Shown here piece after piece: positions 1 to 64,000 of a stretch of DNA of 64,000 nucleotides. Source of the DNA: an uncultured SAR116 cluster alpha proteobacterium (GTDB taxonomy: Bacteria; Pseudomonadota; Alphaproteobacteria; Puniceispirillales; Marisalimonadaceae). The stretch covers positions 1 to 64,000 of the forward strand of contig CACEFQ010000003.1 in NCBI GenBank assembly GCA_902558885.1. The letters are read 5' to 3'. The position numbers and the translations under genes are program-made. The notes beneath the pieces were generated by a model. It had not been told where the DNA came from. It worked only from the letters and a program-made list of their open reading frames with translations, and did not search any database. Numbering within the stretch: the stretch's first letter is position 1; each line of letters opens with the position of its first letter.

Positions 1-1
1 G

Positions 2-982
2 TATGTGAGTAGAGTTATTGCGCTACAGGCTGGAATGCACAAAGCATCTGCTGCATTGACTGTAAATCGACTTTGTGGCTCTGGGCTTCAGGCAATTGTT
101 AGTGCCTCTCAAATTCTCATGCTAGGAGATGCTTCAGTTGCAATAGCAGGAGGTGTAGAAGTTATGTCAAATGGTGCACATATTGTTCAAGGGTTTCGGT
201 GGGGGTCAAGAATGGGTGATGGACAAGTTCATGATATGATGTTAGGTGCACTTCATGATCCTTTTGGTCATGGACATATGGGCATAACCGCAGAGAATAT
301 TTCTAGTAGATATCAAATTAGTAGAGAAATGCAGGATGAATTTGCGTTAACTAGTCAAAAAAGGGCTCATAATGCCATCGAAAATAGTGTTTTTAAGGAT
401 CAAATCCTGCCTATTGAAATAAAAACAAGAAAGGGGATTGAGATTTTTGAAATAGACGAGCATCCAAAACCAGAAACTAGTATGGAAACATTAACAGGAC
501 TCAGAACTGCTTTTAAAAAAGATGGTGTAGTAACAGCTGGTAATGCTTCAGGAATTAATGATGGAGCTTCTGCTTTAGTACTAGCTAATGAAGAAAAAGC
601 AAAAAAGGGTAAGCCGTTAGCAAGAATAGTTTCATACGGGTTTGGTGGTGTTGATCCTGATGAAATGGGTATGGGGCCGGTACCTGCATCAAAAATGGCA
701 TTAAATAAAGCTCAATTAACTGTTTCAGATTTAGATTTAATTGAATCTAATGAGGCTTTTGCAGCTCAAGCATGTGCCGTTAATAAACAATTGGGTCTTA
801 ATCCTGAGATAGTTAATGTTAATGGAGGAGCTATTGCATTAGGTCATCCTGTGGGTGCAACTGGTGCAATTATTATGACAAAACTTGTATATGAATTAAG
901 GAAACGTAAAGGAAAATATGGTCTTGCTACTATGTGTATTGGTGGAGGACAAGGAATAGCAGTAATTATCGAAGCTTTATAA
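2..982 (+). CDS. Thiolase (acetyl-CoA acetyltransferase), 5' end outside window
   Basis: Thiolase that condenses two acetyl-CoA or cleaves 3-ketoacyl-CoA in the cytoplasm. The reading frame is already open at base 2, and the ORF-track start at base 5 is a GTG inside the conserved N-terminal domain, so the real start lies upstream. By comparison with AtoB-type enzymes roughly 65 residues are missing. Visible catalytic features, numbered from the track start, are the acyl-accepting Cys24 in LCGSGLQA, His281 in GAIALGHPVGATGA and the second Cys311 in CIGGGQG. A rhodanese gene follows after 6 bp, probably in the same transcript. Biosynthetic versus degradative role cannot be decided from sequence alone; nearby CoA-ester genes favour acid catabolism. 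Confidence 0.93.
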   Translation, partial: YVSRVIALQAGMHKASAALTVNRLCGSGLQAIVSASQILMLGDASVAIAGGVEVMSNGAHIVQGFRWGSRMGDGQVHDMMLGALHDPFGHGHMGITAENISSRYQISREMQDEFALTSQKRAHNAIENSVFKDQILPIEIKTRKGIEIFEIDEHPKPETSMETLTGLRTAFKKDGVVTAGNASGINDGASALVLANEEKAKKGKPLARIVSYGFGGVDPDEMGMGPVPASKMALNKAQLTVSDLDLIESNEAFAAQACAVNKQLGLNPEIVNVNGGAIALGHPVGATGAIIMTKLVYELRKRKGKYGLATMCIGGGQGIAVIIEAL

Positions 983-988
983 AACAAA

Positions 989-1288
989 ATGTCTTTCAAT
1001 CGAATATCAATTAAAGATGCAAAGGATCTATTATCAAAAGACGATCTAATCTTAATTGATATAAGAGATTACAATTCGTTCAAGAATGGGCATATTGATA
1101 ATGCCATTCATGTTGAAGATTTAAATATTAAAAACTTTCTTAAAGAAAAAGATAAGAACGATGCAATTTTAATTTACTGTTATCATGGCAACTCAAGTCA
1201 ATCAGCTGCCAATTTTTTTAGTCAACATGGTTTCAAAAATATATTTAGTATGGATGAGGGATATGAGGGTTGGCTTAAAGAAAATTAG
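989..1288 (+). CDS. glpE: GlpE-type single-domain rhodanese
   Basis: Small thiosulfate sulfurtransferase of 99 residues, the usual GlpE length. The N-terminal part has the rhodanese signature LILIDIRD, and the persulfide-carrying Cys64 sits in YCYHGNSS, almost identical to the GlpE active-site loop. It transfers sulfane sulfur from thiosulfate to cyanide or a thiol acceptor in the cytoplasm. It lies 6 bp behind the thiolase on the same strand. Its stop codon lies within the frame-restored 3' end of the convergent MaoC gene. The gene symbol rests on the active-site loop and length; another one-domain rhodanese is possible. Confidence 0.85.
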   Translation: MSFNRISIKDAKDLLSKDDLILIDIRDYNSFKNGHIDNAIHVEDLNIKNFLKEKDKNDAILIYCYHGNSSQSAANFFSQHGFKNIFSMDEGYEGWLKEN

Positions 1289-1738
1289 GATTTTGTTTTT
1301 AGCATCTGATTAGCTATCCATGTCATAACAATATCATTTTTCTGATTTGTCACAGTATGCTTTAGTCTTGCTGTACCTCTTCTAGGATTTTTTGCTGATT
1401 TTTTTTGCTTCTAGAACTTCGATTTTTGTTTTTAAAACATCACCTGGATACACAGGTTTAGTCCATCTTAGCTCGTCAATTCCCCAAGCACCCATACTTG
1501 TTCCATCATAAACACCAGTTTTGAAAATTTGGGTAAATGATTTACCTAGTGTCATAAATCCACTAGATGTTAACTGACCAAATGGACCATTATTAGCTGC
1601 TTCTTCGTCTAAGTGGAAAGATTGTGGGTCGTATTTTGAGGCAAAGTCAATTATCTCTTCTTTAGTTATAAGAGTGAGATCAGATTCAAAAATTAATCCA
1701 ACCTCAAAATCTTCAAAATATTTTGGTTTAAGTTTCAT
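1285..1738 (-). pseudogene. MaoC-like acyl dehydratase with apparent frameshift
   Basis: Hot-dog fold enoyl-CoA hydratase/dehydratase of the MaoC family. The open frame (1382-1738, 118 aa) carries the hydratase motif DFASKYDPQSFHLD with Asp37 and His42, but stops too early. Removing one base from the A8 run (T8 on the + strand, 1399-1406) restores the frame through PRRGTARLKHTVTNQKN to a stop at 1285-1287 and gives a 150-residue protein, the normal MaoC length. The restored tail (VTNQ, VMTWIANQM) looks like the last strands of the fold. This could be a sequencing or assembly error, a real recent mutation, or slippage at the homopolymer. It is the last gene of the operon that starts near 10.9 kb and would complete a hydratase plus dehydrogenase pair with the next gene upstream. 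Confidence 0.8.
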
Positions 1739-1760
1739 CTAAGAATTAACCAAGATTTTT

Positions 1761-2510
1761 TTATCTTGGAGCCAAACGAACTGAACCATCAAGCCTTATA
1801 GTTTCACCGTTTAATAATACATTAGTTACAATGCTCTCTACTAACATCGCGTACTCCAGAGGTGTTCCTAAACGCTTAGGAAATACGGTAGTAGCAATTA
1901 AGCTTTTTTGAACTTCATCACTCATACCTGCAAGCATGGCAGTTGCAAACAACCCTGGTGCAATAGTATTTACCCTTATACCATTTGATGCAAGTTCACG
2001 GGCAATAGGTAAAGTCATCCCAACAATACCACCTTTTGAAGCAGAATATGCTGCTTGTCCTACCTGACCATCATAAGCTGCGACTGAAGCTGTGTTAATG
2101 ACAACCCCTTTTTCACCTTCTTTATCAGGTTCATTGGCTTGCATTTTGTCAGCGCATAATCTAAGCATATTAAAGCTTCCTATTAAGTTAACTTTAAGTA
2201 CCTTTTCAAATAATCCTAAATCATGCATTCCTCTACTAGATACAACTTTAGCTCCAACTGCAATGCCTGCACAATTTACTAAGCAATTTATACCATTAAA
2301 ACCATCAATGGCATTTTTCATCTCTTCTTCGTTAGAAACATCTCCAACAACGTATTTACAATTTATCTCATCAGCAACCTTCTTTAGTCCATCAGCATTT
2401 AAGTCAATCAGTAATACCTCTGCTCCTTTATTTTTTAGGTATCTAGCAGTTCCTTCACCAAGACCACTTCCTGCACCTGTAATAACAGCTTTAACATTTT
2501 CTATTTTCAT
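1761..2510 (-). CDS. Short-chain dehydrogenase, 3-hydroxyacyl-CoA dehydrogenase type 2-like
   Basis: NAD(P)-dependent SDR enzyme of 249 residues. The Rossmann motif TGAGSGLG is at residues 11-18, the NAG element appears as NCAG, and the catalytic Ser and Tyr-Lys are in NTASVAAYDG and YSASKGG. The overall pattern, including VFPKRLGTPLEYA near the C terminus, resembles the HSD10 / 3-hydroxy-2-methylbutyryl-CoA dehydrogenase group, which oxidises 3-hydroxyacyl-CoA to 3-ketoacyl-CoA. It sits between a PaaK-like CoA ligase (3 bp away) and the MaoC hydratase, so a beta-oxidation-type role is likely. The exact acyl chain is not known. Confidence 0.85.
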   Translation of the reverse strand: MKIENVKAVITGAGSGLGEGTARYLKNKGAEVLLIDLNADGLKKVADEINCKYVVGDVSNEEEMKNAIDGFNGINCLVNCAGIAVGAKVVSSRGMHDLGLFEKVLKVNLIGSFNMLRLCADKMQANEPDKEGEKGVVINTASVAAYDGQVGQAAYSASKGGIVGMTLPIARELASNGIRVNTIAPGLFATAMLAGMSDEVQKSLIATTVFPKRLGTPLEYAMLVESIVTNVLLNGETIRLDGSVRLAPR

Positions 2511-2513
2511 TTT

Positions 2514-3758
2514 TTACTCTCCAAAATCACGTATATCATCTATCACTTTACCATCATTTGGTAAACTTTTTATGGGGACTATTTTAGCATTGCCTCTTAA
2601 ATTTATAACATTTTTTATTTCGTCAGATATCTTTTTTTGCAATGATAATATCTGTTCTGTATCTGCAACCTCAGCCTCGACTTTCAACAGTAATTCATCC
2701 TTATCATTTGATCTACTAACAATCATTCTGGCAGAGCCATTAATTTTTAAATTTTCTAAAATTTTATTAACTTGCGACGGTTGAACAAACATACCTCTAA
2801 CTTTTGTCGTTTGGTCTGCTCTACCCATCCAACCTTTTATCCTTTTATTAGTTCTACCAGTTGAGCTACTTCCTTCTAATATTGCTGAAAGATCACCTGT
2901 AGCAAATCTGATTATAGGTAACTCATAATTATTTAATACAGTTACGACAACTTCTCCTACTTCACCGTCATTTAAAGGTTTCCCAGTGCCCGGTTTAACG
3001 ATCTCTAAAATTACATTTTCATCTATAACCATTCCATCATTCTCTGTTGCTTCATAAGCAACAAGTCCTAAATCTGCTGTTCCATAGCATTGTCTAACAT
3101 GAATATTTCTCTCTCTAAAATTTTGAGCAACTGCAGGAAAAAGAGGTCCTCCAGTTACCATAGCTTTTGTCAACTTTGAAAGTGATATATTTTTTTCGTC
3201 AGCTTTTTCTAGAATAATTTTCAAAAAATCTGGAACACCTACATATGCAGTTGTGCCAATATCTTTCATTACTTCGAGTTGTAAATCAGTATTTTCTCCA
3301 CCTGCTGGAAAAACTGTACATTTTAAAATTTTTGCTGCTTCTTCAAACATAGCGCCGGCAGGAGTAAAATGATAAGAAAAACAGTTTTGTACAATATCAC
3401 CATAACAAAAACCAGCAGCATGCAATGCTCTCGAAAACCTCCACCAATCTTTTGAGTGACCATCTAAGTCATATATTGGTCCTGGAGACCTATATATATG
3501 AGCAAAATCCTTAATTTCAGAAACATTTAATTCTGCAAATGGTGGAAAATCAGATTGCTTTTGAATTAAATCTGATTTTCTCAACAAAGGTATTGAGGCT
3601 AAATCTTCTAAATTCTCAAGAGGGTTATTAACTCTTAATGATTGATTTTTATTATCTTTAGCTGTTTTAATTAGATTATTTAATTTTTCTAAATGATCTT
3701 TATTTCTTTCATCAGTTGAACGCGTTTCTAGATCATCAAAAAATTTATTTTTTGTCAT
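2514..3758 (-). CDS. PaaK-like adenylate-forming CoA ligase
   Basis: Adenylate-forming enzyme of 414 residues in the phenylacetate-CoA ligase group, which activates a carboxylic acid with ATP and CoA. The start of the adenylation domain contains YRSPGPIYD; GGPLFPAVAQ, YGTADLGLVAYE and the hinge-region ATGDLSAILEG follow; the last 100 residues look like the AMP-binding C-terminal domain. Classic PaaK enzymes are about 430 residues, so length fits. It follows livF by 6 bp. The substrate is probably the acid imported by the adjoining transporter or a product of it. Phenylacetate itself is not supported, because no paa oxygenase genes are in the window. Confidence 0.8.
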   Translation of the reverse strand: MTKNKFFDDLETRSTDERNKDHLEKLNNLIKTAKDNKNQSLRVNNPLENLEDLASIPLLRKSDLIQKQSDFPPFAELNVSEIKDFAHIYRSPGPIYDLDGHSKDWWRFSRALHAAGFCYGDIVQNCFSYHFTPAGAMFEEAAKILKCTVFPAGGENTDLQLEVMKDIGTTAYVGVPDFLKIILEKADEKNISLSKLTKAMVTGGPLFPAVAQNFRERNIHVRQCYGTADLGLVAYEATENDGMVIDENVILEIVKPGTGKPLNDGEVGEVVVTVLNNYELPIIRFATGDLSAILEGSSSTGRTNKRIKGWMGRADQTTKVRGMFVQPSQVNKILENLKINGSARMIVSRSNDKDELLLKVEAEVADTEQILSLQKKISDEIKNVINLRGNAKIVPIKSLPNDGKVIDDIRDFGE

Positions 3759-3764
3759 TTAATC

Positions 3765-4604
3765 TTATAACCATCTTTTACGTCTTCGATATTGTTTTAC
3801 ATCCTTAAAAGATTGTCTTCCTTCACCTGAAATTCCAAGATAGAATTCTTTTACATCCTCATTATCTCTCATAGACTCAGCTGTACCTTCCATAACTACA
3901 CGGCCATTTTCAAGGATATATGCATATTCTGCATATTGAAGAGCTATATTTGTATTCTGTTCAGCTAGTAATATCGTTACACCTTCTTTTCTGTTTATCT
4001 CAGCAACAATCTCAAAGATTTGTTTAACTAATTGAGGTGCAAGACCCATTGATGGTTCATCTAGCAATATCATAGTAGGATGAGCCATTAAAGCTCTACC
4101 AATTGCTATCATTTGTTGTTCACCACCTGAGGTGTAACCAGCTAATGATGTTCTTCTGTCACGAAGTCTTGGAAAGTAATTATACACCCTTTCTAAGTCT
4201 TCTTTAACTTCTTTATTATTACTTCTAGTATAAGCACCAGTAAGAAGATTTTCTTCAACAGTTAAATGTTCAAAGCAATGTCTTCCTTCCATTACTTGAA
4301 TTACACCCTTTTTTACTAATTGAGCAGGGTCAAGATCATGTATATATTCGTTACTATAGGTAACGGAACCTTTAGTAACTTCACCTCTTTCTGATGCAAG
4401 CAAATTTGAAATTGATTTTAATGTAGTACTTTTTCCAGCACCATTTCCACCAAGTAAGGCAGTAATGCCTCCTTTTTTAACCTTCAGGCTTACGCCTTTT
4501 AAAACAAGGATAACATGACTGTAAACAACTTCTATGTTGTTTACGACTAAAACATCTTCAGAAATATTTGATTTTTTATTTTTACTTACTTTAATGTCAT
4601 CCAT
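3765..4604 (-). CDS. Liv-type ABC transporter ATPase (LivF-like)
   Basis: Cytoplasmic ATP-binding subunit of a branched-chain-amino-acid type importer. Walker A is GGNGAGKS, the signature is TSGGEQQ and Walker B is MILLDEP. The 279-residue protein carries about 20 extra N-terminal residues (MDDIKVSKNKKSNISEDV) and a basic C-terminal tail (YRRRKRW) compared with usual LivF. The start is preceded by AGGAAA on the minus strand. It is separated from the binding-protein gene by a short gap containing a stem-loop. LivF, LivG, LivH, LivM and LivK homologues are all present in this operon. Confidence 0.92.
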   Translation of the reverse strand: MDDIKVSKNKKSNISEDVLVVNNIEVVYSHVILVLKGVSLKVKKGGITALLGGNGAGKSTTLKSISNLLASERGEVTKGSVTYSNEYIHDLDPAQLVKKGVIQVMEGRHCFEHLTVEENLLTGAYTRSNNKEVKEDLERVYNYFPRLRDRRTSLAGYTSGGEQQMIAIGRALMAHPTMILLDEPSMGLAPQLVKQIFEIVAEINRKEGVTILLAEQNTNIALQYAEYAYILENGRVVMEGTAESMRDNEDVKEFYLGISGEGRQSFKDVKQYRRRKRWL

Positions 4605-4624
4605 TTTATTTTCCTATGTGTAAA

Positions 4625-4648
4625 GAGAGCCTAAATAAATAGGCTCTC
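4625..4648 (-). promoter_or_regulatory. Intercistronic stem-loop after livK-like gene
   Basis: Perfect 9-bp inverted repeat GAGAGCCTA / TAGGCTCTC with a 6-base loop, lying between the binding-protein gene stop and the livF-like start. The base of the stem is followed on the minus strand only by TTTACAC, so it lacks a proper U-tract and is a poor intrinsic terminator. A role in 3' mRNA protection or partial attenuation, raising binding protein over membrane subunits, is inferred. Similar hairpins occur in the three other importer operons of this window. Confidence 0.75.
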
Positions 4649-4660
4649 AATTTAATTTTT

Positions 4661-5956
4661 TTAACCACAACGCTCAGTAATTTTTTGCTCAGCAGCATAT
4701 TTTGATGAATCTTCTGCAATTAGTTTTTGAACTACAGACGAGTCTCCATACATATACTCTGTAATCATATTCCACTTTTTGGCTTTAGCGTCCCACTGTT
4801 GAACAGCAGCTAGTCCACTACCACCATGATTCTCACATGTGATTTTGAATGGAGGAGCAAAGTCTTTAAAACCTAGCTCTTCTAACCTTTTTGCACTTAA
4901 GTTAACATTTTCAAAACCATCTCTGTACATAGCAGGAGTGATTTTTGATGTGCCATGAATTTTTTGTGCAACTGTGGCCGCTTCAACCTGAACCATTGCT
5001 TGAAACAATCCTCTGTTATAAAGCACTGTTCCAAAGTGAGATCCATCACCAGATGCTTCACCTTTGTCATGAACATATTTCTTAATGTCTGCATGTACTT
5101 GATAGTTAGTACCAGGTGCATTAAAAGTCAGAGACTTATAGCCATGTGCTCCTTGACCTGCTGGTAAAACGTCATTTTCAGAACCTGACCACCAAATTCC
5201 AATAAATTTATCCATAGGAAACTTGATAGATGCTGCAGATTTAATTGCAACCTGGTTCATAACTCCCCAGCCCCACATTAGAACATTATCAGGTCGAGCT
5301 TTACGTATTTTTAACCAAGTAGCTTTTTGCTCTTGTCCCGGATGGTCAACAGGTAATAGCATCAATTTAAAACCATGTTTTTTACTTAGTTCTTGTAGTG
5401 TTCTAATTGGCTCTTTACCGTATGCTGAGTTATGGTACACAAGTGCAATTTTCTTACCCTTAATATTACCAAAATTATTTTTAAGTATGTGTCTAACGGC
5501 TATTGAAGCACCATCCCAGTATGTAACTGGAGCATTAAATACCCACTTAAAAACTTTACCGTTAGCTGCAGAAGTTCTTCCATATCCAGTTGAATAAACT
5601 GTAACACCATCAGCTGTAGCTTTAGGAATTAATTGGTAAGTAATACCAGTAGACATTGGCTGGAATACCATGGCATCTTTTTTGTTTTTTTCATAACACT
5701 CTACACCAACTTGTGTTTTGTATCCTGTCTCACATTCTGGGTGTAAAATTTTCTCGCCGCCAATTCCACCATCTCTGGCATTGATCATTTTGTAATAATC
5801 TACAAAACCATCTGCGTTTGGAATACCATTAGGTGCATAAGCTCCTGTTCGGTAAACCAACATAGGAAATTTTAAATCTGCAATAGCCATTTCTACATAA
5901 CTAGAAACAGCAATAACAGAAGCTGTCATTCCTATTAAAAGTTGTTTTATTCTCAT
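4661..5956 (-). CDS. Liv-type ABC transporter periplasmic binding protein
   Basis: Type I periplasmic binding protein that captures the substrate for the adjoining LivHM permease. The track ORF begins at 5980, but the ATG at 5956 is preceded at the right distance by GAGGAGGA, and starting there gives a typical signal peptide (MRIKQLLIGMTASVIAVSS...EMAIA) followed by the mature start DLKFPML. Length is 431 residues with the RTGAYAPNG ligand-site start of the family. The ligand is unlikely to be leucine in view of the two CoA ligases in the operon; aromatic or aliphatic acids are plausible. The two cysteines near YKTQVGVECYEK may form a disulfide. Confidence 0.9.
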   Translation of the reverse strand: MRIKQLLIGMTASVIAVSSYVEMAIADLKFPMLVYRTGAYAPNGIPNADGFVDYYKMINARDGGIGGEKILHPECETGYKTQVGVECYEKNKKDAMVFQPMSTGITYQLIPKATADGVTVYSTGYGRTSAANGKVFKWVFNAPVTYWDGASIAVRHILKNNFGNIKGKKIALVYHNSAYGKEPIRTLQELSKKHGFKLMLLPVDHPGQEQKATWLKIRKARPDNVLMWGWGVMNQVAIKSAASIKFPMDKFIGIWWSGSENDVLPAGQGAHGYKSLTFNAPGTNYQVHADIKKYVHDKGEASGDGSHFGTVLYNRGLFQAMVQVEAATVAQKIHGTSKITPAMYRDGFENVNLSAKRLEELGFKDFAPPFKITCENHGGSGLAAVQQWDAKAKKWNMITEYMYGDSSVVQKLIAEDSSKYAAEQKITERCG

Positions 5957-6003
5957 TAGATCCTCCTCTTGAGAAAACATTAAAGTTATCTACTAAATTA
6001 AAT

Positions 6004-7083
6004 TTAGTAGGGGAAAGGCCATCTTCTTAATTTTTCTTTTGCGATGGACCAAAGTCTTGCAAGGCCATGTGGCTCTACAATTAAAAATACAATCATTAAC
6101 AATCCCCAGATTGTTATCTCAAAATGTTTAGCTGTAACAGCTGATAGACCAACCATATCAACCATTAAAAATTTCAGACCAATTGGTAATGTAACAATGA
6201 ACGCAGCTCCGAGAAAAGAGCCTAACATTGACCCTAACCCTCCAATGATAATCATAAATAAAACTGGAAATGAAATTGTCATAATATCAAAAGACTCTGT
6301 TACCTCAATTGCACCTAGAAACACAGCGAAATACAAAGCACCAGCAACACCAATATAAAACGAGCTAATTGCAAACGCAGAAAGTTTTGTTTTGAGTGGA
6401 GGTACACCTATAATTTCAGCTGCGATATCCATATCTCTTATAGCCATCCAAGAACGACCTATTTTACTTCTTATTAAATTTTTGGCTGCAAAACTTAATA
6501 AAACAACCAAAACTAAACAGAACAAATAAGTTGCATAAGGAGGCGCAGTAGCACCTGTCACTGGAACACTAAACATTGTTCTCTCTGAAACAGTAATTTG
6601 ACCAGTATCAGAGTAGTTATAAAACCATGGAACCTTGTTAAAAAGCCAAACTAGAAAAAATTGAGAGGCTAACGTGGCAACTGCTAGATAAAAACCTTTA
6701 ATTCGTAAAGATGGAAGACCAAATAAAATACCAACAGCAGCTGTTATAAGCCCTGAAATAAGTACAATAATCATAATATTCATATCAGGAAAAGAAGTCA
6801 TAATTTTATAAGTAGAAAAGGCTCCAACTGCCATAAAACCGCCAGTTCCTAATGAAACCTGACCACAATATCCGGTTAAAATATTTAATCCTATTGCAGC
6901 TAGTGAAAATATCAAAAAAGGAACTAAGATAGCTTTTTCCCAGTAACTATTAATTACAAAAGGTATTATTAAAAAAGCAACAAACATAAGTATACTAAAA
7001 GCAATTTTATCCTGTAAAAGGGGAAAAATAGCGTGGTCTGATTTATATGAAGATTTGTACTGACCAGTTTCTTTGTAAATCAT
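6004..7083 (-). CDS. Liv-type ABC permease (LivM-like)
   Basis: Inner-membrane permease of 359 residues with many hydrophobic segments. The family hallmark GYCGQVSLGTGGFMAVGA is at about residues 71-88, and the EAA-like loop IRDMDIAAEIIGVPPLKTKLSAFA is in the second half. The start is supported by GAGAGGG upstream on the minus strand. It is five bases downstream of the LivH-like gene, and both pair to form the transmembrane channel. The C terminus ends in a basic stretch (KEKLRRWPFPY). Confidence 0.93.
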   Translation of the reverse strand: MIYKETGQYKSSYKSDHAIFPLLQDKIAFSILMFVAFLIIPFVINSYWEKAILVPFLIFSLAAIGLNILTGYCGQVSLGTGGFMAVGAFSTYKIMTSFPDMNIMIIVLISGLITAAVGILFGLPSLRIKGFYLAVATLASQFFLVWLFNKVPWFYNYSDTGQITVSERTMFSVPVTGATAPPYATYLFCLVLVVLLSFAAKNLIRSKIGRSWMAIRDMDIAAEIIGVPPLKTKLSAFAISSFYIGVAGALYFAVFLGAIEVTESFDIMTISFPVLFMIIIGGLGSMLGSFLGAAFIVTLPIGLKFLMVDMVGLSAVTAKHFEITIWGLLMIVFLIVEPHGLARLWSIAKEKLRRWPFPY

Positions 7084-7088
7084 AGAAT

Positions 7089-8093
7089 TTAAACCCTCTC
7101 GATAATTTTATCGCCAAATAAACCTTGTGGACGAAATAATAAAAAGACCAATGCCATCACATAGGCAAACCAATTTTCAAGTGCTCCTATTTCAAAAAAT
7201 CCACCGATGTAAATTTCTGCTAATTTTTCACCCACACCGATTAATAATCCTCCAATTATCGCTCCAGGTATAGAAGTAAAGCCTCCTAATATAAGAACAG
7301 GAAGAGCTTTTAATGCAATTAATGATAAAGAAAACTGAACACCTGACTCAGTTCCCCACATAATACCAGCCACCATTGCAATAAAACCAGAAATAGCCCA
7401 AACAAGTATCCAAATACTTCTTAGTGAAATTCCAACTGAAAGTGCAGCTTGATGATCGTCAGCAACAGCTCTTAATGCTCTACCGGTTTTTGTATATTGT
7501 GAAAAAAGAGCTAAGGTAATAACTAAAAATACTGCAATTACTGTTGCCCAAACGTTAAGAACATCTATGTACATTCCATAATAATCACTACCTTCAGCAG
7601 CAAGACCAATTGTAGCTTCTTCTAACCAAATTGATCCTCCACTTGGTATACCTACATCTAATACTTTAACATCAGATCCCCACATTAAATCACCAACACC
7701 TTCGAGCGCAAAAGCTAAACCGATAGTAGCCATAAATAATATTATGGGATCTTGATTAACAAGATGTTTTAAAACTAGTCGTTCTATAATCCACGCAAGA
7801 GCAATCATAGTTATCATCGTCAATAAGATTGCAAGAAAATTTGGCATCGAAGCATACCAATTATGATAATTAGTTCCAAAAAGTTCGTTTATTAGATGTG
7901 CAAATGGAACTTGGCCGGTTTGGTATCCAACTAGAGTAAGTGCAGCAAAAAGAGCAAAAACACCTTGGGCAAAGTTAAATACTCCAGATGCTTTAAAAAT
8001 TAAAACAAAGCCAAGAGCTACAAGCGAATACATCACTCCCGACATTAATCCATTCAAAACTGTTTCAATAAAATTAAGTAATTCTACACTCAT
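7089..8093 (-). CDS. Liv-type ABC permease (LivH-like)
   Basis: Inner-membrane permease of 334 residues. The N terminus has the LivH pattern LNGLMSGVMYSLVALGFVLIF followed by FNFAQG. An EAA-type loop (GRALRAVADDHQAALSVGI) couples to the ATPase, and the C-terminal FRPQGLFG is typical. It has a longer periplasmic insertion (around VPFAHLINELFGTNYHNWY) than E. coli LivH, which is common in Liv systems for non-amino-acid substrates. It sits between the LivG-like and LivM-like genes in one operon. Confidence 0.93.
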   Translation of the reverse strand: MSVELLNFIETVLNGLMSGVMYSLVALGFVLIFKASGVFNFAQGVFALFAALTLVGYQTGQVPFAHLINELFGTNYHNWYASMPNFLAILLTMITMIALAWIIERLVLKHLVNQDPIILFMATIGLAFALEGVGDLMWGSDVKVLDVGIPSGGSIWLEEATIGLAAEGSDYYGMYIDVLNVWATVIAVFLVITLALFSQYTKTGRALRAVADDHQAALSVGISLRSIWILVWAISGFIAMVAGIMWGTESGVQFSLSLIALKALPVLILGGFTSIPGAIIGGLLIGVGEKLAEIYIGGFFEIGALENWFAYVMALVFLLFRPQGLFGDKIIERV

Positions 8094-8108
8094 AAAATAA
8101 TTTCCTTA

Positions 8109-8912
8109 CTAATCATCAGACACACCTAGATATGCATCAATAACTGCTTTATTGTTTCTAATTTCTTTAGGTAATCCAGATCCAATTTTTTTGCCATAGT
8201 CCAATACTACTATTCTATCTGAAATATCCATCACGACACCCATATCGTGTTCTATTAAAACTATTGTTGTCTTCAATTCATTATTAACTGTGAGAACAAA
8301 TCTACTCATGTCTTGCTTTTCTTCTACATTCATACCTGCCATAGGTTCATCTAGTAAAAGTATTTCTGGTTCCATTGCCAATGCACGACCAAGTTCCACT
8401 CTCTTTTGTAAACCATATGGGAGTGATCCAACAGGTGTACGTCTAATTGATTGAAGGTCTAAAAAATCAATAACTCTTTCAACTCTTTCGCGATGTTCTT
8501 CTTCTTCTTTTGCCACCGGGCCAAGATATAGTGCTTGCATGAGAAAATTTTGTTTTTGTTTTAACAATCTCCCGGTCATAAGATTATCTAATGTACTCAT
8601 TCCTTTAAACAATGCTATATTCTGAAATGTTCTGGCAATACCACTTTTTGCTGCTAATTCAGGTTCCATTTCATTTCTGTCGGTGCCAGCAAAATTTATT
8701 GTACCACTTGTAGGTTTATAAAACCCATTTATGACATTTAGCATTGAAGATTTACCTGCTCCATTAGGTCCTATTATTGCAAAAACCTCACCTTTTTTTA
8801 CTTCAAAGGAGACGTCTGTTAGAGCTTTTACACCCCCAAAAGCTAAGCTAATGTTTTTAAGCTCAATTGCAGTCTTGCCATAAGGTATTTTTTTTAAATC
8901 TTCTAAACTCAT
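8109..8912 (-). CDS. Liv-type ABC transporter ATPase (LivG-like)
   Basis: Second ATP-binding subunit, 267 residues. Walker A is GPNGAGKS, Walker B is LLLDEPMAG, and the H-loop is IEHDMGVVMDIS. The ABC signature is degenerate (LPYGLQKR instead of LSGGQ), as often seen in LivG proteins. Its start codon abuts the stop codon of the acyl-CoA ligase gene, so translation is probably coupled. It forms the ATPase heterodimer with the LivF-like protein encoded four genes downstream. Confidence 0.93.
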   Translation of the reverse strand: MSLEDLKKIPYGKTAIELKNISLAFGGVKALTDVSFEVKKGEVFAIIGPNGAGKSSMLNVINGFYKPTSGTINFAGTDRNEMEPELAAKSGIARTFQNIALFKGMSTLDNLMTGRLLKQKQNFLMQALYLGPVAKEEEEHRERVERVIDFLDLQSIRRTPVGSLPYGLQKRVELGRALAMEPEILLLDEPMAGMNVEEKQDMSRFVLTVNNELKTTIVLIEHDMGVVMDISDRIVVLDYGKKIGSGLPKEIRNNKAVIDAYLGVSDD

Positions 8913-10904
8913 TTATTTTTTACCCTTACTAGATTTCTTTGCTGTGGAAGCAGGTTTCTTTGCTTTTATGTTAGAGGTTTTTATTAAATGTCTAATTTCC
9001 ATAGTCGCACTTATTTTACTTTTTCTTCCATCTTCTAGCGTAAATTCTGTGTTGATTGTTGCAGTATCTTTATCAAGATATAAGTCTTTTATTATATCTT
9101 TATACCTACTATTAATTACACTTCTTCTTACTTTTCTCGTTCTGGTTAATTCACCATCATCTGCTTCTAACTCTTTAAATAACAATAAGAATTTCGCAAT
9201 TTTAGTATTATCAGGAAGTTGTTCATTAACTTTTTTGATCTCATCTTCAATAAGTTTGTAAATTTCTTTATGTGCTGCTAGTCCAGTGTATGAAGTAAAA
9301 GGTAATTGCAATTTCTCAGCAAGTTTTGAGACAATAGAAAACCTTATACAAATAATAGCAGTTAAGTATGGTTTTTCAGAGCCAATGACCACAGCTTCTC
9401 CCACATAAGGAGAAAATTTCAATTTGTTTTCTATATTTTGAGGTGAAAATTTAACACCATCTGATTTAACAGCAATATCATTTACTCGATCAAGTACGTT
9501 AAGTCTTCCCTTTTCATCAAAAAAGCCTGCATCCCCGGTATACATCCATCCTTTTTTAATAGTTTCTTTGTAAGCTTTTTCATTATTAAAATATCCAGAA
9601 AACATGCTTGGGTGTTTTGTTATTATTTCACCAAGACCATTTGGATCGGGATCTACAATCTTAACTTCACAATCTGGAAAAGGAACACCTACAGTCTCAC
9701 AATCCATTGTTCCTTCAGGTACATCCTGCAATGTGTAAGCGCCCATAAGTTCAGTCTGTCCATAAAGTTGTCTTAGAGGAATGCCCATAGCAAGAAAGAA
9801 TTTAAATGTTTCAGGACCAATAGCAGACCCGCCAGTGGCTGCAGATTTAACCTTACTAAAGCCTAGTCTATCTTTTAATGAAGAAAATAATAGTTTGTCT
9901 GCTAGAAAATCTCTTTTACCCTGATCAACAGCTTTTAATCCTCTTTCTACCATAGTGTTAAACAACCACTGAGTTATTTTGGGGGCGTCTAAAATTCTTG
10001 ATCTCATGTCAGCTGCAATTTGTTCCCATAATCTAGGAGCCCCAAGCATAAAAGTTGGCCCAACTTCTCTCATGTCTTCCATTGCGGTTTCAGGTCTTTC
10101 AGGAAAATTTACTTTCATACCTCCAACAATATTAAACCCCACACCATAAGTCTGTTCCATTATCCATGGAAATGGTAACACTGAAACGTATTCATCATCC
10201 ACAGACTTTGGATCAACTTTAAGATATCTTATTACATGTTCAATAAACTTAGCCCCTGGAAGCATCGCTAATTTAGGATTTGAGGTTGTTCCAGATGTGG
10301 TGCATAGAATAGCATTTTTTTCACCTGAGATTTTTTCTATCATTTTATTATATTTATTGGGGTCTTTCGATGCGATCTCTTTTCCTTCTTCAATTAAATC
10401 AGCCATGTCTGTAATTTTTGGATCATTCAATTCTTTAAGACCACGACTATCTTCATAGAAAATATTGATTTGATTATTTTTAGGCCTTTTAATAGTTAAT
10501 ATTTTATCCACTTGTTCTTGATCTTCTGCATAAACAAAGTTCACTTTTGCAGCATTCATTAAATAGCCAACTTCTTCATCTAATGTATCTCTATATATAC
10601 CCAAGCTCATTCCACCTATAGCTTGAGCGGCTAGTTCAAAAAATAGCCAGGAAGGTTTGTTATCGCCAATTAAACCAATAACATCGCCCGTCTTGAAACC
10701 TCTTTTAGACAAGCTAAGTCCCAAATATGAAACATTATCATTATACTCTTTCCATGTGATTTCGTTCCAAATACCTAAATCTTTGTCTCTTAAAGCGACT
10801 GTATTTGGTATAGTTTCAGCTCTGTGTTTAAGAATTTTTGGAAGCGTATCGTGAATATTTGTATCTGGATAATTGGACATGACTAACTTTAAATTTAACC
10901 CCAT
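8913..10904 (-). CDS. Long-chain acyl-CoA synthetase (AMP-forming), first gene of the transport operon
   Basis: Adenylate-forming fatty-acid CoA ligase of the long-chain (FadD15 / eukaryotic ACSL-like) type, 663 residues. Motifs are CTTSGTTSNPKLAM (P-loop), YGQTELMGAYTLQ, and YTGDAGFFDEKGRL near the hinge. The C terminus is a Lys/Ser/Ala-rich tail (KKPASTAKKSSKGKK), unusual for the family. The track start gives MGLNLKLVMSNY; the Met at residue 9 (position 10880) is an equally good start because neither has a clear ribosome-binding site. It heads the operon with the Liv-type importer, suggesting that the imported molecule or a derivative is activated to a CoA thioester. Confidence 0.9.
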   Translation of the reverse strand: MGLNLKLVMSNYPDTNIHDTLPKILKHRAETIPNTVALRDKDLGIWNEITWKEYNDNVSYLGLSLSKRGFKTGDVIGLIGDNKPSWLFFELAAQAIGGMSLGIYRDTLDEEVGYLMNAAKVNFVYAEDQEQVDKILTIKRPKNNQINIFYEDSRGLKELNDPKITDMADLIEEGKEIASKDPNKYNKMIEKISGEKNAILCTTSGTTSNPKLAMLPGAKFIEHVIRYLKVDPKSVDDEYVSVLPFPWIMEQTYGVGFNIVGGMKVNFPERPETAMEDMREVGPTFMLGAPRLWEQIAADMRSRILDAPKITQWLFNTMVERGLKAVDQGKRDFLADKLLFSSLKDRLGFSKVKSAATGGSAIGPETFKFFLAMGIPLRQLYGQTELMGAYTLQDVPEGTMDCETVGVPFPDCEVKIVDPDPNGLGEIITKHPSMFSGYFNNEKAYKETIKKGWMYTGDAGFFDEKGRLNVLDRVNDIAVKSDGVKFSPQNIENKLKFSPYVGEAVVIGSEKPYLTAIICIRFSIVSKLAEKLQLPFTSYTGLAAHKEIYKLIEDEIKKVNEQLPDNTKIAKFLLLFKELEADDGELTRTRKVRRSVINSRYKDIIKDLYLDKDTATINTEFTLEDGRKSKISATMEIRHLIKTSNIKAKKPASTAKKSSKGKK

Positions 10905-11133
10905 AAATATTAAATTATCTACTAACTGAGTAAATAATTTACATTAATAAAAATTGATGAGATCAAACTTAGAAATAAGTAACCCCCCCCATATAATTAA
11001 TAGGCTATCCAAAAAAACATTAAAATCAACATAAACTTTAATAAAATTTTAAAAAAATTATATCGCTTATTTTCAATGACTTATTTGGTAAAAAAACTCT
11101 GTTGCCAAATTAAAAATTTAATTAATTTACTTG

Positions 11134-12843
11134 TTAAATAAAAGAATCACCTGTTAACTGAACTATAGATGCTCCTTTTGTAACAATTTTGAAATGAGAT
11201 TCAACCCTAGGCAAAATATGAAAATCAAAAAATTCAGCAGAGATAATCTTACTGTTTAGAAAATTTTCATTTTGAGATTTTTCTGACAATTTTAATTTAG
11301 CTTTAACTTTTCCTTTATGCATTAGCCATCCACCAATTAGATAGCCAAAACCCATCATGTAATCAAAACTAATACATGAAAGCATTTCAGCATCATCTCT
11401 ATTTTCTAAAATAAAATCTAGAGTGTTTGATGCTAAGGCAATCATATTTGACATTTCTTGATTTTGTTCGCAATCAACTTTAATCTCTTCTAAGAATTCT
11501 TTTGTGGTTTTTCCATTATCTCTTATAGTTTTCCTAAACATAAAGTCATTGGCTTGAATGGCATTAGTTCCTTCGTATATTGGTAATATTCTCGCATCTC
11601 TCATAAACTGAGCTGCCCCAGTTTCTTCAATAAATCCCATACCTCCATGAATTTGTAGTCCATTACTTGTAACCTCTTGCGCTAATTCAGTAGACCATCC
11701 TTTGATTATTGGAATTAAAAAACCTTCTTTCAATTTACATTTTTCATTGCCGTTTTGTGCTCTTTCCATAATTTCGGATGAAACTAAAATCAAAGCACGC
11801 ATTGCCTCTGTAAGACTACGCATGGACAAAAGTAGTCTTTTTACATCACCATGGCCTATAATTGGTGTGCCTTTTTCTCTATTAATTGGAGTTCCTTGAA
11901 TTCTTGTGTTTGCGTACTCTAGTGCTTTTTGTCTAGCAGCCTCAGAAATTGCCATCCCTTGAAGTCCAACATCAAACCGTGCTCTATTCATCATAATAAA
12001 CATGTATTCAATGCCTCTACCTTCTTCTCCCAGCATATAACCGATAGCACCTTCATTCTCTCCATAAGACATAACTGCTGTTGGGCTTGCTTTTATACCC
12101 ATCTTATGTTCGATAGATATGCATTTAAGGTCATTTCTAATTGTATAGTCGCCATTTTCATCTTTTAGGAATTTTGGAATTATAAAAGTAGAAATACCTT
12201 TTATACCATCGGGCGCGCCCTCAGTTCTTGCAAGGACCAGATGAATTATATTTTCAGACATATCATGTTCACCATAGGTGATATATATTTTTTGTCCTTT
12301 TATTCTCCAATTCTCACCATCATGCTCAGCTTTAGTTTTTATTGTAGCTAGATCTGTTCCAGACTGAGGTTCTGTTAAATTCATAGTGCCTGTCCAGGCT
12401 CCAGAATTGAACTTGGGTAGATATGTTTTTTTTTCTTCTTCTGTTCCTACAAGAGCAAACGCGTCAATTAATCCTTGGGTCAATAAGCTACATAAAGCAA
12501 AAGACATATTTGCTCCATGCCAATATTCATTAATTGCAGCGCTCATTCTTGCTGGTAATCCCATACCATCATAATTAGAATCACTTGCTACTCCAATCCA
12601 GCCTCCCTTAGCAATTTCTGAAAAGGCATGACTAAATCCTTCAGGTGTTTCAACTTCGTTATCTTGTCGAAGAATGGGATTGTTCTTATCACCAAAATGA
12701 TTTAGGGGTGCTAAGTAGTTATCTGCTAGCTTCCCAGCCTCTGATAGAACTGCGTCAATTGTAGTGTCATCAAGATCCTCATGAGCAGGCAAAAGATTTT
12801 CTAAAACAAACTTTGTATCCTCTAAAGGAGACGTGTAACCCAT
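11134..12843 (-). CDS. Acyl-CoA dehydrogenase, DmdC-like long form
   Basis: FAD-dependent acyl-CoA dehydrogenase of 569 residues, about 180 longer than short-chain members because of a C-terminal extension. Features include the N-terminal GYTSPLEDTKFVLENL, the FAD/substrate segment MNLTEPQSGTDLATIKTKA, GQKIYITYGEHD, and LQIHGGMGFIEETGAAQFMRDARI. This architecture is shared with 3-methylmercaptopropionyl-CoA dehydrogenase (DmdC) and related acyl-CoA dehydrogenases, so the true substrate could be MMPA-CoA or a medium-chain acyl-CoA. It is transcribed divergently from a CoA ligase gene 76 bp away; the pair would activate and then desaturate an acid. No dmdA or dmdD is visible. Confidence 0.87.
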   Translation of the reverse strand: MGYTSPLEDTKFVLENLLPAHEDLDDTTIDAVLSEAGKLADNYLAPLNHFGDKNNPILRQDNEVETPEGFSHAFSEIAKGGWIGVASDSNYDGMGLPARMSAAINEYWHGANMSFALCSLLTQGLIDAFALVGTEEEKKTYLPKFNSGAWTGTMNLTEPQSGTDLATIKTKAEHDGENWRIKGQKIYITYGEHDMSENIIHLVLARTEGAPDGIKGISTFIIPKFLKDENGDYTIRNDLKCISIEHKMGIKASPTAVMSYGENEGAIGYMLGEEGRGIEYMFIMMNRARFDVGLQGMAISEAARQKALEYANTRIQGTPINREKGTPIIGHGDVKRLLLSMRSLTEAMRALILVSSEIMERAQNGNEKCKLKEGFLIPIIKGWSTELAQEVTSNGLQIHGGMGFIEETGAAQFMRDARILPIYEGTNAIQANDFMFRKTIRDNGKTTKEFLEEIKVDCEQNQEMSNMIALASNTLDFILENRDDAEMLSCISFDYMMGFGYLIGGWLMHKGKVKAKLKLSEKSQNENFLNSKIISAEFFDFHILPRVESHFKIVTKGASIVQLTGDSFI

Positions 12844-12919
12844 TTAAAACTCCGAAATATTTTCATAGTTGATAAAATCAAGTCTTACTATTATGAATAT
12901 TATTAGGAGGAAATCAACT

Positions 12920-14557
12920 ATGTCTGAAATAGAAAATGGTTTAAGTAAAAATAAAGCAAATTACGCCTCATTAAGTCCTTTATCATTTCTAGAAAGAACA
13001 CGAAAAACATTTCCAAATCAAATTGCTATTGAATATAAAGACTATAAATTGACTTACCAGCAAGCTGGTAAAAGATGTGACGCATTAGCAGAACTTGTTA
13101 GAGATAAAAATTATGCTGAAGGAAGTGCAATCGCAGTAATGCTGCCCAATATTCCAGTTATGTGGGAGTGTCATTTTGGTATACCGATGGCAACTAGTGT
13201 CTTGAACGCAATTAACACTAGACTTGATAGTTTCACTGTTCGTTTTATTCTTGAACATGGAGAATCTAAAATGTTCATTTATGATTCTGAATATAGCCAA
13301 ATAGTTGAGAAAGCCGTAGACAATTTAAAAAATCCTCCATTATTGATTGAATATGTCGATAAAATTGCTGGTAATCAAAGGTCTAGTTTTGCCAAGAAAT
13401 TTAACTGTTTGGACTATGAAACAGAATTAGAAAAGTTTATTGGTAGTAAATTTGAACACGTTTTGCCAACTGACGAGTGGAATTCAATTGCTCTCAATTA
13501 CACCTCTGGAACAACGGGCAACCCAAAGGGAGTTGTGTATCACCATCGTGGCGCATATTTGAATGCCATTGGCAACACGCTTACCTGGGATTTACCAATG
13601 CACCCTAAGTATTTATGGACACTTCCTATGTTTCATTGCAATGGATGGTGTTTCCCTTGGACTATTACTGAAAGAGCAGGCACCCATGTTTGTTTAAGAC
13701 AACCAGCTGGAGAATTAATTGTTAAGGCTTTTCAAAGACACAATATAACTCATTTGTGTGGAGCTCCAATTGTAATGCAAATGGTGGCGGATTATTTATT
13801 ACAAAATAAAATATCTCTTAAATCAAAAATTAAAATGATGACAGCTGGTGCTCCTCCTCCAGAGGCTGTTCTAAGCAAAATGGAGACTTGTGGCATTGAC
13901 GTCATACATGTTTATGGTCTTACAGAAATTTATGGGCCTGCAGTTGTCTGCGCATGGCATCCAGAGTGGAACCAATATGACACTTCCGAACAGGCTAAAT
14001 TAAAAGCAAGGCAAGGTGTTGTTTATTCTGTACAAGAAAATATGAAAATTGTAGATCCTAAATCTAAAAAAGAAGTACCAAAAGATGGAATATCATTAGG
14101 TGAAGTCTTTATAAGAGGAAATATAACAATGAAAGGTTACCTTAAAAACAAAAAAGCAACTGATGAAGCTTTTGAAGATGGTTGGTTTCACACAGGTGAC
14201 TTAGGTGTTTGGTATGATGATGGTTATATACAACTTAAGGATAGATCAAAAGATATAATTATATCTGGAGGTGAAAATATTTCCTCCATTGAAGTAGAAG
14301 ATGCTATATATAAACACCCGGATGTTATTGCAGTAGCTGTTGTCGCAAAAGAAGACGAAAAATGGGGCGAGACTCCTTGTGCATTTGTGGAATTAAGTGA
14401 AGGATCTTCAGTTGGAGAAAATGAGTTAAGAGATCATTGTAAATCTTTATTAGCTGGATTTAAGGTGCCTAGATATTTTAATTTTGTGGAGCTTCCAAAA
14501 ACAAGCACAGGAAAAATACAAAAGTTTAAACTAAGAGAACAAGCAAATCTTGTATAA
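12920..14557 (+). CDS. Acyl-CoA synthetase (AMP-forming), short/medium chain type
   Basis: CoA ligase of 545 residues. The track ORF starts at 12869, but the ATG at 12920 has a strong AGGAGGA at 12905-12911 with 8-base spacing, and MSEIENGL fits the family start. Motifs are NYTSGTTGNPKGVVYHHRG, VYGLTEIYGP, FHTGDLGVWYDDGYIQLKDRSKD and, at the C terminus, the catalytic-Lys region PKTSTGKIQKFKLR. It resembles the group containing plant short-chain acyl-activating enzymes and bacterial fatty-acid ligases starting SPLSFLERT. Divergent orientation with the DmdC-like dehydrogenase suggests joint regulation. The DmdB type characterised in Ruegeria appears, from memory, to belong to a different subgroup, so a methylmercaptopropionate role is only one option. 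Confidence 0.9.
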   Translation: MSEIENGLSKNKANYASLSPLSFLERTRKTFPNQIAIEYKDYKLTYQQAGKRCDALAELVRDKNYAEGSAIAVMLPNIPVMWECHFGIPMATSVLNAINTRLDSFTVRFILEHGESKMFIYDSEYSQIVEKAVDNLKNPPLLIEYVDKIAGNQRSSFAKKFNCLDYETELEKFIGSKFEHVLPTDEWNSIALNYTSGTTGNPKGVVYHHRGAYLNAIGNTLTWDLPMHPKYLWTLPMFHCNGWCFPWTITERAGTHVCLRQPAGELIVKAFQRHNITHLCGAPIVMQMVADYLLQNKISLKSKIKMMTAGAPPPEAVLSKMETCGIDVIHVYGLTEIYGPAVVCAWHPEWNQYDTSEQAKLKARQGVVYSVQENMKIVDPKSKKEVPKDGISLGEVFIRGNITMKGYLKNKKATDEAFEDGWFHTGDLGVWYDDGYIQLKDRSKDIIISGGENISSIEVEDAIYKHPDVIAVAVVAKEDEKWGETPCAFVELSEGSSVGENELRDHCKSLLAGFKVPRYFNFVELPKTSTGKIQKFKLREQANLV

Positions 14558-14558
14558 T

Positions 14559-17500
14559 TTAGCCTACCTTTTTTAAACTCTGGTTATTTAGAATTTTATC
14601 AAAAGATTTGTCCCATTTTTGTTCAGCAATTTTTATATTTTTTTCTTTAACGTGACCATACCCTTTTATTGATAAGGGTATATCAAGGAATTCGATAATT
14701 TTTTTATAATTATTATCATTTAAAATTTTAGATATCTTATCAATAGTAGTGATAGTTTTTTCAGCTAAAGCGCGTTCTTTTTTTCTTTCTAAGGTATATC
14801 CAAATATATCTAATTTTGTTCCTCTTAAAAATTTAAAATAAGACAAAACTTTGAAAATTTTATATACCGAATGACCAAACCTTCTCTTAAGTAGATGACC
14901 TGTATCAGGATCTTTTTTAGAGAACAAAGGTGGTGCTAGATAGTATTCTAATTTTGCGTTTTTATTTTCATTTAAAAAGTTTTGGGCAAAATCTCCACTA
15001 GTATGTAACCTAGCAACTTCATATTCATCTTTGTATCTCATTGCTCTAAATAAAGTAAGGGCAACCTTTCTGGATAGAGGCAATTCTTTTTCTGAATTCT
15101 TCATTTGGTTTTCTTTTTCAATTACTTTTTTTACAATAGAAAGAAAAACTTTTGAGTACTCTTTATTTTGATATTTTTCAAGGATGTCAGAAAAATTATC
15201 TACATATTTATCAATTGATATATTTTCGGACTTTTTTGAGTTTAAGCCCGCTGCAGTAAATACTGATTGAGGTTGTTCGCACAATAATCGTCCCCAATTG
15301 AAAGCCCTTAGGTTTTGTTCAATAGCCACTCCATTCAGCTCTATGGCTTTTTGCAGAGAATCAACCTTTATTGGAAGAAGTTCCTTTTGAGCAGCTATTC
15401 CTAACATCATTATATTTGCAGAAACTGTGTCGCCAACTAAAGCTTCAGCTAAATTGGATATATCAATAAAGTCTATATTTTCAGTTTGAAGATGATTTTC
15501 TAAATGTTTTTTTAATAAGCTATCATCGACAACTGTACCAATGTGAACGCCAGCAACTCCAACTGGCTCTACCCTTCCATTAATTATGGCATTTGTTTTT
15601 GAAGGATTTAGTGTTCTAGTAATAGAAGGAGAAACTGACACAACAGCGTCACACCCCAGAAGTACGTCGGCTGTTTCATTTGGAAGTCTTGCAGATCTGT
15701 TATAAAGTGATTTTTCTTTTCCAATTCTAATTTGACTTGTTACTGCCCCGTTTTTTTGGGCTAATCCGGTAAAATTCATTGATTGTGCAAACAGCTTATC
15801 AATTCGAGCAGCCATAACTATTATAGCAGCAACAGTTGAAACTCCAGTGCCACCAATACCTGCCATTATTACATTCTGAATATTATTTAGGGTTTTCTTA
15901 GGTTTTTTTAAGTAATTAATTATCTCTGGAATTTCTGGAAAATTCTTTTTTTCTTTGATTGAAATACTACCAGCTTGTACACCTATAAAACTTGGACAAA
16001 ATCCTTTTTTACAAGAATAATCCTTATTACAAACACTTTGATCAATTTGTCTTTTAGTTCCATCGAAATGCTCAAAGGGTTTCACAGCTACGCAATTTGA
16101 TTTTTCAGCACAGTCTCCACATCCTTCACAAACATCAGGATTAATGAACATTTTAATTTCTCTATCTTTAATATATCCCCTTTTGCGTCTTCTTCGAAGT
16201 TCTGTTGCACAAGTTTGAACATAAATTATTACTGTAACTCCGGAGATTTTTCTTACTTCTTTTTGAATGTTTATAAGTTCGTCTCTATGAAATATTCCAA
16301 CTTTGTCAGCAAATAATTTTAATTCTTTGAACTGCTCTGGTTCATCCGATACAACATAAATTTTTTTAACACCCTCTGCTTCAAGTTGTTTGGATATTGC
16401 CCATGGAGTTGAGCCACCAATTGCCCTTTGTCCACCTGTCATTGCCACTGCATCATTGTAAAGAATTTTAAATGTAATATTAACATTTGCAGAAACGGCT
16501 GCTCTTATTGCTAAAGAACCAGAGTGAGCATATGTACCGTCACCAATATTTTGAAATGTATGTTTATGATTTGAGAATGGTGCTCTTCCTATCCAATGTC
16601 CACCCTCACCACCCATTTGGCTAAAATTTGTTAATTTTTCAGGATGAAGAAAATATCCAATAGAGTGGCAGCCTATACCTATGCCCACAACTTCTTCGTC
16701 TGGTGTCTTGGTTCCTGTATTGTGAGGGCACCCTGCGCAATACCAAGGTGTTCTTGATGCAACTGGTGGCAAATTACTTCCAATAGCTTCTGCTTTTGTT
16801 TTAGGAATATCAACGCTTATTGAAGACTGTATGACTTTTTTAAGTAAACAATCTGCTATAACATCACTAGATAATTCTGATATCTTAGGGATAAGTTCTT
16901 CTTTAGAGGATGCATCCAACTTTCCAGATAATTGAGGTCTTGCTTTGGAGTTAAAAAGAATATGAGCCACTTGTTCTTCAACAATACTAGCTTTTTCTTC
17001 AATAACTAGAATTTCTTTAAATTCTTCACAAAAATTAATTATTTCTTGATCTATTAATGGCCAAGGAATTTTGCATGCAAAAAGGCCAATTCCACTTTTT
17101 TCAGGATCTTTGATACCAATTTTATCCAAAGCATCAATAGTTTCAGTAGTAGCTTTACCTACTGAAATTATACCTAAGGTCTTTTTTGTTGGATTAAATA
17201 TCACATTATTGATTTTATTTACTTTTATAAAATCTTTAGATGCGGGTACTCTTCTTTTAATCAGGGTAGCTTCTCTATCTAAAGCTGGGTCATGTCTATT
17301 TACATGAACGTTTACTGGGTTATCTAAATTAATTAAACTAGGTCTTAATTTTCCAAGATCTATTACAGAATTTGAATCTGCTGTATCACTAGTAATTTTA
17401 AGGGCAACACATATGCCTGCATGACGTGACAATGCAAAAGCTTGCAGCCCCATTGGTATGACTTCATCTACATTCGCAGGATAAAAAACTGGAATACCTG

Positions 17501-17999
17501 CAGAAATTAGGGATTGTTCTGATTGGTATGCAATTGTAGAACTTTTCCCAATTGGATCATCTGCAACTGCTAATACCATCCCACCTTTTTTGGAAACGCC
17601 ACCCATATTCGCGTGTCTTAAAGCATCCATAGATCTATCTAAACCTGGCCCTTTTCCATACCACATGGAAAAAACACCATCTATTTCAGGTTTGTCATAT
17701 AGACCAAGCATTTGAGTACCCCAAGCTGCAGTGGCAGCTAATTCTTCATTCACTGCTGGTTGAAAAATTATATTGTGTTTTTCAAGATGTTTTTTTGATC
17801 TTCCCAGTTCTAGATCAAGTGTTCCAAGCGGTGAACCTGGGTAACCACTTACATAACCTTGGGTTTGTAATCCATTATCTTTGTCAAATTTTGCTTGCTC
17901 AATTAGAAGACGGACTAATGCTTGAACACCATTCATAAGCGCTAAATCATTGTCCTGAGTAAAACAATCGTCTAATCTAATATTATCAATGTAATTCAA
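14559..17999 (-). CDS. Indolepyruvate ferredoxin oxidoreductase, alpha-beta fusion
   Basis: Large ThDP and iron-sulfur enzyme of 1146 residues that oxidatively decarboxylates aryl-pyruvates (from Trp, Phe, Tyr) or related 2-oxoacids to acyl-CoA. Order: a pyrimidine-binding domain (about 20-350), a ThDP domain with WYCAGCPHNTGT and GDGTYAHSG...NDAVAMTGGQ (about 415-600), an Fe-S segment with CEGCGDCAEKSNC and CNKDYSCKKGFCPSF (about 615-665), a gamma-like domain with MAGIGGTGVSTVAA (about 690-900) and a C-terminal DUF6537-like region. The electron acceptor would be ferredoxin; none is encoded nearby. The gene is convergent with the ligase at 12.9-14.6 kb, with one base between the stops. Confidence 0.93.
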   Translation of the reverse strand: MNYIDNIRLDDCFTQDNDLALMNGVQALVRLLIEQAKFDKDNGLQTQGYVSGYPGSPLGTLDLELGRSKKHLEKHNIIFQPAVNEELAATAAWGTQMLGLYDKPEIDGVFSMWYGKGPGLDRSMDALRHANMGGVSKKGGMVLAVADDPIGKSSTIAYQSEQSLISAGIPVFYPANVDEVIPMGLQAFALSRHAGICVALKITSDTADSNSVIDLGKLRPSLINLDNPVNVHVNRHDPALDREATLIKRRVPASKDFIKVNKINNVIFNPTKKTLGIISVGKATTETIDALDKIGIKDPEKSGIGLFACKIPWPLIDQEIINFCEEFKEILVIEEKASIVEEQVAHILFNSKARPQLSGKLDASSKEELIPKISELSSDVIADCLLKKVIQSSISVDIPKTKAEAIGSNLPPVASRTPWYCAGCPHNTGTKTPDEEVVGIGIGCHSIGYFLHPEKLTNFSQMGGEGGHWIGRAPFSNHKHTFQNIGDGTYAHSGSLAIRAAVSANVNITFKILYNDAVAMTGGQRAIGGSTPWAISKQLEAEGVKKIYVVSDEPEQFKELKLFADKVGIFHRDELINIQKEVRKISGVTVIIYVQTCATELRRRRKRGYIKDREIKMFINPDVCEGCGDCAEKSNCVAVKPFEHFDGTKRQIDQSVCNKDYSCKKGFCPSFIGVQAGSISIKEKKNFPEIPEIINYLKKPKKTLNNIQNVIMAGIGGTGVSTVAAIIVMAARIDKLFAQSMNFTGLAQKNGAVTSQIRIGKEKSLYNRSARLPNETADVLLGCDAVVSVSPSITRTLNPSKTNAIINGRVEPVGVAGVHIGTVVDDSLLKKHLENHLQTENIDFIDISNLAEALVGDTVSANIMMLGIAAQKELLPIKVDSLQKAIELNGVAIEQNLRAFNWGRLLCEQPQSVFTAAGLNSKKSENISIDKYVDNFSDILEKYQNKEYSKVFLSIVKKVIEKENQMKNSEKELPLSRKVALTLFRAMRYKDEYEVARLHTSGDFAQNFLNENKNAKLEYYLAPPLFSKKDPDTGHLLKRRFGHSVYKIFKVLSYFKFLRGTKLDIFGYTLERKKERALAEKTITTIDKISKILNDNNYKKIIEFLDIPLSIKGYGHVKEKNIKIAEQKWDKSFDKILNNQSLKKVG

Positions 18000-18095
18000 T
18001 TCTAACTCAATAAAGTTTTGTATATATATAATTTAAATAATTAAAAAGATTTTAACAAGTAGTAAGAGTAATTAAAGGAAAGGTGATTATTTTTT

Positions 18096-19733
18096 ATGCT
18101 TCAAAAATTGAATAATTTTGAAGAGCTATGTTTAATATTTAAATGGAATATTCCAGAATTTTACAATATAGCATCTGATACAGTTGATCAGGATAATTAT
18201 CAAAATAGGATAGCATTAATTAATTTTTTACAAGACGGCAAGATAGAGGAGTGGTCTTTTGCTGATATAAAAAGATCTGCAAACGAACTAGCTAATGTTT
18301 TTGATCATTTTCATCTTGAGGCCAATGCAAGGGTCGGTATTATTTTAGGTCAATGTCCTGAAACTGCAATCGCACATATGGCTTGCTTTAAGTCTGGAAA
18401 AATTTCAATACCCTTATTTAATTTATTTGGAACAGATGCATTACATTATCGTTTATTAAATTCAAGAGCATCCTTGGTGATTTGCGATAACATTGGCTTA
18501 AATAAAATTTTTGAAATTAAAGATAGATTACCAGATTTAAAAAAAATAATTTGTATAGATAATAATGACGAAAAAAGTAATGTTTTTAATTTCAAAAAGT
18601 TATTAGAACAGGCTTCAGACAGTTATATTACAAAAAAAACAAAATCATCTGATCCAGCTTTAATAATTTATACTTCTGGAACAACAGGGGGACCTAAAGG
18701 TGCCTTGCTCCCTCATAGATCTTTGTTAGGACATATACCAGGAGTAGAAATCCCTCATGAATTTTTATCTTCATCTGAACCAGTTAAAGATTTATTTTGG
18801 ACACCAGCTGACTGGGCATGGATAGGTGGGTTGTTTGATGTGCTCCTTCCAGCATGGCATTTTGGAATTCCTGTAGTAAGTTACAGATCTCAAAAATTCG
18901 ATCCTGAAGTTACTTTTGATTTAATATCTAAGCTAGAAATAAAAAATACTTTCTTGCCACCTACTGCACTAAAAATTATGAAATCGTTTAATCCCTCTAA
19001 AACAGTAAAAGACTTGAAATTAAGAACTGTTGGTTCAGGTGGCGAAGCTCTTGGAGAAGATTTGCTAGAGTGGGGTAAGCAAATTCTAGGGGTTGGTATT
19101 AATGAGTTTTATGGTCAAACAGAATGTAATTTAACAATCTCGAATTGTGGAGCAATTATGCCAACTAAACAAGGCTCTATTGGTAAACCCGTTCCCGGTC
19201 ATGAAGTTAGAATAATTAATGAAAATGGAGAACTTATCAAAGAACCTGGATTAGATGGAGAAATAATAGTCAAATCTGATACCCCTGTATCTTTTTTAAA
19301 ATACTGGGAAAATGATAAAGCAACAAAACAAAAAGTTAAGGATGGTTGGCTCTACACTGGTGATTTTGCGTATAGGGATGAGGAGGGTTATTTTTATTTT
19401 AAAGGTAGAGCAGATGACATTATCAATACCTCAGGTTATAGGGTTGGACCAAGTGAAGTAGAAGATGCTGTACTTTCACACACAAAAGTTAGCATGGTTG
19501 CGGTGATTGGCATTCCAGATAAATTAAGAGGTCAAGTCATCAAAGCTTTTGTTGTTCCTAGGGATCTTAATAATGTTTTAACTCAGAATGAAATATTAAA
19601 AAAATCTATTCAAAATCATGTAAAATTAAAGTTAGCTGCTCACGAATATCCAAGACTTATAGAGTTTGTTTATGAATTACCTTTGACAACTACAGGTAAA
19701 ATTATACGCAAAGATTTGAGAGAAAATAATTAA
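18096..19733 (+). CDS. AMP-dependent acyl-CoA synthetase, medium-chain/acetyl-CoA synthetase-like
   Basis: CoA ligase of 545 residues in the group containing ACSM medium-chain ligases and acetyl-CoA synthetases. Motifs: IYTSGTTGGPKGALLPHRS, WTPADWAWIGGLFDVLLPAW, NEFYGQTECNL, LYTGDFAYRDEEGYFYFKGRADDIINTSGYRVGP, and the C-terminal LTTTGKIIRKDLR holding the adenylation Lys. The SGYRVGP hinge motif is typical of the acetyl/medium-chain class. The start is preceded by AAAGGAAAGGTG at a somewhat long distance. It is divergent from the indolepyruvate oxidoreductase gene with a 96-bp AT-rich gap. The substrate is unknown. Confidence 0.9.
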   Translation: MLQKLNNFEELCLIFKWNIPEFYNIASDTVDQDNYQNRIALINFLQDGKIEEWSFADIKRSANELANVFDHFHLEANARVGIILGQCPETAIAHMACFKSGKISIPLFNLFGTDALHYRLLNSRASLVICDNIGLNKIFEIKDRLPDLKKIICIDNNDEKSNVFNFKKLLEQASDSYITKKTKSSDPALIIYTSGTTGGPKGALLPHRSLLGHIPGVEIPHEFLSSSEPVKDLFWTPADWAWIGGLFDVLLPAWHFGIPVVSYRSQKFDPEVTFDLISKLEIKNTFLPPTALKIMKSFNPSKTVKDLKLRTVGSGGEALGEDLLEWGKQILGVGINEFYGQTECNLTISNCGAIMPTKQGSIGKPVPGHEVRIINENGELIKEPGLDGEIIVKSDTPVSFLKYWENDKATKQKVKDGWLYTGDFAYRDEEGYFYFKGRADDIINTSGYRVGPSEVEDAVLSHTKVSMVAVIGIPDKLRGQVIKAFVVPRDLNNVLTQNEILKKSIQNHVKLKLAAHEYPRLIEFVYELPLTTTGKIIRKDLRENN

Positions 19734-19860
19734 TAAATTATAGATTTATTTTGACTGATTGTGCAAATATTTATTCTTTAATGCTTTTAATTAGATAAAT
19801 TTATATTTTTAAGGTTTAAGAAATAAGCTATGATAATTAAAATTATTTTAAGGAATTTAA

Positions 19861-21156
19861 ATGAGTGAAAATTACAAATTCGACACCCTTTCTTTACATG
19901 CTGGACATATTCCAGATAAAGAGACTGGTTCTCGTGCTGTACCTATTTATCAAACAACATCCTATGTTTTTAATAGTACAGAAGAAGCTGCTTCTTTGTA
20001 TAATATGGAAGTTGGTGGACATTTATACACTAGAATATCAAATCCTACAGTTGCAGCACTTGAGCAAAGGTTAGCCGCTCTAGAGGGCGGAGCAAGTGCT
20101 CTTGCATGTTCAAGTGGAATGGCTGCAATGCATCTTGTGATTTCCGCAATTTGCAGTAGTGGAGATCATATTGTCGCATCTAGTAAAATGTATGGAGCTA
20201 ATATTAATTTGCTTCAGCATACTATGCCTCGTTTTGGTATTAAAACCGACTTTGTTAATCCCAATGATCCACAAGCAATTGAGAGGGCAATAAAACCAAA
20301 CACAAAATTAGTTTTTGGAGAAGTTATTGGTAATCCAGGATTAGATATAATGGATGTTCCAGAAATTGCAAAAATATGTAACTCAAAAAATATTCCTTTA
20401 GTACTAGACGCTACGTTTAATACTCCTTATTTAATGCAACCATTTAAATATGGTGCTAATATTATTGTTCACTCACTTACGAAGTGGTTAGGGGGTCATG
20501 GTATTGCGATAGGAGGTGCCATTGTAAATGGTGGTAACTTTGATTGGGGAGATAAAGAAAAATTTCCTACAATATCAGGACCACATTTTGCCCTAGGTGG
20601 TATAAGTTTTTGGGAAGAATTTGGCCCATCTGCCCTAATTGCAAAAATAAGAGCAGAAGGCATGTATAATTTTGGACCTTCTTTATCTCCAACTAATGCT
20701 TTCTATTTAATGCAAGGAATTGAAACACTTCCTTTGAGAATGAAAAAACATATTGAAAACACTCGCTCTATATTGAATTTTTTAGTAAACCATGAAATGG
20801 TAGAATGGGTAAAACATCCAGATTTAGAAACACATCCTGACCATGAAGTTGCAAAAAGAATATTACCCAAAGGATCTGGGTCAATTGTTGCTTTTGGTAT
20901 TAAAGGTGGACGTGAAGCAGGGAAAATATTTATTGAGTCTGTACAATTAGCTTCACATTTAGCAAATGTTGGCGATGCTAAAACTTTACTTATTCATCCA
21001 GGGAGCACAACTCACTCTCATTTGAGTTCTGATGCTATGAAAGAGGGTGGATTAACTGATGATATGATAAGACTTTCAGTTGGATTAGAAGATATTAATG
21101 ACATCACAAAAGACTTTGAAAGAGGTTTCAAGGCTGTAAAAAAGCTTAATAAGTAG
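19861..21156 (+). CDS. metY: O-acetylhomoserine sulfhydrylase (MetY type)
   Basis: PLP enzyme of 431 residues from the Cys/Met metabolism family. It makes homocysteine (or methionine) from O-acetylhomoserine and sulfide (or methanethiol) in the cytoplasm. The PLP Lys208 lies in VHSLTKWLGGHG; SSGMAAMH and LYTRISNPT form the cofactor and substrate contacts. The OAH sulfhydrylase-type insertion with FALGGISFWEEFGPSALI distinguishes it from cystathionine gamma-synthase. AAGGAAT precedes the ATG. The 127-bp leader was searched by eye for the SAM-II/SAM-V type GCTAAAAAGG signature without success. An alpha/beta hydrolase follows after 7 bp. Confidence 0.92.
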   Translation: MSENYKFDTLSLHAGHIPDKETGSRAVPIYQTTSYVFNSTEEAASLYNMEVGGHLYTRISNPTVAALEQRLAALEGGASALACSSGMAAMHLVISAICSSGDHIVASSKMYGANINLLQHTMPRFGIKTDFVNPNDPQAIERAIKPNTKLVFGEVIGNPGLDIMDVPEIAKICNSKNIPLVLDATFNTPYLMQPFKYGANIIVHSLTKWLGGHGIAIGGAIVNGGNFDWGDKEKFPTISGPHFALGGISFWEEFGPSALIAKIRAEGMYNFGPSLSPTNAFYLMQGIETLPLRMKKHIENTRSILNFLVNHEMVEWVKHPDLETHPDHEVAKRILPKGSGSIVAFGIKGGREAGKIFIESVQLASHLANVGDAKTLLIHPGSTTHSHLSSDAMKEGGLTDDMIRLSVGLEDINDITKDFERGFKAVKKLNK

Positions 21157-21163
21157 GAATATC

Positions 21164-21961
21164 ATGATCATTAATTTTAAAGGTGCTAAGACTTACATAG
21201 GTACAGGTGGTAAAAGTTTAGATATTACTAAAAGGACTTTGTGTTTTTTACACGGGTCTGGTCAAAATCATTTGAGCTTCATTCAACAGGCTCGTTTTTT
21301 TGCTTATAAAGGGTATTCTGTAATTGTCCCTGATATGCCAGCCCATGGATTTTCTGATGGCAATCCCTGTAAATCAATAAAAGAAAATGCTGAATGGATA
21401 AATGACTTATTAGTTGAACTAAATCTTAAAAACGTGGTTGTTATCGGACATTCTCAAGGATGTTTAGTAGCCCTAGAATTGAATAAGATTATCAAAAGTG
21501 CTCTAGAAGCACTAATATTTGTTGCGGGATCAAATGAAATTCCAGTTAATCGATTTTTATTAGATCTTTCAAAAGAAAATCCACAAAAAGCCTCTCAAAT
21601 GATGGTTACTTGGGGACATGGAATTGATGGTGACATGTCAATTAATAAATGGCCAGGACATTCCCATTATGGAGAAGGTAATAATATAATGTGCATGAAT
21701 AAACCAACAGCTTTAAAGTATGATTTAAACTCTTGTAATGATTACTTAGACGGTATAGATGCCTCAAAAATAATCAAAGTTCCAACATTAGCTGTTTTGG
21801 CAATAAATGATCAAATGACGCCATTAAAATCAGGTTTAAAATTTGTAGAACTTATAAAAAATTGTGAAACTCACATTCTTGATTGTGGTCATTTTCTTCC
21901 ATCTGAAAGGCCTATGGAATTAAACTCAATAATCAAATCTTTTCTTTCAAAATTAAAATAA
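21164..21961 (+). CDS. Alpha/beta hydrolase
   Basis: Soluble hydrolase of 265 residues with the alpha/beta fold. The oxyanion-loop element LHGSGQNHLSF is at about residues 29-39, the nucleophile elbow GHSQGC gives Ser97, a candidate acid is in LAINDQMTP, and the catalytic His is in DCGHFLPSERP. No signal peptide is seen. It lies 7 bp after metY and 27 bp before a CoA ligase, so it may act on an ester or thioester in that pathway. A homoserine acetyltransferase (MetX) role was considered because of the metY neighbour, but the protein is about 100 residues too short and lacks the MetX pattern. Confidence 0.85.
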   Translation: MIINFKGAKTYIGTGGKSLDITKRTLCFLHGSGQNHLSFIQQARFFAYKGYSVIVPDMPAHGFSDGNPCKSIKENAEWINDLLVELNLKNVVVIGHSQGCLVALELNKIIKSALEALIFVAGSNEIPVNRFLLDLSKENPQKASQMMVTWGHGIDGDMSINKWPGHSHYGEGNNIMCMNKPTALKYDLNSCNDYLDGIDASKIIKVPTLAVLAINDQMTPLKSGLKFVELIKNCETHILDCGHFLPSERPMELNSIIKSFLSKLK

Positions 21962-21988
21962 TTTTCAAATAGGGATTTTGTAAATTAA

Positions 21989-23569
21989 ATGAACGAAAAA
22001 AATTACTTCTTATTCCATAATGCTCATAGTTCAGATCATTGGAGAATTTCTGAAATTATCCTAGATCAATGCAAAAAACATCCAAAAAGAGAAATTATTG
22101 AATTTATAGATGGTCCAAAATGGAATTTTCATGACCTAAAAATTAAATCTTTAGAAAAAGCTAAAATTTTAAAAGAATTGAGTTTAAATGAAGGTGACAA
22201 TCTAACAGTTTTAATAGAAGACCCAAAAGAATTCATACAATATTGGATAGCATGCAGTTTTATAGGAGTTATGTTTGTAGCTATTAATACTGCTATAAAA
22301 GGTAATGTATTATTACATCAAATTAAGACATCTAAATCAAAAATTGTTCTTGTTGAAGATAAATTTTTTCATGAAGTAAAAAGCTTGGTTGATCTATATA
22401 GATTAGAAGTTGAAATTTTAAATTGTAAAGGTTTAAAGAACAAAGACCTTTTGATTGAAAACAAGATTATTTTTGGAAAGTTAAGTGACAATGTTTGTAC
22501 TATGTTTACAAGTGGAACATCAGGGCCTTCTAAAGGAGTTATGATGCCCAATGCACATTGTGTTCTGTTTGCTATAGGAACAATTGAAAATTACAACTTA
22601 AGATATTATCACACTTTTTACATCTCATTACCTTTATTCCATGCTAATGGATTATTTATGCAACTTTTGGCGTGTATTATGACTGGTGCAAAAGCAGTTA
22701 TAAGAACTAGATTCTCAGCCTCAAATTGGCTTAAAGATATTAGAAAGTATAATATAACTCATACTAATATGTTAGGTGCTATAGCTGCGTTTATTGTTGC
22801 GCAACCGCCTACTAAATACGATAAAGATCATAATTTAGAAGTAATTGGTTCAGCTCCGTTGCCAAGTGAACCTGAAAAAATTTTTAGAAATAGATTTGGT
22901 GTAAAATATGTATTACCGCTTTATGGCATGACAGAAGTTAATATTCCAATATATGGTTTAAAAAGTGAAATAGGTAATGGCAGGTGTGGAAAATTGTATA
23001 ATAAATATTTTGAGGTTGAAATAAGAGACCCTGAAAAAGATACACCGGTTAATGACGGCTTAGTTGGTGAAATAGTTGTAAGACCAAAACAACCCTTTGG
23101 TTTTATGTCTGGTTATTTAGGAATGCCAGAGAAAACAGTAGAAAGTTGGAGAAATTTCTGGTTTCATACTGGTGATGCAGGGATTAGAGAAAAGTCAGGG
23201 CATTTTGTTTTTGTAGATAGAATTAAGGATTGCATTAGAAGAAGAGGTGAAAATATTTCGTCATACGAAGTTGAACAAGCTTTTTTAGAAATTCCATTTA
23301 TTACAGAAGCAGCTGCATATGCAATTTCAGCTGATGGTGGTGAAGGAATGGAAGATGAAGTAATGGTAGCCTTGATGATTAATAACAAAATAAATATAGA
23401 TTTTGATGAATTACTTGAAAAAACAAAAATAAACTTAGCTAAATTTGCCATACCAAAATATATAAGAGTAATGAAAGAGTTTCCAAAAACACAAACAGGT
23501 AAGATCCAAAAAAATAAGCTAAGAGAAGAAGGGGTTACTATAGATACTTGGCAAAATAAAAATATTTAA
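21989..23569 (+). CDS. AMP-dependent CoA ligase, CaiC-like
   Basis: Adenylate-forming CoA ligase of 526 residues, closest by motif to the crotonobetaine/carnitine-CoA ligase and short-chain ligase group. Motifs are TMFTSGTSGPSKGVMMPNAH, LYGMTEVNIP, FHTGDAGIREKSGHFVFVDRIKDCIRRRGENISSYEVE and KTQTGKIQKNKLR. The IRRRGENIS hinge is typical of CaiC-like enzymes. AGGGA precedes the start. It is part of a collinear run with metY, the hydrolase and the DapA-like gene. Substrate unknown; no carnitine dehydratase is present in this neighbourhood. Confidence 0.88.
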   Translation: MNEKNYFLFHNAHSSDHWRISEIILDQCKKHPKREIIEFIDGPKWNFHDLKIKSLEKAKILKELSLNEGDNLTVLIEDPKEFIQYWIACSFIGVMFVAINTAIKGNVLLHQIKTSKSKIVLVEDKFFHEVKSLVDLYRLEVEILNCKGLKNKDLLIENKIIFGKLSDNVCTMFTSGTSGPSKGVMMPNAHCVLFAIGTIENYNLRYYHTFYISLPLFHANGLFMQLLACIMTGAKAVIRTRFSASNWLKDIRKYNITHTNMLGAIAAFIVAQPPTKYDKDHNLEVIGSAPLPSEPEKIFRNRFGVKYVLPLYGMTEVNIPIYGLKSEIGNGRCGKLYNKYFEVEIRDPEKDTPVNDGLVGEIVVRPKQPFGFMSGYLGMPEKTVESWRNFWFHTGDAGIREKSGHFVFVDRIKDCIRRRGENISSYEVEQAFLEIPFITEAAAYAISADGGEGMEDEVMVALMINNKINIDFDELLEKTKINLAKFAIPKYIRVMKEFPKTQTGKIQKNKLREEGVTIDTWQNKNI

Positions 23570-23607
23570 TTATCATAAATTGAAATAAAAAACATGAAGG
23601 GGTCAAA

Positions 23608-24525
23608 ATGGCAAATAATAAATTTCAGGGTTGCTGGCCAGTGGCTCCAACACCATTTAAAGACAATGGTGAGCTCGACATAGAAGGCATGAAAAGAGTT
23701 CTAGATTGCATGGTGGATCAAAATGTTGATGGCATTTGTATACTAGCGAATTATTCTGAGCAGTTTTTGTTATCAGACGAAGAAAGAGAGATTTTAACTA
23801 GATTATGTATTGAACACGTATCTGGTAGAGTTCCAATAATCACAACTGTGAGTCATTTTTCAACAGATATTGCACTTTCACGTGCTAAATTAGTAAAAGA
23901 ACTTGGTGGTGAAATGCTTATGATGATGCCTCCATATCATGGCGCTCTAATGAGAGGAACATCTCAACAAACATTTGAACAATTTGCAAAAGTTGGTGAA
24001 GCAGGTGTCACTATTATGGTTCAAGACGCACCATTATCAGGAGTTGATTTATCTGTGCCTCTCTTAGTAAAAATGGCCAAAGAGATAGAAATGGTGAAAT
24101 GTTTCAAAATTGAGTGCGCTCAAGCGGCTTCTAAATTAAGAAAACTCGTAATTGAAGGTGGTGACGCCATTGAAGGACCATTTGATGGAGAAGAAGGAAT
24201 AACATTGTTTGCTGATTTAGAAGCTGGTGCAACTGGTAACATGAGTTCAGCAATGATACCAGACTTAATTAGACCAGTTGTTTTAGACTATTTGGACAGA
24301 GAATTTGATAAATCTCAAGATAAATATAATAATATTTTACCTTTAATTAATTATGAAAATAGGCAGTGTGGATTCAGAGCAACTAAGGTAATTATGAAAG
24401 AAGGGGGTGTTATTAATTCAGATTTTTGTAGACATCCAATTCCGCCTTTAGAAGAACAAACAAAAACAGGATTAATCAAATTAGTTAAGAAATATGATCC
24501 AATCGCCTTAAACTGGGGTAAATAA
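23608..24525 (+). CDS. DapA-superfamily class I aldolase/dehydratase (L-2-keto-3-deoxyarabonate dehydratase-like)
   Basis: TIM-barrel Schiff-base enzyme of 305 residues. The Schiff-base Lys167 lies in MVKCFKIE. The Tyr that dihydrodipicolinate synthases carry in their YN-P motif is absent; the equivalent segment reads MVQDAPLSG, and the GTTGE pyruvate-binding motif is replaced by ILANYSEQ. This pattern, with EGPFDGEEGITLFADLEAG and LINYENRQ, suggests a sugar-acid dehydratase or aldolase rather than lysine biosynthesis; L-2-keto-3-deoxyarabonate dehydratase is my best guess. GAAGGGG gives a good ribosome-binding site. No sugar-acid dehydrogenases are adjacent, so the substrate remains open. 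Confidence 0.8.
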   Translation: MANNKFQGCWPVAPTPFKDNGELDIEGMKRVLDCMVDQNVDGICILANYSEQFLLSDEEREILTRLCIEHVSGRVPIITTVSHFSTDIALSRAKLVKELGGEMLMMMPPYHGALMRGTSQQTFEQFAKVGEAGVTIMVQDAPLSGVDLSVPLLVKMAKEIEMVKCFKIECAQAASKLRKLVIEGGDAIEGPFDGEEGITLFADLEAGATGNMSSAMIPDLIRPVVLDYLDREFDKSQDKYNNILPLINYENRQCGFRATKVIMKEGGVINSDFCRHPIPPLEEQTKTGLIKLVKKYDPIALNWGK

Positions 24526-24562
24526 AATTTAAAATACTTATTAAATAATATTGGAGGAACTA

Positions 24563-25075
24563 TTGCCTTACACTTTAGATGATTTAGTTCAAGATATTAA
24601 AGAAATTATTAATAATGAAAAAATGCCGGATGGGTCAGATAAAATTTGCTATTTTGTTTCAAAAGCTCTTATGGATCAAAATTTTATAGCTGATAATCTT
24701 CCAGATAGAGCTAATGGTGAATTACCCAGACAAATACTTTATGAAGATAAAGACACAGGTTTTTGTATTTGCGGTCATGTTCATGATAATGAAGCAATAG
24801 GTAGTCCCCATGACCATGGATCAAGCTGGGCAATTTATGGACAAGCCTCTGGTGAAACAGAAATGACTGATTGGCAAATTATTGAAAAAAATAATTTAAA
24901 TGATGTTGTAAATGTTAAACCAAAAAAAACTTATATTATGAAAGCTGGTGATGTGCATTTTTATGATGTGGGTCACGTTCATTCACCTGTTAGAAAGCAT
25001 CCTGTTAGATTATTAAGGATTGAAGGAGCTAACTTGGATAATATAAAAAGATCTAATATTAAAGCAATATCCTAA
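24563..25075 (+). CDS. Cysteine dioxygenase-like cupin protein
   Basis: Cupin-fold protein of about 170 residues with likely mononuclear iron. First-motif histidines are in SPHDHGSSWAIYGQASGE and a third is in DVGHVHSPVR, the arrangement of cysteine-dioxygenase-type thiol dioxygenases. The track places the start at TTG 24551, but the bases there (TTGGAGGAA) form the ribosome-binding site itself. GGAGG lies 5 bases before a second TTG at 24563, which I take as the start (protein begins with PYTLDDLVQ). The 3' end overlaps the convergent rhodanese gene by 17 bp. A thiol-oxidising role is inferred from the motif and from the sulfur-related neighbours; another cupin function is possible. Confidence 0.75.
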   Translation: MPYTLDDLVQDIKEIINNEKMPDGSDKICYFVSKALMDQNFIADNLPDRANGELPRQILYEDKDTGFCICGHVHDNEAIGSPHDHGSSWAIYGQASGETEMTDWQIIEKNNLNDVVNVKPKKTYIMKAGDVHFYDVGHVHSPVRKHPVRLLRIEGANLDNIKRSNIKAIS

Positions 25076-26621
25076 AAAACACCCTTTCTTCTTCATCCAT
25101 ATTTTTTATTAAATCTGTTTCCCATTTTAAGTAATTTCTTGCATGTTCTTTGTTTCCTTGATGACGAAGGTGTGTATGAAAATTAAAATCAATAAATGTT
25201 TGATCCAACTCAACTTTTGTTGAATCAATATAATCCAAACAATGTTCAACGTCTTTGTCATTCCAATTATATACTTGAACCACATACCCTGGATCTTTCT
25301 CTTGAAGATCACTTACAATTAGGCTTGCTTTTGGTAAATCATTAGTAACTAGAATCATTGATTTAATATGGCGTGGCATCTCTTTTATTATGAATCTATT
25401 GGTCCAAACTGACTTCTTTATTCTTTTTTTACAATAATCAACGCTGTTTCGAATATCAAAGATATGAGTATCTTTAAAATTTTTAAAATTCTCTAAATTA
25501 ATTAAATTTAAAGGGATGGTTTTAAAGTTTACTTCAAGTTTGAGATTTAAATTTTTAATTTTTTTAGGGCTTTCATTAACAACATAACAATGATAGCTCA
25601 TTTTTTTTAACCATAACGCTGTCATACCTGCTCTTACTAGGTCACCGTCATCAAATACAATTACATGTGATTTTAATACACCAATATATTTATCAGTAGC
25701 TTGTACTAATTGACCACCAGGTACGTTTCTTAATTTAGATAATTTATTTTTTTGATTTGAATTTGTTCTTACATCAAAAACATATGTGGTTATGTTCTTA
25801 TCATTAATGAGTTTCTGGGCTTGATTAAAATCAATGATTTCAACTTTATTTTCTAATAAATTTACCATCTTTTCTCTAAGCTCATTAATTTTTTCACTCT
25901 TTGGTGTTTTGTCAAAAAATTTAGTTTTTCCGTGATCTAACTTAAAATTATTTAAAAACCATCCTTGCGTACCATTTTCCAGAGCATAAACTTTATTTTT
26001 AATACCAAAATCTATCAATGTCTGAGTACCTATAATAGATCTTGTTCTACCGGCGCAATTAATTATAATTTCAGTATCTGAACTTTTTATTAATTCGGAA
26101 ATTCTATAGGGTATTTCAGCGTTTGGGCAACAAACACTTCCAGGTATACTCATCTTATTATATTCATCGAATGGTCTGCCGTCTAATATAACAATATCTT
26201 TCTTTTCTTTTTGTTTCTTTGATAACTGAGAAGCTGTTATAGATGGTGTGTTAAATTGCTCTTCAATTAATTCACCAAAACTTTTACTTGGTACATTAAT
26301 TCCATCAAACAATCGAAACTTAGACTTAATCCACCCTTCAACCCCGTCTTTTAAAATAAAAATATTTATATATTTTAAATTTTTTGCCTGTTTGTAAATT
26401 ATTTCTGAAACACCGTTGTTATTGTCAAATAACACTATGCGTACTTTTTTGTTAGGCACTAGCTTTTCAACATTTATTTCAAACTCACTAAATGGAATTG
26501 AAATAGAAAACATAGGGTGTCCCTTAGTATGTTGAGCCGTCTCTCTTACGTCAATGAACGCAAGTTCCTGATCATCAGAAATCCAATTTTTTACTGTTTT
26601 TGCTTCTACAAAATTTCTCAT
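25059..26621 (-). CDS. Multidomain rhodanese protein (about four tandem domains)
   Basis: A 520-residue protein built from about four rhodanese-like repeats, each with a strand ending in a D-R or D-x-R motif (FIDVRETAQHTKGHP, ILDGRPFDEYNKMSIPG, VFDVRTNSNQKN, IFDIRNSVDYCKKR). Only the second repeat has an active-site cysteine, Cys189 in INCAGRTRSIIG. The loop cysteine is missing in repeats 1 (LFDNNNG), 3 (VFDDGDLVRAG) and 4 (VTNDLP), which probably have structural or binding roles. It should move sulfane sulfur in the cytoplasm. The gene converges on the cupin gene with a 17-bp overlap of coding ends. Confidence 0.82.
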   Translation of the reverse strand: MRNFVEAKTVKNWISDDQELAFIDVRETAQHTKGHPMFSISIPFSEFEINVEKLVPNKKVRIVLFDNNNGVSEIIYKQAKNLKYINIFILKDGVEGWIKSKFRLFDGINVPSKSFGELIEEQFNTPSITASQLSKKQKEKKDIVILDGRPFDEYNKMSIPGSVCCPNAEIPYRISELIKSSDTEIIINCAGRTRSIIGTQTLIDFGIKNKVYALENGTQGWFLNNFKLDHGKTKFFDKTPKSEKINELREKMVNLLENKVEIIDFNQAQKLINDKNITTYVFDVRTNSNQKNKLSKLRNVPGGQLVQATDKYIGVLKSHVIVFDDGDLVRAGMTALWLKKMSYHCYVVNESPKKIKNLNLKLEVNFKTIPLNLINLENFKNFKDTHIFDIRNSVDYCKKRIKKSVWTNRFIIKEMPRHIKSMILVTNDLPKASLIVSDLQEKDPGYVVQVYNWNDKDVEHCLDYIDSTKVELDQTFIDFNFHTHLRHQGNKEHARNYLKWETDLIKNMDEEERVFFRILL

Positions 26622-26695
26622 CTTAAAATATAATCATTGATTTAAATTTAATAATTAAAAAAATTAATATATGTTTTTTGATAAGGTTAGTCAAA

Positions 26696-28360
26696 ATGGG
26701 GGATTTAATGAAAGACTACAATGTAGGAGACCTAGTTTCTGAGTTTTTGCACCAAATAGATGTTAAGGATGTTTTTGGTGTCGTTTCAGTACATAATATT
26801 CCAATGCTTGATGCAATTGGCAGAAGAAATCATATTAGAATGATCCCTGCAAGAGGTGAAATGGGAGCTGGCCATATGGCTGACGGTTATGCTAGAGCCA
26901 GTAATGGACTTGGCGTCGTGTTTACAAGCACGGGACCTGGCGCAGCAAATGTTGCAGGTGCAATCGTAGAATCTCGTTTTGCAGGTTCGTCTGTTTTGCA
27001 CTTTACAGGTCAGACGGCAACAGAAAATTTAGATAAAAATCAAGGAACAGTCCATGATGTTCCTAACCAATTAGATATGCTCAGTTCTATTTCAAAAGAG
27101 GCTATTAGGATTGATGATGAAAAAGAAGCTTTAGAAAAATTAATCTATGCATATAAGATAGCTCTTACACCCCCAAAAGGACCAGTTTCAATTGAGATAC
27201 CTATAGATATTCAAAGAAAAAAAATCAAAAGACCTGCTTTGTTAGACACTATTAGTTTACCTCATATAAATGGTGAATTAGGTGATACAAAATCTCTAGA
27301 TGAAATAGAAAAATCTATAAAATCCTCAAAGAGAAAAATTATATGGGTAGGAAATGGAGCTAAGTTTGCAACTGAAGAAATTAATCTTTTTATTAAAATG
27401 GGGTTTGCAGTTGTAACAAGTACTCAAGCTAGAGGAGTGGTTTCAGAAACAAATAAAATGTGTTTGGGTGCTTTCAACGCTGTCCCCTTAATAGAAGAAT
27501 TTTATCAAACATTAGATTTAATGCTTATAGTGGGGAGTAGATTAAGAGGTCACGAAACTAGAGATATGTCACTGAAGTTACCAAAGAATTTAGTGCAAAT
27601 TGATATAGATCCAAGTGCCAAAAATAGAACATACAAAACAAATCAATTTCATTGTGGAGATGCTAAAAAGGTTCTGGCTGAATTAGCTAAAGGATTAAAC
27701 GGTAAGATTTCTGTAGAGAATGAATGGATAAATGAGGTTAGTGATTTAAAAAATCGAATTTATTTAGATTATAAAAACATGTTAGGTGCGTATAAAGATT
27801 TTCCAGAAATAATAAGAAACATTCTCCCAAAAGATGGAAAGTGGGTTAGAGACGTCACTATTTCAAACAGTATGTGGGGCAACCGAATGATGTATATAAA
27901 TGATCCTACTGAAAACATTTATCCTGTTGGAGCGGCAATTGGGCCGGGAATGGCTTTAGCTATTGGAGCCTCAATTGCTAGTGAGGGGAAAAAAACAATA
28001 GCAATGTGTGGGGATGGGGGCTTTATGCTTAATATTCCAGATTTGTGGACTGCCTCTGAAACAAATTGTGATGTTGTATTTTTGGTGATGAATGACAATG
28101 GTTATGGTGTCATAAAACATATACAAGACAGTATGTATGCTGGAAGAAAATTTTTTGCAGATTTGATGGTACCAAATTTTGAAGATTTAGCAAAAGCAGC
28201 CAAAATGAAATATAAGAGAATAGATTTTGCAAAAGATTTAGAAAAGGTACTTAAGGAGGCTATAAATTTTGATGGTCCAGTATTAGTAGAGGTAAATGTA
28301 GCATCAGTTGGAGAAATGCCTCGTTATTTTGCCCCTCCTCCTCACGCTCTTAAAAAATAA
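26696..28360 (+). CDS. Thiamine-diphosphate enzyme, acetolactate synthase-like
   Basis: ThDP-dependent enzyme of about 555 residues. The ylide-activating Glu lies in ARGEMGAGHMADGYAR, and the cofactor motif runs from GDGGFMLN to NDNGYG. FAD-binding segments are less evident. The track begins at a TTG (26678); ATG 26696 or ATG 26708 are more likely, the second being preceded by GGGGGA. It belongs to the broad acetolactate synthase, benzoylformate decarboxylase and sulfoacetaldehyde acetyltransferase group, and the exact reaction is not readable from sequence. A TauE/SafE exporter starts two bases after its stop, suggesting a substrate that releases sulfite or another sulfur anion. Confidence 0.85.
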   Translation: MGDLMKDYNVGDLVSEFLHQIDVKDVFGVVSVHNIPMLDAIGRRNHIRMIPARGEMGAGHMADGYARASNGLGVVFTSTGPGAANVAGAIVESRFAGSSVLHFTGQTATENLDKNQGTVHDVPNQLDMLSSISKEAIRIDDEKEALEKLIYAYKIALTPPKGPVSIEIPIDIQRKKIKRPALLDTISLPHINGELGDTKSLDEIEKSIKSSKRKIIWVGNGAKFATEEINLFIKMGFAVVTSTQARGVVSETNKMCLGAFNAVPLIEEFYQTLDLMLIVGSRLRGHETRDMSLKLPKNLVQIDIDPSAKNRTYKTNQFHCGDAKKVLAELAKGLNGKISVENEWINEVSDLKNRIYLDYKNMLGAYKDFPEIIRNILPKDGKWVRDVTISNSMWGNRMMYINDPTENIYPVGAAIGPGMALAIGASIASEGKKTIAMCGDGGFMLNIPDLWTASETNCDVVFLVMNDNGYGVIKHIQDSMYAGRKFFADLMVPNFEDLAKAAKMKYKRIDFAKDLEKVLKEAINFDGPVLVEVNVASVGEMPRYFAPPPHALKK

Positions 28361-28361
28361 A

Positions 28362-29132
28362 ATGTTTGAGTTTCCAGAAACGATCTCAAACTTAACAGCA
28401 TATTTTTTAATTTTTGCTAGTATGGCTACTTCATTTATTACTTCAGCTTTTGGGATTGGAGGAGGAGCAATTTTGTTGGGATTATTAGCTGTCAAACTTC
28501 CACCTTTAGCATTATTGCCAATACATGGGATTGTTCAAGTAGGTTCTAACCTTGGAAGAACAATAATTTTTTTCAAAGACATTAAAAAGGATACCATAAT
28601 TCCATTTACTGTTGGGACAATTATTGGATCTATAATTGGTGGTTCCATTTTTATTCAAATAGATGCTTGGTTACTTCAATTATCAATAGCTTTATTTATA
28701 TTATGGTCAGTATATGGTAAAATTCCAATTATTGGATCAAAGCAAACAACGATTGGTGGTGCATTTTCAGGTTTCATGACAATGTTTTTTGGAGCATCAG
28801 GAACCTTGGTGGCAGGAATGGTAAAAACACTAAATCTAGAACCAGTAAGACATTTAGCAACACATTCAGCATTAATGTCTATACAACATCTGATTAAGGC
28901 AGTGGTATTTGGTTTTGTTGGTTTTGCTTACTCTGAATATTTTTTACTTATTTTTTTAATGATAATAAGTGGATTTGCAGGAACTATTTTGGGAAAAAAA
29001 ATTTTAGTAAAATATGGAAGTAAATATTTTAAATTTATTTTAAATGCAACTCTTACAATTATTGCTTTATACCTTCTCTGGAACGCAATTATTATGAGTA
29101 AGGCTTTAGATAATTTTAATCTTTTTGCTTAG
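28362..29132 (+). CDS. TauE/SafE family anion exporter
   Basis: Inner-membrane protein of 257 residues with about eight hydrophobic segments. The N-terminal repeat contains the family signature SAFGIGGGAILLGLL, echoed in the second half by GFMTMFFGASGTLVAG. Members export sulfite, sulfoacetate or other anions. The track starts at 28308 from a TTG inside the preceding gene; ATG 28362, directly behind the upstream stop, is preferred and gives MFEFPETISN. Its 3' end overlaps tctA on the opposite strand by 17 bp. Coupling to the ThDP enzyme is the main clue to its cargo. Confidence 0.88.
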   Translation: MFEFPETISNLTAYFLIFASMATSFITSAFGIGGGAILLGLLAVKLPPLALLPIHGIVQVGSNLGRTIIFFKDIKKDTIIPFTVGTIIGSIIGGSIFIQIDAWLLQLSIALFILWSVYGKIPIIGSKQTTIGGAFSGFMTMFFGASGTLVAGMVKTLNLEPVRHLATHSALMSIQHLIKAVVFGFVGFAYSEYFLLIFLMIISGFAGTILGKKILVKYGSKYFKFILNATLTIIALYLLWNAIIMSKALDNFNLFA

Positions 29133-30600
29133 TTATCCAAGAAAAAATCATAGGTCCACATAAACCTAAAAAGGCAAATACTAAAAACATAAGTGCAAGA
29201 GGTTGAGTAAGTATCATCCACCAAGCTCCATCAAACATTTTAAGTGAATGTTGTAAATTTGTTTCTACCATTTCTCCTAAAATAAGACCGACAGCAATTG
29301 GAGCAACTGAAAAACCATGTCTTCTTGCAAAAAAACCAATAACTCCAAAAATCAATGCTAACCAAACATCTAAAAGTTGTCCTTGAAAAGCATATGCACC
29401 AATCACTGATAAAGCAAAAACAATAGGCCACAAAATCTGTGTTGGAACTAGTGATACTCTAGCAAACAACTTAGCAGCATAAAGGCCCATCAACATAAAC
29501 ATTACATTTGCAACAAACATTGAACCAAAAATTTGATAAACTTTTTCCACTTGCTCAGTAAACAAATAAACACCAGGCCTCAACCCATGAACCATAAGTC
29601 CAACAAGTATTATTGCAGTTGTTCCACTACCTGGTATACCAAGAACCATTGTAGGAACCATAGCTCCTCCAGTTGCTGCATTGTTTGCAGCCTCCGCGCC
29701 AGCAATACCTTCAATGGAACCTTTGCCAAATTCTTTCTTATTTTTTGACCATCTTCTTGCTTCTGAATAACCGATCATTGATGCAACAGTTGCACCTTCA
29801 GCTGGTAAGACACCTATAAATGTTCCAATACCACAAGATCTAAGTATTGTTTTCCAAATCTTTTTATAATCCTCTAAAGTTGGAAGTTTTACAGCTTTCA
29901 TACTCACTGTCTTGACAATCTTATCAACAGTTTTAGACTGAACTAAAAGTTCAGATATAGCAAAAAGACCAATAAATATTGGAACAAAGTGCAAACCTTC
30001 ATACAATTCATAATTACCAAACATAAATCTTTCTATTCCGGTAACACGTTCAGCACCTATAGTTGAAAGCCAAACTCCAAATATTCCGCCAATAAGATTT
30101 TTCACAGCACCACCCGCACTAATACTTGCTAGCATTGATAATCCAAAAACTGTTAAAGCAAAATATTCTGGTGATCTAAATTCGTAAGCAACCCTTGCCA
30201 ATAATGGAGCAGCAAAACATAAAATTAGAACAGAAAATATACCCCCAACTGTACTTGAAATTACCGCGATACCAAGAGCCCTACCTGCTTCACCTTTTTG
30301 CGCTAATGGATATCCATCAAAAGTAGTAGCTGCTGCTGCAGAAGTGCCAGGAGTATTGATCAAAATTGCCGTAATTGATCCTGCAAAAGTAGCAGAAACA
30401 TAAATAGTAGCTAGAACGGCAATAGCATGAACAGGATCCATAGTTAATGTAAATGGAAGAAGTAACGCAGCGCCAGTTGTTGCACCTAATCCTGGGAGGA
30501 CACCAATTATAACTCCTAATATTGTAGTTGCAAAGATCAATCCTAATAAATATGGATCAACTACAACTGATGCCATTGCAGATATTGCTTGCTCAAACAT
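29116..30600 (-). CDS. tctA: Tripartite tricarboxylate transporter large permease (TctA)
   Basis: Large membrane subunit of a TTT transporter, 494 residues with about 11-12 transmembrane segments. The family signature GVLPGLGATTGAALLLPFT is at about residues 32-50, and the second inverted copy reads GVLPAEGATVASMIGY. The N-terminal half has the typical INTPGTSAAAATTFDGYPLA. Substrate is carried to it by TctC from the periplasm using the membrane gradient. Order in the operon is tctC-tctB-tctA. Ligands of TTT systems vary (citrate, tartrate, terephthalate and others) and none can be named here. Confidence 0.95.
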   Translation of the reverse strand: MFEQAISAMASVVVDPYLLGLIFATTILGVIIGVLPGLGATTGAALLLPFTLTMDPVHAIAVLATIYVSATFAGSITAILINTPGTSAAAATTFDGYPLAQKGEAGRALGIAVISSTVGGIFSVLILCFAAPLLARVAYEFRSPEYFALTVFGLSMLASISAGGAVKNLIGGIFGVWLSTIGAERVTGIERFMFGNYELYEGLHFVPIFIGLFAISELLVQSKTVDKIVKTVSMKAVKLPTLEDYKKIWKTILRSCGIGTFIGVLPAEGATVASMIGYSEARRWSKNKKEFGKGSIEGIAGAEAANNAATGGAMVPTMVLGIPGSGTTAIILVGLMVHGLRPGVYLFTEQVEKVYQIFGSMFVANVMFMLMGLYAAKLFARVSLVPTQILWPIVFALSVIGAYAFQGQLLDVWLALIFGVIGFFARRHGFSVAPIAVGLILGEMVETNLQHSLKMFDGAWWMILTQPLALMFLVFAFLGLCGPMIFSWITKQKD

Positions 30601-30611
30601 AAATATCTTTC

Positions 30612-31070
30612 CTAACCATAGTACAAATTCATTAATATACCTCTTGGAAATCTGATTTTTAAAACATAGTCAAATAATAAAAAAACCATCCCAGGAGTTA
30701 TTGTGGCTGTCAAAAAAGCAACCCAAATCCTTCTTTCACCCCATAAAATACTCATTAAAAAAATTACAACAAAAATTCCAATGAACATATCTGTATAAAC
30801 AGTTAACAAATAAAATATCAGAAATAAAAACATACTTCCCCAAGTATGATATTTCTCTAAAGCTACAGGCTTTGGATTGTTTTTATAAAATTGAAAAATC
30901 AAAACTCCGATTAAAATCAGTTTCAAAATCATCAAAAAAATTGGGAATGATCTTGCCTGCATGCTATCACCAACAATCATTTCAGGTGACGTATCAAGCT
31001 GTAAGGCAATTGCAATAACTGCCAGCGAAAAAATGGATAATATTAATGGAACTAAATAGATATTTTTCAT
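30612..31070 (-). CDS. tctB: Tripartite tricarboxylate transporter small permease (TctB)
   Basis: Small membrane subunit of 152 residues with four predicted hydrophobic segments (starting IYLVPLILSIFSLAVIAIAL). TctB proteins are poorly conserved, and identification rests on size, topology, the F-P-x-F-L element (SFPIFLMILKLILIG) and the position between tctC and tctA. It lies 11 bp ahead of tctA and 49 bp after tctC, with a stem-loop in that second gap. Confidence 0.88.
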   Translation of the reverse strand: MKNIYLVPLILSIFSLAVIAIALQLDTSPEMIVGDSMQARSFPIFLMILKLILIGVLIFQFYKNNPKPVALEKYHTWGSMFLFLIFYLLTVYTDMFIGIFVVIFLMSILWGERRIWVAFLTATITPGMVFLLFDYVLKIRFPRGILMNLYYG

Positions 31071-31079
31071 AATTTTTAT

Positions 31080-31109
31080 TAAAGACCTCTCATATTTGAG
31101 AGGTCTTTA
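31080..31109 (-). promoter_or_regulatory. Intercistronic stem-loop between tctC and tctB
   Basis: Perfect 12-bp inverted repeat AAAGACCTCTCA / TGAGAGGTCTTT with loop TATT, extended to 13 bp by a T-A pair. On the minus strand it lies after the tctC stop and before the tctB start. The bases after the stem (AATAAAAATTATG) contain no U-tract, so read-through into tctB is expected. Such a hairpin could stabilise the tctC message against 3' exonucleases and give excess binding protein. Confidence 0.8.
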
Positions 31110-31119
31110 TCTTCTTTTT

Positions 31120-32097
31120 CTATTTTAATAAGCCCATTTCTTTTAAGGCAGGACCAAACTCACCCACCATAAATGCAATTTGCTTACCCCATGGACCTGA
31201 TGGCTGTGGGGATGTGCTATCTAATCCTGAGTTAGCTAGGTAAGCCTGATACATTGAATGTTTCATAGCTTTTTGAATACCTTTTTCCATTTCAGCAACT
31301 CTAGCTTTATCTACACCAGCATGTGTCACAAATCCTCTAGTTGTAGATAAAACAAGGTCAATGCCCAATTCTTTAGCTGTCTTAGCTTTTGGAATTGGAG
31401 CCATTCCGTTTTCTGCTAGAATAACAAGTGGACAAATATCTCCAGCTTCAACAGGTGCTGCAGCTTCTGATAAGTTTAATGTTCCTACATCAACTTCACC
31501 AGCAACTAGTCTTGTAGCTAATTCTCCACCACCTTTGTAAGGAATGTATTTCGGCATTTTTTGGCCAAGTCTTTTAGCCCACAAAAAAACAGTTATATGG
31601 TCAATAGTACCAGTGTGTGTGCCACCAAAAGTAATTTTATCGCCTTTTTTCATACCAGCAACAAAATCTTCAGGTGTCTTATAAGGACTTTTCTTACAAT
31701 TAACCATTAAAATTTGTGGATCATTAGTACCTCTTGAAATTGGTGCCATGTCCTCAACTTTTAACTTTGTTTTACCCATTGCCATTGTGATTGCATGACC
31801 AACAGTAAATGTTAAAATTGTGTTGCCATCGGCAGGTCTTGTCATAAAGTAGTTCATTGCAGCTGCACCACCGCCACCTCTTTTATTAACAACAACCATG
31901 TCTTGTTTAAGAGTTCTTCTTGAACGAAGCATCATCATTCTTGAGTTGACGTCGGTTCCTCCGCCAGCTCCCGCATGAGTAACAACTTCAATCGCAGGCT
32001 TTTTTGAAGCCAAAGTAGGACTAGTAGTGAAAGCAATAGCCGATAATATAGCAGCAAGACCAGTTCCAACTTTGAAAAGTGTTTTAGATTTAATCAT
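31120..32097 (-). CDS. tctC: TctC / Bug-family periplasmic binding protein
   Basis: Extracytoplasmic solute receptor of 325 residues with a signal peptide (MIKSKTLFKVGTGLAAILSAIAFTTSPTLA). Bug-family features include THAGAGGGTDVNSRMM and GGGGAAAMNYF near the ligand site, then FVAGMKKGDKITFGGTHTG. The start is supported by GGAGGAA seven bases upstream. It delivers an organic anion to TctAB. It is the first gene of the operon, followed by a stem-loop. The ligand is not identifiable. Confidence 0.93.
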   Translation of the reverse strand: MIKSKTLFKVGTGLAAILSAIAFTTSPTLASKKPAIEVVTHAGAGGGTDVNSRMMMLRSRRTLKQDMVVVNKRGGGGAAAMNYFMTRPADGNTILTFTVGHAITMAMGKTKLKVEDMAPISRGTNDPQILMVNCKKSPYKTPEDFVAGMKKGDKITFGGTHTGTIDHITVFLWAKRLGQKMPKYIPYKGGGELATRLVAGEVDVGTLNLSEAAAPVEAGDICPLVILAENGMAPIPKAKTAKELGIDLVLSTTRGFVTHAGVDKARVAEMEKGIQKAMKHSMYQAYLANSGLDSTSPQPSGPWGKQIAFMVGEFGPALKEMGLLK

Positions 32098-32280
32098 TTA
32101 TTTTCCTCCGTAATGATTACCCAGCTAATGCTGGCTTGAAATACCATTAAAAATAGTATTGTCTTGAGTAATTAAATACTCAACCCCATTTAACATTTTA
32201 GCAACTTAGAAATTTCAAATTACTTACCAAATGAATAGTTTGATTATTACGAATTAAAATTATGAGTCAAGCACTACAAG

Positions 32281-32320
32281 AGTTAAATAATGAATTTGTT
32301 AATAGTTAAATAATGAATTT
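32281..32320. repeat. Short direct repeat, two copies
   Basis: The 17-base unit agttaaataatgaattt occurs at 32281-32297 and again at 32304-32320, separated by six bases (period 23). The copies are identical. The second copy overlaps the stop codon of the weak ORF at 32319-32594. It may be a simple tandem duplication or a binding-site pair; nothing in the sequence decides. Confidence 0.85.
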
Positions 32321-32594
32321 AGTTATTAGGTTTATCTTGAAAATTTGAGATCATATTATTTCTATAAAACTCAATAATTTCTGTTCTTGTAGGATCAGAG
32401 TTTTCTTTTTTTATAAAAATTTTATTAATTTCTGGTGTAACTGTAGATAGTTGAAAAATCACAGAGAATATTGACAATGGTTCCAAAATTAGCTCCTTAG
32501 AATTAAATAAAACTTGCAATTGATGTGCCATTAAAATTCTTAGATAAAGCAAATAGACGAAAATATAATTTTTTATGCATTGAAAATTTAACAA
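32319..32594 (-). CDS. Hypothetical small ORF, doubtful
   Basis: Open frame of 91 codons, or 70 residues from the internal Met at 32531 (MAHQLQVLFNSKELILEP). No family recognised. The middle is moderately hydrophobic (LSIFSVIFQLSTV), and the C terminus is polar and charged (KKENSDPTRTEIIEFYRNN). The codon pattern is not obviously random, but no strong ribosome-binding site is present at either start. It lies between divergent tctC and coq7, where a small independent gene is possible. Confidence 0.3.
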   Translation of the reverse strand: MLNFQCIKNYIFVYLLYLRILMAHQLQVLFNSKELILEPLSIFSVIFQLSTVTPEINKIFIKKENSDPTRTEIIEFYRNNMISNFQDKPNN

Positions 32595-32636
32595 TTAGTT
32601 TTAAATAAGTATTTGAATAATTTAAAATCAATCATC

Positions 32637-33200
32637 ATGTCTGCTTCTAATATTATAAATAAATATGACGCATCAAATATTAATGTGCCTAATTCTATGC
32701 TAAATTGGATGAGGTCCAATCATGCTGGAGAAACGGGTGCAGTATGGATATATTTAGGTGCCAGATGTATATTTTGGAACAAAAAAATTCAAGATATGAC
32801 CAAAAAACATTATGAAACTGAAAAGTGTCACTTAATTGTGATGAGCCATATCTTACCTAAAAATTACTATAGTAAACTCCTAATATTATGGAGGATATTA
32901 GGATTTAGTTTGGGATTTTTCTCGGCATTATTAGGCTATAGGTTTTTTTGCTTAACAATTCAATCAGTTGAAACTTTTGTTGAAAAACATTATGAAGAAC
33001 AAATTGATTTTTTATATGAAAATTCTATATCTTTTGAGTTGCTCAGATTATTAAAAAAATGTTGTGATGAAGAAGTAGAACATCAAATTGATGCAAAACT
33101 CCATAAAGGAAATGATAAGAATAATATTTTTGAGAAATTTTGGTCTAATTTAATTGGATCTGTATCAAGTCTTGCGGTAAATATTTCAAAACAATATTAG
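32637..33200 (+). CDS. coq7: Demethoxyubiquinone hydroxylase (COQ7/CAT5 family)
   Basis: Di-iron monooxygenase that hydroxylates the benzoquinone ring in ubiquinone biosynthesis, acting at the inner face of the membrane. Ligand motifs are visible: RSNHAGETGAV, YETEKCH, ETFVEKHYEEQ and DEEVEHQIDA, giving the E, ExxH pairs of the COQ7 ferritin-like fold. A hydrophobic stretch (LLILWRILGFSLGFFSALLG) between them is the membrane-binding part. The track start is a TTG at 32613; ATG 32637 gives MSASNIINKYDAS, 187 residues, close to the usual alphaproteobacterial length. Two small genes follow closely. Confidence 0.93.
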   Translation: MSASNIINKYDASNINVPNSMLNWMRSNHAGETGAVWIYLGARCIFWNKKIQDMTKKHYETEKCHLIVMSHILPKNYYSKLLILWRILGFSLGFFSALLGYRFFCLTIQSVETFVEKHYEEQIDFLYENSISFELLRLLKKCCDEEVEHQIDAKLHKGNDKNNIFEKFWSNLIGSVSSLAVNISKQY

Positions 33201-33209
33201 GTTATATTT

Positions 33210-33587
33210 ATGAAATTAACAAAAGTTTTTTATGATGGGAAATGTGGGCTTTGTAGTAAAGAAATTAATTATTACAAAAGAATAGCTCCTAAAAATATTT
33301 TTGAGTGGCATGATATAGCTTCAAATCCAAAAAAACTTAAAGAAATTCAAGTTTCCCAATACGATGCATTAATGTATCTACATGCAACTGATCAAAAATC
33401 TAATTTAAAAATTGGTGTAGACGCTTTCATTTTGATATGGGGCAATCTAAAGTATTGGAAAATTTTATCTATTTTGGTAAGAACTCCAATTGTATACTCA
33501 GTTGCTAAAATCACTTATAAATTATTTGCTAATTACAGATTTAAGAAACTTGCACATTGCCAAATGGCAAATCAGAAGGTGAACTAA
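33210..33587 (+). CDS. DCC-family thiol-disulfide oxidoreductase-like protein (DUF393)
   Basis: A 125-residue protein with the DCC family opening VFYDGKCGLCSKEINYY, in which Cys12 and Cys15 form a CxxC pair, and with DIASNPKKLKE and DALMYLHATD as further family segments. The family is predicted to have a thioredoxin-like fold, but no reaction is firmly established. It follows coq7 by 9 bp and probably shares its transcript. Confidence 0.88.
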   Translation: MKLTKVFYDGKCGLCSKEINYYKRIAPKNIFEWHDIASNPKKLKEIQVSQYDALMYLHATDQKSNLKIGVDAFILIWGNLKYWKILSILVRTPIVYSVAKITYKLFANYRFKKLAHCQMANQKVN

Positions 33588-33592
33588 AAAAG

Positions 33593-33784
33593 ATGATTAA
33601 ATGGATTAAAAATTTAAAATTTAATAAAAAGAGTGTTTCTGAAATAAAAGAAACTCGATTAGAACAAATGAAAAAAAATCCTTACAAAAGAGTTGATAGT
33701 GAAAATATGACAGATATTGAAAAAATGGATCAAGGTTTTAATGGAAAAACTTTCACTATTAATGGTATTGAAATAGATTTTTAA
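33593..33784 (+). CDS. Small uncharacterised protein downstream of the DCC gene
   Basis: Sixty-three residues from ATG 33593, five bases after the DCC gene stop; the track start at 33557 lies inside that gene. The N-terminal half is strongly basic (MIKWIKNLKFNKKSVSEIKE, EQMKKNPYKR), and the C-terminal half is acidic and polar, ending FTINGIEIDF. No signal peptide, membrane segment or recognised domain. Its tight spacing argues that it is translated with coq7 and the DCC gene. I do not recognise the family. Confidence 0.6.
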   Translation: MIKWIKNLKFNKKSVSEIKETRLEQMKKNPYKRVDSENMTDIEKMDQGFNGKTFTINGIEIDF

Positions 33785-33809
33785 CCTTATCAACAAATAA
33801 TTTTTATAC

Positions 33810-33837
33810 TTTGCCTTTGAATAAATTGTTATATAAT
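33810..33837 (+). promoter_or_regulatory. Candidate sigma-70 promoter for the second Liv operon
   Basis: A perfect -10 box TATAAT at 33832-33837 is preceded at 15-16 bases by TTTGCC/TTGCCT as a weak -35. It lies 37 bp upstream of the binding-protein start codon, itself preceded by AGGGGA. The position between the end of the small gene and the start of the transporter operon is right for an operon promoter. Confidence 0.45.
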
Positions 33838-33874
33838 CCTGATTCTCATTTAAAGGTTTATTAGGGGATTAAAT

Positions 33875-35011
33875 ATGAAAAAGTTTACAACAACATTAGC
33901 GGCTCTATTGATAATGGGGTCTGCATCATCATTTGCTGATGGTCATAAGGTAAAAGTTGGTATGATAACAACATTGTCAGGTGGCGGTTCCGGTTTAGGA
34001 ATTGATGTAAGAGATGGCTTTATGCTTGCTGTTAAAGGTAACAAAAATATTTCTGTCATTACAAAAGATGATCAGCGTAAGCCTGACATTGCCGTTCAGC
34101 TGGCTGATAAAATGATACAATCCGACAAAGTCGATGTATTAACTGGAATAATCTGGTCAAACTTAGCCATGGCTGTTGTGCCAGCCACTGTAAATCAAGG
34201 TAAATTTTACTTGTCACCAAATGCTGGTCCATCAAAATTAGCAGGTAAAGGATGTCATAAAAATTATTTTAATGTTGCCTGGCAAAATGATAATTTACAT
34301 GAAGCAGCAGGTGGTTATGCTAATTCTGCCGGATTTAAAAATTCTTTTATACTTGCTCCAAATTATCCTGCTGGAAAGGACGCATTAACTGGTTACAAAA
34401 GATTTTTTAAAGGAAGTTTAGCCGGTGAAATTTATACAAAACTTGGTCAAAAGGATTATGCAGCAGAAATTGCACAAATAAGAGCATCAGGTGCTGATAG
34501 TGTATTCTTCTTTCTACCAGGTGGAATGGGCATTGGTTTTATGAAACAATTTTCACAATCTGGCATAAAACTTCCTGTCGTTGGCCCAGCTTTTTCATTT
34601 GATCAAGGTATCCTTAAAGCTGTAGGTGATGCGGCACTTGGTGTTAAAAATACTTCTCAGTGGTCAAAAGATATTGATAACCCAGCAAACAAAAAATTTG
34701 TAAAAGATTTCCAATCTGAATATGGAAGGCTACCTTCATTATATGCATCTCAAGGTTATGATACAGGTAAACTTTTAGTTTCAGCTATGTCAAAAGCTAA
34801 AGTTAAAGATAAGGATAAATTTAGAGAGGCTCTCAGAAAAGCTGATTTTTCATCAACAAGAGGTAAATTTAGTTTTGATAAAAATCATCATCCTATTCAG
34901 GACATTTATGTACGTGAGGTAATTAAGGAAGGTAAAATCCTTACTAATAAAATTGTTTCAGTTGGATTGAAAGATCATTCCAACGCATATGTTTCTGAAT
35001 GTAAAATGTAA
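33875..35011 (+). CDS. Liv-type ABC transporter periplasmic binding protein (second system)
   Basis: Type I binding protein of 378 residues with signal peptide MKKFTTTLAALLIMGSASSFA and mature start DGHKVKVGMITTLSGGGSGLG. The ligand-site elements KDDQRKPDIAVQLADKMI and WSNLAMAVVPATVNQGKFYLSPNAGPS are typical of Liv-family receptors for aromatic acids, amides or amino acids. It is the first gene of a complete K-H-M-G-F operon. The ligand cannot be named. A stem-loop follows the stop codon. Confidence 0.93.
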   Translation: MKKFTTTLAALLIMGSASSFADGHKVKVGMITTLSGGGSGLGIDVRDGFMLAVKGNKNISVITKDDQRKPDIAVQLADKMIQSDKVDVLTGIIWSNLAMAVVPATVNQGKFYLSPNAGPSKLAGKGCHKNYFNVAWQNDNLHEAAGGYANSAGFKNSFILAPNYPAGKDALTGYKRFFKGSLAGEIYTKLGQKDYAAEIAQIRASGADSVFFFLPGGMGIGFMKQFSQSGIKLPVVGPAFSFDQGILKAVGDAALGVKNTSQWSKDIDNPANKKFVKDFQSEYGRLPSLYASQGYDTGKLLVSAMSKAKVKDKDKFREALRKADFSSTRGKFSFDKNHHPIQDIYVREVIKEGKILTNKIVSVGLKDHSNAYVSECKM

Positions 35012-35019
35012 AAATTTAA

Positions 35020-35046
35020 TAGGTGATTTCTATTAGAAATCACCTA
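35020..35046 (+). promoter_or_regulatory. Intercistronic stem-loop after second livK-like gene
   Basis: Perfect 11-bp inverted repeat TAGGTGATTTC / GAAATCACCTA with loop TATTA, placed between the binding-protein stop and the livH-like start. The downstream bases ATCCTAAATTC show no U-tract, so it is not a standard terminator. Position and form match the hairpins found after the other three binding-protein genes in this window. Confidence 0.8.
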
Positions 35047-35064
35047 ATCCTAAATTCTTTATAA

Positions 35065-35982
35065 ATGACATCTATACTATTTTTTGAACAATTATTAAAC
35101 GGCATACAATTTGGAACTATGTTGTTTCTAATGTCTGCTGGTTTAACTCTTATTTTTGGAGTTATGGGTCTAATTAATTTAGCTCATGGATCTTTTTATA
35201 TGATTGGAGCTTTTAGTGCTGCTTTGATAGCAGGCTTAACGGGTTCTTTCTGGCTTGCATTATTAGCAAGCTTGTCAGGTGCTGCGATTGCAGGAGTGTT
35301 AATTGAAATTTTAATTATTAGACGTTTGTATAGAAGAGACCACCTAGATCAAGTTTTAGCTACATTTGCATTAATTTTATTGTTATCTGAAGGTGTTAGA
35401 TGGTGTTTTGGAGCTTTCCCCTTATATTTGGATATTCCAGAAAATCTTAATGGAACCTTACCAATTTCAAATGATATAATTTACTCAAAGTATCGACTGT
35501 TCATAATATTTATGGGTCTTTTGATAGCCACTGGGCTTTATATTCTCATAACAAAGACACGTTTAGGTGTTCGAATAAGAGCAGGTCAAAATGATCGCCA
35601 GATGATATCAGCACTTGGTGTTGATATATCAAAACTTTATACCATTGTATTTGCATTGGGAGCTTCGTTAGCTGGTTTAGCTGGAGCGATGATAGGAGCT
35701 ATTCAATCCGTTGAAGTTGGAATGGGTGAACCTATTTTAATTTTAGCGTTTGTAGTAATAGTAATTGGAGGAATTGGTTCGATAAAAGGTGCATTAATTG
35801 GATCTATTTTAGTAGGTGTAACTGACACAATCGGAAGAATATTTTTACCAGAGCTTCTAAAGATTTTTATGGAACCATCGAGTGCAACCTCAGTTGGTTC
35901 TTCAATTGGTTCAATGTTAATTTACATATTGATGGCTTTTGTACTTATAATAAAGCCATCTGGATTGTTTGGAAAAACTTAA
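35065..35982 (+). CDS. Liv-type ABC permease (LivH-like, second system)
   Basis: Inner-membrane permease of 305 residues. Opening LLNGIQFGTMLFLMSAGLTLIFGVMGLINLAHG is the standard LivH pattern; the EAA-type loop is GVRIRAGQNDRQMISALGVD, and the C terminus IIKPSGLFGK is typical. Eight or so hydrophobic segments are visible. It pairs with the next gene (LivM-like), whose ATG begins one base after this stop. Confidence 0.94.
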   Translation: MTSILFFEQLLNGIQFGTMLFLMSAGLTLIFGVMGLINLAHGSFYMIGAFSAALIAGLTGSFWLALLASLSGAAIAGVLIEILIIRRLYRRDHLDQVLATFALILLLSEGVRWCFGAFPLYLDIPENLNGTLPISNDIIYSKYRLFIIFMGLLIATGLYILITKTRLGVRIRAGQNDRQMISALGVDISKLYTIVFALGASLAGLAGAMIGAIQSVEVGMGEPILILAFVVIVIGGIGSIKGALIGSILVGVTDTIGRIFLPELLKIFMEPSSATSVGSSIGSMLIYILMAFVLIIKPSGLFGKT

Positions 35983-35983
35983 A

Positions 35984-36967
35984 ATGATTATTGAAAAAAT
36001 TTTTAATAAGTGGATTTTGTTTTTTCTTTTTACAATCCCAGTTTTAGGGTTTGTTTTTGAAGAACCTTATTACATAACTTTAACAACAAAAGTAGTTATT
36101 CTTGGTATAGCCGGTATTGGATTAAATTTAGCACTTGGTTATTGTGGCTTAATCTCTTTTGGTCATGCTGCTTTTTTTGGATTAGGTGGTTATGTTACAG
36201 GAATACTATCTTTTCATGCTTTGAACTCAGAATTAATATTCAGTTGGCCTTTTGTCACTTCTGGCAGTTCTGATATGTTGGTAATTTGGCCAATAGTAAT
36301 ATTATCAAGTGCATTTTTAGCTCTTATTATTGGCTTATTATCACTGAGAACTACAGGTGTTTACTTTATAATGATAACCCTTGCATTTGCGCAAATGTTA
36401 TACTTTTTTGCAATTAGTTGGCCCAACTATGGAGGTGAAGATGGATTATCTATATATATGAGAAATTCGTTGCCAATGGTTAACACTATGGATCCATTGT
36501 CCTTTTACTTTATATGTCTTTTTTGGCTATTAATAGTCATATTTATTTCAGCTATGCTAATAAATTCTTCTTTTGGTATGGCATTTCAAGCTATTAAGCA
36601 AAATGAAGAGAGAGTAAAATCAGTTGGCATTGAAACTTTCAAAGTCAAGCTACTAGTTTTTGTCATTTCAGGCACTATCACTGGATTAGCGGGATCCTTA
36701 TATACTGACTTAAACAGGTTCATAAGTCCTTCAGTTCTCAATTGGCAGATGTCCGGAGAAATAATGATATTTGTAATTCTTGGAGGAATTGCAAGGCTTT
36801 ATGGACCTCTTGTAGGTGCGGCTTTCTTTATTGTCTTAGAACAAACTTTAGGAAGTTACACAGAAAATTGGCAGTTTTGGTTGGGATTAATACTTATTTT
36901 AGAAATATTATATGTACGCACAGGTATTTTAAGTTTATTTGAAAAGAAATTAAAATATGAAAAATAA
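35984..36967 (+). CDS. Liv-type ABC permease (LivM-like, second system)
   Basis: Inner-membrane permease of 327 residues from ATG 35984; the track start at 35969 is a TTG inside livH and is less likely. Family signature: GIGLNLALGYCGLISFGHAAFFGLGGY. The EAA-like loop is FGMAFQAIKQNEERVKSVGIETFKVKLLVF, and the periplasmic segment YGGEDGL is common in this group. The 3' end overlaps the livG-like start by 11 bp, implying translational coupling. Confidence 0.93.
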   Translation: MIIEKIFNKWILFFLFTIPVLGFVFEEPYYITLTTKVVILGIAGIGLNLALGYCGLISFGHAAFFGLGGYVTGILSFHALNSELIFSWPFVTSGSSDMLVIWPIVILSSAFLALIIGLLSLRTTGVYFIMITLAFAQMLYFFAISWPNYGGEDGLSIYMRNSLPMVNTMDPLSFYFICLFWLLIVIFISAMLINSSFGMAFQAIKQNEERVKSVGIETFKVKLLVFVISGTITGLAGSLYTDLNRFISPSVLNWQMSGEIMIFVILGGIARLYGPLVGAAFFIVLEQTLGSYTENWQFWLGLILILEILYVRTGILSLFEKKLKYEK

Positions 36968-37706
36968 AATCTTAAATATTAAAAACTTATCAAAAACATA
37001 TGGTGCTTTTAAAGTTACAGATGAGATTACAATAGATCTTCATTTTGACGAAATTCATGCTTTAATTGGACCTAATGGAGCAGGAAAATCAACATTAATT
37101 AAGCAAATAGTTGGAAGCGTAAAACATGATATAGGCTCAATTATCCTGGATCAAGAAGACATAACTGATTTAACTGATGTTGAAAGAGCTAAAATTGGAA
37201 TATCAAGAACATTCCAGGTTTCTTCTATTATTCCTCAGTTTAGCGCAATAGATAATATAGTTTTATCTCTATTAGACAAATCAAATAAAACGTTTCAATT
37301 GTTAAAAAGTATAAGGAATAATAAAGAATTATATTCAAATGCAAAAAAAATTCTTAAGGAAATTGAACTATTAGAAAAGAGGGACATTTCAGCTTCTGAC
37401 TTAAGCCATGGTGATAGAAGAAAACTCGAAGTTGGTCTTGCATTAGCTATGGATCCAAAAGTTTTTTTGTTTGATGAGCCAATGGCTGGTTTGGATGAAA
37501 ATGGTACAAACATGATGATAAATTTATTCAAAAAAATAAAATCTAACTCACCAATTTTATTAATTGAACATGATATGGATGCTGTTTTTGCTTTAGCTGA
37601 TAGAGTTTCAGTAATTAATTATGGAAAGATAGTAGCTACAGGTAGTGTAGATGAGATAAGACGAAATGAATTAGTTAGAGATGTTTACTTAGGTTATGAG
37701 ATCTGA
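36957..37706 (+). CDS. Liv-type ABC transporter ATPase (LivG-like, second system)
   Basis: ATP-binding subunit of 249 residues. Walker A GPNGAGKS, a degenerate signature LSHGDRRKLEVG, Walker B VFLFDEPMAGLD and H-loop LLIEHDMDAVF are all visible. The LivG-type insertion (ISRTFQVSSIIPQFSAIDNI) follows Walker A. It overlaps both neighbours: 11 bp with livM and 1 bp (TGATG) with livF. Confidence 0.94.
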   Translation: MKNKILNIKNLSKTYGAFKVTDEITIDLHFDEIHALIGPNGAGKSTLIKQIVGSVKHDIGSIILDQEDITDLTDVERAKIGISRTFQVSSIIPQFSAIDNIVLSLLDKSNKTFQLLKSIRNNKELYSNAKKILKEIELLEKRDISASDLSHGDRRKLEVGLALAMDPKVFLFDEPMAGLDENGTNMMINLFKKIKSNSPILLIEHDMDAVFALADRVSVINYGKIVATGSVDEIRRNELVRDVYLGYEI

Positions 37707-38395
37707 TGGAAAAACTACTTGAAATATATGGGTTGAAGTCGTGGTACGGTTTAAGTCAGGCTCTTTTTGACGTAAACCTAGTAATAAATCAGGGTGAAGT
37801 TGTCGCGCTTGTTGGTAGAAATGGTATGGGCAAATCAACCACTATCAGATCAATTTGTGGTTTAATAAGTAGTTATGAGGGTGAGATAAAATTTAAAAAT
37901 ACTTCAATTATTAATCAGCCAAGTTATAAAATTGCTCAGCTTGGAATTGGTCTTGTACCAGAAGGTAGAAGGGCATTTACAAATTTAACTGTTTTAGAGA
38001 ATCTTACAGCAACTGCAGTTGAAGGAGAGTGGTCCTTAGAGATGGTTTTTAGTTTATTTCCAAAATTAGCAGAAAGAAAATACCAAAATGCTTCTACTTT
38101 ATCAGGAGGTGAACAACAAATGCTAGTAATTGGAAGAGCATTAATGACAAACCCAAATTTATTAATTTTAGATGAAGCTACCGAAGGTTTGTCTCCAACC
38201 ATAAGGTCTGAAATATGGAAGGTTATAACAATATTAAAAGGCAAAGGTGTCTCAATTTTAATTATTGATAAATCACTTAAACAACTCCAAGATTTAGCAG
38301 ATAAATTTTACATTTTAGAAAAAGGAAAAACAGTTTGGGACGGTTTTCCAAATGACTTAACAAGTGAGATTGCGCAGAAATATTTAGGTGTTTAA
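37706..38395 (+). CDS. Liv-type ABC transporter ATPase (LivF-like, second system)
   Basis: ATP-binding subunit of 229 residues. Walker A is GRNGMGKS, signature LSGGEQQ, Walker B LLILDEATEGL. The usual LivF glutamate-proline (DEP) is DEA here, and the H-loop histidine position reads IIDKSLKQL instead of an IEQN/IEHD form, so the switch residue looks substituted; this is seen in some LivF proteins. It ends the operon and converges on the aminotransferase gene 23 bp away. Confidence 0.93.
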   Translation: MEKLLEIYGLKSWYGLSQALFDVNLVINQGEVVALVGRNGMGKSTTIRSICGLISSYEGEIKFKNTSIINQPSYKIAQLGIGLVPEGRRAFTNLTVLENLTATAVEGEWSLEMVFSLFPKLAERKYQNASTLSGGEQQMLVIGRALMTNPNLLILDEATEGLSPTIRSEIWKVITILKGKGVSILIIDKSLKQLQDLADKFYILEKGKTVWDGFPNDLTSEIAQKYLGV

Positions 38396-38418
38396 TTAAA
38401 CTTTTTTTAAGAATAGGT

Positions 38419-39750
38419 TCAAAAATCACAAACAGAATCTATGGTAACTTTGAGTTTGTAAGTAATTTCATCGATTTCTTTTTCATGAATTATAAATGGT
38501 GGAGCTATAAGAATATGGTCTCCATTTTCTCCATCTATTGTTCCCTGCATTGGATAACAAATTAACCCTTCATCTAAGGCCTTTTTCTTAATTTTTCCTG
38601 CTACATTTAATTTTTTAGGAAAAGGCTCCTTAGTTGATCTGTCAGCTACAAGTTCTATAGCTCTAAATAAACCTCTACCTCTAATATCTCCAATATATTG
38701 ATTTTGGCCTAGTGTTTTTGTTAAGCTTTGTTGAAGTATGTTACCTTTTTCTCTTACTTTAGACGGATAATTATCATTTATTAATTTACTTAAAACTGCA
38801 TATGAAGCTGCACATGCTACAGGATGACCAAGATATGTGTGTCCATGTTGAAAAAATCCAGATCCACTTTCTATCGCTTCATATATATGATTTTGACATA
38901 TCATAGCTCCAATTGGTTGATATCCTGCTCCTAAGCCTTTGGCGATAGTAATAATATCAGGAATAACTGGTTCATCATCGCAAGCAAATAAAGATCCTGT
39001 TCTTCCCATACCACACATAACTTCATCTAAAATTAATAAAACATCGTATTTATTACATATTTCTCTTATAAGCTTGAAATATCCTGGTACAGCTGTAAGA
39101 GCGCCTGCAGTTGCTCCAACAACTGTTTCTGCAATAAAAGCCATAACATTATCTGGACCCAAATTTAAAATTTCATCTTCCAATTCTTTTGCAACTCTTT
39201 GTCCATAATCCCATTCAGTTTCGTCTGATCTTTTATTTCTATATGTGTAACAAGGTGAAATTAAGCTGGTTTCAATTAGTAAATCTTCAAAAAAATTTCT
39301 TCTCCAAATATTGCCACCAGATGCTAATGCTCCAAGAGTATTTCCATGATAACTTTGTCTTCTAGATATAACCTTGTGTTTTTTTGGTTTTCCCATTTCA
39401 ATAAAGTATTGTTTTGCAAGTTTTATTGAGGCCTCTACTGCTTCAGAACCACTTGAAACAAGGTATACTTTATCCAGTCCAGATGGAGAAATCTTAGCTA
39501 ATAAATTTGCTAGTTTTTCTGCAGGTTCGTTAGTAAAAAAAGATGTATGGGCATAGGCTAATTTTTCTGCTTGATTAATAATTGCATCTTTAACAGTGTC
39601 GTCAGAATGACCTAAGCAAGACACTGCAGCACCACCTGAACCATCAATATATTTTTTCCCATTATCATCTATAATATAACACCCTTCACCTTTAATAGCT
39701 GTGGGTAGATTATAGTTTGAATGCCTAGGGAAAATGTTACTTTTTTTCAT
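38419..39750 (-). CDS. Class III (omega-amino acid) aminotransferase
   Basis: PLP-dependent aminotransferase of 443 residues. The Schiff-base Lys271 is in IITIAKGLGAGYQPIG, the pyridine-contacting Asp242 in LILDEVMCGMGRTG, and SSGSEAVEASIKLA forms the phosphate site. The enzyme transfers an amino group, usually from an omega-amino acid, amine or taurine-like donor to pyruvate or 2-oxoglutarate. It overlaps the TRAP permease gene by 14 bp and should be translated with it, so its donor is probably the compound imported by the TAXI-TRAP system. The precise substrate is unknown. Confidence 0.92.
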   Translation of the reverse strand: MKKSNIFPRHSNYNLPTAIKGEGCYIIDDNGKKYIDGSGGAAVSCLGHSDDTVKDAIINQAEKLAYAHTSFFTNEPAEKLANLLAKISPSGLDKVYLVSSGSEAVEASIKLAKQYFIEMGKPKKHKVISRRQSYHGNTLGALASGGNIWRRNFFEDLLIETSLISPCYTYRNKRSDETEWDYGQRVAKELEDEILNLGPDNVMAFIAETVVGATAGALTAVPGYFKLIREICNKYDVLLILDEVMCGMGRTGSLFACDDEPVIPDIITIAKGLGAGYQPIGAMICQNHIYEAIESGSGFFQHGHTYLGHPVACAASYAVLSKLINDNYPSKVREKGNILQQSLTKTLGQNQYIGDIRGRGLFRAIELVADRSTKEPFPKKLNVAGKIKKKALDEGLICYPMQGTIDGENGDHILIAPPFIIHEKEIDEITYKLKVTIDSVCDF

Positions 39751-42361
39751 TTTTTACTCTCATAATTTTTTTTCTTTTGTATTGATTTAAATAAACAAGT
39801 AATAGGAGAAATAAAGAAGGAAGATAAAATATTTCTTTTGAGATACGGTTATTATTTGAAATAAATACTTTTTTAAGAATCACGGGCTTATCTGAATAAA
39901 AATCAAAAGTTTTCATTTCTTGAAATAGAGGACTACCTGGGAGTGGTTCTTCCATTATTACATCTTCATTTTCACGAATTAGATACAGACCTGCATTTTC
40001 GAGGATCTTTTCAATAGATGAAGCATCTTCAAAAGTTATTATCGAATTTTGAGAAATTATTTTCTCAGGGTTATCAAAATCTGGTCCTTGAAACTCTACT
40101 CTAATTGATTGCTTTTGATCTAAAATAAAAATATTTTTTTCTTCATTTAATAACTCATATATTTTACTTCCAGACATTTCAAAAAATGGTACTTGGTATT
40201 TATCAAGCCAGAAATCAGGCCTGAACAAACTAAAAGAAATTATAATTAAAAATATAGTCTCGTATAATTTATTTTTGACAACGAAATAATTTTGTATTGC
40301 TGAACAAAACGCTAGCATCGCAAGTATTGTTGTTATTATAACGATTAAACCTTCAAAAAAATTTACATTTATTAATAAAATGTCTGTATTAAAAATAAAC
40401 ATGAATGGTAAAATTGCAGTTCTAATATCATAACTAAAACCTTGAATACCTGTCCTTATTGGGTCCCCTTTAGATATAGCCGCAGCTGCAAATGCAGCTA
40501 GACCTACAGGTGGTGTGTCGTCAGCTAAAATACCAAAGTAAAATACAAAAAGATGAACAGCAACTAAAGGAACAAGTAACCCATTTTGTGCACCTACCAT
40601 TACAATAACTGGAGCCATTAGAGATGAAACTACAATGTAGTTGGCAGTTGTAGGTAAACCCATTCCTAATATTAAGCTCATAAATGCTACTAACAAAAGC
40701 ATAATGATTAAATTACCTGATGAGACGGTTTCAACAAATTCTCCAATAAACTGATGGGCACCTGTCAGTGATACAGTGCCAATAATAATTCCAGCAATGC
40801 CAGTTGCTATTGATATTGTAATCATATTTTGGGCACCTTTTTTTAATCCATCAAATAGGTCAAAAATACCTTTTTTAACTAAACTTAATTCTATTATTTG
40901 TCCTCTAAAAAATGCCTTTAACGGTTTCTGCGTTACAATAACAAATATAATAGATAAGCTTGCCCAATAGGCCGATAGTGAGGGAGATAGTCGGCTTATT
41001 AAAACACACCACAATAATATTATTATTGGGAGTACATAGTGATATCCTGTATCAGCAATCAATTTTACATTAGGTAATTTTTTTATCTCTTCATCACTAA
41101 GGCCTACAGTCAAATCTGGTTTTTTTGAAGCTATCCAAATGCAAAATATATATGCTCCTAAGAAAAATAGTATAGCTATTGAAGAAGTAATTAAGGGGTT
41201 GAATTTAGTTGTCCATGAAAATAAAAAATTGATTGCAGTAGCAAGAACGAAAATAAATAAAAAGCCAAAAATAAAACCTGTGAATTTTCTTAAAAATGAG
41301 CTTGAAGAAGGTTCTTTATTAAGTCCTTTCAGACCTAATTTTGTTACTTCTAAATGGACAATATAAAATAAAGCAATGTAAGATGCTAGAGCTGGTAAAG
41401 CTGCATACTTTATTAATTCAAAGTAACTTACATTTGTAAATTCTGATATTAAGAAAGCAGCAGCTCCCATAACAGGAGGCGTTAATTGTCCATTAGTTGA
41501 TGATGCCACTTCAATAGCACCAGCTTTTTCAGCTGTAAAACCTGTCTTTTTCATTAAAGGGATTGTAAAGGTACCAGTTGTAACAACGTTTGCGATTGAA
41601 GAGCCTGAATATATTCCTGATAAACCTGACGCTACAACAGCTGCTTTTGCTGGTCCACCTTTTAAATGTCCTAGAGCACAGAATGATAATTTGATGAAAT
41701 AATTACCAGCTCCGGCTTTTTCAAGCAAAGCCCCAAACAGCACAAATAAAAAAATCATAGAGGTGGATACACCAAGTGCAACTCCAAACACACCTTCTGT
41801 TTGCATCCAGAAGTGCCAAGTTGCTTTATTTAAGGATGCTCCCTTCCACTTCATTGATTCTGGAAAAAAATCCAAGTGGCCAAACATTACGTAAAAAAGA
41901 AATAAACTAGCAACTAATAATAATGGTAAACCAAGGGATCTATATACTGCAATCCCAACACATATTATTCCAACAATTGAAAAAAAAATATCCAAATAAG
42001 TTGGTAATCCAGCTCTATCAGAAATATCTAATTTAAAAATATATAAGTACAAGCAAGCACTTGCACCTAATATGGCTAATAAAATTTGGCTGGATCTATC
42101 AACCATTGGATTGATTTTGTTAATAACAGGATATGCCAACAAACCTAAACTAAGTCCGAAAGCGAGATGTATTTGTCTGGCTTCCTGACTATTAAATACG
42201 AGGTTAAAATTGGTAATTTCACTTAGATAAAAAGGGAAGTCTGATGCTATCCATAATTGGAATATTGACCATAAAATACAAATTAAAGATATTAGAAATC
42301 CAAAAGAAGGTTCTCTTAAATTATAATTTTTTTCAGAAACATTATTAAAAGATTTGAACAT
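39737..42361 (-). CDS. TRAP transporter fused 4TM/12TM permease with DUF3394 tail
   Basis: Large inner-membrane protein of 874 residues combining the small and large TRAP permease parts in one chain, as is usual for TAXI-type systems. The N-terminal four-helix part is about residues 20-160. The large part contains GAGNYFIKLSFCALGHLKGGPAKAAVVASGLSG, GSSIANVVTTGTFTIPLMKK and MGLPTTANYIV. Residues from about 690 on, starting FRPDFWLDKYQVPF, resemble the DUF3394 extension and end in a final hydrophobic helix and a basic tail. It works with the TAXI receptor encoded just upstream and uses an ion gradient. Confidence 0.94.
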   Translation of the reverse strand: MFKSFNNVSEKNYNLREPSFGFLISLICILWSIFQLWIASDFPFYLSEITNFNLVFNSQEARQIHLAFGLSLGLLAYPVINKINPMVDRSSQILLAILGASACLYLYIFKLDISDRAGLPTYLDIFFSIVGIICVGIAVYRSLGLPLLLVASLFLFYVMFGHLDFFPESMKWKGASLNKATWHFWMQTEGVFGVALGVSTSMIFLFVLFGALLEKAGAGNYFIKLSFCALGHLKGGPAKAAVVASGLSGIYSGSSIANVVTTGTFTIPLMKKTGFTAEKAGAIEVASSTNGQLTPPVMGAAAFLISEFTNVSYFELIKYAALPALASYIALFYIVHLEVTKLGLKGLNKEPSSSSFLRKFTGFIFGFLFIFVLATAINFLFSWTTKFNPLITSSIAILFFLGAYIFCIWIASKKPDLTVGLSDEEIKKLPNVKLIADTGYHYVLPIIILLWCVLISRLSPSLSAYWASLSIIFVIVTQKPLKAFFRGQIIELSLVKKGIFDLFDGLKKGAQNMITISIATGIAGIIIGTVSLTGAHQFIGEFVETVSSGNLIIMLLLVAFMSLILGMGLPTTANYIVVSSLMAPVIVMVGAQNGLLVPLVAVHLFVFYFGILADDTPPVGLAAFAAAAISKGDPIRTGIQGFSYDIRTAILPFMFIFNTDILLINVNFFEGLIVIITTILAMLAFCSAIQNYFVVKNKLYETIFLIIISFSLFRPDFWLDKYQVPFFEMSGSKIYELLNEEKNIFILDQKQSIRVEFQGPDFDNPEKIISQNSIITFEDASSIEKILENAGLYLIRENEDVIMEEPLPGSPLFQEMKTFDFYSDKPVILKKVFISNNNRISKEIFYLPSLFLLLLVYLNQYKRKKIMRVKNEKK

Positions 42362-42406
42362 AAATACTTGGTAAAAATTATTTCTAATTAAACGATATTA
42401 GAAAAT

Positions 42407-42430
42407 GCACAGACGCTTTTGCGCCTGTGC
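42407..42430 (-). promoter_or_regulatory. Intercistronic stem-loop between TAXI receptor and TRAP permease
   Basis: On the minus strand the RNA reads GCACAGGCGC-AAAA-GCGUCUGUGC, a 10-bp stem with one G-U pair and a 4-base loop. On the plus strand the same position would be an A-C mismatch, so the hairpin is formed best in the sense transcript. It starts 9 bp after the receptor gene. The following ATTTTCTAATATC is only moderately U-rich, consistent with partial termination or mRNA protection. Confidence 0.78.
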
Positions 42431-42438
42431 TATTTCGA

Positions 42439-43407
42439 TTACATCCAACCGCGTTCTTTATAATATTTAATTGCACCAGGATGTAGAGGAGCAGATAAGC
42501 CGTCCTTAATCATTTGTTTTTCATTTAAATTTTTAAAAGCTGGATGTAACTTTTTAAAATCTGCAAAATTATCAAACGTAGCTTTAACAATTGTATATAC
42601 AACTTTTTCAGATACGTCAGAAGATGTTATAACAGTTGCACCTACACCAAAAGTGGTTGTCTTATTTGGTGATCCAGCATACATGCCTCCAGGTATTTCT
42701 GCTACTCTGTAAAAAGAATTTTCTTTCACTAATTTATCAATTGGAGCTCCTTTTACAGAAACTAGCTGTACATCACATCCAGATGCAGCCTCTTTTACGG
42801 CAGCAGCAGGGTGACCAACAGTATAAATCATAGCCTCTATTTTACCATCACATATAGCCTGAGCCATTTCTGATCCTTTTAGCTCTGCAGCAAGAGAAAA
42901 ATCACTCATTTTCATTCCAAATGATTCCATTACCACTTCCATGGTAGCTCTTTGGCCGGAACCTGGATTACCTACATTAACTTTTTTTCCTTTCAGGCCT
43001 TCAAATGAAGTAATACCTGAATCTTTTCTAACAATTAGGGTAAAAGGCTCAGGGTGAACTGAAAAAACAGCACGTAATTTAGAAAATTTACCTTTGTCTT
43101 TAAACTTAGAGGTTCCTCTATATGCGTGATATTGCCAATCAGATTGAGCAACACCGAACTCTAATTCACCAGCTCGAACGGTATTTATGTTGTATACAGA
43201 TCCTCCTGTTGATTCTGCAGAACATCTTATCCCATGTGATTTTCTATCCTTGTTTACTAATCTACAGATAGCTCCTCCAGTTGGGTAATATACACCAGTT
43301 ACGCCACCTGTTCCTATAGACACAAATTGCTGAGCTGATGCATCATTGAGAGTAATAGCTGCAAAGCCCGCAACTATACCTCCTACAATTACATTTTTTA
43401 AATTCAT
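42439..43407 (-). CDS. TAXI-family TRAP solute-binding protein
   Basis: Periplasmic receptor of 322 residues with signal peptide [25 protein letters not shown] and mature start [20 protein letters not shown], the TAXI family hallmark. Further family segments are [20 protein letters not shown] and [29 protein letters not shown] receptors are known or predicted to bind glutamate and other dicarboxylic or amino acids; the ligand here is not resolved. It heads an operon with the fused permease and the class III aminotransferase, opposite a divergent RpiR regulator. Confidence 0.94.
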
Positions 43408-43488
43408 TTAAATTTCTCCCTATTAAAATTTTTAGAATAATTACCTTACAATATTTATTTCAGAAAACAATTGTTATATTTAAATTAC

Positions 43489-43510
43489 TTATGTTACATT
43501 TGTTACATAA
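43489..43510. promoter_or_regulatory. Candidate RpiR operator between TAXI and rpiR genes
   Basis: The 22-base sequence TTATGTTACATTTGTTACATAA is a near-palindrome: every symmetric pair matches except positions where A and T are swapped (TTATGTWACAWWTGTWACATAA). It lies 24 bp before the rpiR start and about 80 bp before the TAXI start, in the only shared promoter region. RpiR-family regulators commonly bind such palindromes next to their own gene. A smaller perfect palindrome AACAATTGTT is at 43466-43475. Confidence 0.6.
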
Positions 43511-43534
43511 ATCAAAAGTTTAGATAAAGGATAA

Positions 43535-44311
43535 ATGTTGTTAATTGATAAAATTAAGTCTCATAATAATAATTTGACCCCTAAATTAAAACAAGCTAGC
43601 GAATCAATACTATCTAATCTAAATCAAATTCCATTTCAAACTATTAGGCAAACTGCACATAAAGCTGAAGTGTCAGTGCTTACTATATCAAGATTGAATA
43701 AGATCTGGGGTTTTGAAGGGTATTCTGATTTTCAATTACATGTAAAAAATTTATTTTATTCAGATACCAAAAAGAAATATCATGAGAAATTCTCCAACAT
43801 CACAGATTTAGAACAAAGAAAGTCTATTGAATTAGCAGCTAAAATTTTAACTCAGTCTGATAGCGTCTATATATCAGGCTTTAGAAGTGCTAAATCATTT
43901 GCGTTATACATGAATTATATGGGAAGGATGGTTTTTGATAATTTTTTTCTGATGCCAGACTCAGGTTTATCTGCAGCTCAAGATCTTGCTCGTTTGGGTA
44001 AGAAAAATTTATTAGTGGCTTTTTCTACTACTCCATATTCTACAGAAACTGTTCGTTTAATTAGAGCTGCTAAAACACTGAATATCAAAACATTGTCATT
44101 TACAGATAATGCTTTTTCACCATTAGCAAAACACTCAGACTATGTGGTCATAGTATCAATATCAAAGGATAATAGATTATATAAAATGGCACCAATGATA
44201 AGCGCTATAGAAAAGGTTTTAGAAAAATCATTTGAAATTTTAGGTGAAAATGTAGACATCAAAATTAAATATTTTGAAGATAGAATAAAAGCTATCAATG
44301 GATACTGGTAA
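43535..44311 (+). CDS. RpiR/MurR-family transcriptional regulator
   Basis: DNA-binding regulator of 258 residues. The N-terminal HTH-6 domain (about 1-75) shows ESILSNLNQIPFQTIRQTAHKAEVSVLTISRLNKIWGFEGYSDFQ, and the C-terminal SIS domain (about 90-220) shows SVYISGFRSAKSFALYMNY and LVAFSTTPYSTETVRLIRAAK. SIS domains usually sense phosphosugars, but many RpiR proteins respond to other metabolites. Divergent placement from the TAXI-TRAP-aminotransferase operon suggests it controls that operon and itself. Confidence 0.93.
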   Translation: MLLIDKIKSHNNNLTPKLKQASESILSNLNQIPFQTIRQTAHKAEVSVLTISRLNKIWGFEGYSDFQLHVKNLFYSDTKKKYHEKFSNITDLEQRKSIELAAKILTQSDSVYISGFRSAKSFALYMNYMGRMVFDNFFLMPDSGLSAAQDLARLGKKNLLVAFSTTPYSTETVRLIRAAKTLNIKTLSFTDNAFSPLAKHSDYVVIVSISKDNRLYKMAPMISAIEKVLEKSFEILGENVDIKIKYFEDRIKAINGYW

Positions 44312-44617
44312 TTAAAAAGTTGTTTCTCCAAAATCTTGGGTAACTCCTCCAACAAAGTGGATTGTTTTAGGTGATAAGGTTTTAACATATTTAGCTATAT
44401 TTTCTTCAATTAACTTATCAATTTTTTTCATTGATTCAGCATCAGGAAACTCCCATAAGACCACACTTACATTGGGTGTTTGCGGATTTTTCATAGCTCT
44501 AAACCTAACTCCTTTTACTTGTTGAAGTAAATTAGGCCACCTAGTTTCTAGTATTGATTCGAATAATTCACAATCTTCAGTAGATGAGAAGGTTCTTACA
44601 AAAATTTTTATTAACAT
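44312..44617 (-). CDS. Small ABM-like (dimeric alpha-beta barrel) protein, uncertain
   Basis: A 101-residue protein with alternating strand and helix pattern (MLIKIFVRTFSS, VKGVRFRAMKNPQTPNVSVVLWEFPDAESMKKIDKLIEEN) resembling stress-response or antibiotic-biosynthesis monooxygenase-type barrels. No catalytic residue can be named. Its stop abuts the rpiR stop without a gap, and its start faces nrtS across about 100 bp. The family assignment is tentative. Confidence 0.6.
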   Translation of the reverse strand: MLIKIFVRTFSSTEDCELFESILETRWPNLLQQVKGVRFRAMKNPQTPNVSVVLWEFPDAESMKKIDKLIEENIAKYVKTLSPKTIHFVGGVTQDFGETTF

Positions 44618-44717
44618 TGTTTCTCCAGACTAAAAAACATCTTAAATTTATTACAATTTTGAGTTTTGTATATTATGTTATTTTTTGCAAATAATATAAA
44701 TTTTTGGTGGGGAATTG

Positions 44718-44942
44718 ATGTTTCATATAGCATTTAGAAAAGATGTTTTTCTTAGAGCTTTTAAAATGGCTTTGATAGTAGGAATCATTTTAGCAATAAT
44801 TAATCATGGGGATCATATTTTTTTAGGAACAATGACATTAACAAATTGGACTAAAATCTTAATTACTTTTTGTGTGCCCTTTTGTGTTTCAACTGTTTCC
44901 TCTGTTCTTGCAATTAAAAAAGAGCAGTTAACAGTTAGATAA
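44718..44942 (+). CDS. nrtS: Small nitrate/nitrite transporter NrtS-like
   Basis: A 74-residue membrane protein with two hydrophobic segments. The pattern AFKMALIVGIILAIINHGDHIFLGTMTLTNWTKILITFCVPFCVSTVSSVLA matches the NrtS family, in which small subunits assemble into a nitrate/nitrite transporter in some cyanobacteria and proteobacteria. The start is ATG 44718 behind GTGGGGA; the track begins one codon earlier at a TTG. It precedes a DUF3108 gene by 13 bp. No nitrate or nitrite reductase is present in the window. Confidence 0.72.
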   Translation: MFHIAFRKDVFLRAFKMALIVGIILAIINHGDHIFLGTMTLTNWTKILITFCVPFCVSTVSSVLAIKKEQLTVR

Positions 44943-44955
44943 AGATAAGTGGATA

Positions 44956-45738
44956 ATGAATAAATTTTTAAATGTTTTAATTTTTATAACAATCTTTTCC
45001 TTATTTAATTTTTCAGCAAGTTCCAAACAAGAAAATTATTATTATGAGGTTCAGTTTGGAAATTTAATTGTTGGTAAAGCAGAAATTTTGTTTAGATCAA
45101 CGCCTCAAAATTTAAATATTGATATTAAATCACAAACTGCTGGTATTTTAGACGCATTATATGAGTACAATGGTGTATTAAAATCGTCATCAGTAAAAAA
45201 CAAAGGTACTTGGTTGCCAAATAAATTTTCAGCTGGTGGAGTATTTAATAAGAAAAAGCGGACTACAGATATTACATGGGTCAACGATTATAAAACTGTA
45301 AGTTATGTAAATGTTCCTACTATAGATCTTAAAAAATACCATGAAGTTCAAAAGTCAAGTTTGGTTAATGTAATTGATCCAATAACAGCCTTTATGAGAG
45401 TTATTGAAAAAATTAATGAAGAAAATACTTGTGACCAAAACTTCAAAGTTTTCGATGGCAGAAGGCGATATGATTTGAAAATTAAAACGATTGGAAATAG
45501 CACAATTGAAAATGACAGACCTAAATCATATAAAGGCAATGTGCTGATATGTGGATTGAGGGTTTTTCCAATAGGTGGTCATAGACTTAAAACAAAATGG
45601 AAACCAAGTGAAGATAAGATTTCTGATATAAAAATATTTTTTGGTAAAAATTGGAACAAAGATTATGTGCCCGTTAGAGTTCAGATAGAGAGATGGTTTG
45701 GAACAATAGTCGTGCGTCTTATCCAAAAGGTCCTTTAG
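44956..45738 (+). CDS. DUF3108 domain protein
   Basis: Exported protein of 260 residues with a hydrophobic N terminus (MNKFLNVLIFITIFSLFNFSASS). The following YYYEVQFGNLIVGKAEILFRS and DALYEYNGVLKSSSVKNKGTWLPNKFSAGG are DUF3108 features. Function unknown; a periplasmic beta-rich fold is likely. It starts 13 bp after nrtS and ends 3 bp before the truncated aroE, so the three may be one transcript. Confidence 0.82.
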   Translation: MNKFLNVLIFITIFSLFNFSASSKQENYYYEVQFGNLIVGKAEILFRSTPQNLNIDIKSQTAGILDALYEYNGVLKSSSVKNKGTWLPNKFSAGGVFNKKKRTTDITWVNDYKTVSYVNVPTIDLKKYHEVQKSSLVNVIDPITAFMRVIEKINEENTCDQNFKVFDGRRRYDLKIKTIGNSTIENDRPKSYKGNVLICGLRVFPIGGHRLKTKWKPSEDKISDIKIFFGKNWNKDYVPVRVQIERWFGTIVVRLIQKVL

Positions 45739-45741
45739 ATT

Positions 45742-46203
45742 ATGAAAATTGGATTAATAGGTAACAATATTTCATCTTCAAATGCTCCCGATATTCATAC
45801 GCGTCTTGCTAAAATATTTCAAATTTCCTTAGAATATTTACTATTTGATTTGAAAGATAAAGAAGAAAATTATTTTATAGTTTTGTTAGAAGAATTAAAA
45901 GATGCAGGGTTCAAAGGAGTGAATATTACCTTTCCTTTTAAAGAAAAAGTAATTAATCATGTAGATAATATATCTAAGAACTCAAGAAATGTTGGATCAG
46001 CAAATACACTTATATTCAAAAAAAAAATTACAGCTCAGAATACTGACTATACAGGCTTTTTGAAAACTTATAATTTTCATTTTGGTAAAAATACTCCTGG
46101 AACAAATTTAGTGTTAGGTGCTGGTGGAGTAAGTAGGGCAGTCACTTTTGCTTTAGCTTCTCTAGGTGTAGAAAAGATTTTTTTAATTGATCTATATATT
46201 TGA
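45742..46203 (+). pseudogene. aroE: Shikimate dehydrogenase, truncated in the NADP-binding domain
   Basis: Encodes the N-terminal 153 residues of an AroE-type enzyme that reduces 3-dehydroshikimate with NADPH. The substrate domain is intact: LIGNNISSSNAPDIH, the catalytic Lys67 in NITFPFKEK and Asp102 in NTDYTGF. The glycine-rich NADP motif LVLGAGGVSRAV is present, but the protein stops at FLIDLYI, about 120 residues short of the usual 270-280. The remaining Rossmann domain is not present in any frame downstream, where a CoA-transferase gene on the other strand begins immediately. This looks like a rearrangement or an assembly junction; activity is unlikely. Confidence 0.85.
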
Positions 46204-46204
46204 A

Positions 46205-47413
46205 TTAAGACTTATTTTCAAAAATAATTTCATTTTCAAAAAGTCTATTAATTCCATCTTCTGTATAACCATTTTCTCTTAAGACTTCTCTTGTATGTTC
46301 CCCAATAACAGGTGGTTTATGTTTAACGCCTACTGCTTTAGATCTACTAAACTTAATTGGTGAAGAAACACCTTTGTAATCCTCTTTTGAGATAGTCATT
46401 TCTCTTTCTTTTGTTTGAGGATGATTTAAAGCTTCCTCTATATTCCTTACGGGCCCTGCAGGAATGCCTGCTGACAATAGTTTTTCTGAAAATTCAACGC
46501 CATCTACTTTACTAAGAGCATCTTCTAAATATTTGGTTAGTTCTATTCTGTTTTTTACTCTATCACCATTAGTTAAAAATCTTTCATCTTTTGCAAGATA
46601 GTCTAAATCTAGAGCTTTACAGAGTCTTATAAAACCAGCATCGTTTCCAATTCCCATAAAAATCTCATTAGTTGCTGTTTTGAATTTATCATATGGGGAA
46701 ATATTTGGGTGTGCATTTCCAGTAGCTTTACCTGGTTTTTTTGATAAAAAATAATTGCCAGTATGTGGGTGCATTAACGCAAGTGCTGAATCATAAAGAG
46801 ACATATCCAAAAACTGACCTAAGCCAGATTTTTCTCTTTCTTGCAGTGCCATTAAAATTCCTATTGTTGAATAAAGTCCAGTTCCCATATCTACTACAGG
46901 AGCACCAATTCTTACATCGCCTGCGTCAGCATGACCATTTACTGACATCATACCAGTCATAGCTTGAACTATTGCATCATAGCCTGGTGCGCCACCAAGT
47001 GGACCTTTAGCTCCAAATCCTGAAATTCTACAGTGAATTAATTTAGGAAATTTTTCTCTTAAAACTTCCTCATAACCCAAACCCCATTTTTCCATTGTAC
47101 CAGTTTTGAAGTTTTCAATAACTATATCTGAGTTTTTTAGAAGTTCTAAAATTATTTCCCTACCTTCTTGTTTGGTAAGATCTATTGCTATAGATTTCTT
47201 ATTCCTATTAACGTTTATAAAATATGAAGCCATATCGTTTATAAAAGGTGGTCCCCAAGCTCTAACTTCATCACCAATACTTGACTCTATCTTAATCACC
47301 TCGGCTCCGTGATCTGCAAGTATTTGCGTAGCGTAAGGTCCTCCAAGAACTCTTGTAAGGTCTAAAATCTTAATCCCATTTAATGCATGGTTATTTTTAT
47401 TTTTTTCTATCAT
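46205..47413 (-). CDS. CaiB/BaiF family CoA-transferase (type III)
   Basis: Type III CoA-transferase of about 402 residues that moves CoA between acids. The N terminus has LNGIKILDLTRVLGGPYATQILADHGAEVIKIE, with RLIHCRISGFGAKGPLGGAPGYDAIVQAMTG holding the catalytic Asp in GYDAIVQA. The track starts 18 bases further upstream at a TTG; ATG 47413 is preferred and is preceded by AGAAAG. It follows the acyl-CoA dehydrogenase gene within the leucine-type operon. The C terminus ends against the truncated aroE gene at 46203. Confidence 0.92.
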   Translation of the reverse strand: MIEKNKNNHALNGIKILDLTRVLGGPYATQILADHGAEVIKIESSIGDEVRAWGPPFINDMASYFINVNRNKKSIAIDLTKQEGREIILELLKNSDIVIENFKTGTMEKWGLGYEEVLREKFPKLIHCRISGFGAKGPLGGAPGYDAIVQAMTGMMSVNGHADAGDVRIGAPVVDMGTGLYSTIGILMALQEREKSGLGQFLDMSLYDSALALMHPHTGNYFLSKKPGKATGNAHPNISPYDKFKTATNEIFMGIGNDAGFIRLCKALDLDYLAKDERFLTNGDRVKNRIELTKYLEDALSKVDGVEFSEKLLSAGIPAGPVRNIEEALNHPQTKEREMTISKEDYKGVSSPIKFSRSKAVGVKHKPPVIGEHTREVLRENGYTEDGINRLFENEIIFENKS

Positions 47414-47431
47414 TATATTACTTTCTAACAA

Positions 47432-48598
47432 CTAATAAGATTTTGGTAGTCCAAGAACACGTTCAGAGATATAATTTAAGATCATTTGAGCGCTAACAGG
47501 AGCCAATTTGGGGATCAAAGATTCTCTCAATAACCTCTCAACATGATATTCTTTAGCATATCCCATACCACCCAAAGTTACGACTGCTTGCATGGCTGCT
47601 TTAAAGCCAGCTTCAGCTGCAAAATATTTAGCTGCGTTAGCCATTCCTCCTGCGTTTTCACCTTTATCGTATTGATAAGCTGCTTTTGCAATTAGTAGTT
47701 CCGCAGCTTCTAATTCAATCCAATTTTCTGCTAATGGATGTTGTATACTTTGATTTTTCCCAATAGGTCTATTAAAAACTACTCTGTCATTTGCGTACTT
47801 AACTGCTCTTGACAATGCATTTTTACCTATTCCTAGAGCTTCTGCGGCAATAAGAATTCTCTCAGGGTTAAGGCTGTCTAGAATATATTTAAATCCCTTA
47901 CCTTCTTCACCAATTCTGTCAAATTCAGGTACTTCAAGATTATCTATAAATATTTGGTTGCTATCAACTGCTGCTCTGCCCATTTTGGAGATTTCTCTTA
48001 CTTCTATTTTTTCCCTATCTAAATTTGTATAAAACAAAGTTAAACCGTCTGTATTTTTTTTACATTCTTCAATGGGACTTGTTCGGGCTAATAAAAGTAT
48101 TTTGTCAGCTATTTTAGCAGTAGATGTCCAAATTTTCTGACCATTAACTAAATATCCATTGTTTATTTTTTTTGCAAATGTTTTTAATCTGCCAGTATCT
48201 AAGCCTGTATCTGGTTCAGTAACCCCAAAGCAAGTTTTTTCTTTTCCTAAAATCAATGGTGGTAACCACTTATCTTTTTGCTCTTTATTTCCATATACTA
48301 CAATTGGGTGTGGTCCAAAAATATTAATATGTATTGAAGATGCGGCAGCCATGCCGCCACCTGTTTCTGAAATTTTTTGCATAAAAATTGATGCCTCACT
48401 CACACCTAAATCACTACCTCCAAACTCTTTAGGCATACAAATGCCTAACCAACCTCCATTTGCTACCTCTTCGTAAAACTTTTGGGGGAATTGACTTTCT
48501 TTATCGCATTGAAGCCAATACTCATCATTGTAGTTTTTCATAATATTATTCACTGAATCAATAATAGATAACTGAGTTTGATTTAGATTGAATTCCAT
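47432..48598 (-). CDS. Acyl-CoA dehydrogenase (short form)
   Basis: FAD enzyme of 388 residues. Family segments: CFGVTEPDTGLDTGRLKTFAKKI, QKIWTSTAKIADKILLLART, RILIAAEALGIGKNALSRAVKYANDR, GGMGYAKEYHVERLLRE. The substrate of this group is typically a short or branched acyl-CoA, different from the isovaleryl-CoA enzyme in the same operon. It sits between the AhpD-like gene and the CoA-transferase, and the pair could activate and oxidise an additional acid. Confidence 0.92.
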   Translation of the reverse strand: MEFNLNQTQLSIIDSVNNIMKNYNDEYWLQCDKESQFPQKFYEEVANGGWLGICMPKEFGGSDLGVSEASIFMQKISETGGGMAAASSIHINIFGPHPIVVYGNKEQKDKWLPPLILGKEKTCFGVTEPDTGLDTGRLKTFAKKINNGYLVNGQKIWTSTAKIADKILLLARTSPIEECKKNTDGLTLFYTNLDREKIEVREISKMGRAAVDSNQIFIDNLEVPEFDRIGEEGKGFKYILDSLNPERILIAAEALGIGKNALSRAVKYANDRVVFNRPIGKNQSIQHPLAENWIELEAAELLIAKAAYQYDKGENAGGMANAAKYFAAEAGFKAAMQAVVTLGGMGYAKEYHVERLLRESLIPKLAPVSAQMILNYISERVLGLPKSY

Positions 48599-48602
48599 AA
48601 AC

Positions 48603-49199
48603 TTATCTTGCTAAATTATGATAATTATTATTTGGTTCCATTTCGGTTGCCGAAGCTAGTCTGTTGGTCATATTAAACAAACCAACAATTGCACTAATGT
48701 CCCAAATATCTCTATCTGTATATCCAACATCCCTTAATTTTTTTCTATCATTTTCAACAATTTCGGATGGGTCTTTTGTTAATTTTTTTGTAAAGTTAAG
48801 TAATTCCTCTTGTCTTTTTGGCAATTCTGCAGACCTGAAGTTTGCAGCTATTCGTTCTCCTAATTGAGGGTCATTTGATAATTCTCTAACTGCAGATCCA
48901 TGAGCTACTAAACAATAAAAGCAATGATTTTCTGAAGAAACCGTAACGGCAATCATTTCTCTTTCCAATTTTGTTAAACCAGACTCACCTAACATCAAAG
49001 CATTATATAATTTAGTAAAACCTTCAAATTGTTTTGGAAATTTTGCAAAAGCAGCAAGAACATTTGGAATAAAGCCTAATTTTTGTTGAACAATTTCTAA
49101 GTAGTTCTTTACTTGATCTTCTCCATCTTTAGTGCCTTCGTAATCTAGATCTAATTTAGTTAAATTACCCTTTTGGCCTTGTTTTGTAATCGTTGCCAT
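48603..49199 (-). CDS. AhpD-like peroxidase-related protein
   Basis: A 198-residue protein of the carboxymuconolactone decarboxylase/AhpD group. The redox CxxC pair is Cys93 and Cys96 in NHCFYCLVAHG, with the proton-relay His in VAHGSAV. The sequence LGFIPNVLAAFAKFPKQFEGFTKLYNALM is typical of the uncharacterised peroxidase-related subfamily. It lies inside the acyl-CoA operon, between enoyl-CoA hydratase and acyl-CoA dehydrogenase. It may protect against peroxide formed by acyl-CoA oxidation, but the role is inferred. Confidence 0.87.
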   Translation of the reverse strand: MATITKQGQKGNLTKLDLDYEGTKDGEDQVKNYLEIVQQKLGFIPNVLAAFAKFPKQFEGFTKLYNALMLGESGLTKLEREMIAVTVSSENHCFYCLVAHGSAVRELSNDPQLGERIAANFRSAELPKRQEELLNFTKKLTKDPSEIVENDRKKLRDVGYTDRDIWDISAIVGLFNMTNRLASATEMEPNNNYHNLAR

Positions 49200-49997
49200 T
49201 TACTTCTCCATTAACCAATTTGGTTTTCTCTTCTCAAAAAAAGCATTAATTCCTTCTATTGCCTCAGGATTTTCCCATACATCTGCGAGAGCTTCAACTG
49301 TAAATCGAATTGTATTTTCATCTATTTTTGCAGATAAATTTCTTACTAGTTTTTTTGAAGCAGATAACGCAGCAGGCGCATTTTTTAAAAAGGGTAAAAT
49401 TTCGTTTGTTATAGTGTCATCTATTTTATCACTCGTAGTAAATGACTTTATCAAACCAATTTTTTGTCCTTCTTGAGGAGAAAATGTGCGGGCACTGGTA
49501 AAGATGTCTATGGCATTGCTCGATCCAACTTTCAAAACCACATATGGACTGATTGTTGCTGGAATTAAGCCAAGCTTTGCTTCTGTAAGTGCTAATTTTA
49601 TATTATCTAAAGATACTGCTATATCACATACAGATATAATTCCAATGCCGCCCCCAAAAGCATTTCCTTCAACTTTTGCAATTAAAGGTTTTGGAAAACT
49701 ATACATTTTAAAAAGAAGCATTGCTAATTTTTTTGCTTCTTTAATTCTAGTTGATCTATCAGAAAAAATTTGTTTTTTCATCCAATCTAAATCTCCTCCA
49801 GCACAAAAAGATTTTCCATTGGCTGACAAAATTAACACTCGAGTATCTTCATCTTTTGATAGATTTTCAAAAGCATCACTTAATTCTTCAATCATTATTG
49901 GTGATAAAGTATTATGTTTATCAGGTTGATTTAAAATAATGTGAGATACTCCGCCCTTATTCTGTAATATTATCGAATTTTTTTTAATTTCAGTCAT
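49200..49997 (-). CDS. liuC: Methylglutaconyl-CoA hydratase-like enoyl-CoA hydratase
   Basis: Crotonase-fold enzyme of 265 residues. Oxyanion-hole elements are GKSFCAGGDLDWMK and KVEGNAFGGGIGIISVCDIAV, and EAKLGLIPATISPYVVLKVG is the segment characteristic of methylglutaconyl-CoA hydratases of leucine catabolism. It hydrates 3-methylglutaconyl-CoA to HMG-CoA, which is then cleaved by the neighbouring HMG-CoA lyase. The stop and the start of the AhpD-like gene directly abut. Confidence 0.87.
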   Translation of the reverse strand: MTEIKKNSIILQNKGGVSHIILNQPDKHNTLSPIMIEELSDAFENLSKDEDTRVLILSANGKSFCAGGDLDWMKKQIFSDRSTRIKEAKKLAMLLFKMYSFPKPLIAKVEGNAFGGGIGIISVCDIAVSLDNIKLALTEAKLGLIPATISPYVVLKVGSSNAIDIFTSARTFSPQEGQKIGLIKSFTTSDKIDDTITNEILPFLKNAPAALSASKKLVRNLSAKIDENTIRFTVEALADVWENPEAIEGINAFFEKRKPNWLMEK

Positions 49998-50001
49998 GGT
50001 T

Positions 50002-50856
50002 TCAGTTTAAGATTAATTTCTGAGCAATTACACTACATTCTTTTAATTTATCTCTATCAAGGTTCGTTTCGTAACCTTTAGATAATAGTAATTTGTTAAC
50101 TTTTTCAGTTGCTACATTTCCTTTTGCTCCTGGTGAATATGGACAGCCACCTAATCCCCCTACGGATGCGTCAAACGTCTTTATACCATTTTCTAAGCAG
50201 ACATTAATGTTATCAAGCGCATTTTGATAAGTATCATGAAAATGGCCAGCTAATTTATCTGCTGATAAATATTTTAAGCATTCTTTTACTACCTCTAGTG
50301 TTTGTTCTGGTGTTCCTTTGCCGGTCGTATCACCAAGTGAAATTTCGTAGCACCCCATTTTAAACAAATCTTTTGCAATTTGACCTACTATTTTAGGATT
50401 GACAAAATTCTCATAAGGGCAGTGAGTTGCGCAACTAATGTAACCTCTTACAGGTATATTTAATTTTGAAGCTTTTTCAGTTATTGGAATAAATCGTTTA
50501 AGACTAGTTTCAATGTCGCAGTTAGTGTTTTTTTTGCAAAATGTCTCAGATGCTGCCGTAAAAATTGCTACTTCATCGACATTAGCATTTAAGGCGTCAT
50601 TAAAACCTCTTTCATTGGGTGTTAATGCAGTGTATTTAGTGTTTTTATTTCTATTAATTCTACTAAAAACTTCTGCTGCATCAGCCAGTTGAGGGACCCA
50701 TTTGTGACTCACAAAACTAGATGTCTCTATCTTTTTAAAACCACATTGAGTCAGTTGGTCAATTAAAAAAACTTTTTCATCAGTTGAAATAAATTTTTTC
50801 TCGTTTTGAAGCCCGTCTCTTGGGCTCATTTCAAAAATATTTACTAAATTCCTCAA
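50002..50856 (-). CDS. hmgL: Hydroxymethylglutaryl-CoA lyase
   Basis: Cytoplasmic TIM-barrel enzyme of 284 residues that cleaves HMG-CoA to acetoacetate and acetyl-CoA, the last step of leucine breakdown. The N terminus has EMSPRDGLQNEKKFI, a metal-site Asp in SLGDTTGKGTP, the histidine pair in AGHFHDTYQNAL, and the signature GGLGGCPYSPGAKGNVATE. Standard length. It lies between liuC and the biotin carboxylase gene of the cluster. Confidence 0.95.
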   Translation of the reverse strand: MRNLVNIFEMSPRDGLQNEKKFISTDEKVFLIDQLTQCGFKKIETSSFVSHKWVPQLADAAEVFSRINRNKNTKYTALTPNERGFNDALNANVDEVAIFTAASETFCKKNTNCDIETSLKRFIPITEKASKLNIPVRGYISCATHCPYENFVNPKIVGQIAKDLFKMGCYEISLGDTTGKGTPEQTLEVVKECLKYLSADKLAGHFHDTYQNALDNINVCLENGIKTFDASVGGLGGCPYSPGAKGNVATEKVNKLLLSKGYETNLDRDKLKECSVIAQKLILN

Positions 50857-50867
50857 ATAAGCACCTA

Positions 50868-52874
50868 TTATTTTATTTTTTCTAAATTTAAGAGTTTGGA
50901 ATTTTCAGTGACCTGTTCACCATTTTTACAAAAAATCTCTTTAATGATTCCGTCTCGTGGGGCAATTAGGGAATATTCCATTTTCATAGCTTCTAATTTC
51001 AATAATACATCGCCCTTTTTAACCCTGTTTTTTATTTTTAAATTATTAATTTTTATTATTCCATGCATAGGAGCAAAAACACTATCTTCAAATTTACTCT
51101 GTTCAACTGAATCTTGAGTTAAAGAATTCTTTAAGACAGCATCAAATGTATTTTCATCACTAAAAATGGTAAAATTTTTATTACCTGATGATTTATCTTT
51201 AAAAACATAAAACTTTACTTCAAAGTTTTTGTTTTTTGTCTTCGCTTTTAAAGTTGAATCGTGAAACGAAACAGAAGAGAAATAAAAATCTTGATTATTA
51301 AATGCAACTTCAAAATTCTTATTACTAGTTTTAGTAACGAAAAAAGATGTTACTTTCTGACCTATAGTTATATTTATTGGATAAGTAGTTGGTTTCCAAT
51401 TATACCAATAATTTTGTTGTGAAGGTGTCAGATTATTAAAAATTATTAATGATGCTAAAGCTTTAAGTTGAGGTTCAATATCTTTAACCATAAATTGTTC
51501 AATGTTGTTTTCTACAAACTTTGTGTAAATATCTCCTTCTCTAAAGTGATTATTTTTTAATAATTTTTCTAATAAGTTTAAATTAGTTGTTATACCTGCA
51601 ACTTCTATGTCAAATAAACAATTTCTGAGATGATTTATTGCCTCCTTTCTGTTTTTGCCATGTGAAATTATTTTTGCAATCATTGGATCATAATAAGGGC
51701 TTATAAAATCTCCTTTTTTATTGCCTGTATCTATAATGCAATTGGGATGATCAGAAATTTTAGGAAATTTTAAATGTTGAAGATGACCACTTTGTGGAAG
51801 AAAGTTTTTATTTATATCTTCAGCATAGAGTCTGGCTTCTACAGACCAGCCATTTAAATATATTTCATTTTGTGACTTAGGAAGTTTTAGACCATTAGCT
51901 ATATGTAATTGCCATTCAATTAGATTAGTTGATGTAATTTTCTCTGTTACTGGATGTTCTACTTGAATTCTTGTATTCATTTCCATGAAGTAAATTTTAT
52001 TTTTATTTAGGCCATCAGTGATGTCTGCAATAAATTCTATTGTACCAGCTCCTTGATAGTCTATAGACTTCAATGCGTTTACAGCTAAGTTACCTAAAAA
52101 TTTGCGAATATCCTCACTGAGTTTTGGTGAAGGTGCTTCTTCAATAATTTTCTGTTGTCTTCTTTGTAACGTACAATCTCTGTCAAAAAGATGTACAACA
52201 TTTCCATGTTGATCAGAAAAAACTTGCACTTCAATATGACGAGCTTTAGGTATATATTTTTCAATCAAAATATTTTTATCATTAAAGTTTGTTTTAGCTT
52301 CGCTTGTAGCCTCCTCTAAAGCAGAAAAAAAACTCTCTTTATTTTGTACAACTCTCATGCCTCTTCCGCCTCCACCAGATCTTGCTTTGATTAGAACTGG
52401 GTAACCAATTTCATTGGCGTTTTTTCTAAGGAAATTCTTATCTTGATTGTTACCATGGTACCCTGGGATAACTGGGACGCCGGCTTTTTCCATTATAAGC
52501 TTTGCTTTATCTTTTTCTCCCATGTTTTTAATAATTGTACTTTTAGGACCTATAAAAATCAGTTTATTTTTTTCAACCATTTTAACAAATTCTGCGTTTT
52601 CAGATAACAATCCATATCCTGGGTGAATTGCGTTAGCTTTATATTTTTTGCATATATTAATTATTGCTGACCCATTCATGTATGTTTCTGAAACTAGAGA
52701 CCCAGGAATATTTACTGCTTCGTCAGCTAGTTGGACATGTAAGCTGTTAGCATCTTCATTTGAATATATAGCAACTGTTGGTATGTTAAGATTTTTTGCA
52801 CATTTTATTATCTTACATGCAATTTCGCCACGATTTGCAATTAATAATTTTTTTATCTTTTTTTTAAGCATCAT
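50868..52874 (-). CDS. mccA: Methylcrotonyl-CoA carboxylase biotin-containing (alpha) subunit
   Basis: Biotin carboxylase plus biotinyl carrier, 668 residues. The N-terminal biotin carboxylase domain shows IANRGEIACKIIK, HPGYGLLSENAEF, the ATP-grasp loop KARSGGGGRGMRVV, and EMNTRIQVEHPVTE. A connecting domain follows, and the carrier domain near the C terminus has the biotinylation site LKLEAMKMEYS. With MccB it carboxylates 3-methylcrotonyl-CoA. Propionyl-CoA carboxylase is an alternative by homology, but the gene set around it fits leucine catabolism. Confidence 0.93.
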   Translation of the reverse strand: MMLKKKIKKLLIANRGEIACKIIKCAKNLNIPTVAIYSNEDANSLHVQLADEAVNIPGSLVSETYMNGSAIINICKKYKANAIHPGYGLLSENAEFVKMVEKNKLIFIGPKSTIIKNMGEKDKAKLIMEKAGVPVIPGYHGNNQDKNFLRKNANEIGYPVLIKARSGGGGRGMRVVQNKESFFSALEEATSEAKTNFNDKNILIEKYIPKARHIEVQVFSDQHGNVVHLFDRDCTLQRRQQKIIEEAPSPKLSEDIRKFLGNLAVNALKSIDYQGAGTIEFIADITDGLNKNKIYFMEMNTRIQVEHPVTEKITSTNLIEWQLHIANGLKLPKSQNEIYLNGWSVEARLYAEDINKNFLPQSGHLQHLKFPKISDHPNCIIDTGNKKGDFISPYYDPMIAKIISHGKNRKEAINHLRNCLFDIEVAGITTNLNLLEKLLKNNHFREGDIYTKFVENNIEQFMVKDIEPQLKALASLIIFNNLTPSQQNYWYNWKPTTYPINITIGQKVTSFFVTKTSNKNFEVAFNNQDFYFSSVSFHDSTLKAKTKNKNFEVKFYVFKDKSSGNKNFTIFSDENTFDAVLKNSLTQDSVEQSKFEDSVFAPMHGIIKINNLKIKNRVKKGDVLLKLEAMKMEYSLIAPRDGIIKEIFCKNGEQVTENSKLLNLEKIK

Positions 52875-52882
52875 CGTATTGG

Positions 52883-54490
52883 TTACATTCTAAAAATACC
52901 AAAATTAGTATCTTCGATTTCTTTATTTAAAGTGATTTTTAGACTGGCAGATAATATATCTCTTGATTTTTTTGGATCTATTATTCCATCATCCCATAAT
53001 CTAGCAGAGGCATATAGAGGGTGAGATTGATTTTTAAATTGTTCTAAAATGGGTTTTTTAAATGTGCTTTCAATATTTTTATTCCATTTTCCTTTTTCTT
53101 TGAGAATATTTCTTTTTTTCAGAGAGGCTAGAACACTTGCAGCTTGTTCTCCTCCCATCACAGAAATTCTTGAGCAAGGCCAAGTCCATAGAAATCTTGG
53201 AGCAAAGGCTCTTCCACACATTCCATAGTTACCAGCACCAAAACTTCCACCAATTAACAATGTTATTTTTGGTACTTTTGTTGTTGCTACAGCGTTTACA
53301 AGTTTAGCACCATTTTTTGCTATTCCACCATGTTCAGCTTTTTCGCCTACCATAAAACCAGTGATATTTTGTAAAAAAATTAAAGGTATTTTTCTTTGAC
53401 TACATAGTTCTATAAAGTGAGTGCCTTTCAATGAACTATCTGAAAATAAAACTCCATTATTCGCTATAATTCCGCATAAATCACCTTTTAATTTTGCAAA
53501 TCCAGTAACTAAAGTTGTGCCAAAATTTTTCTTAAATTCGTCAAAATTAGATCCGTCAACTATCCTCATAATTATTTCTCTGACGTCAAATGTTTCTTTT
53601 GGATCCGCTGGAACTATGCCAGTTAGTTCGTTCTGGTTAAATAATGGTTCTTCAAAAGAGGGAATGTTTCTAGAGATTTTATTGTTTGAATTTAAATTTT
53701 TAATACACTGTCTAGCTAAAGTAAGGGCATGCTCGTCATTTTCAGCAAGATAGTCAGCAACACCAGATATTTTTGTGTGAACTTCTCCTCCGCCAAGACT
53801 TTCAGAGTCAGTAATTTCTCCAGTTGCAGCTTGTACTAAAGGTGGTCCAGCTAAAAATATTGTACCTTGATTTTTTACAATTATAGTTTCATCAGACATC
53901 GCAGGAACATACGCACCACCTGCTGTACAACTTCCTAGAACAACTGCTATTTGAGGTATTTTTTTAGATGACATGTTTGCTTGATTAAAAAAAATTCTTC
54001 CAAAATGTTCCTTGTCAGCAAAAACTTCATCTTGATTTGGTAAATTTGCCCCTCCAGAATCTACCAAATAAATACAAGGCAAATTGTTTTCAAGAGCAAT
54101 TTCTTGTGCTCGTAAATGTTTCTTTACTGTTATTGGATAATATGTACCTCCTTTAACAGTTGAATCATTACAAATGACCATAACATCACGGTTATGAACT
54201 TTCCCAACTCCTGTTATTATTCCTCCTGAAGGACACTCATTATTGTACATGTTATATCCTGCAGTTAATCCTACCTCTAAAAAAGCACTTCCAGGATCTA
54301 AAAGCTTAGATACCCTATGCCTTGGTAGCATTTTTCCACGTTTTTGATGACGGTCATTTAATTCTTTACCACCACCATTCATGGCAATTTCAACTGCTTC
54401 ATGTGTAAGTTTATAATCAACAGAAAGTTGTTTCTGGTTTTTAATAAACTTTATATCTTTAGAGTCCACTTTTGATTTTAATACCGTCAT
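52883..54490 (-). CDS. mccB: Methylcrotonyl-CoA carboxylase carboxyltransferase (beta) subunit
   Basis: Carboxyltransferase of 535 residues with two crotonase-like halves. Features include [54 protein letters not shown], and [27 protein letters not shown], the last characteristic of MccB. It transfers CO2 from carboxybiotin to methylcrotonyl-CoA. The gene overlaps ivd by 4 bp (ATGA). Confidence 0.95.
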
Positions 54491-55656
54491 TGTGATGTTT
54501 CCAAGAACAGCTCTCTACCAATTAACATTCTTCTTATTTCAGAAGTACCAGCTCCAATTTCATATAACTTTGCATCTCTAAGAAGTCTGGCTACAGGAAA
54601 ATCATTAGTGTATCCATTACCACCTAACGCTTGTATTGCTTCTAAAGATAATTGAGTTGCTTTTTCTGCAGCATATAAAATACAACCAGCAGCATCTTTC
54701 CTAGTTGTTTCCCCTCTGTCACAAGCTTTTGCTACTTCGTATACATAGGACCTACATGCATTCATAGTGGTATACATATCGGCTATTTTACCTTGCATGA
54801 TTTGAAATTCACCAATTGATTTTCCAAATTGTTTTCTTTGATGAATGTAAGGAACTACGGTATCCATTGCGGCTGCCATTATACCCAAAGGACCTGCGGC
54901 AAGAACAACCCTCTCATAGTCCAGGCCACTCATTAAAATAGAAGCTCCTTTCCCCTCTTCACCCAAAATATTTTCTTCTGGGACAGGACAATTTTCAAAA
55001 ATAAGCTCTGCCGTATTTGATCCCCTCATCCCTAATTTATCTATTTTTTTACCAGTAGAAAATCCTGTCATTGTTTTTTCAATTATGAATGCTGTGATAC
55101 CCTTTGATCCGCCCTTAGGGTCAGTTTTAGCATATACAATTAAGGTATCAGCATCGGGTCCATTAGTAATCCACATTTTTGATCCATTTAATAAATAAGT
55201 ATTATTTCCTAGTTTTTCAGCATGGAGTGTCATAGATACAACATCTGACCCGGATCCTGTTTCACTCATTGCAAGAGCACCAACTTTTTCACCCTTACAT
55301 AAGCTTGGCAAATATTTTTCTTTTTGTTCTTCGCTACCATTCCTATTTATTTGGTTAACACATAAATTAGAAAAGGCTCCATAAGACAGGCCAACTGAAG
55401 CACTTGCTCTACTTATTTCTTCCATAGCTATACAGTGAGCTAAGTAACTCATTTCACTTCCACCATATTTTGTATCAGCAGTGATGCCTAGAAGTCCTAA
55501 TTCACCAAGTTTCTTCCATAGTTGATTTGGAAAGGAGTTTTCTTTATCTATTTTATCAGCAAGAGGAGCTACTTCTTTTTGTGCAAATTTAAAAACTGCT
55601 TCTCTTAAAGCTTCATTATCTTCGCCGATTGAAAAATTCATTGAATGAAAAAACAT
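54487..55656 (-). CDS. ivd: Isovaleryl-CoA dehydrogenase
   Basis: FAD-dependent acyl-CoA dehydrogenase of 389 residues (or 384 from the Met at 55641). Features: [57 protein letters not shown], and [39 protein letters not shown], strongly resembling isovaleryl-CoA dehydrogenases, including the Glu region used by that subfamily. It starts leucine-derived acyl-CoA oxidation and passes electrons to ETF. It directly precedes mccB in the operon. The start is uncertain, since neither ATG has a clear ribosome-binding site. Confidence 0.94.
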
Positions 55657-55677
55657 ATAATTTTAGACCCTATAAAT

Positions 55678-56133
55678 TTATAAAACTTGATTTAAAGCTC
55701 TTTGTTTTGCTAGAGCGCTTTCTTTCCCAGACACATAAAGTAATCCATTCATTCGCCTCATTAAATTAGCTTCAAAGTCGTCAACTATACCATCTGAAAG
55801 AATTACTCCCCACATCATTTCAATAACATCAATTCTTTCTTCGTGATTCATTTCATTTAAAATAATTTTTATTTGAGAAAAAATTTCTATTCTCTCATCA
55901 CTTTTTTCTAGAGCTTCAAGTAAATTTTTTTCAGCTTGGTCTGGAGTAAAATTAAATTTATTAATTAATAATTTCTTTATATATTCAAGCTCAATTTTAC
56001 CAGTATCTCCATCAATTTGGCATGCTTCTAATAGCAATATTATAACTGCTTGTATATCTTCTCCTTCATATTCATCTTCATTTTTATCATTTGATGTAAT
56101 ATTTTGAAAAGCAGTTTTGAGATTTGAGAACAT
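55678..56133 (-). CDS. TerB-like protein
   Basis: Acidic cytoplasmic protein of 151 residues with the all-helical TerB-type fold: LLLEACQIDGDTGKIELEYIKKLLINKF in the first half and VIEMMWGVILSDGIVDDFEANLMRRMNGLL in the second; the two DG-D helix-loop elements suggest metal binding. Function in this group (COG4103 type) is not established. It lies 21 bp before ivd and on the same strand, so it may be the first gene of the leucine operon or only overlap its promoter. Confidence 0.82.
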   Translation of the reverse strand: MFSNLKTAFQNITSNDKNEDEYEGEDIQAVIILLLEACQIDGDTGKIELEYIKKLLINKFNFTPDQAEKNLLEALEKSDERIEIFSQIKIILNEMNHEERIDVIEMMWGVILSDGIVDDFEANLMRRMNGLLYVSGKESALAKQRALNQVL

Positions 56134-56306
56134 TTTTGACCTATTAATGTGAAGTAACGTTTTATTTGTTTCTTAATTTCTAAGATGAATAAAATATAAA
56201 TTTTTTCAAGTTTAAAATAGACATTATGTACTCCTTTCCTCTTTTTGTTTTTTGTGTAAATGTTATTTATTAAAAATTGTTAAAAGTATAAAATTCTATA
56301 AGGGGG

Positions 56307-56323
56307 CAATCCTAAGAGGGTTG
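56307..56323 (+). promoter_or_regulatory. Possible SD-sequestering hairpin before gdh
   Basis: CAATCCT-AAG-AGGGTTG forms a 7-bp stem (one G-U pair) with a 3-base loop. The 3' arm contains the AGAGGG Shine-Dalgarno of gdh, 11-16 bases before ATG 56332. If formed, it would mask the ribosome-binding site. A second purine run AGGGGG just upstream could compete. This is a prediction from base pairing only. Confidence 0.4.
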
Positions 56324-56331
56324 AAAGAATC

Positions 56332-57753
56332 ATGGCTAGTGACGTATTTCTAAATTCTATTGAGATTAATTTTAAAAAAGCAACTCAATATATTCAAAAA
56401 ATTTATGGAAGTGAAACATTCTCAGAAGAATTATCAAATCAAATTATGATGGCAAATGCCACATATGTAGTTCGATTTGGAGTTAGACTTAGGGGTACAG
56501 TATTTACATTTGTTGGTTATCGTTCAGTTCACTCTGATCATTTTGAACCAGTTAAAGGTGGTATAAGATATGATCTAGCTGTAGACCAGGCAGAGGTAGA
56601 AGCTTTAGCTGCATTAATGACATATAAATGTGCTTTGGTAGAGGTTCCCTTTGGTGGATCAAAAGGAGGACTTTTAATTGACATAAAAAAGTGGAAACCA
56701 GAAGAACTAGAAAGAATTACAAGACGTTTTACTCAAGAATTAGCCAAAAGAGATTTAATACATCCATCTCAAAATGTTCCAGCCCCAGATGTTGGAACTG
56801 GAGAACGTGAAATGGCATGGATGGCTGATGAATATCGTCGACTAAATCCAACTGACCTAAATGCTTGGGCTTGTGTTACTGGAAAACCCGTAAATAAAGG
56901 AGGAATTTCTGGAAGAACCGAAGCAACTGGAAGAGGTGTTAAACTAGCGCTTAAAGCACTTTTCCAAAATGAAATTGATGTACAAAAAACTGGTTTAACC
57001 CCAGGATTAAAAGGAAAAAAGATAATAGTTCAAGGTCTTGGAAATGTGGGCTATTATGCTGCTTATTTTTTATCTATCGAAGATGGAGCTATAATTACGC
57101 ATGTTATAGAACGTGATGGTTCAGTTGTAGACAAGAATGGTATTGATATATCATCATTAAAAAATCATATAATTGAAAAAGGTACTATAAAAGGTTTCAA
57201 GGGTTTTGTGGAGTCTGGGCCAGAAATTTTGGAAGAAGAAGCAGATATTTTAATTCCTGCAGCAATGGAACTAGTTATAGATGAAAAAAATGCAGACCGA
57301 ATTAAAGCAAAACTCATTGTTGAAGCAGCCAATGGTCCTGTTTCCGCAGCTGCTGACGAAATACTTAACAAAAAAGGTATTGTAATTATACCAGATCTAT
57401 ATGCAAATGCTGGTGGAGTTACAGTAAGTTATTTTGAATGGATTAAGAATTTAAGCAGAATTAGACTAGGAAGATTACAAAAAAGAGCCCAAGAAAATCA
57501 GGTTTCTAATTTAATTCAAGGAATTGAAAATATGACAGGAAAAACTTTTCCAACCGATTTTAAGTTAAAATCTATTAAAGGGTCATCAGAAATAGACTTG
57601 GTTCGTTCTGGTTTAGAAGATACCATGTTGGAAACTTATAAAGTTATTAGTGACGTTTGGAACAAACATAGTGAGATCCCTGATTTAAGAACAGCAGCTA
57701 TGATTGTAGCAGTTAGAAGAATAGCTCAAAGCTACGGGTCACTTGGAATATAA
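56332..57753 (+). CDS. gdhA: Glutamate dehydrogenase (Glu/Leu/Phe/Val family)
   Basis: Amino-acid dehydrogenase of 473 residues that interconverts 2-oxoglutarate plus ammonium and glutamate. Catalytic features: EPVKGGIRYD, PFGGSKGGL, and PAPDVGTGEREMAWMADEY in the substrate domain, then VQGLGNVGYYAAYFL in the NAD(P)-binding Rossmann domain. AmtB on the opposite strand follows, so nitrogen assimilation is the theme. Cofactor preference cannot be read with confidence. Leucine dehydrogenase activity is unlikely, because the family segments match glutamate dehydrogenases. Confidence 0.93.
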   Translation: MASDVFLNSIEINFKKATQYIQKIYGSETFSEELSNQIMMANATYVVRFGVRLRGTVFTFVGYRSVHSDHFEPVKGGIRYDLAVDQAEVEALAALMTYKCALVEVPFGGSKGGLLIDIKKWKPEELERITRRFTQELAKRDLIHPSQNVPAPDVGTGEREMAWMADEYRRLNPTDLNAWACVTGKPVNKGGISGRTEATGRGVKLALKALFQNEIDVQKTGLTPGLKGKKIIVQGLGNVGYYAAYFLSIEDGAIITHVIERDGSVVDKNGIDISSLKNHIIEKGTIKGFKGFVESGPEILEEEADILIPAAMELVIDEKNADRIKAKLIVEAANGPVSAAADEILNKKGIVIIPDLYANAGGVTVSYFEWIKNLSRIRLGRLQKRAQENQVSNLIQGIENMTGKTFPTDFKLKSIKGSSEIDLVRSGLEDTMLETYKVISDVWNKHSEIPDLRTAAMIVAVRRIAQSYGSLGI

Positions 57754-57755
57754 AA

Positions 57756-57776
57756 AAGGGGAGCATAGCTCCCCTT
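57756..57776. terminator. Bidirectional intrinsic terminator between gdh and amtB
   Basis: Perfect 9-bp inverted repeat AAGGGGAGC / GCTCCCCTT with loop ATA, 2 bp behind the gdh stop. Read on the minus strand the stem is directly followed by TTTTTTA, a good U-tract, so it should terminate amtB transcription; on the plus strand the T-run (TTTTTT) is offset by a few bases (CGAATG), giving weaker termination of gdh. Confidence 0.85.
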
Positions 57777-57796
57777 CGAATGTTTTTTAGCCTAAT

Positions 57797-59092
57797 TTAT
57801 TTCTTAAAATCTGGATAAGCTTCCATACCAATCTCTGCTAAATCAACGCCTTCAAGTTCTTCTTCTTCTGTAACTCTTATGCCTATAGTGAATTTGATAA
57901 TGTACCAAACTACAGTTGATGCGATGATTGTAAAAGCACCTATAGCAAATATTCCATAAAGTTGGGCGCCAATTGTTGCATCAGAGTTTGAGAAAATCAC
58001 AGCAATTGTTCCCCAAATTCCAGCAAATAAATGAACTGGTATTGCACCAACTACATCGTCTATTTTAAATTTATCTAACATAGGTATAGTAAGTACAACA
58101 ATTAAACCACCAACTGCACCAATAAATATTGCAAGCATTGGAGATGGAGCAAGTGGTTCAGCTGTAATTGCAACTAATCCGCCAAGAGCACCGTTTAATG
58201 CCATCGTTAAATCAGTTTTCTTGTAAAACAACATTGTTAAAATAAGTGCTACCACTACACCACCAGCTGCGGCTAGGTTTGTGTTAATGTAAATGTTTGA
58301 TATAGCTACTACATCAGCACCAGATCCCATAGCTAATTGAGAACCACCGTTAAAACCAAACCAGCCAAACCATAATATAAAAGTACCTAAAGTCGCTAAA
58401 GGTAAATTAGACCCAGGCATAGGGTTAATGCTTCCATCTTCTGAATATTTACCTTTTCTCGCGCCGAGAATTATTGCACCTGTTAAGGCTGCCCAACCAC
58501 CAACTCCATGAACAATAGAAGAACCAGCAAAGTCTAAGAAACCAGCTTCACTTAAGTAACCTCCACCCCACGACCAAGATCCTTGAATTGGATAAATAAA
58601 ACCACACAATAAGACTACAAATACAAAAAAAGCTTTTAGTTTAACTCTTTCTGCTACTGCACCACTAACAATAGAAGCAGCAGTTGCACAGAAAACCATT
58701 TGGAACCACCAATCTGAACCAGAGGAGTATGTAGCATCGTTTTCGCCACCAAATGTTTCACCATCAGATGGACTCCAGATCGCGAATGAACCTATCCATC
58801 CAGACACATCCATGTACATTAGGTTATAACCTACAAATGCAAACATTAAGCCTGCTATTGAATATAATCCAATATTTTTGGCACATTGAACAACAGCATT
58901 CTTTGCTCTAACTAAACCTGTTTCTAACATACAAAACCCTGCTGCCATCAACATGACCAAAAAGCCATGAACTAGAAAAGAGAAGGAATTCAAAATGTAT
59001 GCTGTTTCAGCGTCTGGAGCTGCATTTGCTACTCCGACAGCACTTAAAATTAGTGCAGGTGTTAATATAAATAACCTGATAAAACTAGTCAT
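57797..59092 (-). CDS. amtB: Ammonium transporter AmtB
   Basis: Inner-membrane ammonium channel of 431 residues with a signal peptide (MTSFIRLFILTPALILSAVGVANA) and about 11 transmembrane segments. The conserved pore histidines appear in SIVHGVGGWAALTGA and PVHLFAGIWGTIAV. Amt family pattern: LVRAKNAVVQCAKNIGLYSIAG. GGAG precedes the start. It is normally next to glnK, the PII protein that blocks it, but no PII gene is in the window. Two palindromes lie upstream. Confidence 0.95.
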   Translation of the reverse strand: MTSFIRLFILTPALILSAVGVANAAPDAETAYILNSFSFLVHGFLVMLMAAGFCMLETGLVRAKNAVVQCAKNIGLYSIAGLMFAFVGYNLMYMDVSGWIGSFAIWSPSDGETFGGENDATYSSGSDWWFQMVFCATAASIVSGAVAERVKLKAFFVFVVLLCGFIYPIQGSWSWGGGYLSEAGFLDFAGSSIVHGVGGWAALTGAIILGARKGKYSEDGSINPMPGSNLPLATLGTFILWFGWFGFNGGSQLAMGSGADVVAISNIYINTNLAAAGGVVVALILTMLFYKKTDLTMALNGALGGLVAITAEPLAPSPMLAIFIGAVGGLIVVLTIPMLDKFKIDDVVGAIPVHLFAGIWGTIAVIFSNSDATIGAQLYGIFAIGAFTIIASTVVWYIIKFTIGIRVTEEEELEGVDLAEIGMEAYPDFKK

Positions 59093-59187
59093 AATAATTC
59101 TCCGTTAAAATTAATTGATAGCAAGATCTCTCGAATTTAATTTGTTTTAAAGATTGTATGGAATAAGTTGCCTATGATTTAGATAAA

Positions 59188-59204
59188 TGATTAATAATTA
59201 ATCA
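59188..59204. promoter_or_regulatory. Palindrome in amtB upstream region (copy 1)
   Basis: TGATTAATAATTAATCA is a perfect 17-base palindrome with a single central A, 96-112 bp upstream of the amtB start. The half-site TGATTAA recurs in copy 2 at 59227, 39 bp apart measured start to start. A binding site for an unknown regulator is possible; in AT-rich DNA chance occurrence is not negligible. Confidence 0.45.
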
Positions 59205-59224
59205 CAAAAAGACAAAAAAATATT

Positions 59225-59245
59225 AATGATTAAAAATTAATCATT
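59225..59245. promoter_or_regulatory. Palindrome in amtB upstream region (copy 2)
   Basis: AATGATTAA-AAA-TTAATCATT is a perfect 9-bp inverted repeat with a 3-base spacer. It lies between the half-length glnE stop and amtB. On the minus strand it is followed after a few bases by ATATTTTTTTG, so it could also be a weak terminator for glnE. It shares the TGATTAA half-site with copy 1. Confidence 0.45.
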
Positions 59246-59280
59246 TATTTTATTCTTTTATTTTCATAAATTAAGTATTT

Positions 59281-60777
59281 TTATTGGGTGATTTCAGATT
59301 CTAAAATTTTATTTAAAGTATTATAAATATCTATTTTTCCTTGACTGACTAACGCTTTCAATGAGCCAAGATCTTTTTCATCTAATTCGTTTATTAATAA
59401 ATTTACAGCAGCACTTGGCAAATTATCTTGTTTTTCTTTCATAAAACAAATATTAATTACTTGGTCTAATTTAAAAAAAACATTTTCTAGTCTTTTAAAT
59501 AGGAGTTGCTTTTTATCCTTTTCGTGTTGATCAATAATACTAGATTTATTTTCATAAAAAAATTTTAAAAATTCAATATCTCTTTGACCACCAGCTACAT
59601 ATTTTGTTTCAAACCATTTTGGTAAATCTTTTTTGTCTAACTTCTCAGATTCTTTTTTATTTTCATTAATATTTATTCTCATTTTTAAAATTTCGTGAGC
59701 CACTTCTTTGTCGGATATGGTACGAGAGTTTAATGTATTTAAAAGATGGGAAACTTTTGTACTAAATTTATTTTCTGTTATAACACGTGTTTTTTTTAGA
59801 GCTATTTTTTCCCAAGAATAAGCTTTAGTGTTATGATAGTTATCGAAATTTTTGTATGTACATGCAACAGGGCCACGATTCCTAGAAGGTCTTAATTTTG
59901 TATCGACTTCGTATAAAATACCCTCTGATGTTTTAGTAGATAATATATTTATTAAGTTTCGAAAAAAATCTATGTAAATTTTCTGGTTTAATTTATCACC
60001 ATAAATGAAAACTAAGTCTAGATCAGAATTAGCTGTCATATTAAAAGTTCCAAACCTTCCATAAGCAATTACGCAAAAATCCTCACAAACTAGCTTATAA
60101 TTATTCTGAGTGAGATGGTTAACAATTTGTAAAACGCAATCAATTGTAGCTTGGGCTAAGTTGGAAAATTCAGTTGAAGCTCTATCAATAGTAATTTCTT
60201 GATTTATTAAAGCATACAATATTTGAAATTTGAGTAATCTATGTTGCTTTCTTAATGTGTTTAACATTGTTTCAGTATCTAAACTATTGAAATTTATTTT
60301 TTCAAATAAATTTTTATAATAAGATATATTACCATTTAATCTTATTGCATATTCAGGTTGAATAACTTCAAGCAATTTTTGATCTCTAGAAAGTATGTTT
60401 GTTACATATCCAGAAAACAACAAAACTTTAGCTAGATTTTTATAAGTGAACGGTGAATTTTTAACCCTATCTAAATAATCTATATTTGAATTTATTTGAT
60501 TAATAAATCTCAAAAGTTGATATAATCCTTCATTTTTATTTTTATTTTGAAAAATAATTGGGATTATTTCTTGATATATAAAAATTAATTTTTGGTTTGT
60601 AATTTCAGAGAGATTGTTTTCAAAAAATTCCTTAAATAGTGATATACTTAATTTTTCTCCAATCTTACTAGACTTAATTATCTTATTAACAACATCTTCG
60701 ACAAATTTATTTTCTTCAAATTCTTCATAGTTTGTTAGTGGCAGGTTAATTGGCAAATTAAGTTTTTTATAAAGCAT
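59281..60777 (-). CDS. Half-length glutamine synthetase adenylyltransferase (GlnE, AT domain only)
   Basis: A 498-residue protein, about half the usual 950. Its nucleotidyltransferase motif is YGRFGTFNMTANSDLDLVFIY with Asp252 and Asp254. The following STKTSEGILYEVDTKLRPSRN matches the C-terminal adenylyltransferase (AT) half of GlnE rather than the N-terminal deadenylylase half, whose equivalent reads VFRVDMRLRPFG. The tail YVAGGQRDIEFLKFF fits the domain after AT. The first 230 residues are helical, with LRKQHRLLKFQILYAL as in the linker before AT. No deadenylylase half lies upstream: a divergent fbp gene starts 84 bp away. The predicted activity is addition of AMP to glutamine synthetase. 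Confidence 0.8.
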   Translation of the reverse strand: MLYKKLNLPINLPLTNYEEFEENKFVEDVVNKIIKSSKIGEKLSISLFKEFFENNLSEITNQKLIFIYQEIIPIIFQNKNKNEGLYQLLRFINQINSNIDYLDRVKNSPFTYKNLAKVLLFSGYVTNILSRDQKLLEVIQPEYAIRLNGNISYYKNLFEKINFNSLDTETMLNTLRKQHRLLKFQILYALINQEITIDRASTEFSNLAQATIDCVLQIVNHLTQNNYKLVCEDFCVIAYGRFGTFNMTANSDLDLVFIYGDKLNQKIYIDFFRNLINILSTKTSEGILYEVDTKLRPSRNRGPVACTYKNFDNYHNTKAYSWEKIALKKTRVITENKFSTKVSHLLNTLNSRTISDKEVAHEILKMRININENKKESEKLDKKDLPKWFETKYVAGGQRDIEFLKFFYENKSSIIDQHEKDKKQLLFKRLENVFFKLDQVINICFMKEKQDNLPSAAVNLLINELDEKDLGSLKALVSQGKIDIYNTLNKILESEITQ

Positions 60778-60861
60778 TCACAAACCAAGAAAAATTTATT
60801 ATCTTAAACAAACTTACATACGTTTTAATTTAGTTTCAATATTGTATTAGAAGAATTAAAA

Positions 60862-61824
60862 ATGGATCTAGAAAATTATTTAATAAAAAATTCTAAAGAA
60901 GAAGAGATTTCATCAATCATCAAATCATTAGCTGATGCTGCAATTAAAATATCTAATAATATAAGAAGTATCAAATTTCAGGATAGTTTCTCAAATAATG
61001 ATAGAAAATTAAATTCAGATGGTGATATTCAAAAACCATTAGATGTAATTTCAGATGAAATTTTGATTAGTTTTCTAGAAAAATCTCCTGCTGCAGGGTA
61101 TGCCTCCGAAGAGCAAGAAGGGTATATCAATTTTAAAAATAATAATAATTTTATTGTTTTCGCTGATCCACTCGATGGGTCAAGTAACATTGATGTAAAT
61201 GTTTCAATAGGCACTATTTTTTCGATAATGTCTAAAAATAATTTACCTTTAGAAAAAGCGTTTTTTCAAAATGGAAGTCATCAAAAATCATCAGGTTTTT
61301 TTGTTTATGGACCACAAACAACCTTATTTATTACAGTTGGGGTTGGAACATCTTTGTTCGCACTAGACGAAATAGAAGGTAAATTTATTCTAGTGAAAGA
61401 TAATATCACCATACCAGAAACAACTGCTGAATTTGCAATAAATGCTGCTTACAGAAGATTTTGGGACAGCGCAACATTAAAATATATTACTGAATGCCAG
61501 AATGGAGAAAGTGGATCGAGAAAGAAAAATTTTGGAATGAGGTGGGTTGGATCATTAGTAGCAGATGCTAGTAGAATTTTTAATCGAGGAGGTATTTTTT
61601 TATATCCATCGGATACCAGAGAAAAATATAAAAATGGAAGGTTACGTTTAACGTATGAAGCAAATCCAATAGCTTTTCTGGTAGAACAAGCTAACGGAGT
61701 AGCTACTGATGGACATAAAAATATTTTAAACCTAGAAGTCAATGAATTACACCAAAGATCATCATTAATTTTTGGTTCTAAAGAAGAAGTTTTAGAATAT
61801 AAAAAATCATATTCAAGTTTGTAA
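60862..61824 (+). CDS. fbp: Class I fructose-1,6-bisphosphatase
   Basis: Magnesium-dependent phosphatase of 320 residues that converts fructose-1,6-bisphosphate to fructose-6-phosphate. The metal-binding signature FADPLDGSSNIDVNVSIGTIFSI is at about residues 101-123, with EEQEG as an upstream ligand region and GMRWVGSLVADASRIFNRGGIFLYPSD later. It is the first of three collinear carbon genes with transketolase and pgk, consistent with gluconeogenesis; no phosphoribulokinase or Rubisco is visible to suggest a Calvin cycle. Confidence 0.94.
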   Translation: MDLENYLIKNSKEEEISSIIKSLADAAIKISNNIRSIKFQDSFSNNDRKLNSDGDIQKPLDVISDEILISFLEKSPAAGYASEEQEGYINFKNNNNFIVFADPLDGSSNIDVNVSIGTIFSIMSKNNLPLEKAFFQNGSHQKSSGFFVYGPQTTLFITVGVGTSLFALDEIEGKFILVKDNITIPETTAEFAINAAYRRFWDSATLKYITECQNGESGSRKKNFGMRWVGSLVADASRIFNRGGIFLYPSDTREKYKNGRLRLTYEANPIAFLVEQANGVATDGHKNILNLEVNELHQRSSLIFGSKEEVLEYKKSYSSL

Positions 61825-61912
61825 TTTTTTTGTAAACTTCTATGTAATTTTTTTCACATAAATGTTATTGATAAATTTGATTTCTTTATACTAATTTTTC
61901 AGGAGTGTTTTT

Positions 61913-63901
61913 ATGCAAGGACACATAAGATCAAATAATAATATGTCCTCTAAAATGGCTGATGCAATAAGATTTTTATCTATGGATGCAGTGCAGGCTG
62001 CCAATTCAGGTCATCCAGGAATGCCTATGGGTATGGCAGATGTTGCTACTGTTCTTTTCAAAGATTTTATTAATATTTGCCCAGATAAACCAGATTGGCC
62101 AGATAGAGATAGATTTGTTTTATCTGCTGGTCATGGATCAATGTTATTATATTCACTTCATTATCTTTTAGGCTATAAAGATATGCCAATAGAAAACATA
62201 AAAAATTTCAGACAGTTAAATTATAATACTGCTGGGCACCCAGAATTTGGTCATGCAGATGGTATAGAGACTACAACTGGACCATTAGGGCAAGGTCTTG
62301 CAACTGCAGTTGGAATGGCTTTAAGTGAAAAGTTAATGGCATCTAGGTTTGGTAATAATTTAGTTAATCATTTCACTTATGTTATTGCTGGGGATGGTTG
62401 TCTACAAGAGGGTATTAGCCATGAAGCCATTGAGTTTTCTGGTCATCTTAAGTTATCAAAGTTAATTGTTTTCTGGGATGACAATAAAATTTCAATTGAT
62501 GGATCTACTGATTTATCTAATTCCTCAAATCAAATAACTAGATTTAAAGCAGCAGGTTGGCATACTCAAATTATAGATGGTCATAATCATGCTGATATTA
62601 GTGCAGCTATTATCAATGCAAAAAAATCAAGAAAACCATCATTGATTGCATGTAAAACTAAGATTGGATATGGTGCACCTAATTTGGCTGGGACAGCTAA
62701 AACTCATGGTGCACCTCTTGGTGCTGATGAAATAGCTGCAGCAAGAAAGGCATTGGGATGGTCAAATAATCCATTTGAGATACCGTCAGAAATATTAACA
62801 GAGTGGAAAAAAACTACACAAAGATCAAAAGAACTTTTTAAAGTGTGGGAAAAAAAATTACAAGAAAGTACCAGGAGTAAAAGATTCCAAATGTTTATTG
62901 AAGGAAATATTCCTAATTCTTATCAAAGAAAAATGAATTCATTTATTAAACAAATGAAAAAAGATTTGCCTAAACTTGCTACAAGGCAAGCTAGTCAAAA
63001 AGCTTTAGAAGTTATAAATAAAACTATTGTAAACACACTAGGTGGATCTGCAGATTTAACTGGCTCAAATTTAACTAAAACTAGTGAAATGAAAACAATT
63101 ACCTCAGGTAAGTTTTCAGGAAATTACATTCATTATGGAATAAGAGAGCATGCTATGGGCTCTATTATGAATGGTGTCGCGTTACATAAAGGTTTTATTC
63201 CTTATGGAGGAACATTTTTAGTTTTTAGTGATTATATGAGAGCATCCATAAGACTATCTGCGTTAATGTCTTTAAGAGTGATTTATGTATTAACTCATGA
63301 TTCGATTGGTCTTGGTGAAGATGGGCCAACTCATCAACCAATTGAACATTTAGCGATTTTAAGAGCAACTCCTAATTTAAATTTGATAAGGCCAGCAGAT
63401 ATTGTTGAAACTGCAGAGGCTTGGGATGTTGCGCTCAAAACTAATGGGCCAACTGTATTGGCTTTGTCAAGACAAGGTTTGAAATCTTATAGATCTGAAA
63501 AAACTAATAAAAATTTGGTTTCTAATGGTGGATATATTCTAAATAATATTTCAAAAGATAGAGATATTACTCTGATAGCCACTGGATCTGAAATAGAAAT
63601 AGCTATGGAAGCTTATGAAATAATGTTTAAAGAAGGTATTAAAGCTTCAGTTGTTTCGCTTCCTTGCTGGGAATTATTTGATAGACAAGGTGAAGAATAT
63701 AAAAATCAAGTTTTAGGAAATTGCCCACGTATAGCTATTGAGGCTGCTTCTGAAATGGGATGGAGTAAGTATATAGGTGAAAATGGAATCTTTATTGGTA
63801 TGAAAAGTTTTGGGGCGTCTGGACCAGCTTCGGACTTATACAATCATTTTAATATTACTAGTAAATCTATAATTGATTCTGCAAAATTATTATTAAATTA
63901 G
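61913..63901 (+). CDS. tkt: Transketolase
   Basis: ThDP enzyme of 662 residues that transfers two-carbon units between sugar phosphates. Features: [29 protein letters not shown], the ThDP motif [25 protein letters not shown] with the catalytic Glu, and [28 protein letters not shown] five bases ahead of the ATG fixes the start at 61913. It stands between fbp and pgk. Confidence 0.96.
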
Positions 63902-63927
63902 TGTAATAAAAAAAGTGAATTTTTTAA

Positions 63928-64000
63928 ATGTCTAGTAACATTAAAAGTATAGTTAATGAAGATATAAGTAATAAGGTTGTTATTTTAAGAGCTGACTTAA
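63928..64000 (+). CDS. pgk: Phosphoglycerate kinase, N-terminal fragment (cut by window end)
   Basis: ATG 63928 opens a frame reading SSNIKSIVNEDISNKVVILRADL to the window end. The segment KVVILRADL corresponds to the first strand of phosphoglycerate kinase (KRVLLRVDLN in other species). AAAGTGA is a possible ribosome-binding site. The position directly after fbp and tkt supports the call, but only 24 residues are visible, so it remains provisional. Confidence 0.65.
   Translation, partial: MSSNIKSIVNEDISNKVVILRADL

Follow-up and report, generated by a model that had tools for sequence, protein, structure and literature searches.

Reversible adenylylation of glutamine synthetase (GS) is a textbook regulatory cycle, run by two opposing domains in one protein, GlnE. 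The C-terminal domain (AT-C) adds AMP to GS, the N-terminal domain (AT-N) removes the AMP by phosphorolysis, and the direction of the reaction is set by PII and PII-UMP (PMC12409994). Engineered C-terminal-only constructs (uATs) drive GS adenylylation in Azorhizobium caulinodans and Azospirillum brasilense, cause ammonia to be excreted and, in one of the strain backgrounds, almost abolish growth on ammonium (PMC9249168). So far as known, the AT-C-only design had existed just as this laboratory-engineered, growth-inhibiting construct; a search of the open-access literature yielded no description of a half-length GlnE in nature, which is apparently unreported there.

The window, i.e., the whole 64-kb stretch of SAR116 DNA analysed, contains a half-length glnE on the minus strand (59281-60777) that starts with ATG and encodes the C-terminal, adenylylating half of GS adenylyltransferase in 498 aa. 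The protein consists of a weakly conserved, linker/regulatory-like N-terminal region (residues 1-112; 60442-60777, minus strand), a GlnE nucleotidyltransferase domain (residues 113-337; 59767-60441, minus strand) and a C-terminal helical region (residues 338-498; 59284-59766, minus strand), the last of which is PF08335-like in the C halves of full-length GlnE and gave no Pfam detection of PF08335 in the halves. The nucleotidyltransferase domain is the sole PF03710 domain of the protein (E 1.5e-37) and scores 129.8 bits, against a gathering cut-off of 24. It carries the catalytic residues S251-D252-L253-D254 (60016-60027, minus strand), which include the counterparts of S700, D701 and D703 of Escherichia coli GlnE, and the third acidic residue D292 (59902-59904, minus strand), the counterpart of E. 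coli D752; none of the 29 halves aligned deviates at the equivalents of S700, D701, D703 or D752. Alignment by hhalign places columns 30-503 of the halves against columns 465-959 of full-length GlnE, so that the central region of the latter is matched from about residue 30 onward and the alignment begins at the central linker and reaches the C terminus, in agreement with the first-pass annotation that the half starts with its own linker. An AlphaFold model computed from two sequences had a pLDDT of 34 and was discarded, and a scan for sigma-70 promoters and terminators returned nothing scoring above shuffled sequence.

Several lines of evidence identify the half as the C-terminal part of GlnE. 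The full-length GlnE models of NCBIfam match it only in their C-terminal halves (positions 487-861 of 946 in PRK11072 and 525-984 of 986 in PRK14108), and its score falls below the equivalog cut-off (184 vs. 487 bits). Its best PDB match is 3k7d (E 5.6e-20), followed by 1v4a (E 1.1e-10), which are the adenylylation domain (AT-C) and the deadenylylation domain (AT-N) of E. coli GlnE, respectively. A profile of the 29 halves aligned better with the C half of 14 full-length GlnE proteins (463 columns, E 1e-43) than with their N half (284 columns, E 1e-14). In a maximum-likelihood tree of the domains, the N domains are separated from the C domains and the halves with support of 100/99. At alignment columns that tell N from C domains, the residue of the halves is of the C type or a third one, and virtually never of the N type; R690, T697, L702 and L787, for instance, are C states that are kept. 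The earlier claim that only the AMP-adding half is present is therefore borne out. Based on these results, we propose that the protein is probably a natural one-way GS adenylyltransferase conserved throughout its family, in which the off-reaction would have been kept and the dedicated on-reaction discarded.

The halves are also strongly divergent. They form one clade in the domain tree (100/100), whose long branch measures 2.07 changes per site, and their identity to the C domains of sister families is only 21-26%. At residue 294 (59896-59898, minus strand), which corresponds to E. coli R754, the arginine that is invariant in the N and C domains of all full-length GlnE proteins examined is replaced by lysine in 29 of 29 halves (VDTKL in the halves, VDMRL in full-length GlnE), and W780 of E. 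coli GlnE is replaced by F or Y. Given these two changes and the unrecognised PF08335, the substrate or the regulation of the half may have changed. A changed substrate is consequently the main rival reading, in view of the long branch, R754K in every half and the unrecognisable helical region; an active nucleotidyltransferase would then modify another protein or a small molecule instead of GS. The low identity to sister C domains and the alteration of other conserved positions point in the same direction. We nevertheless regard such a change as unlikely: the halves retain both the catalytic residues and the residues typical of C domains, GlnE is generally fast-evolving, with C domains of the sister families sharing just 31-39% identity with each other, and the same genomes still encode GlnD, PII and a GlnA with the target loop.

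A genome-wide search found all the remaining components of the PII-GlnD-GS cascade. In the host genome, glnB lies directly upstream of glnA, and a canonical amtB-glnK pair is found on another contig (C4; L005, 185-1839). Both PII proteins, GlnB and GlnK, possess the T-loop tyrosine within RGAEY. In the host, a contig end truncates GlnD, which is complete in relatives and there about 925-970 aa long with nucleotidyltransferase (UTase) and HD motifs. Each of the family genomes examined encodes a single class-I GS, whose loop reads DLYELP (GlnA adenylylation-loop region: DQDLYELPASELANIPTV), so the adenylylation target is present, although its tyrosine may be conserved for other reasons. The gene next to glnE encodes an ammonium transporter of the marine subtype (TIGR03644; 57797-59092, minus strand), a paralogue distinct from the amtB of the amtB-glnK pair on C4; its description in the first-pass annotation as an amtB lacking the usual glnK was thus misleading. 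The idea of rewired nitrogen control, which this was said to strengthen, gains nothing from it: with amtB-glnK, an intact glnB-glnA and GlnD all present, any rewiring is confined to the GS adenylylation step.

No room is left upstream for the other half, as had been noted from the sequence: the open frame has just 498 codons for amino acids, and 84 bp (60778-60861) separate it from the divergent gene for class 1 fructose-bisphosphatase (fbp; 60862-61824, plus strand). The same two facts and the equal length of the half in relatives rule out a split gene or a frameshift. On the other side, A+T-rich inverted repeats with 29-nt arms that are 83% complementary (59176-59283) were observed where 188 bp separate glnE from amt; they could be regulatory or a mere reflection of low G+C. 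In four relatives (L077, L080, L082 and L084), glnE and fbp are set apart by two extra genes, whose products have about 290 and 210 aa.

Nor was a separate deadenylylase half, which would have overturned the first-pass reading, found elsewhere. In the draft host genome (1.65 Mb, 36 contigs, 76% complete), a search for a second GlnE domain at E<=10 returned just GlnD on contig C16 (E 0.003) and a chance match on contig C14 (E 0.2), the latter discounted as an AT-N gene because it falls within a ParA-like ORF. A search of the genus at E<=1 returned nothing beyond GlnD and one fragment that carries a stop (E 0.23). AT-C is thus present and AT-N absent, also in relatives that are 93-100% complete, and one nucleotidyltransferase domain, instead of the two that bifunctional GlnE combines in one protein, is found here and likewise in 40 family genomes. 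With the dedicated on-reaction discarded, PII-UMP would be left without a GlnE deadenylylase to activate.

Reversal could in principle be achieved by the half itself. A single active site might adenylylate GS and, when PII is uridylylated, remove the AMP by phosphorolysis; the N and C domains are homologous with identical catalytic residues, bifunctional one-site AMPylases such as FicD exist (PMC12663964), and GlnD is retained with both motifs, which keeps PII-UMP signalling meaningful. Sequence gives no support to such a two-way active site, and we think it improbable, since the halves bear no N-type signature residues, the two domains of E. coli GlnE are specialised (PMC12409994, PMC12663964) and C-only constructs work one way (PMC9249168). 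Alternatively, the half may adenylylate GS and an unrelated enzyme may remove the AMP, as deAMPylases outside the GlnE family are known, for instance RNase Z for SelO substrates and SidD (PMC12663964). This seems more doubtful still: E. coli RNase Z is inactive on GlnA-AMP (PMC12663964), and no candidate was identified in this analysis.

Conservation within the host SAR116 (Puniceispirillales) family agrees with a one-way adenylyltransferase under selection. Exactly one GlnE domain is found in 40 of 58 family genomes, distributed over four genera and including genomes at 93-100% completeness, and in 26 of the 40 genomes of the host genus. The frames are about 494-528 aa long unless cut by contig ends, the gene order acd-gdh-amt-glnE-fbp-tkt is kept in almost all relatives inspected, and pairwise dN/dS of the halves is 0.13-0.27, similar to that of the neighbouring fbp. 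Among the 18 family genomes without the half, fbp is also undetected in 13, and several others have fbp at or near a contig end. Assembly gaps therefore account for most absences, and true gene loss was set aside in favour of this simpler explanation. The half-length glnE is neither an assembly error nor a decaying gene: the 76% completeness of the host draft and the family of the order without a GlnE match give decay or artefact only a very slight chance against the same half in intact frames in 40 genomes of four genera, with conserved catalytic residues, conserved synteny and dN/dS of about 0.2.

In the samples taken outside the host family, GlnE is nearly always bipartite. Two further families of the order have GlnE; at least two domains are found in 64 of their 65 positive genomes, the exception being 51% complete, and usually reside in one protein of roughly 920-1000 aa. 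At least two domains also occur in all but one of the 196 other positive genomes of a class-level sample (at least 95% complete) and in all of the other 378 positive genomes of a phylum-level sample (at least 97% complete). Within these samples the half consequently appears to be restricted to the host family. The one exception at class level, genome G156, was rejected as another half-GlnE lineage, as it encodes a divergent two-domain protein of 776 aa. In the remaining family searched (f2), no genome matched GlnE, its listed members G058 and G059 both being negative. In these two drafts (86% and 61% complete, respectively), GlnD is present, the best PF00120 match has an E of about 1e-97 vs. 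1e-140 in relatives, and no canonical adenylylatable class-I GlnA is matched at the level of relatives; a different glutamine synthetase may be in use. Phylogenomic analysis of SAR116 described a low-G+C (about 30%), streamlined subclade known mostly from single-cell genomes, with the families AAA536-G10 and GCA-002684696, beside Puniceispirillaceae and UBA1172 (PMC8547437). The G+C content of the window (31-34%) fits placement of the host family in this subclade, and we infer that the host family is AAA536-G10 and f2 is GCA-002684696. The host has a named relative, SAR116 cluster bacterium AG-321-K23, at 88% identity.

Taken as a one-way adenylyltransferase, the half may have arisen through loss of AT-N from the glnE of an ancestor that gave rise to a single streamlined family of SAR116, the C-terminal half staying under selection as an adenylyltransferase presumably governed by PII and glutamine. 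When nitrogen is plentiful, it would attach AMP to the loop tyrosine of GlnA and inactivate GS. With GlnE deadenylylation gone, GS activity would return mainly through synthesis of new GlnA and dilution or degradation of the modified protein, or else by some eraser. As engineered C halves can harm growth (PMC9249168), a naturally occurring one must have low activity or be kept under tight control.

Stand-alone nucleotidyltransferases of the Pol-beta superfamily, such as MntA and DUF294, share the G..S-D-x-D active site with the half, whose sequence is, however, clearly that of GlnE (PF03710) and outside those families. With the AT-C of bifunctional GlnE (PDB 3K7D) it shares the sequence family, the catalytic residues, the linker-nucleotidyltransferase-helical layout, the length (498 aa each) and the accompanying genes for PII, GlnD and GlnA; it differs in its strong divergence, in R754K, in a helical region that PF08335 does not recognise and in the lack of any AT-N half in the host genome. 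An abundant ocean lineage without the reactivating domain suggests that the cycle can become one-way and then be maintained by selection, and raises the question of how slow-growing oligotrophs recover GS activity. Like the engineered uATs of A. brasilense and A. caulinodans, the SAR116 half has the C-terminal adenylylating domain alone. The uATs were made by truncation in the laboratory, turn off GS and can be detrimental to growth (PMC9249168), whereas the SAR116 half is natural, chromosomal, family-wide and under selection, and would be a tolerated equivalent, found in nature, of the C halves built to release ammonia.
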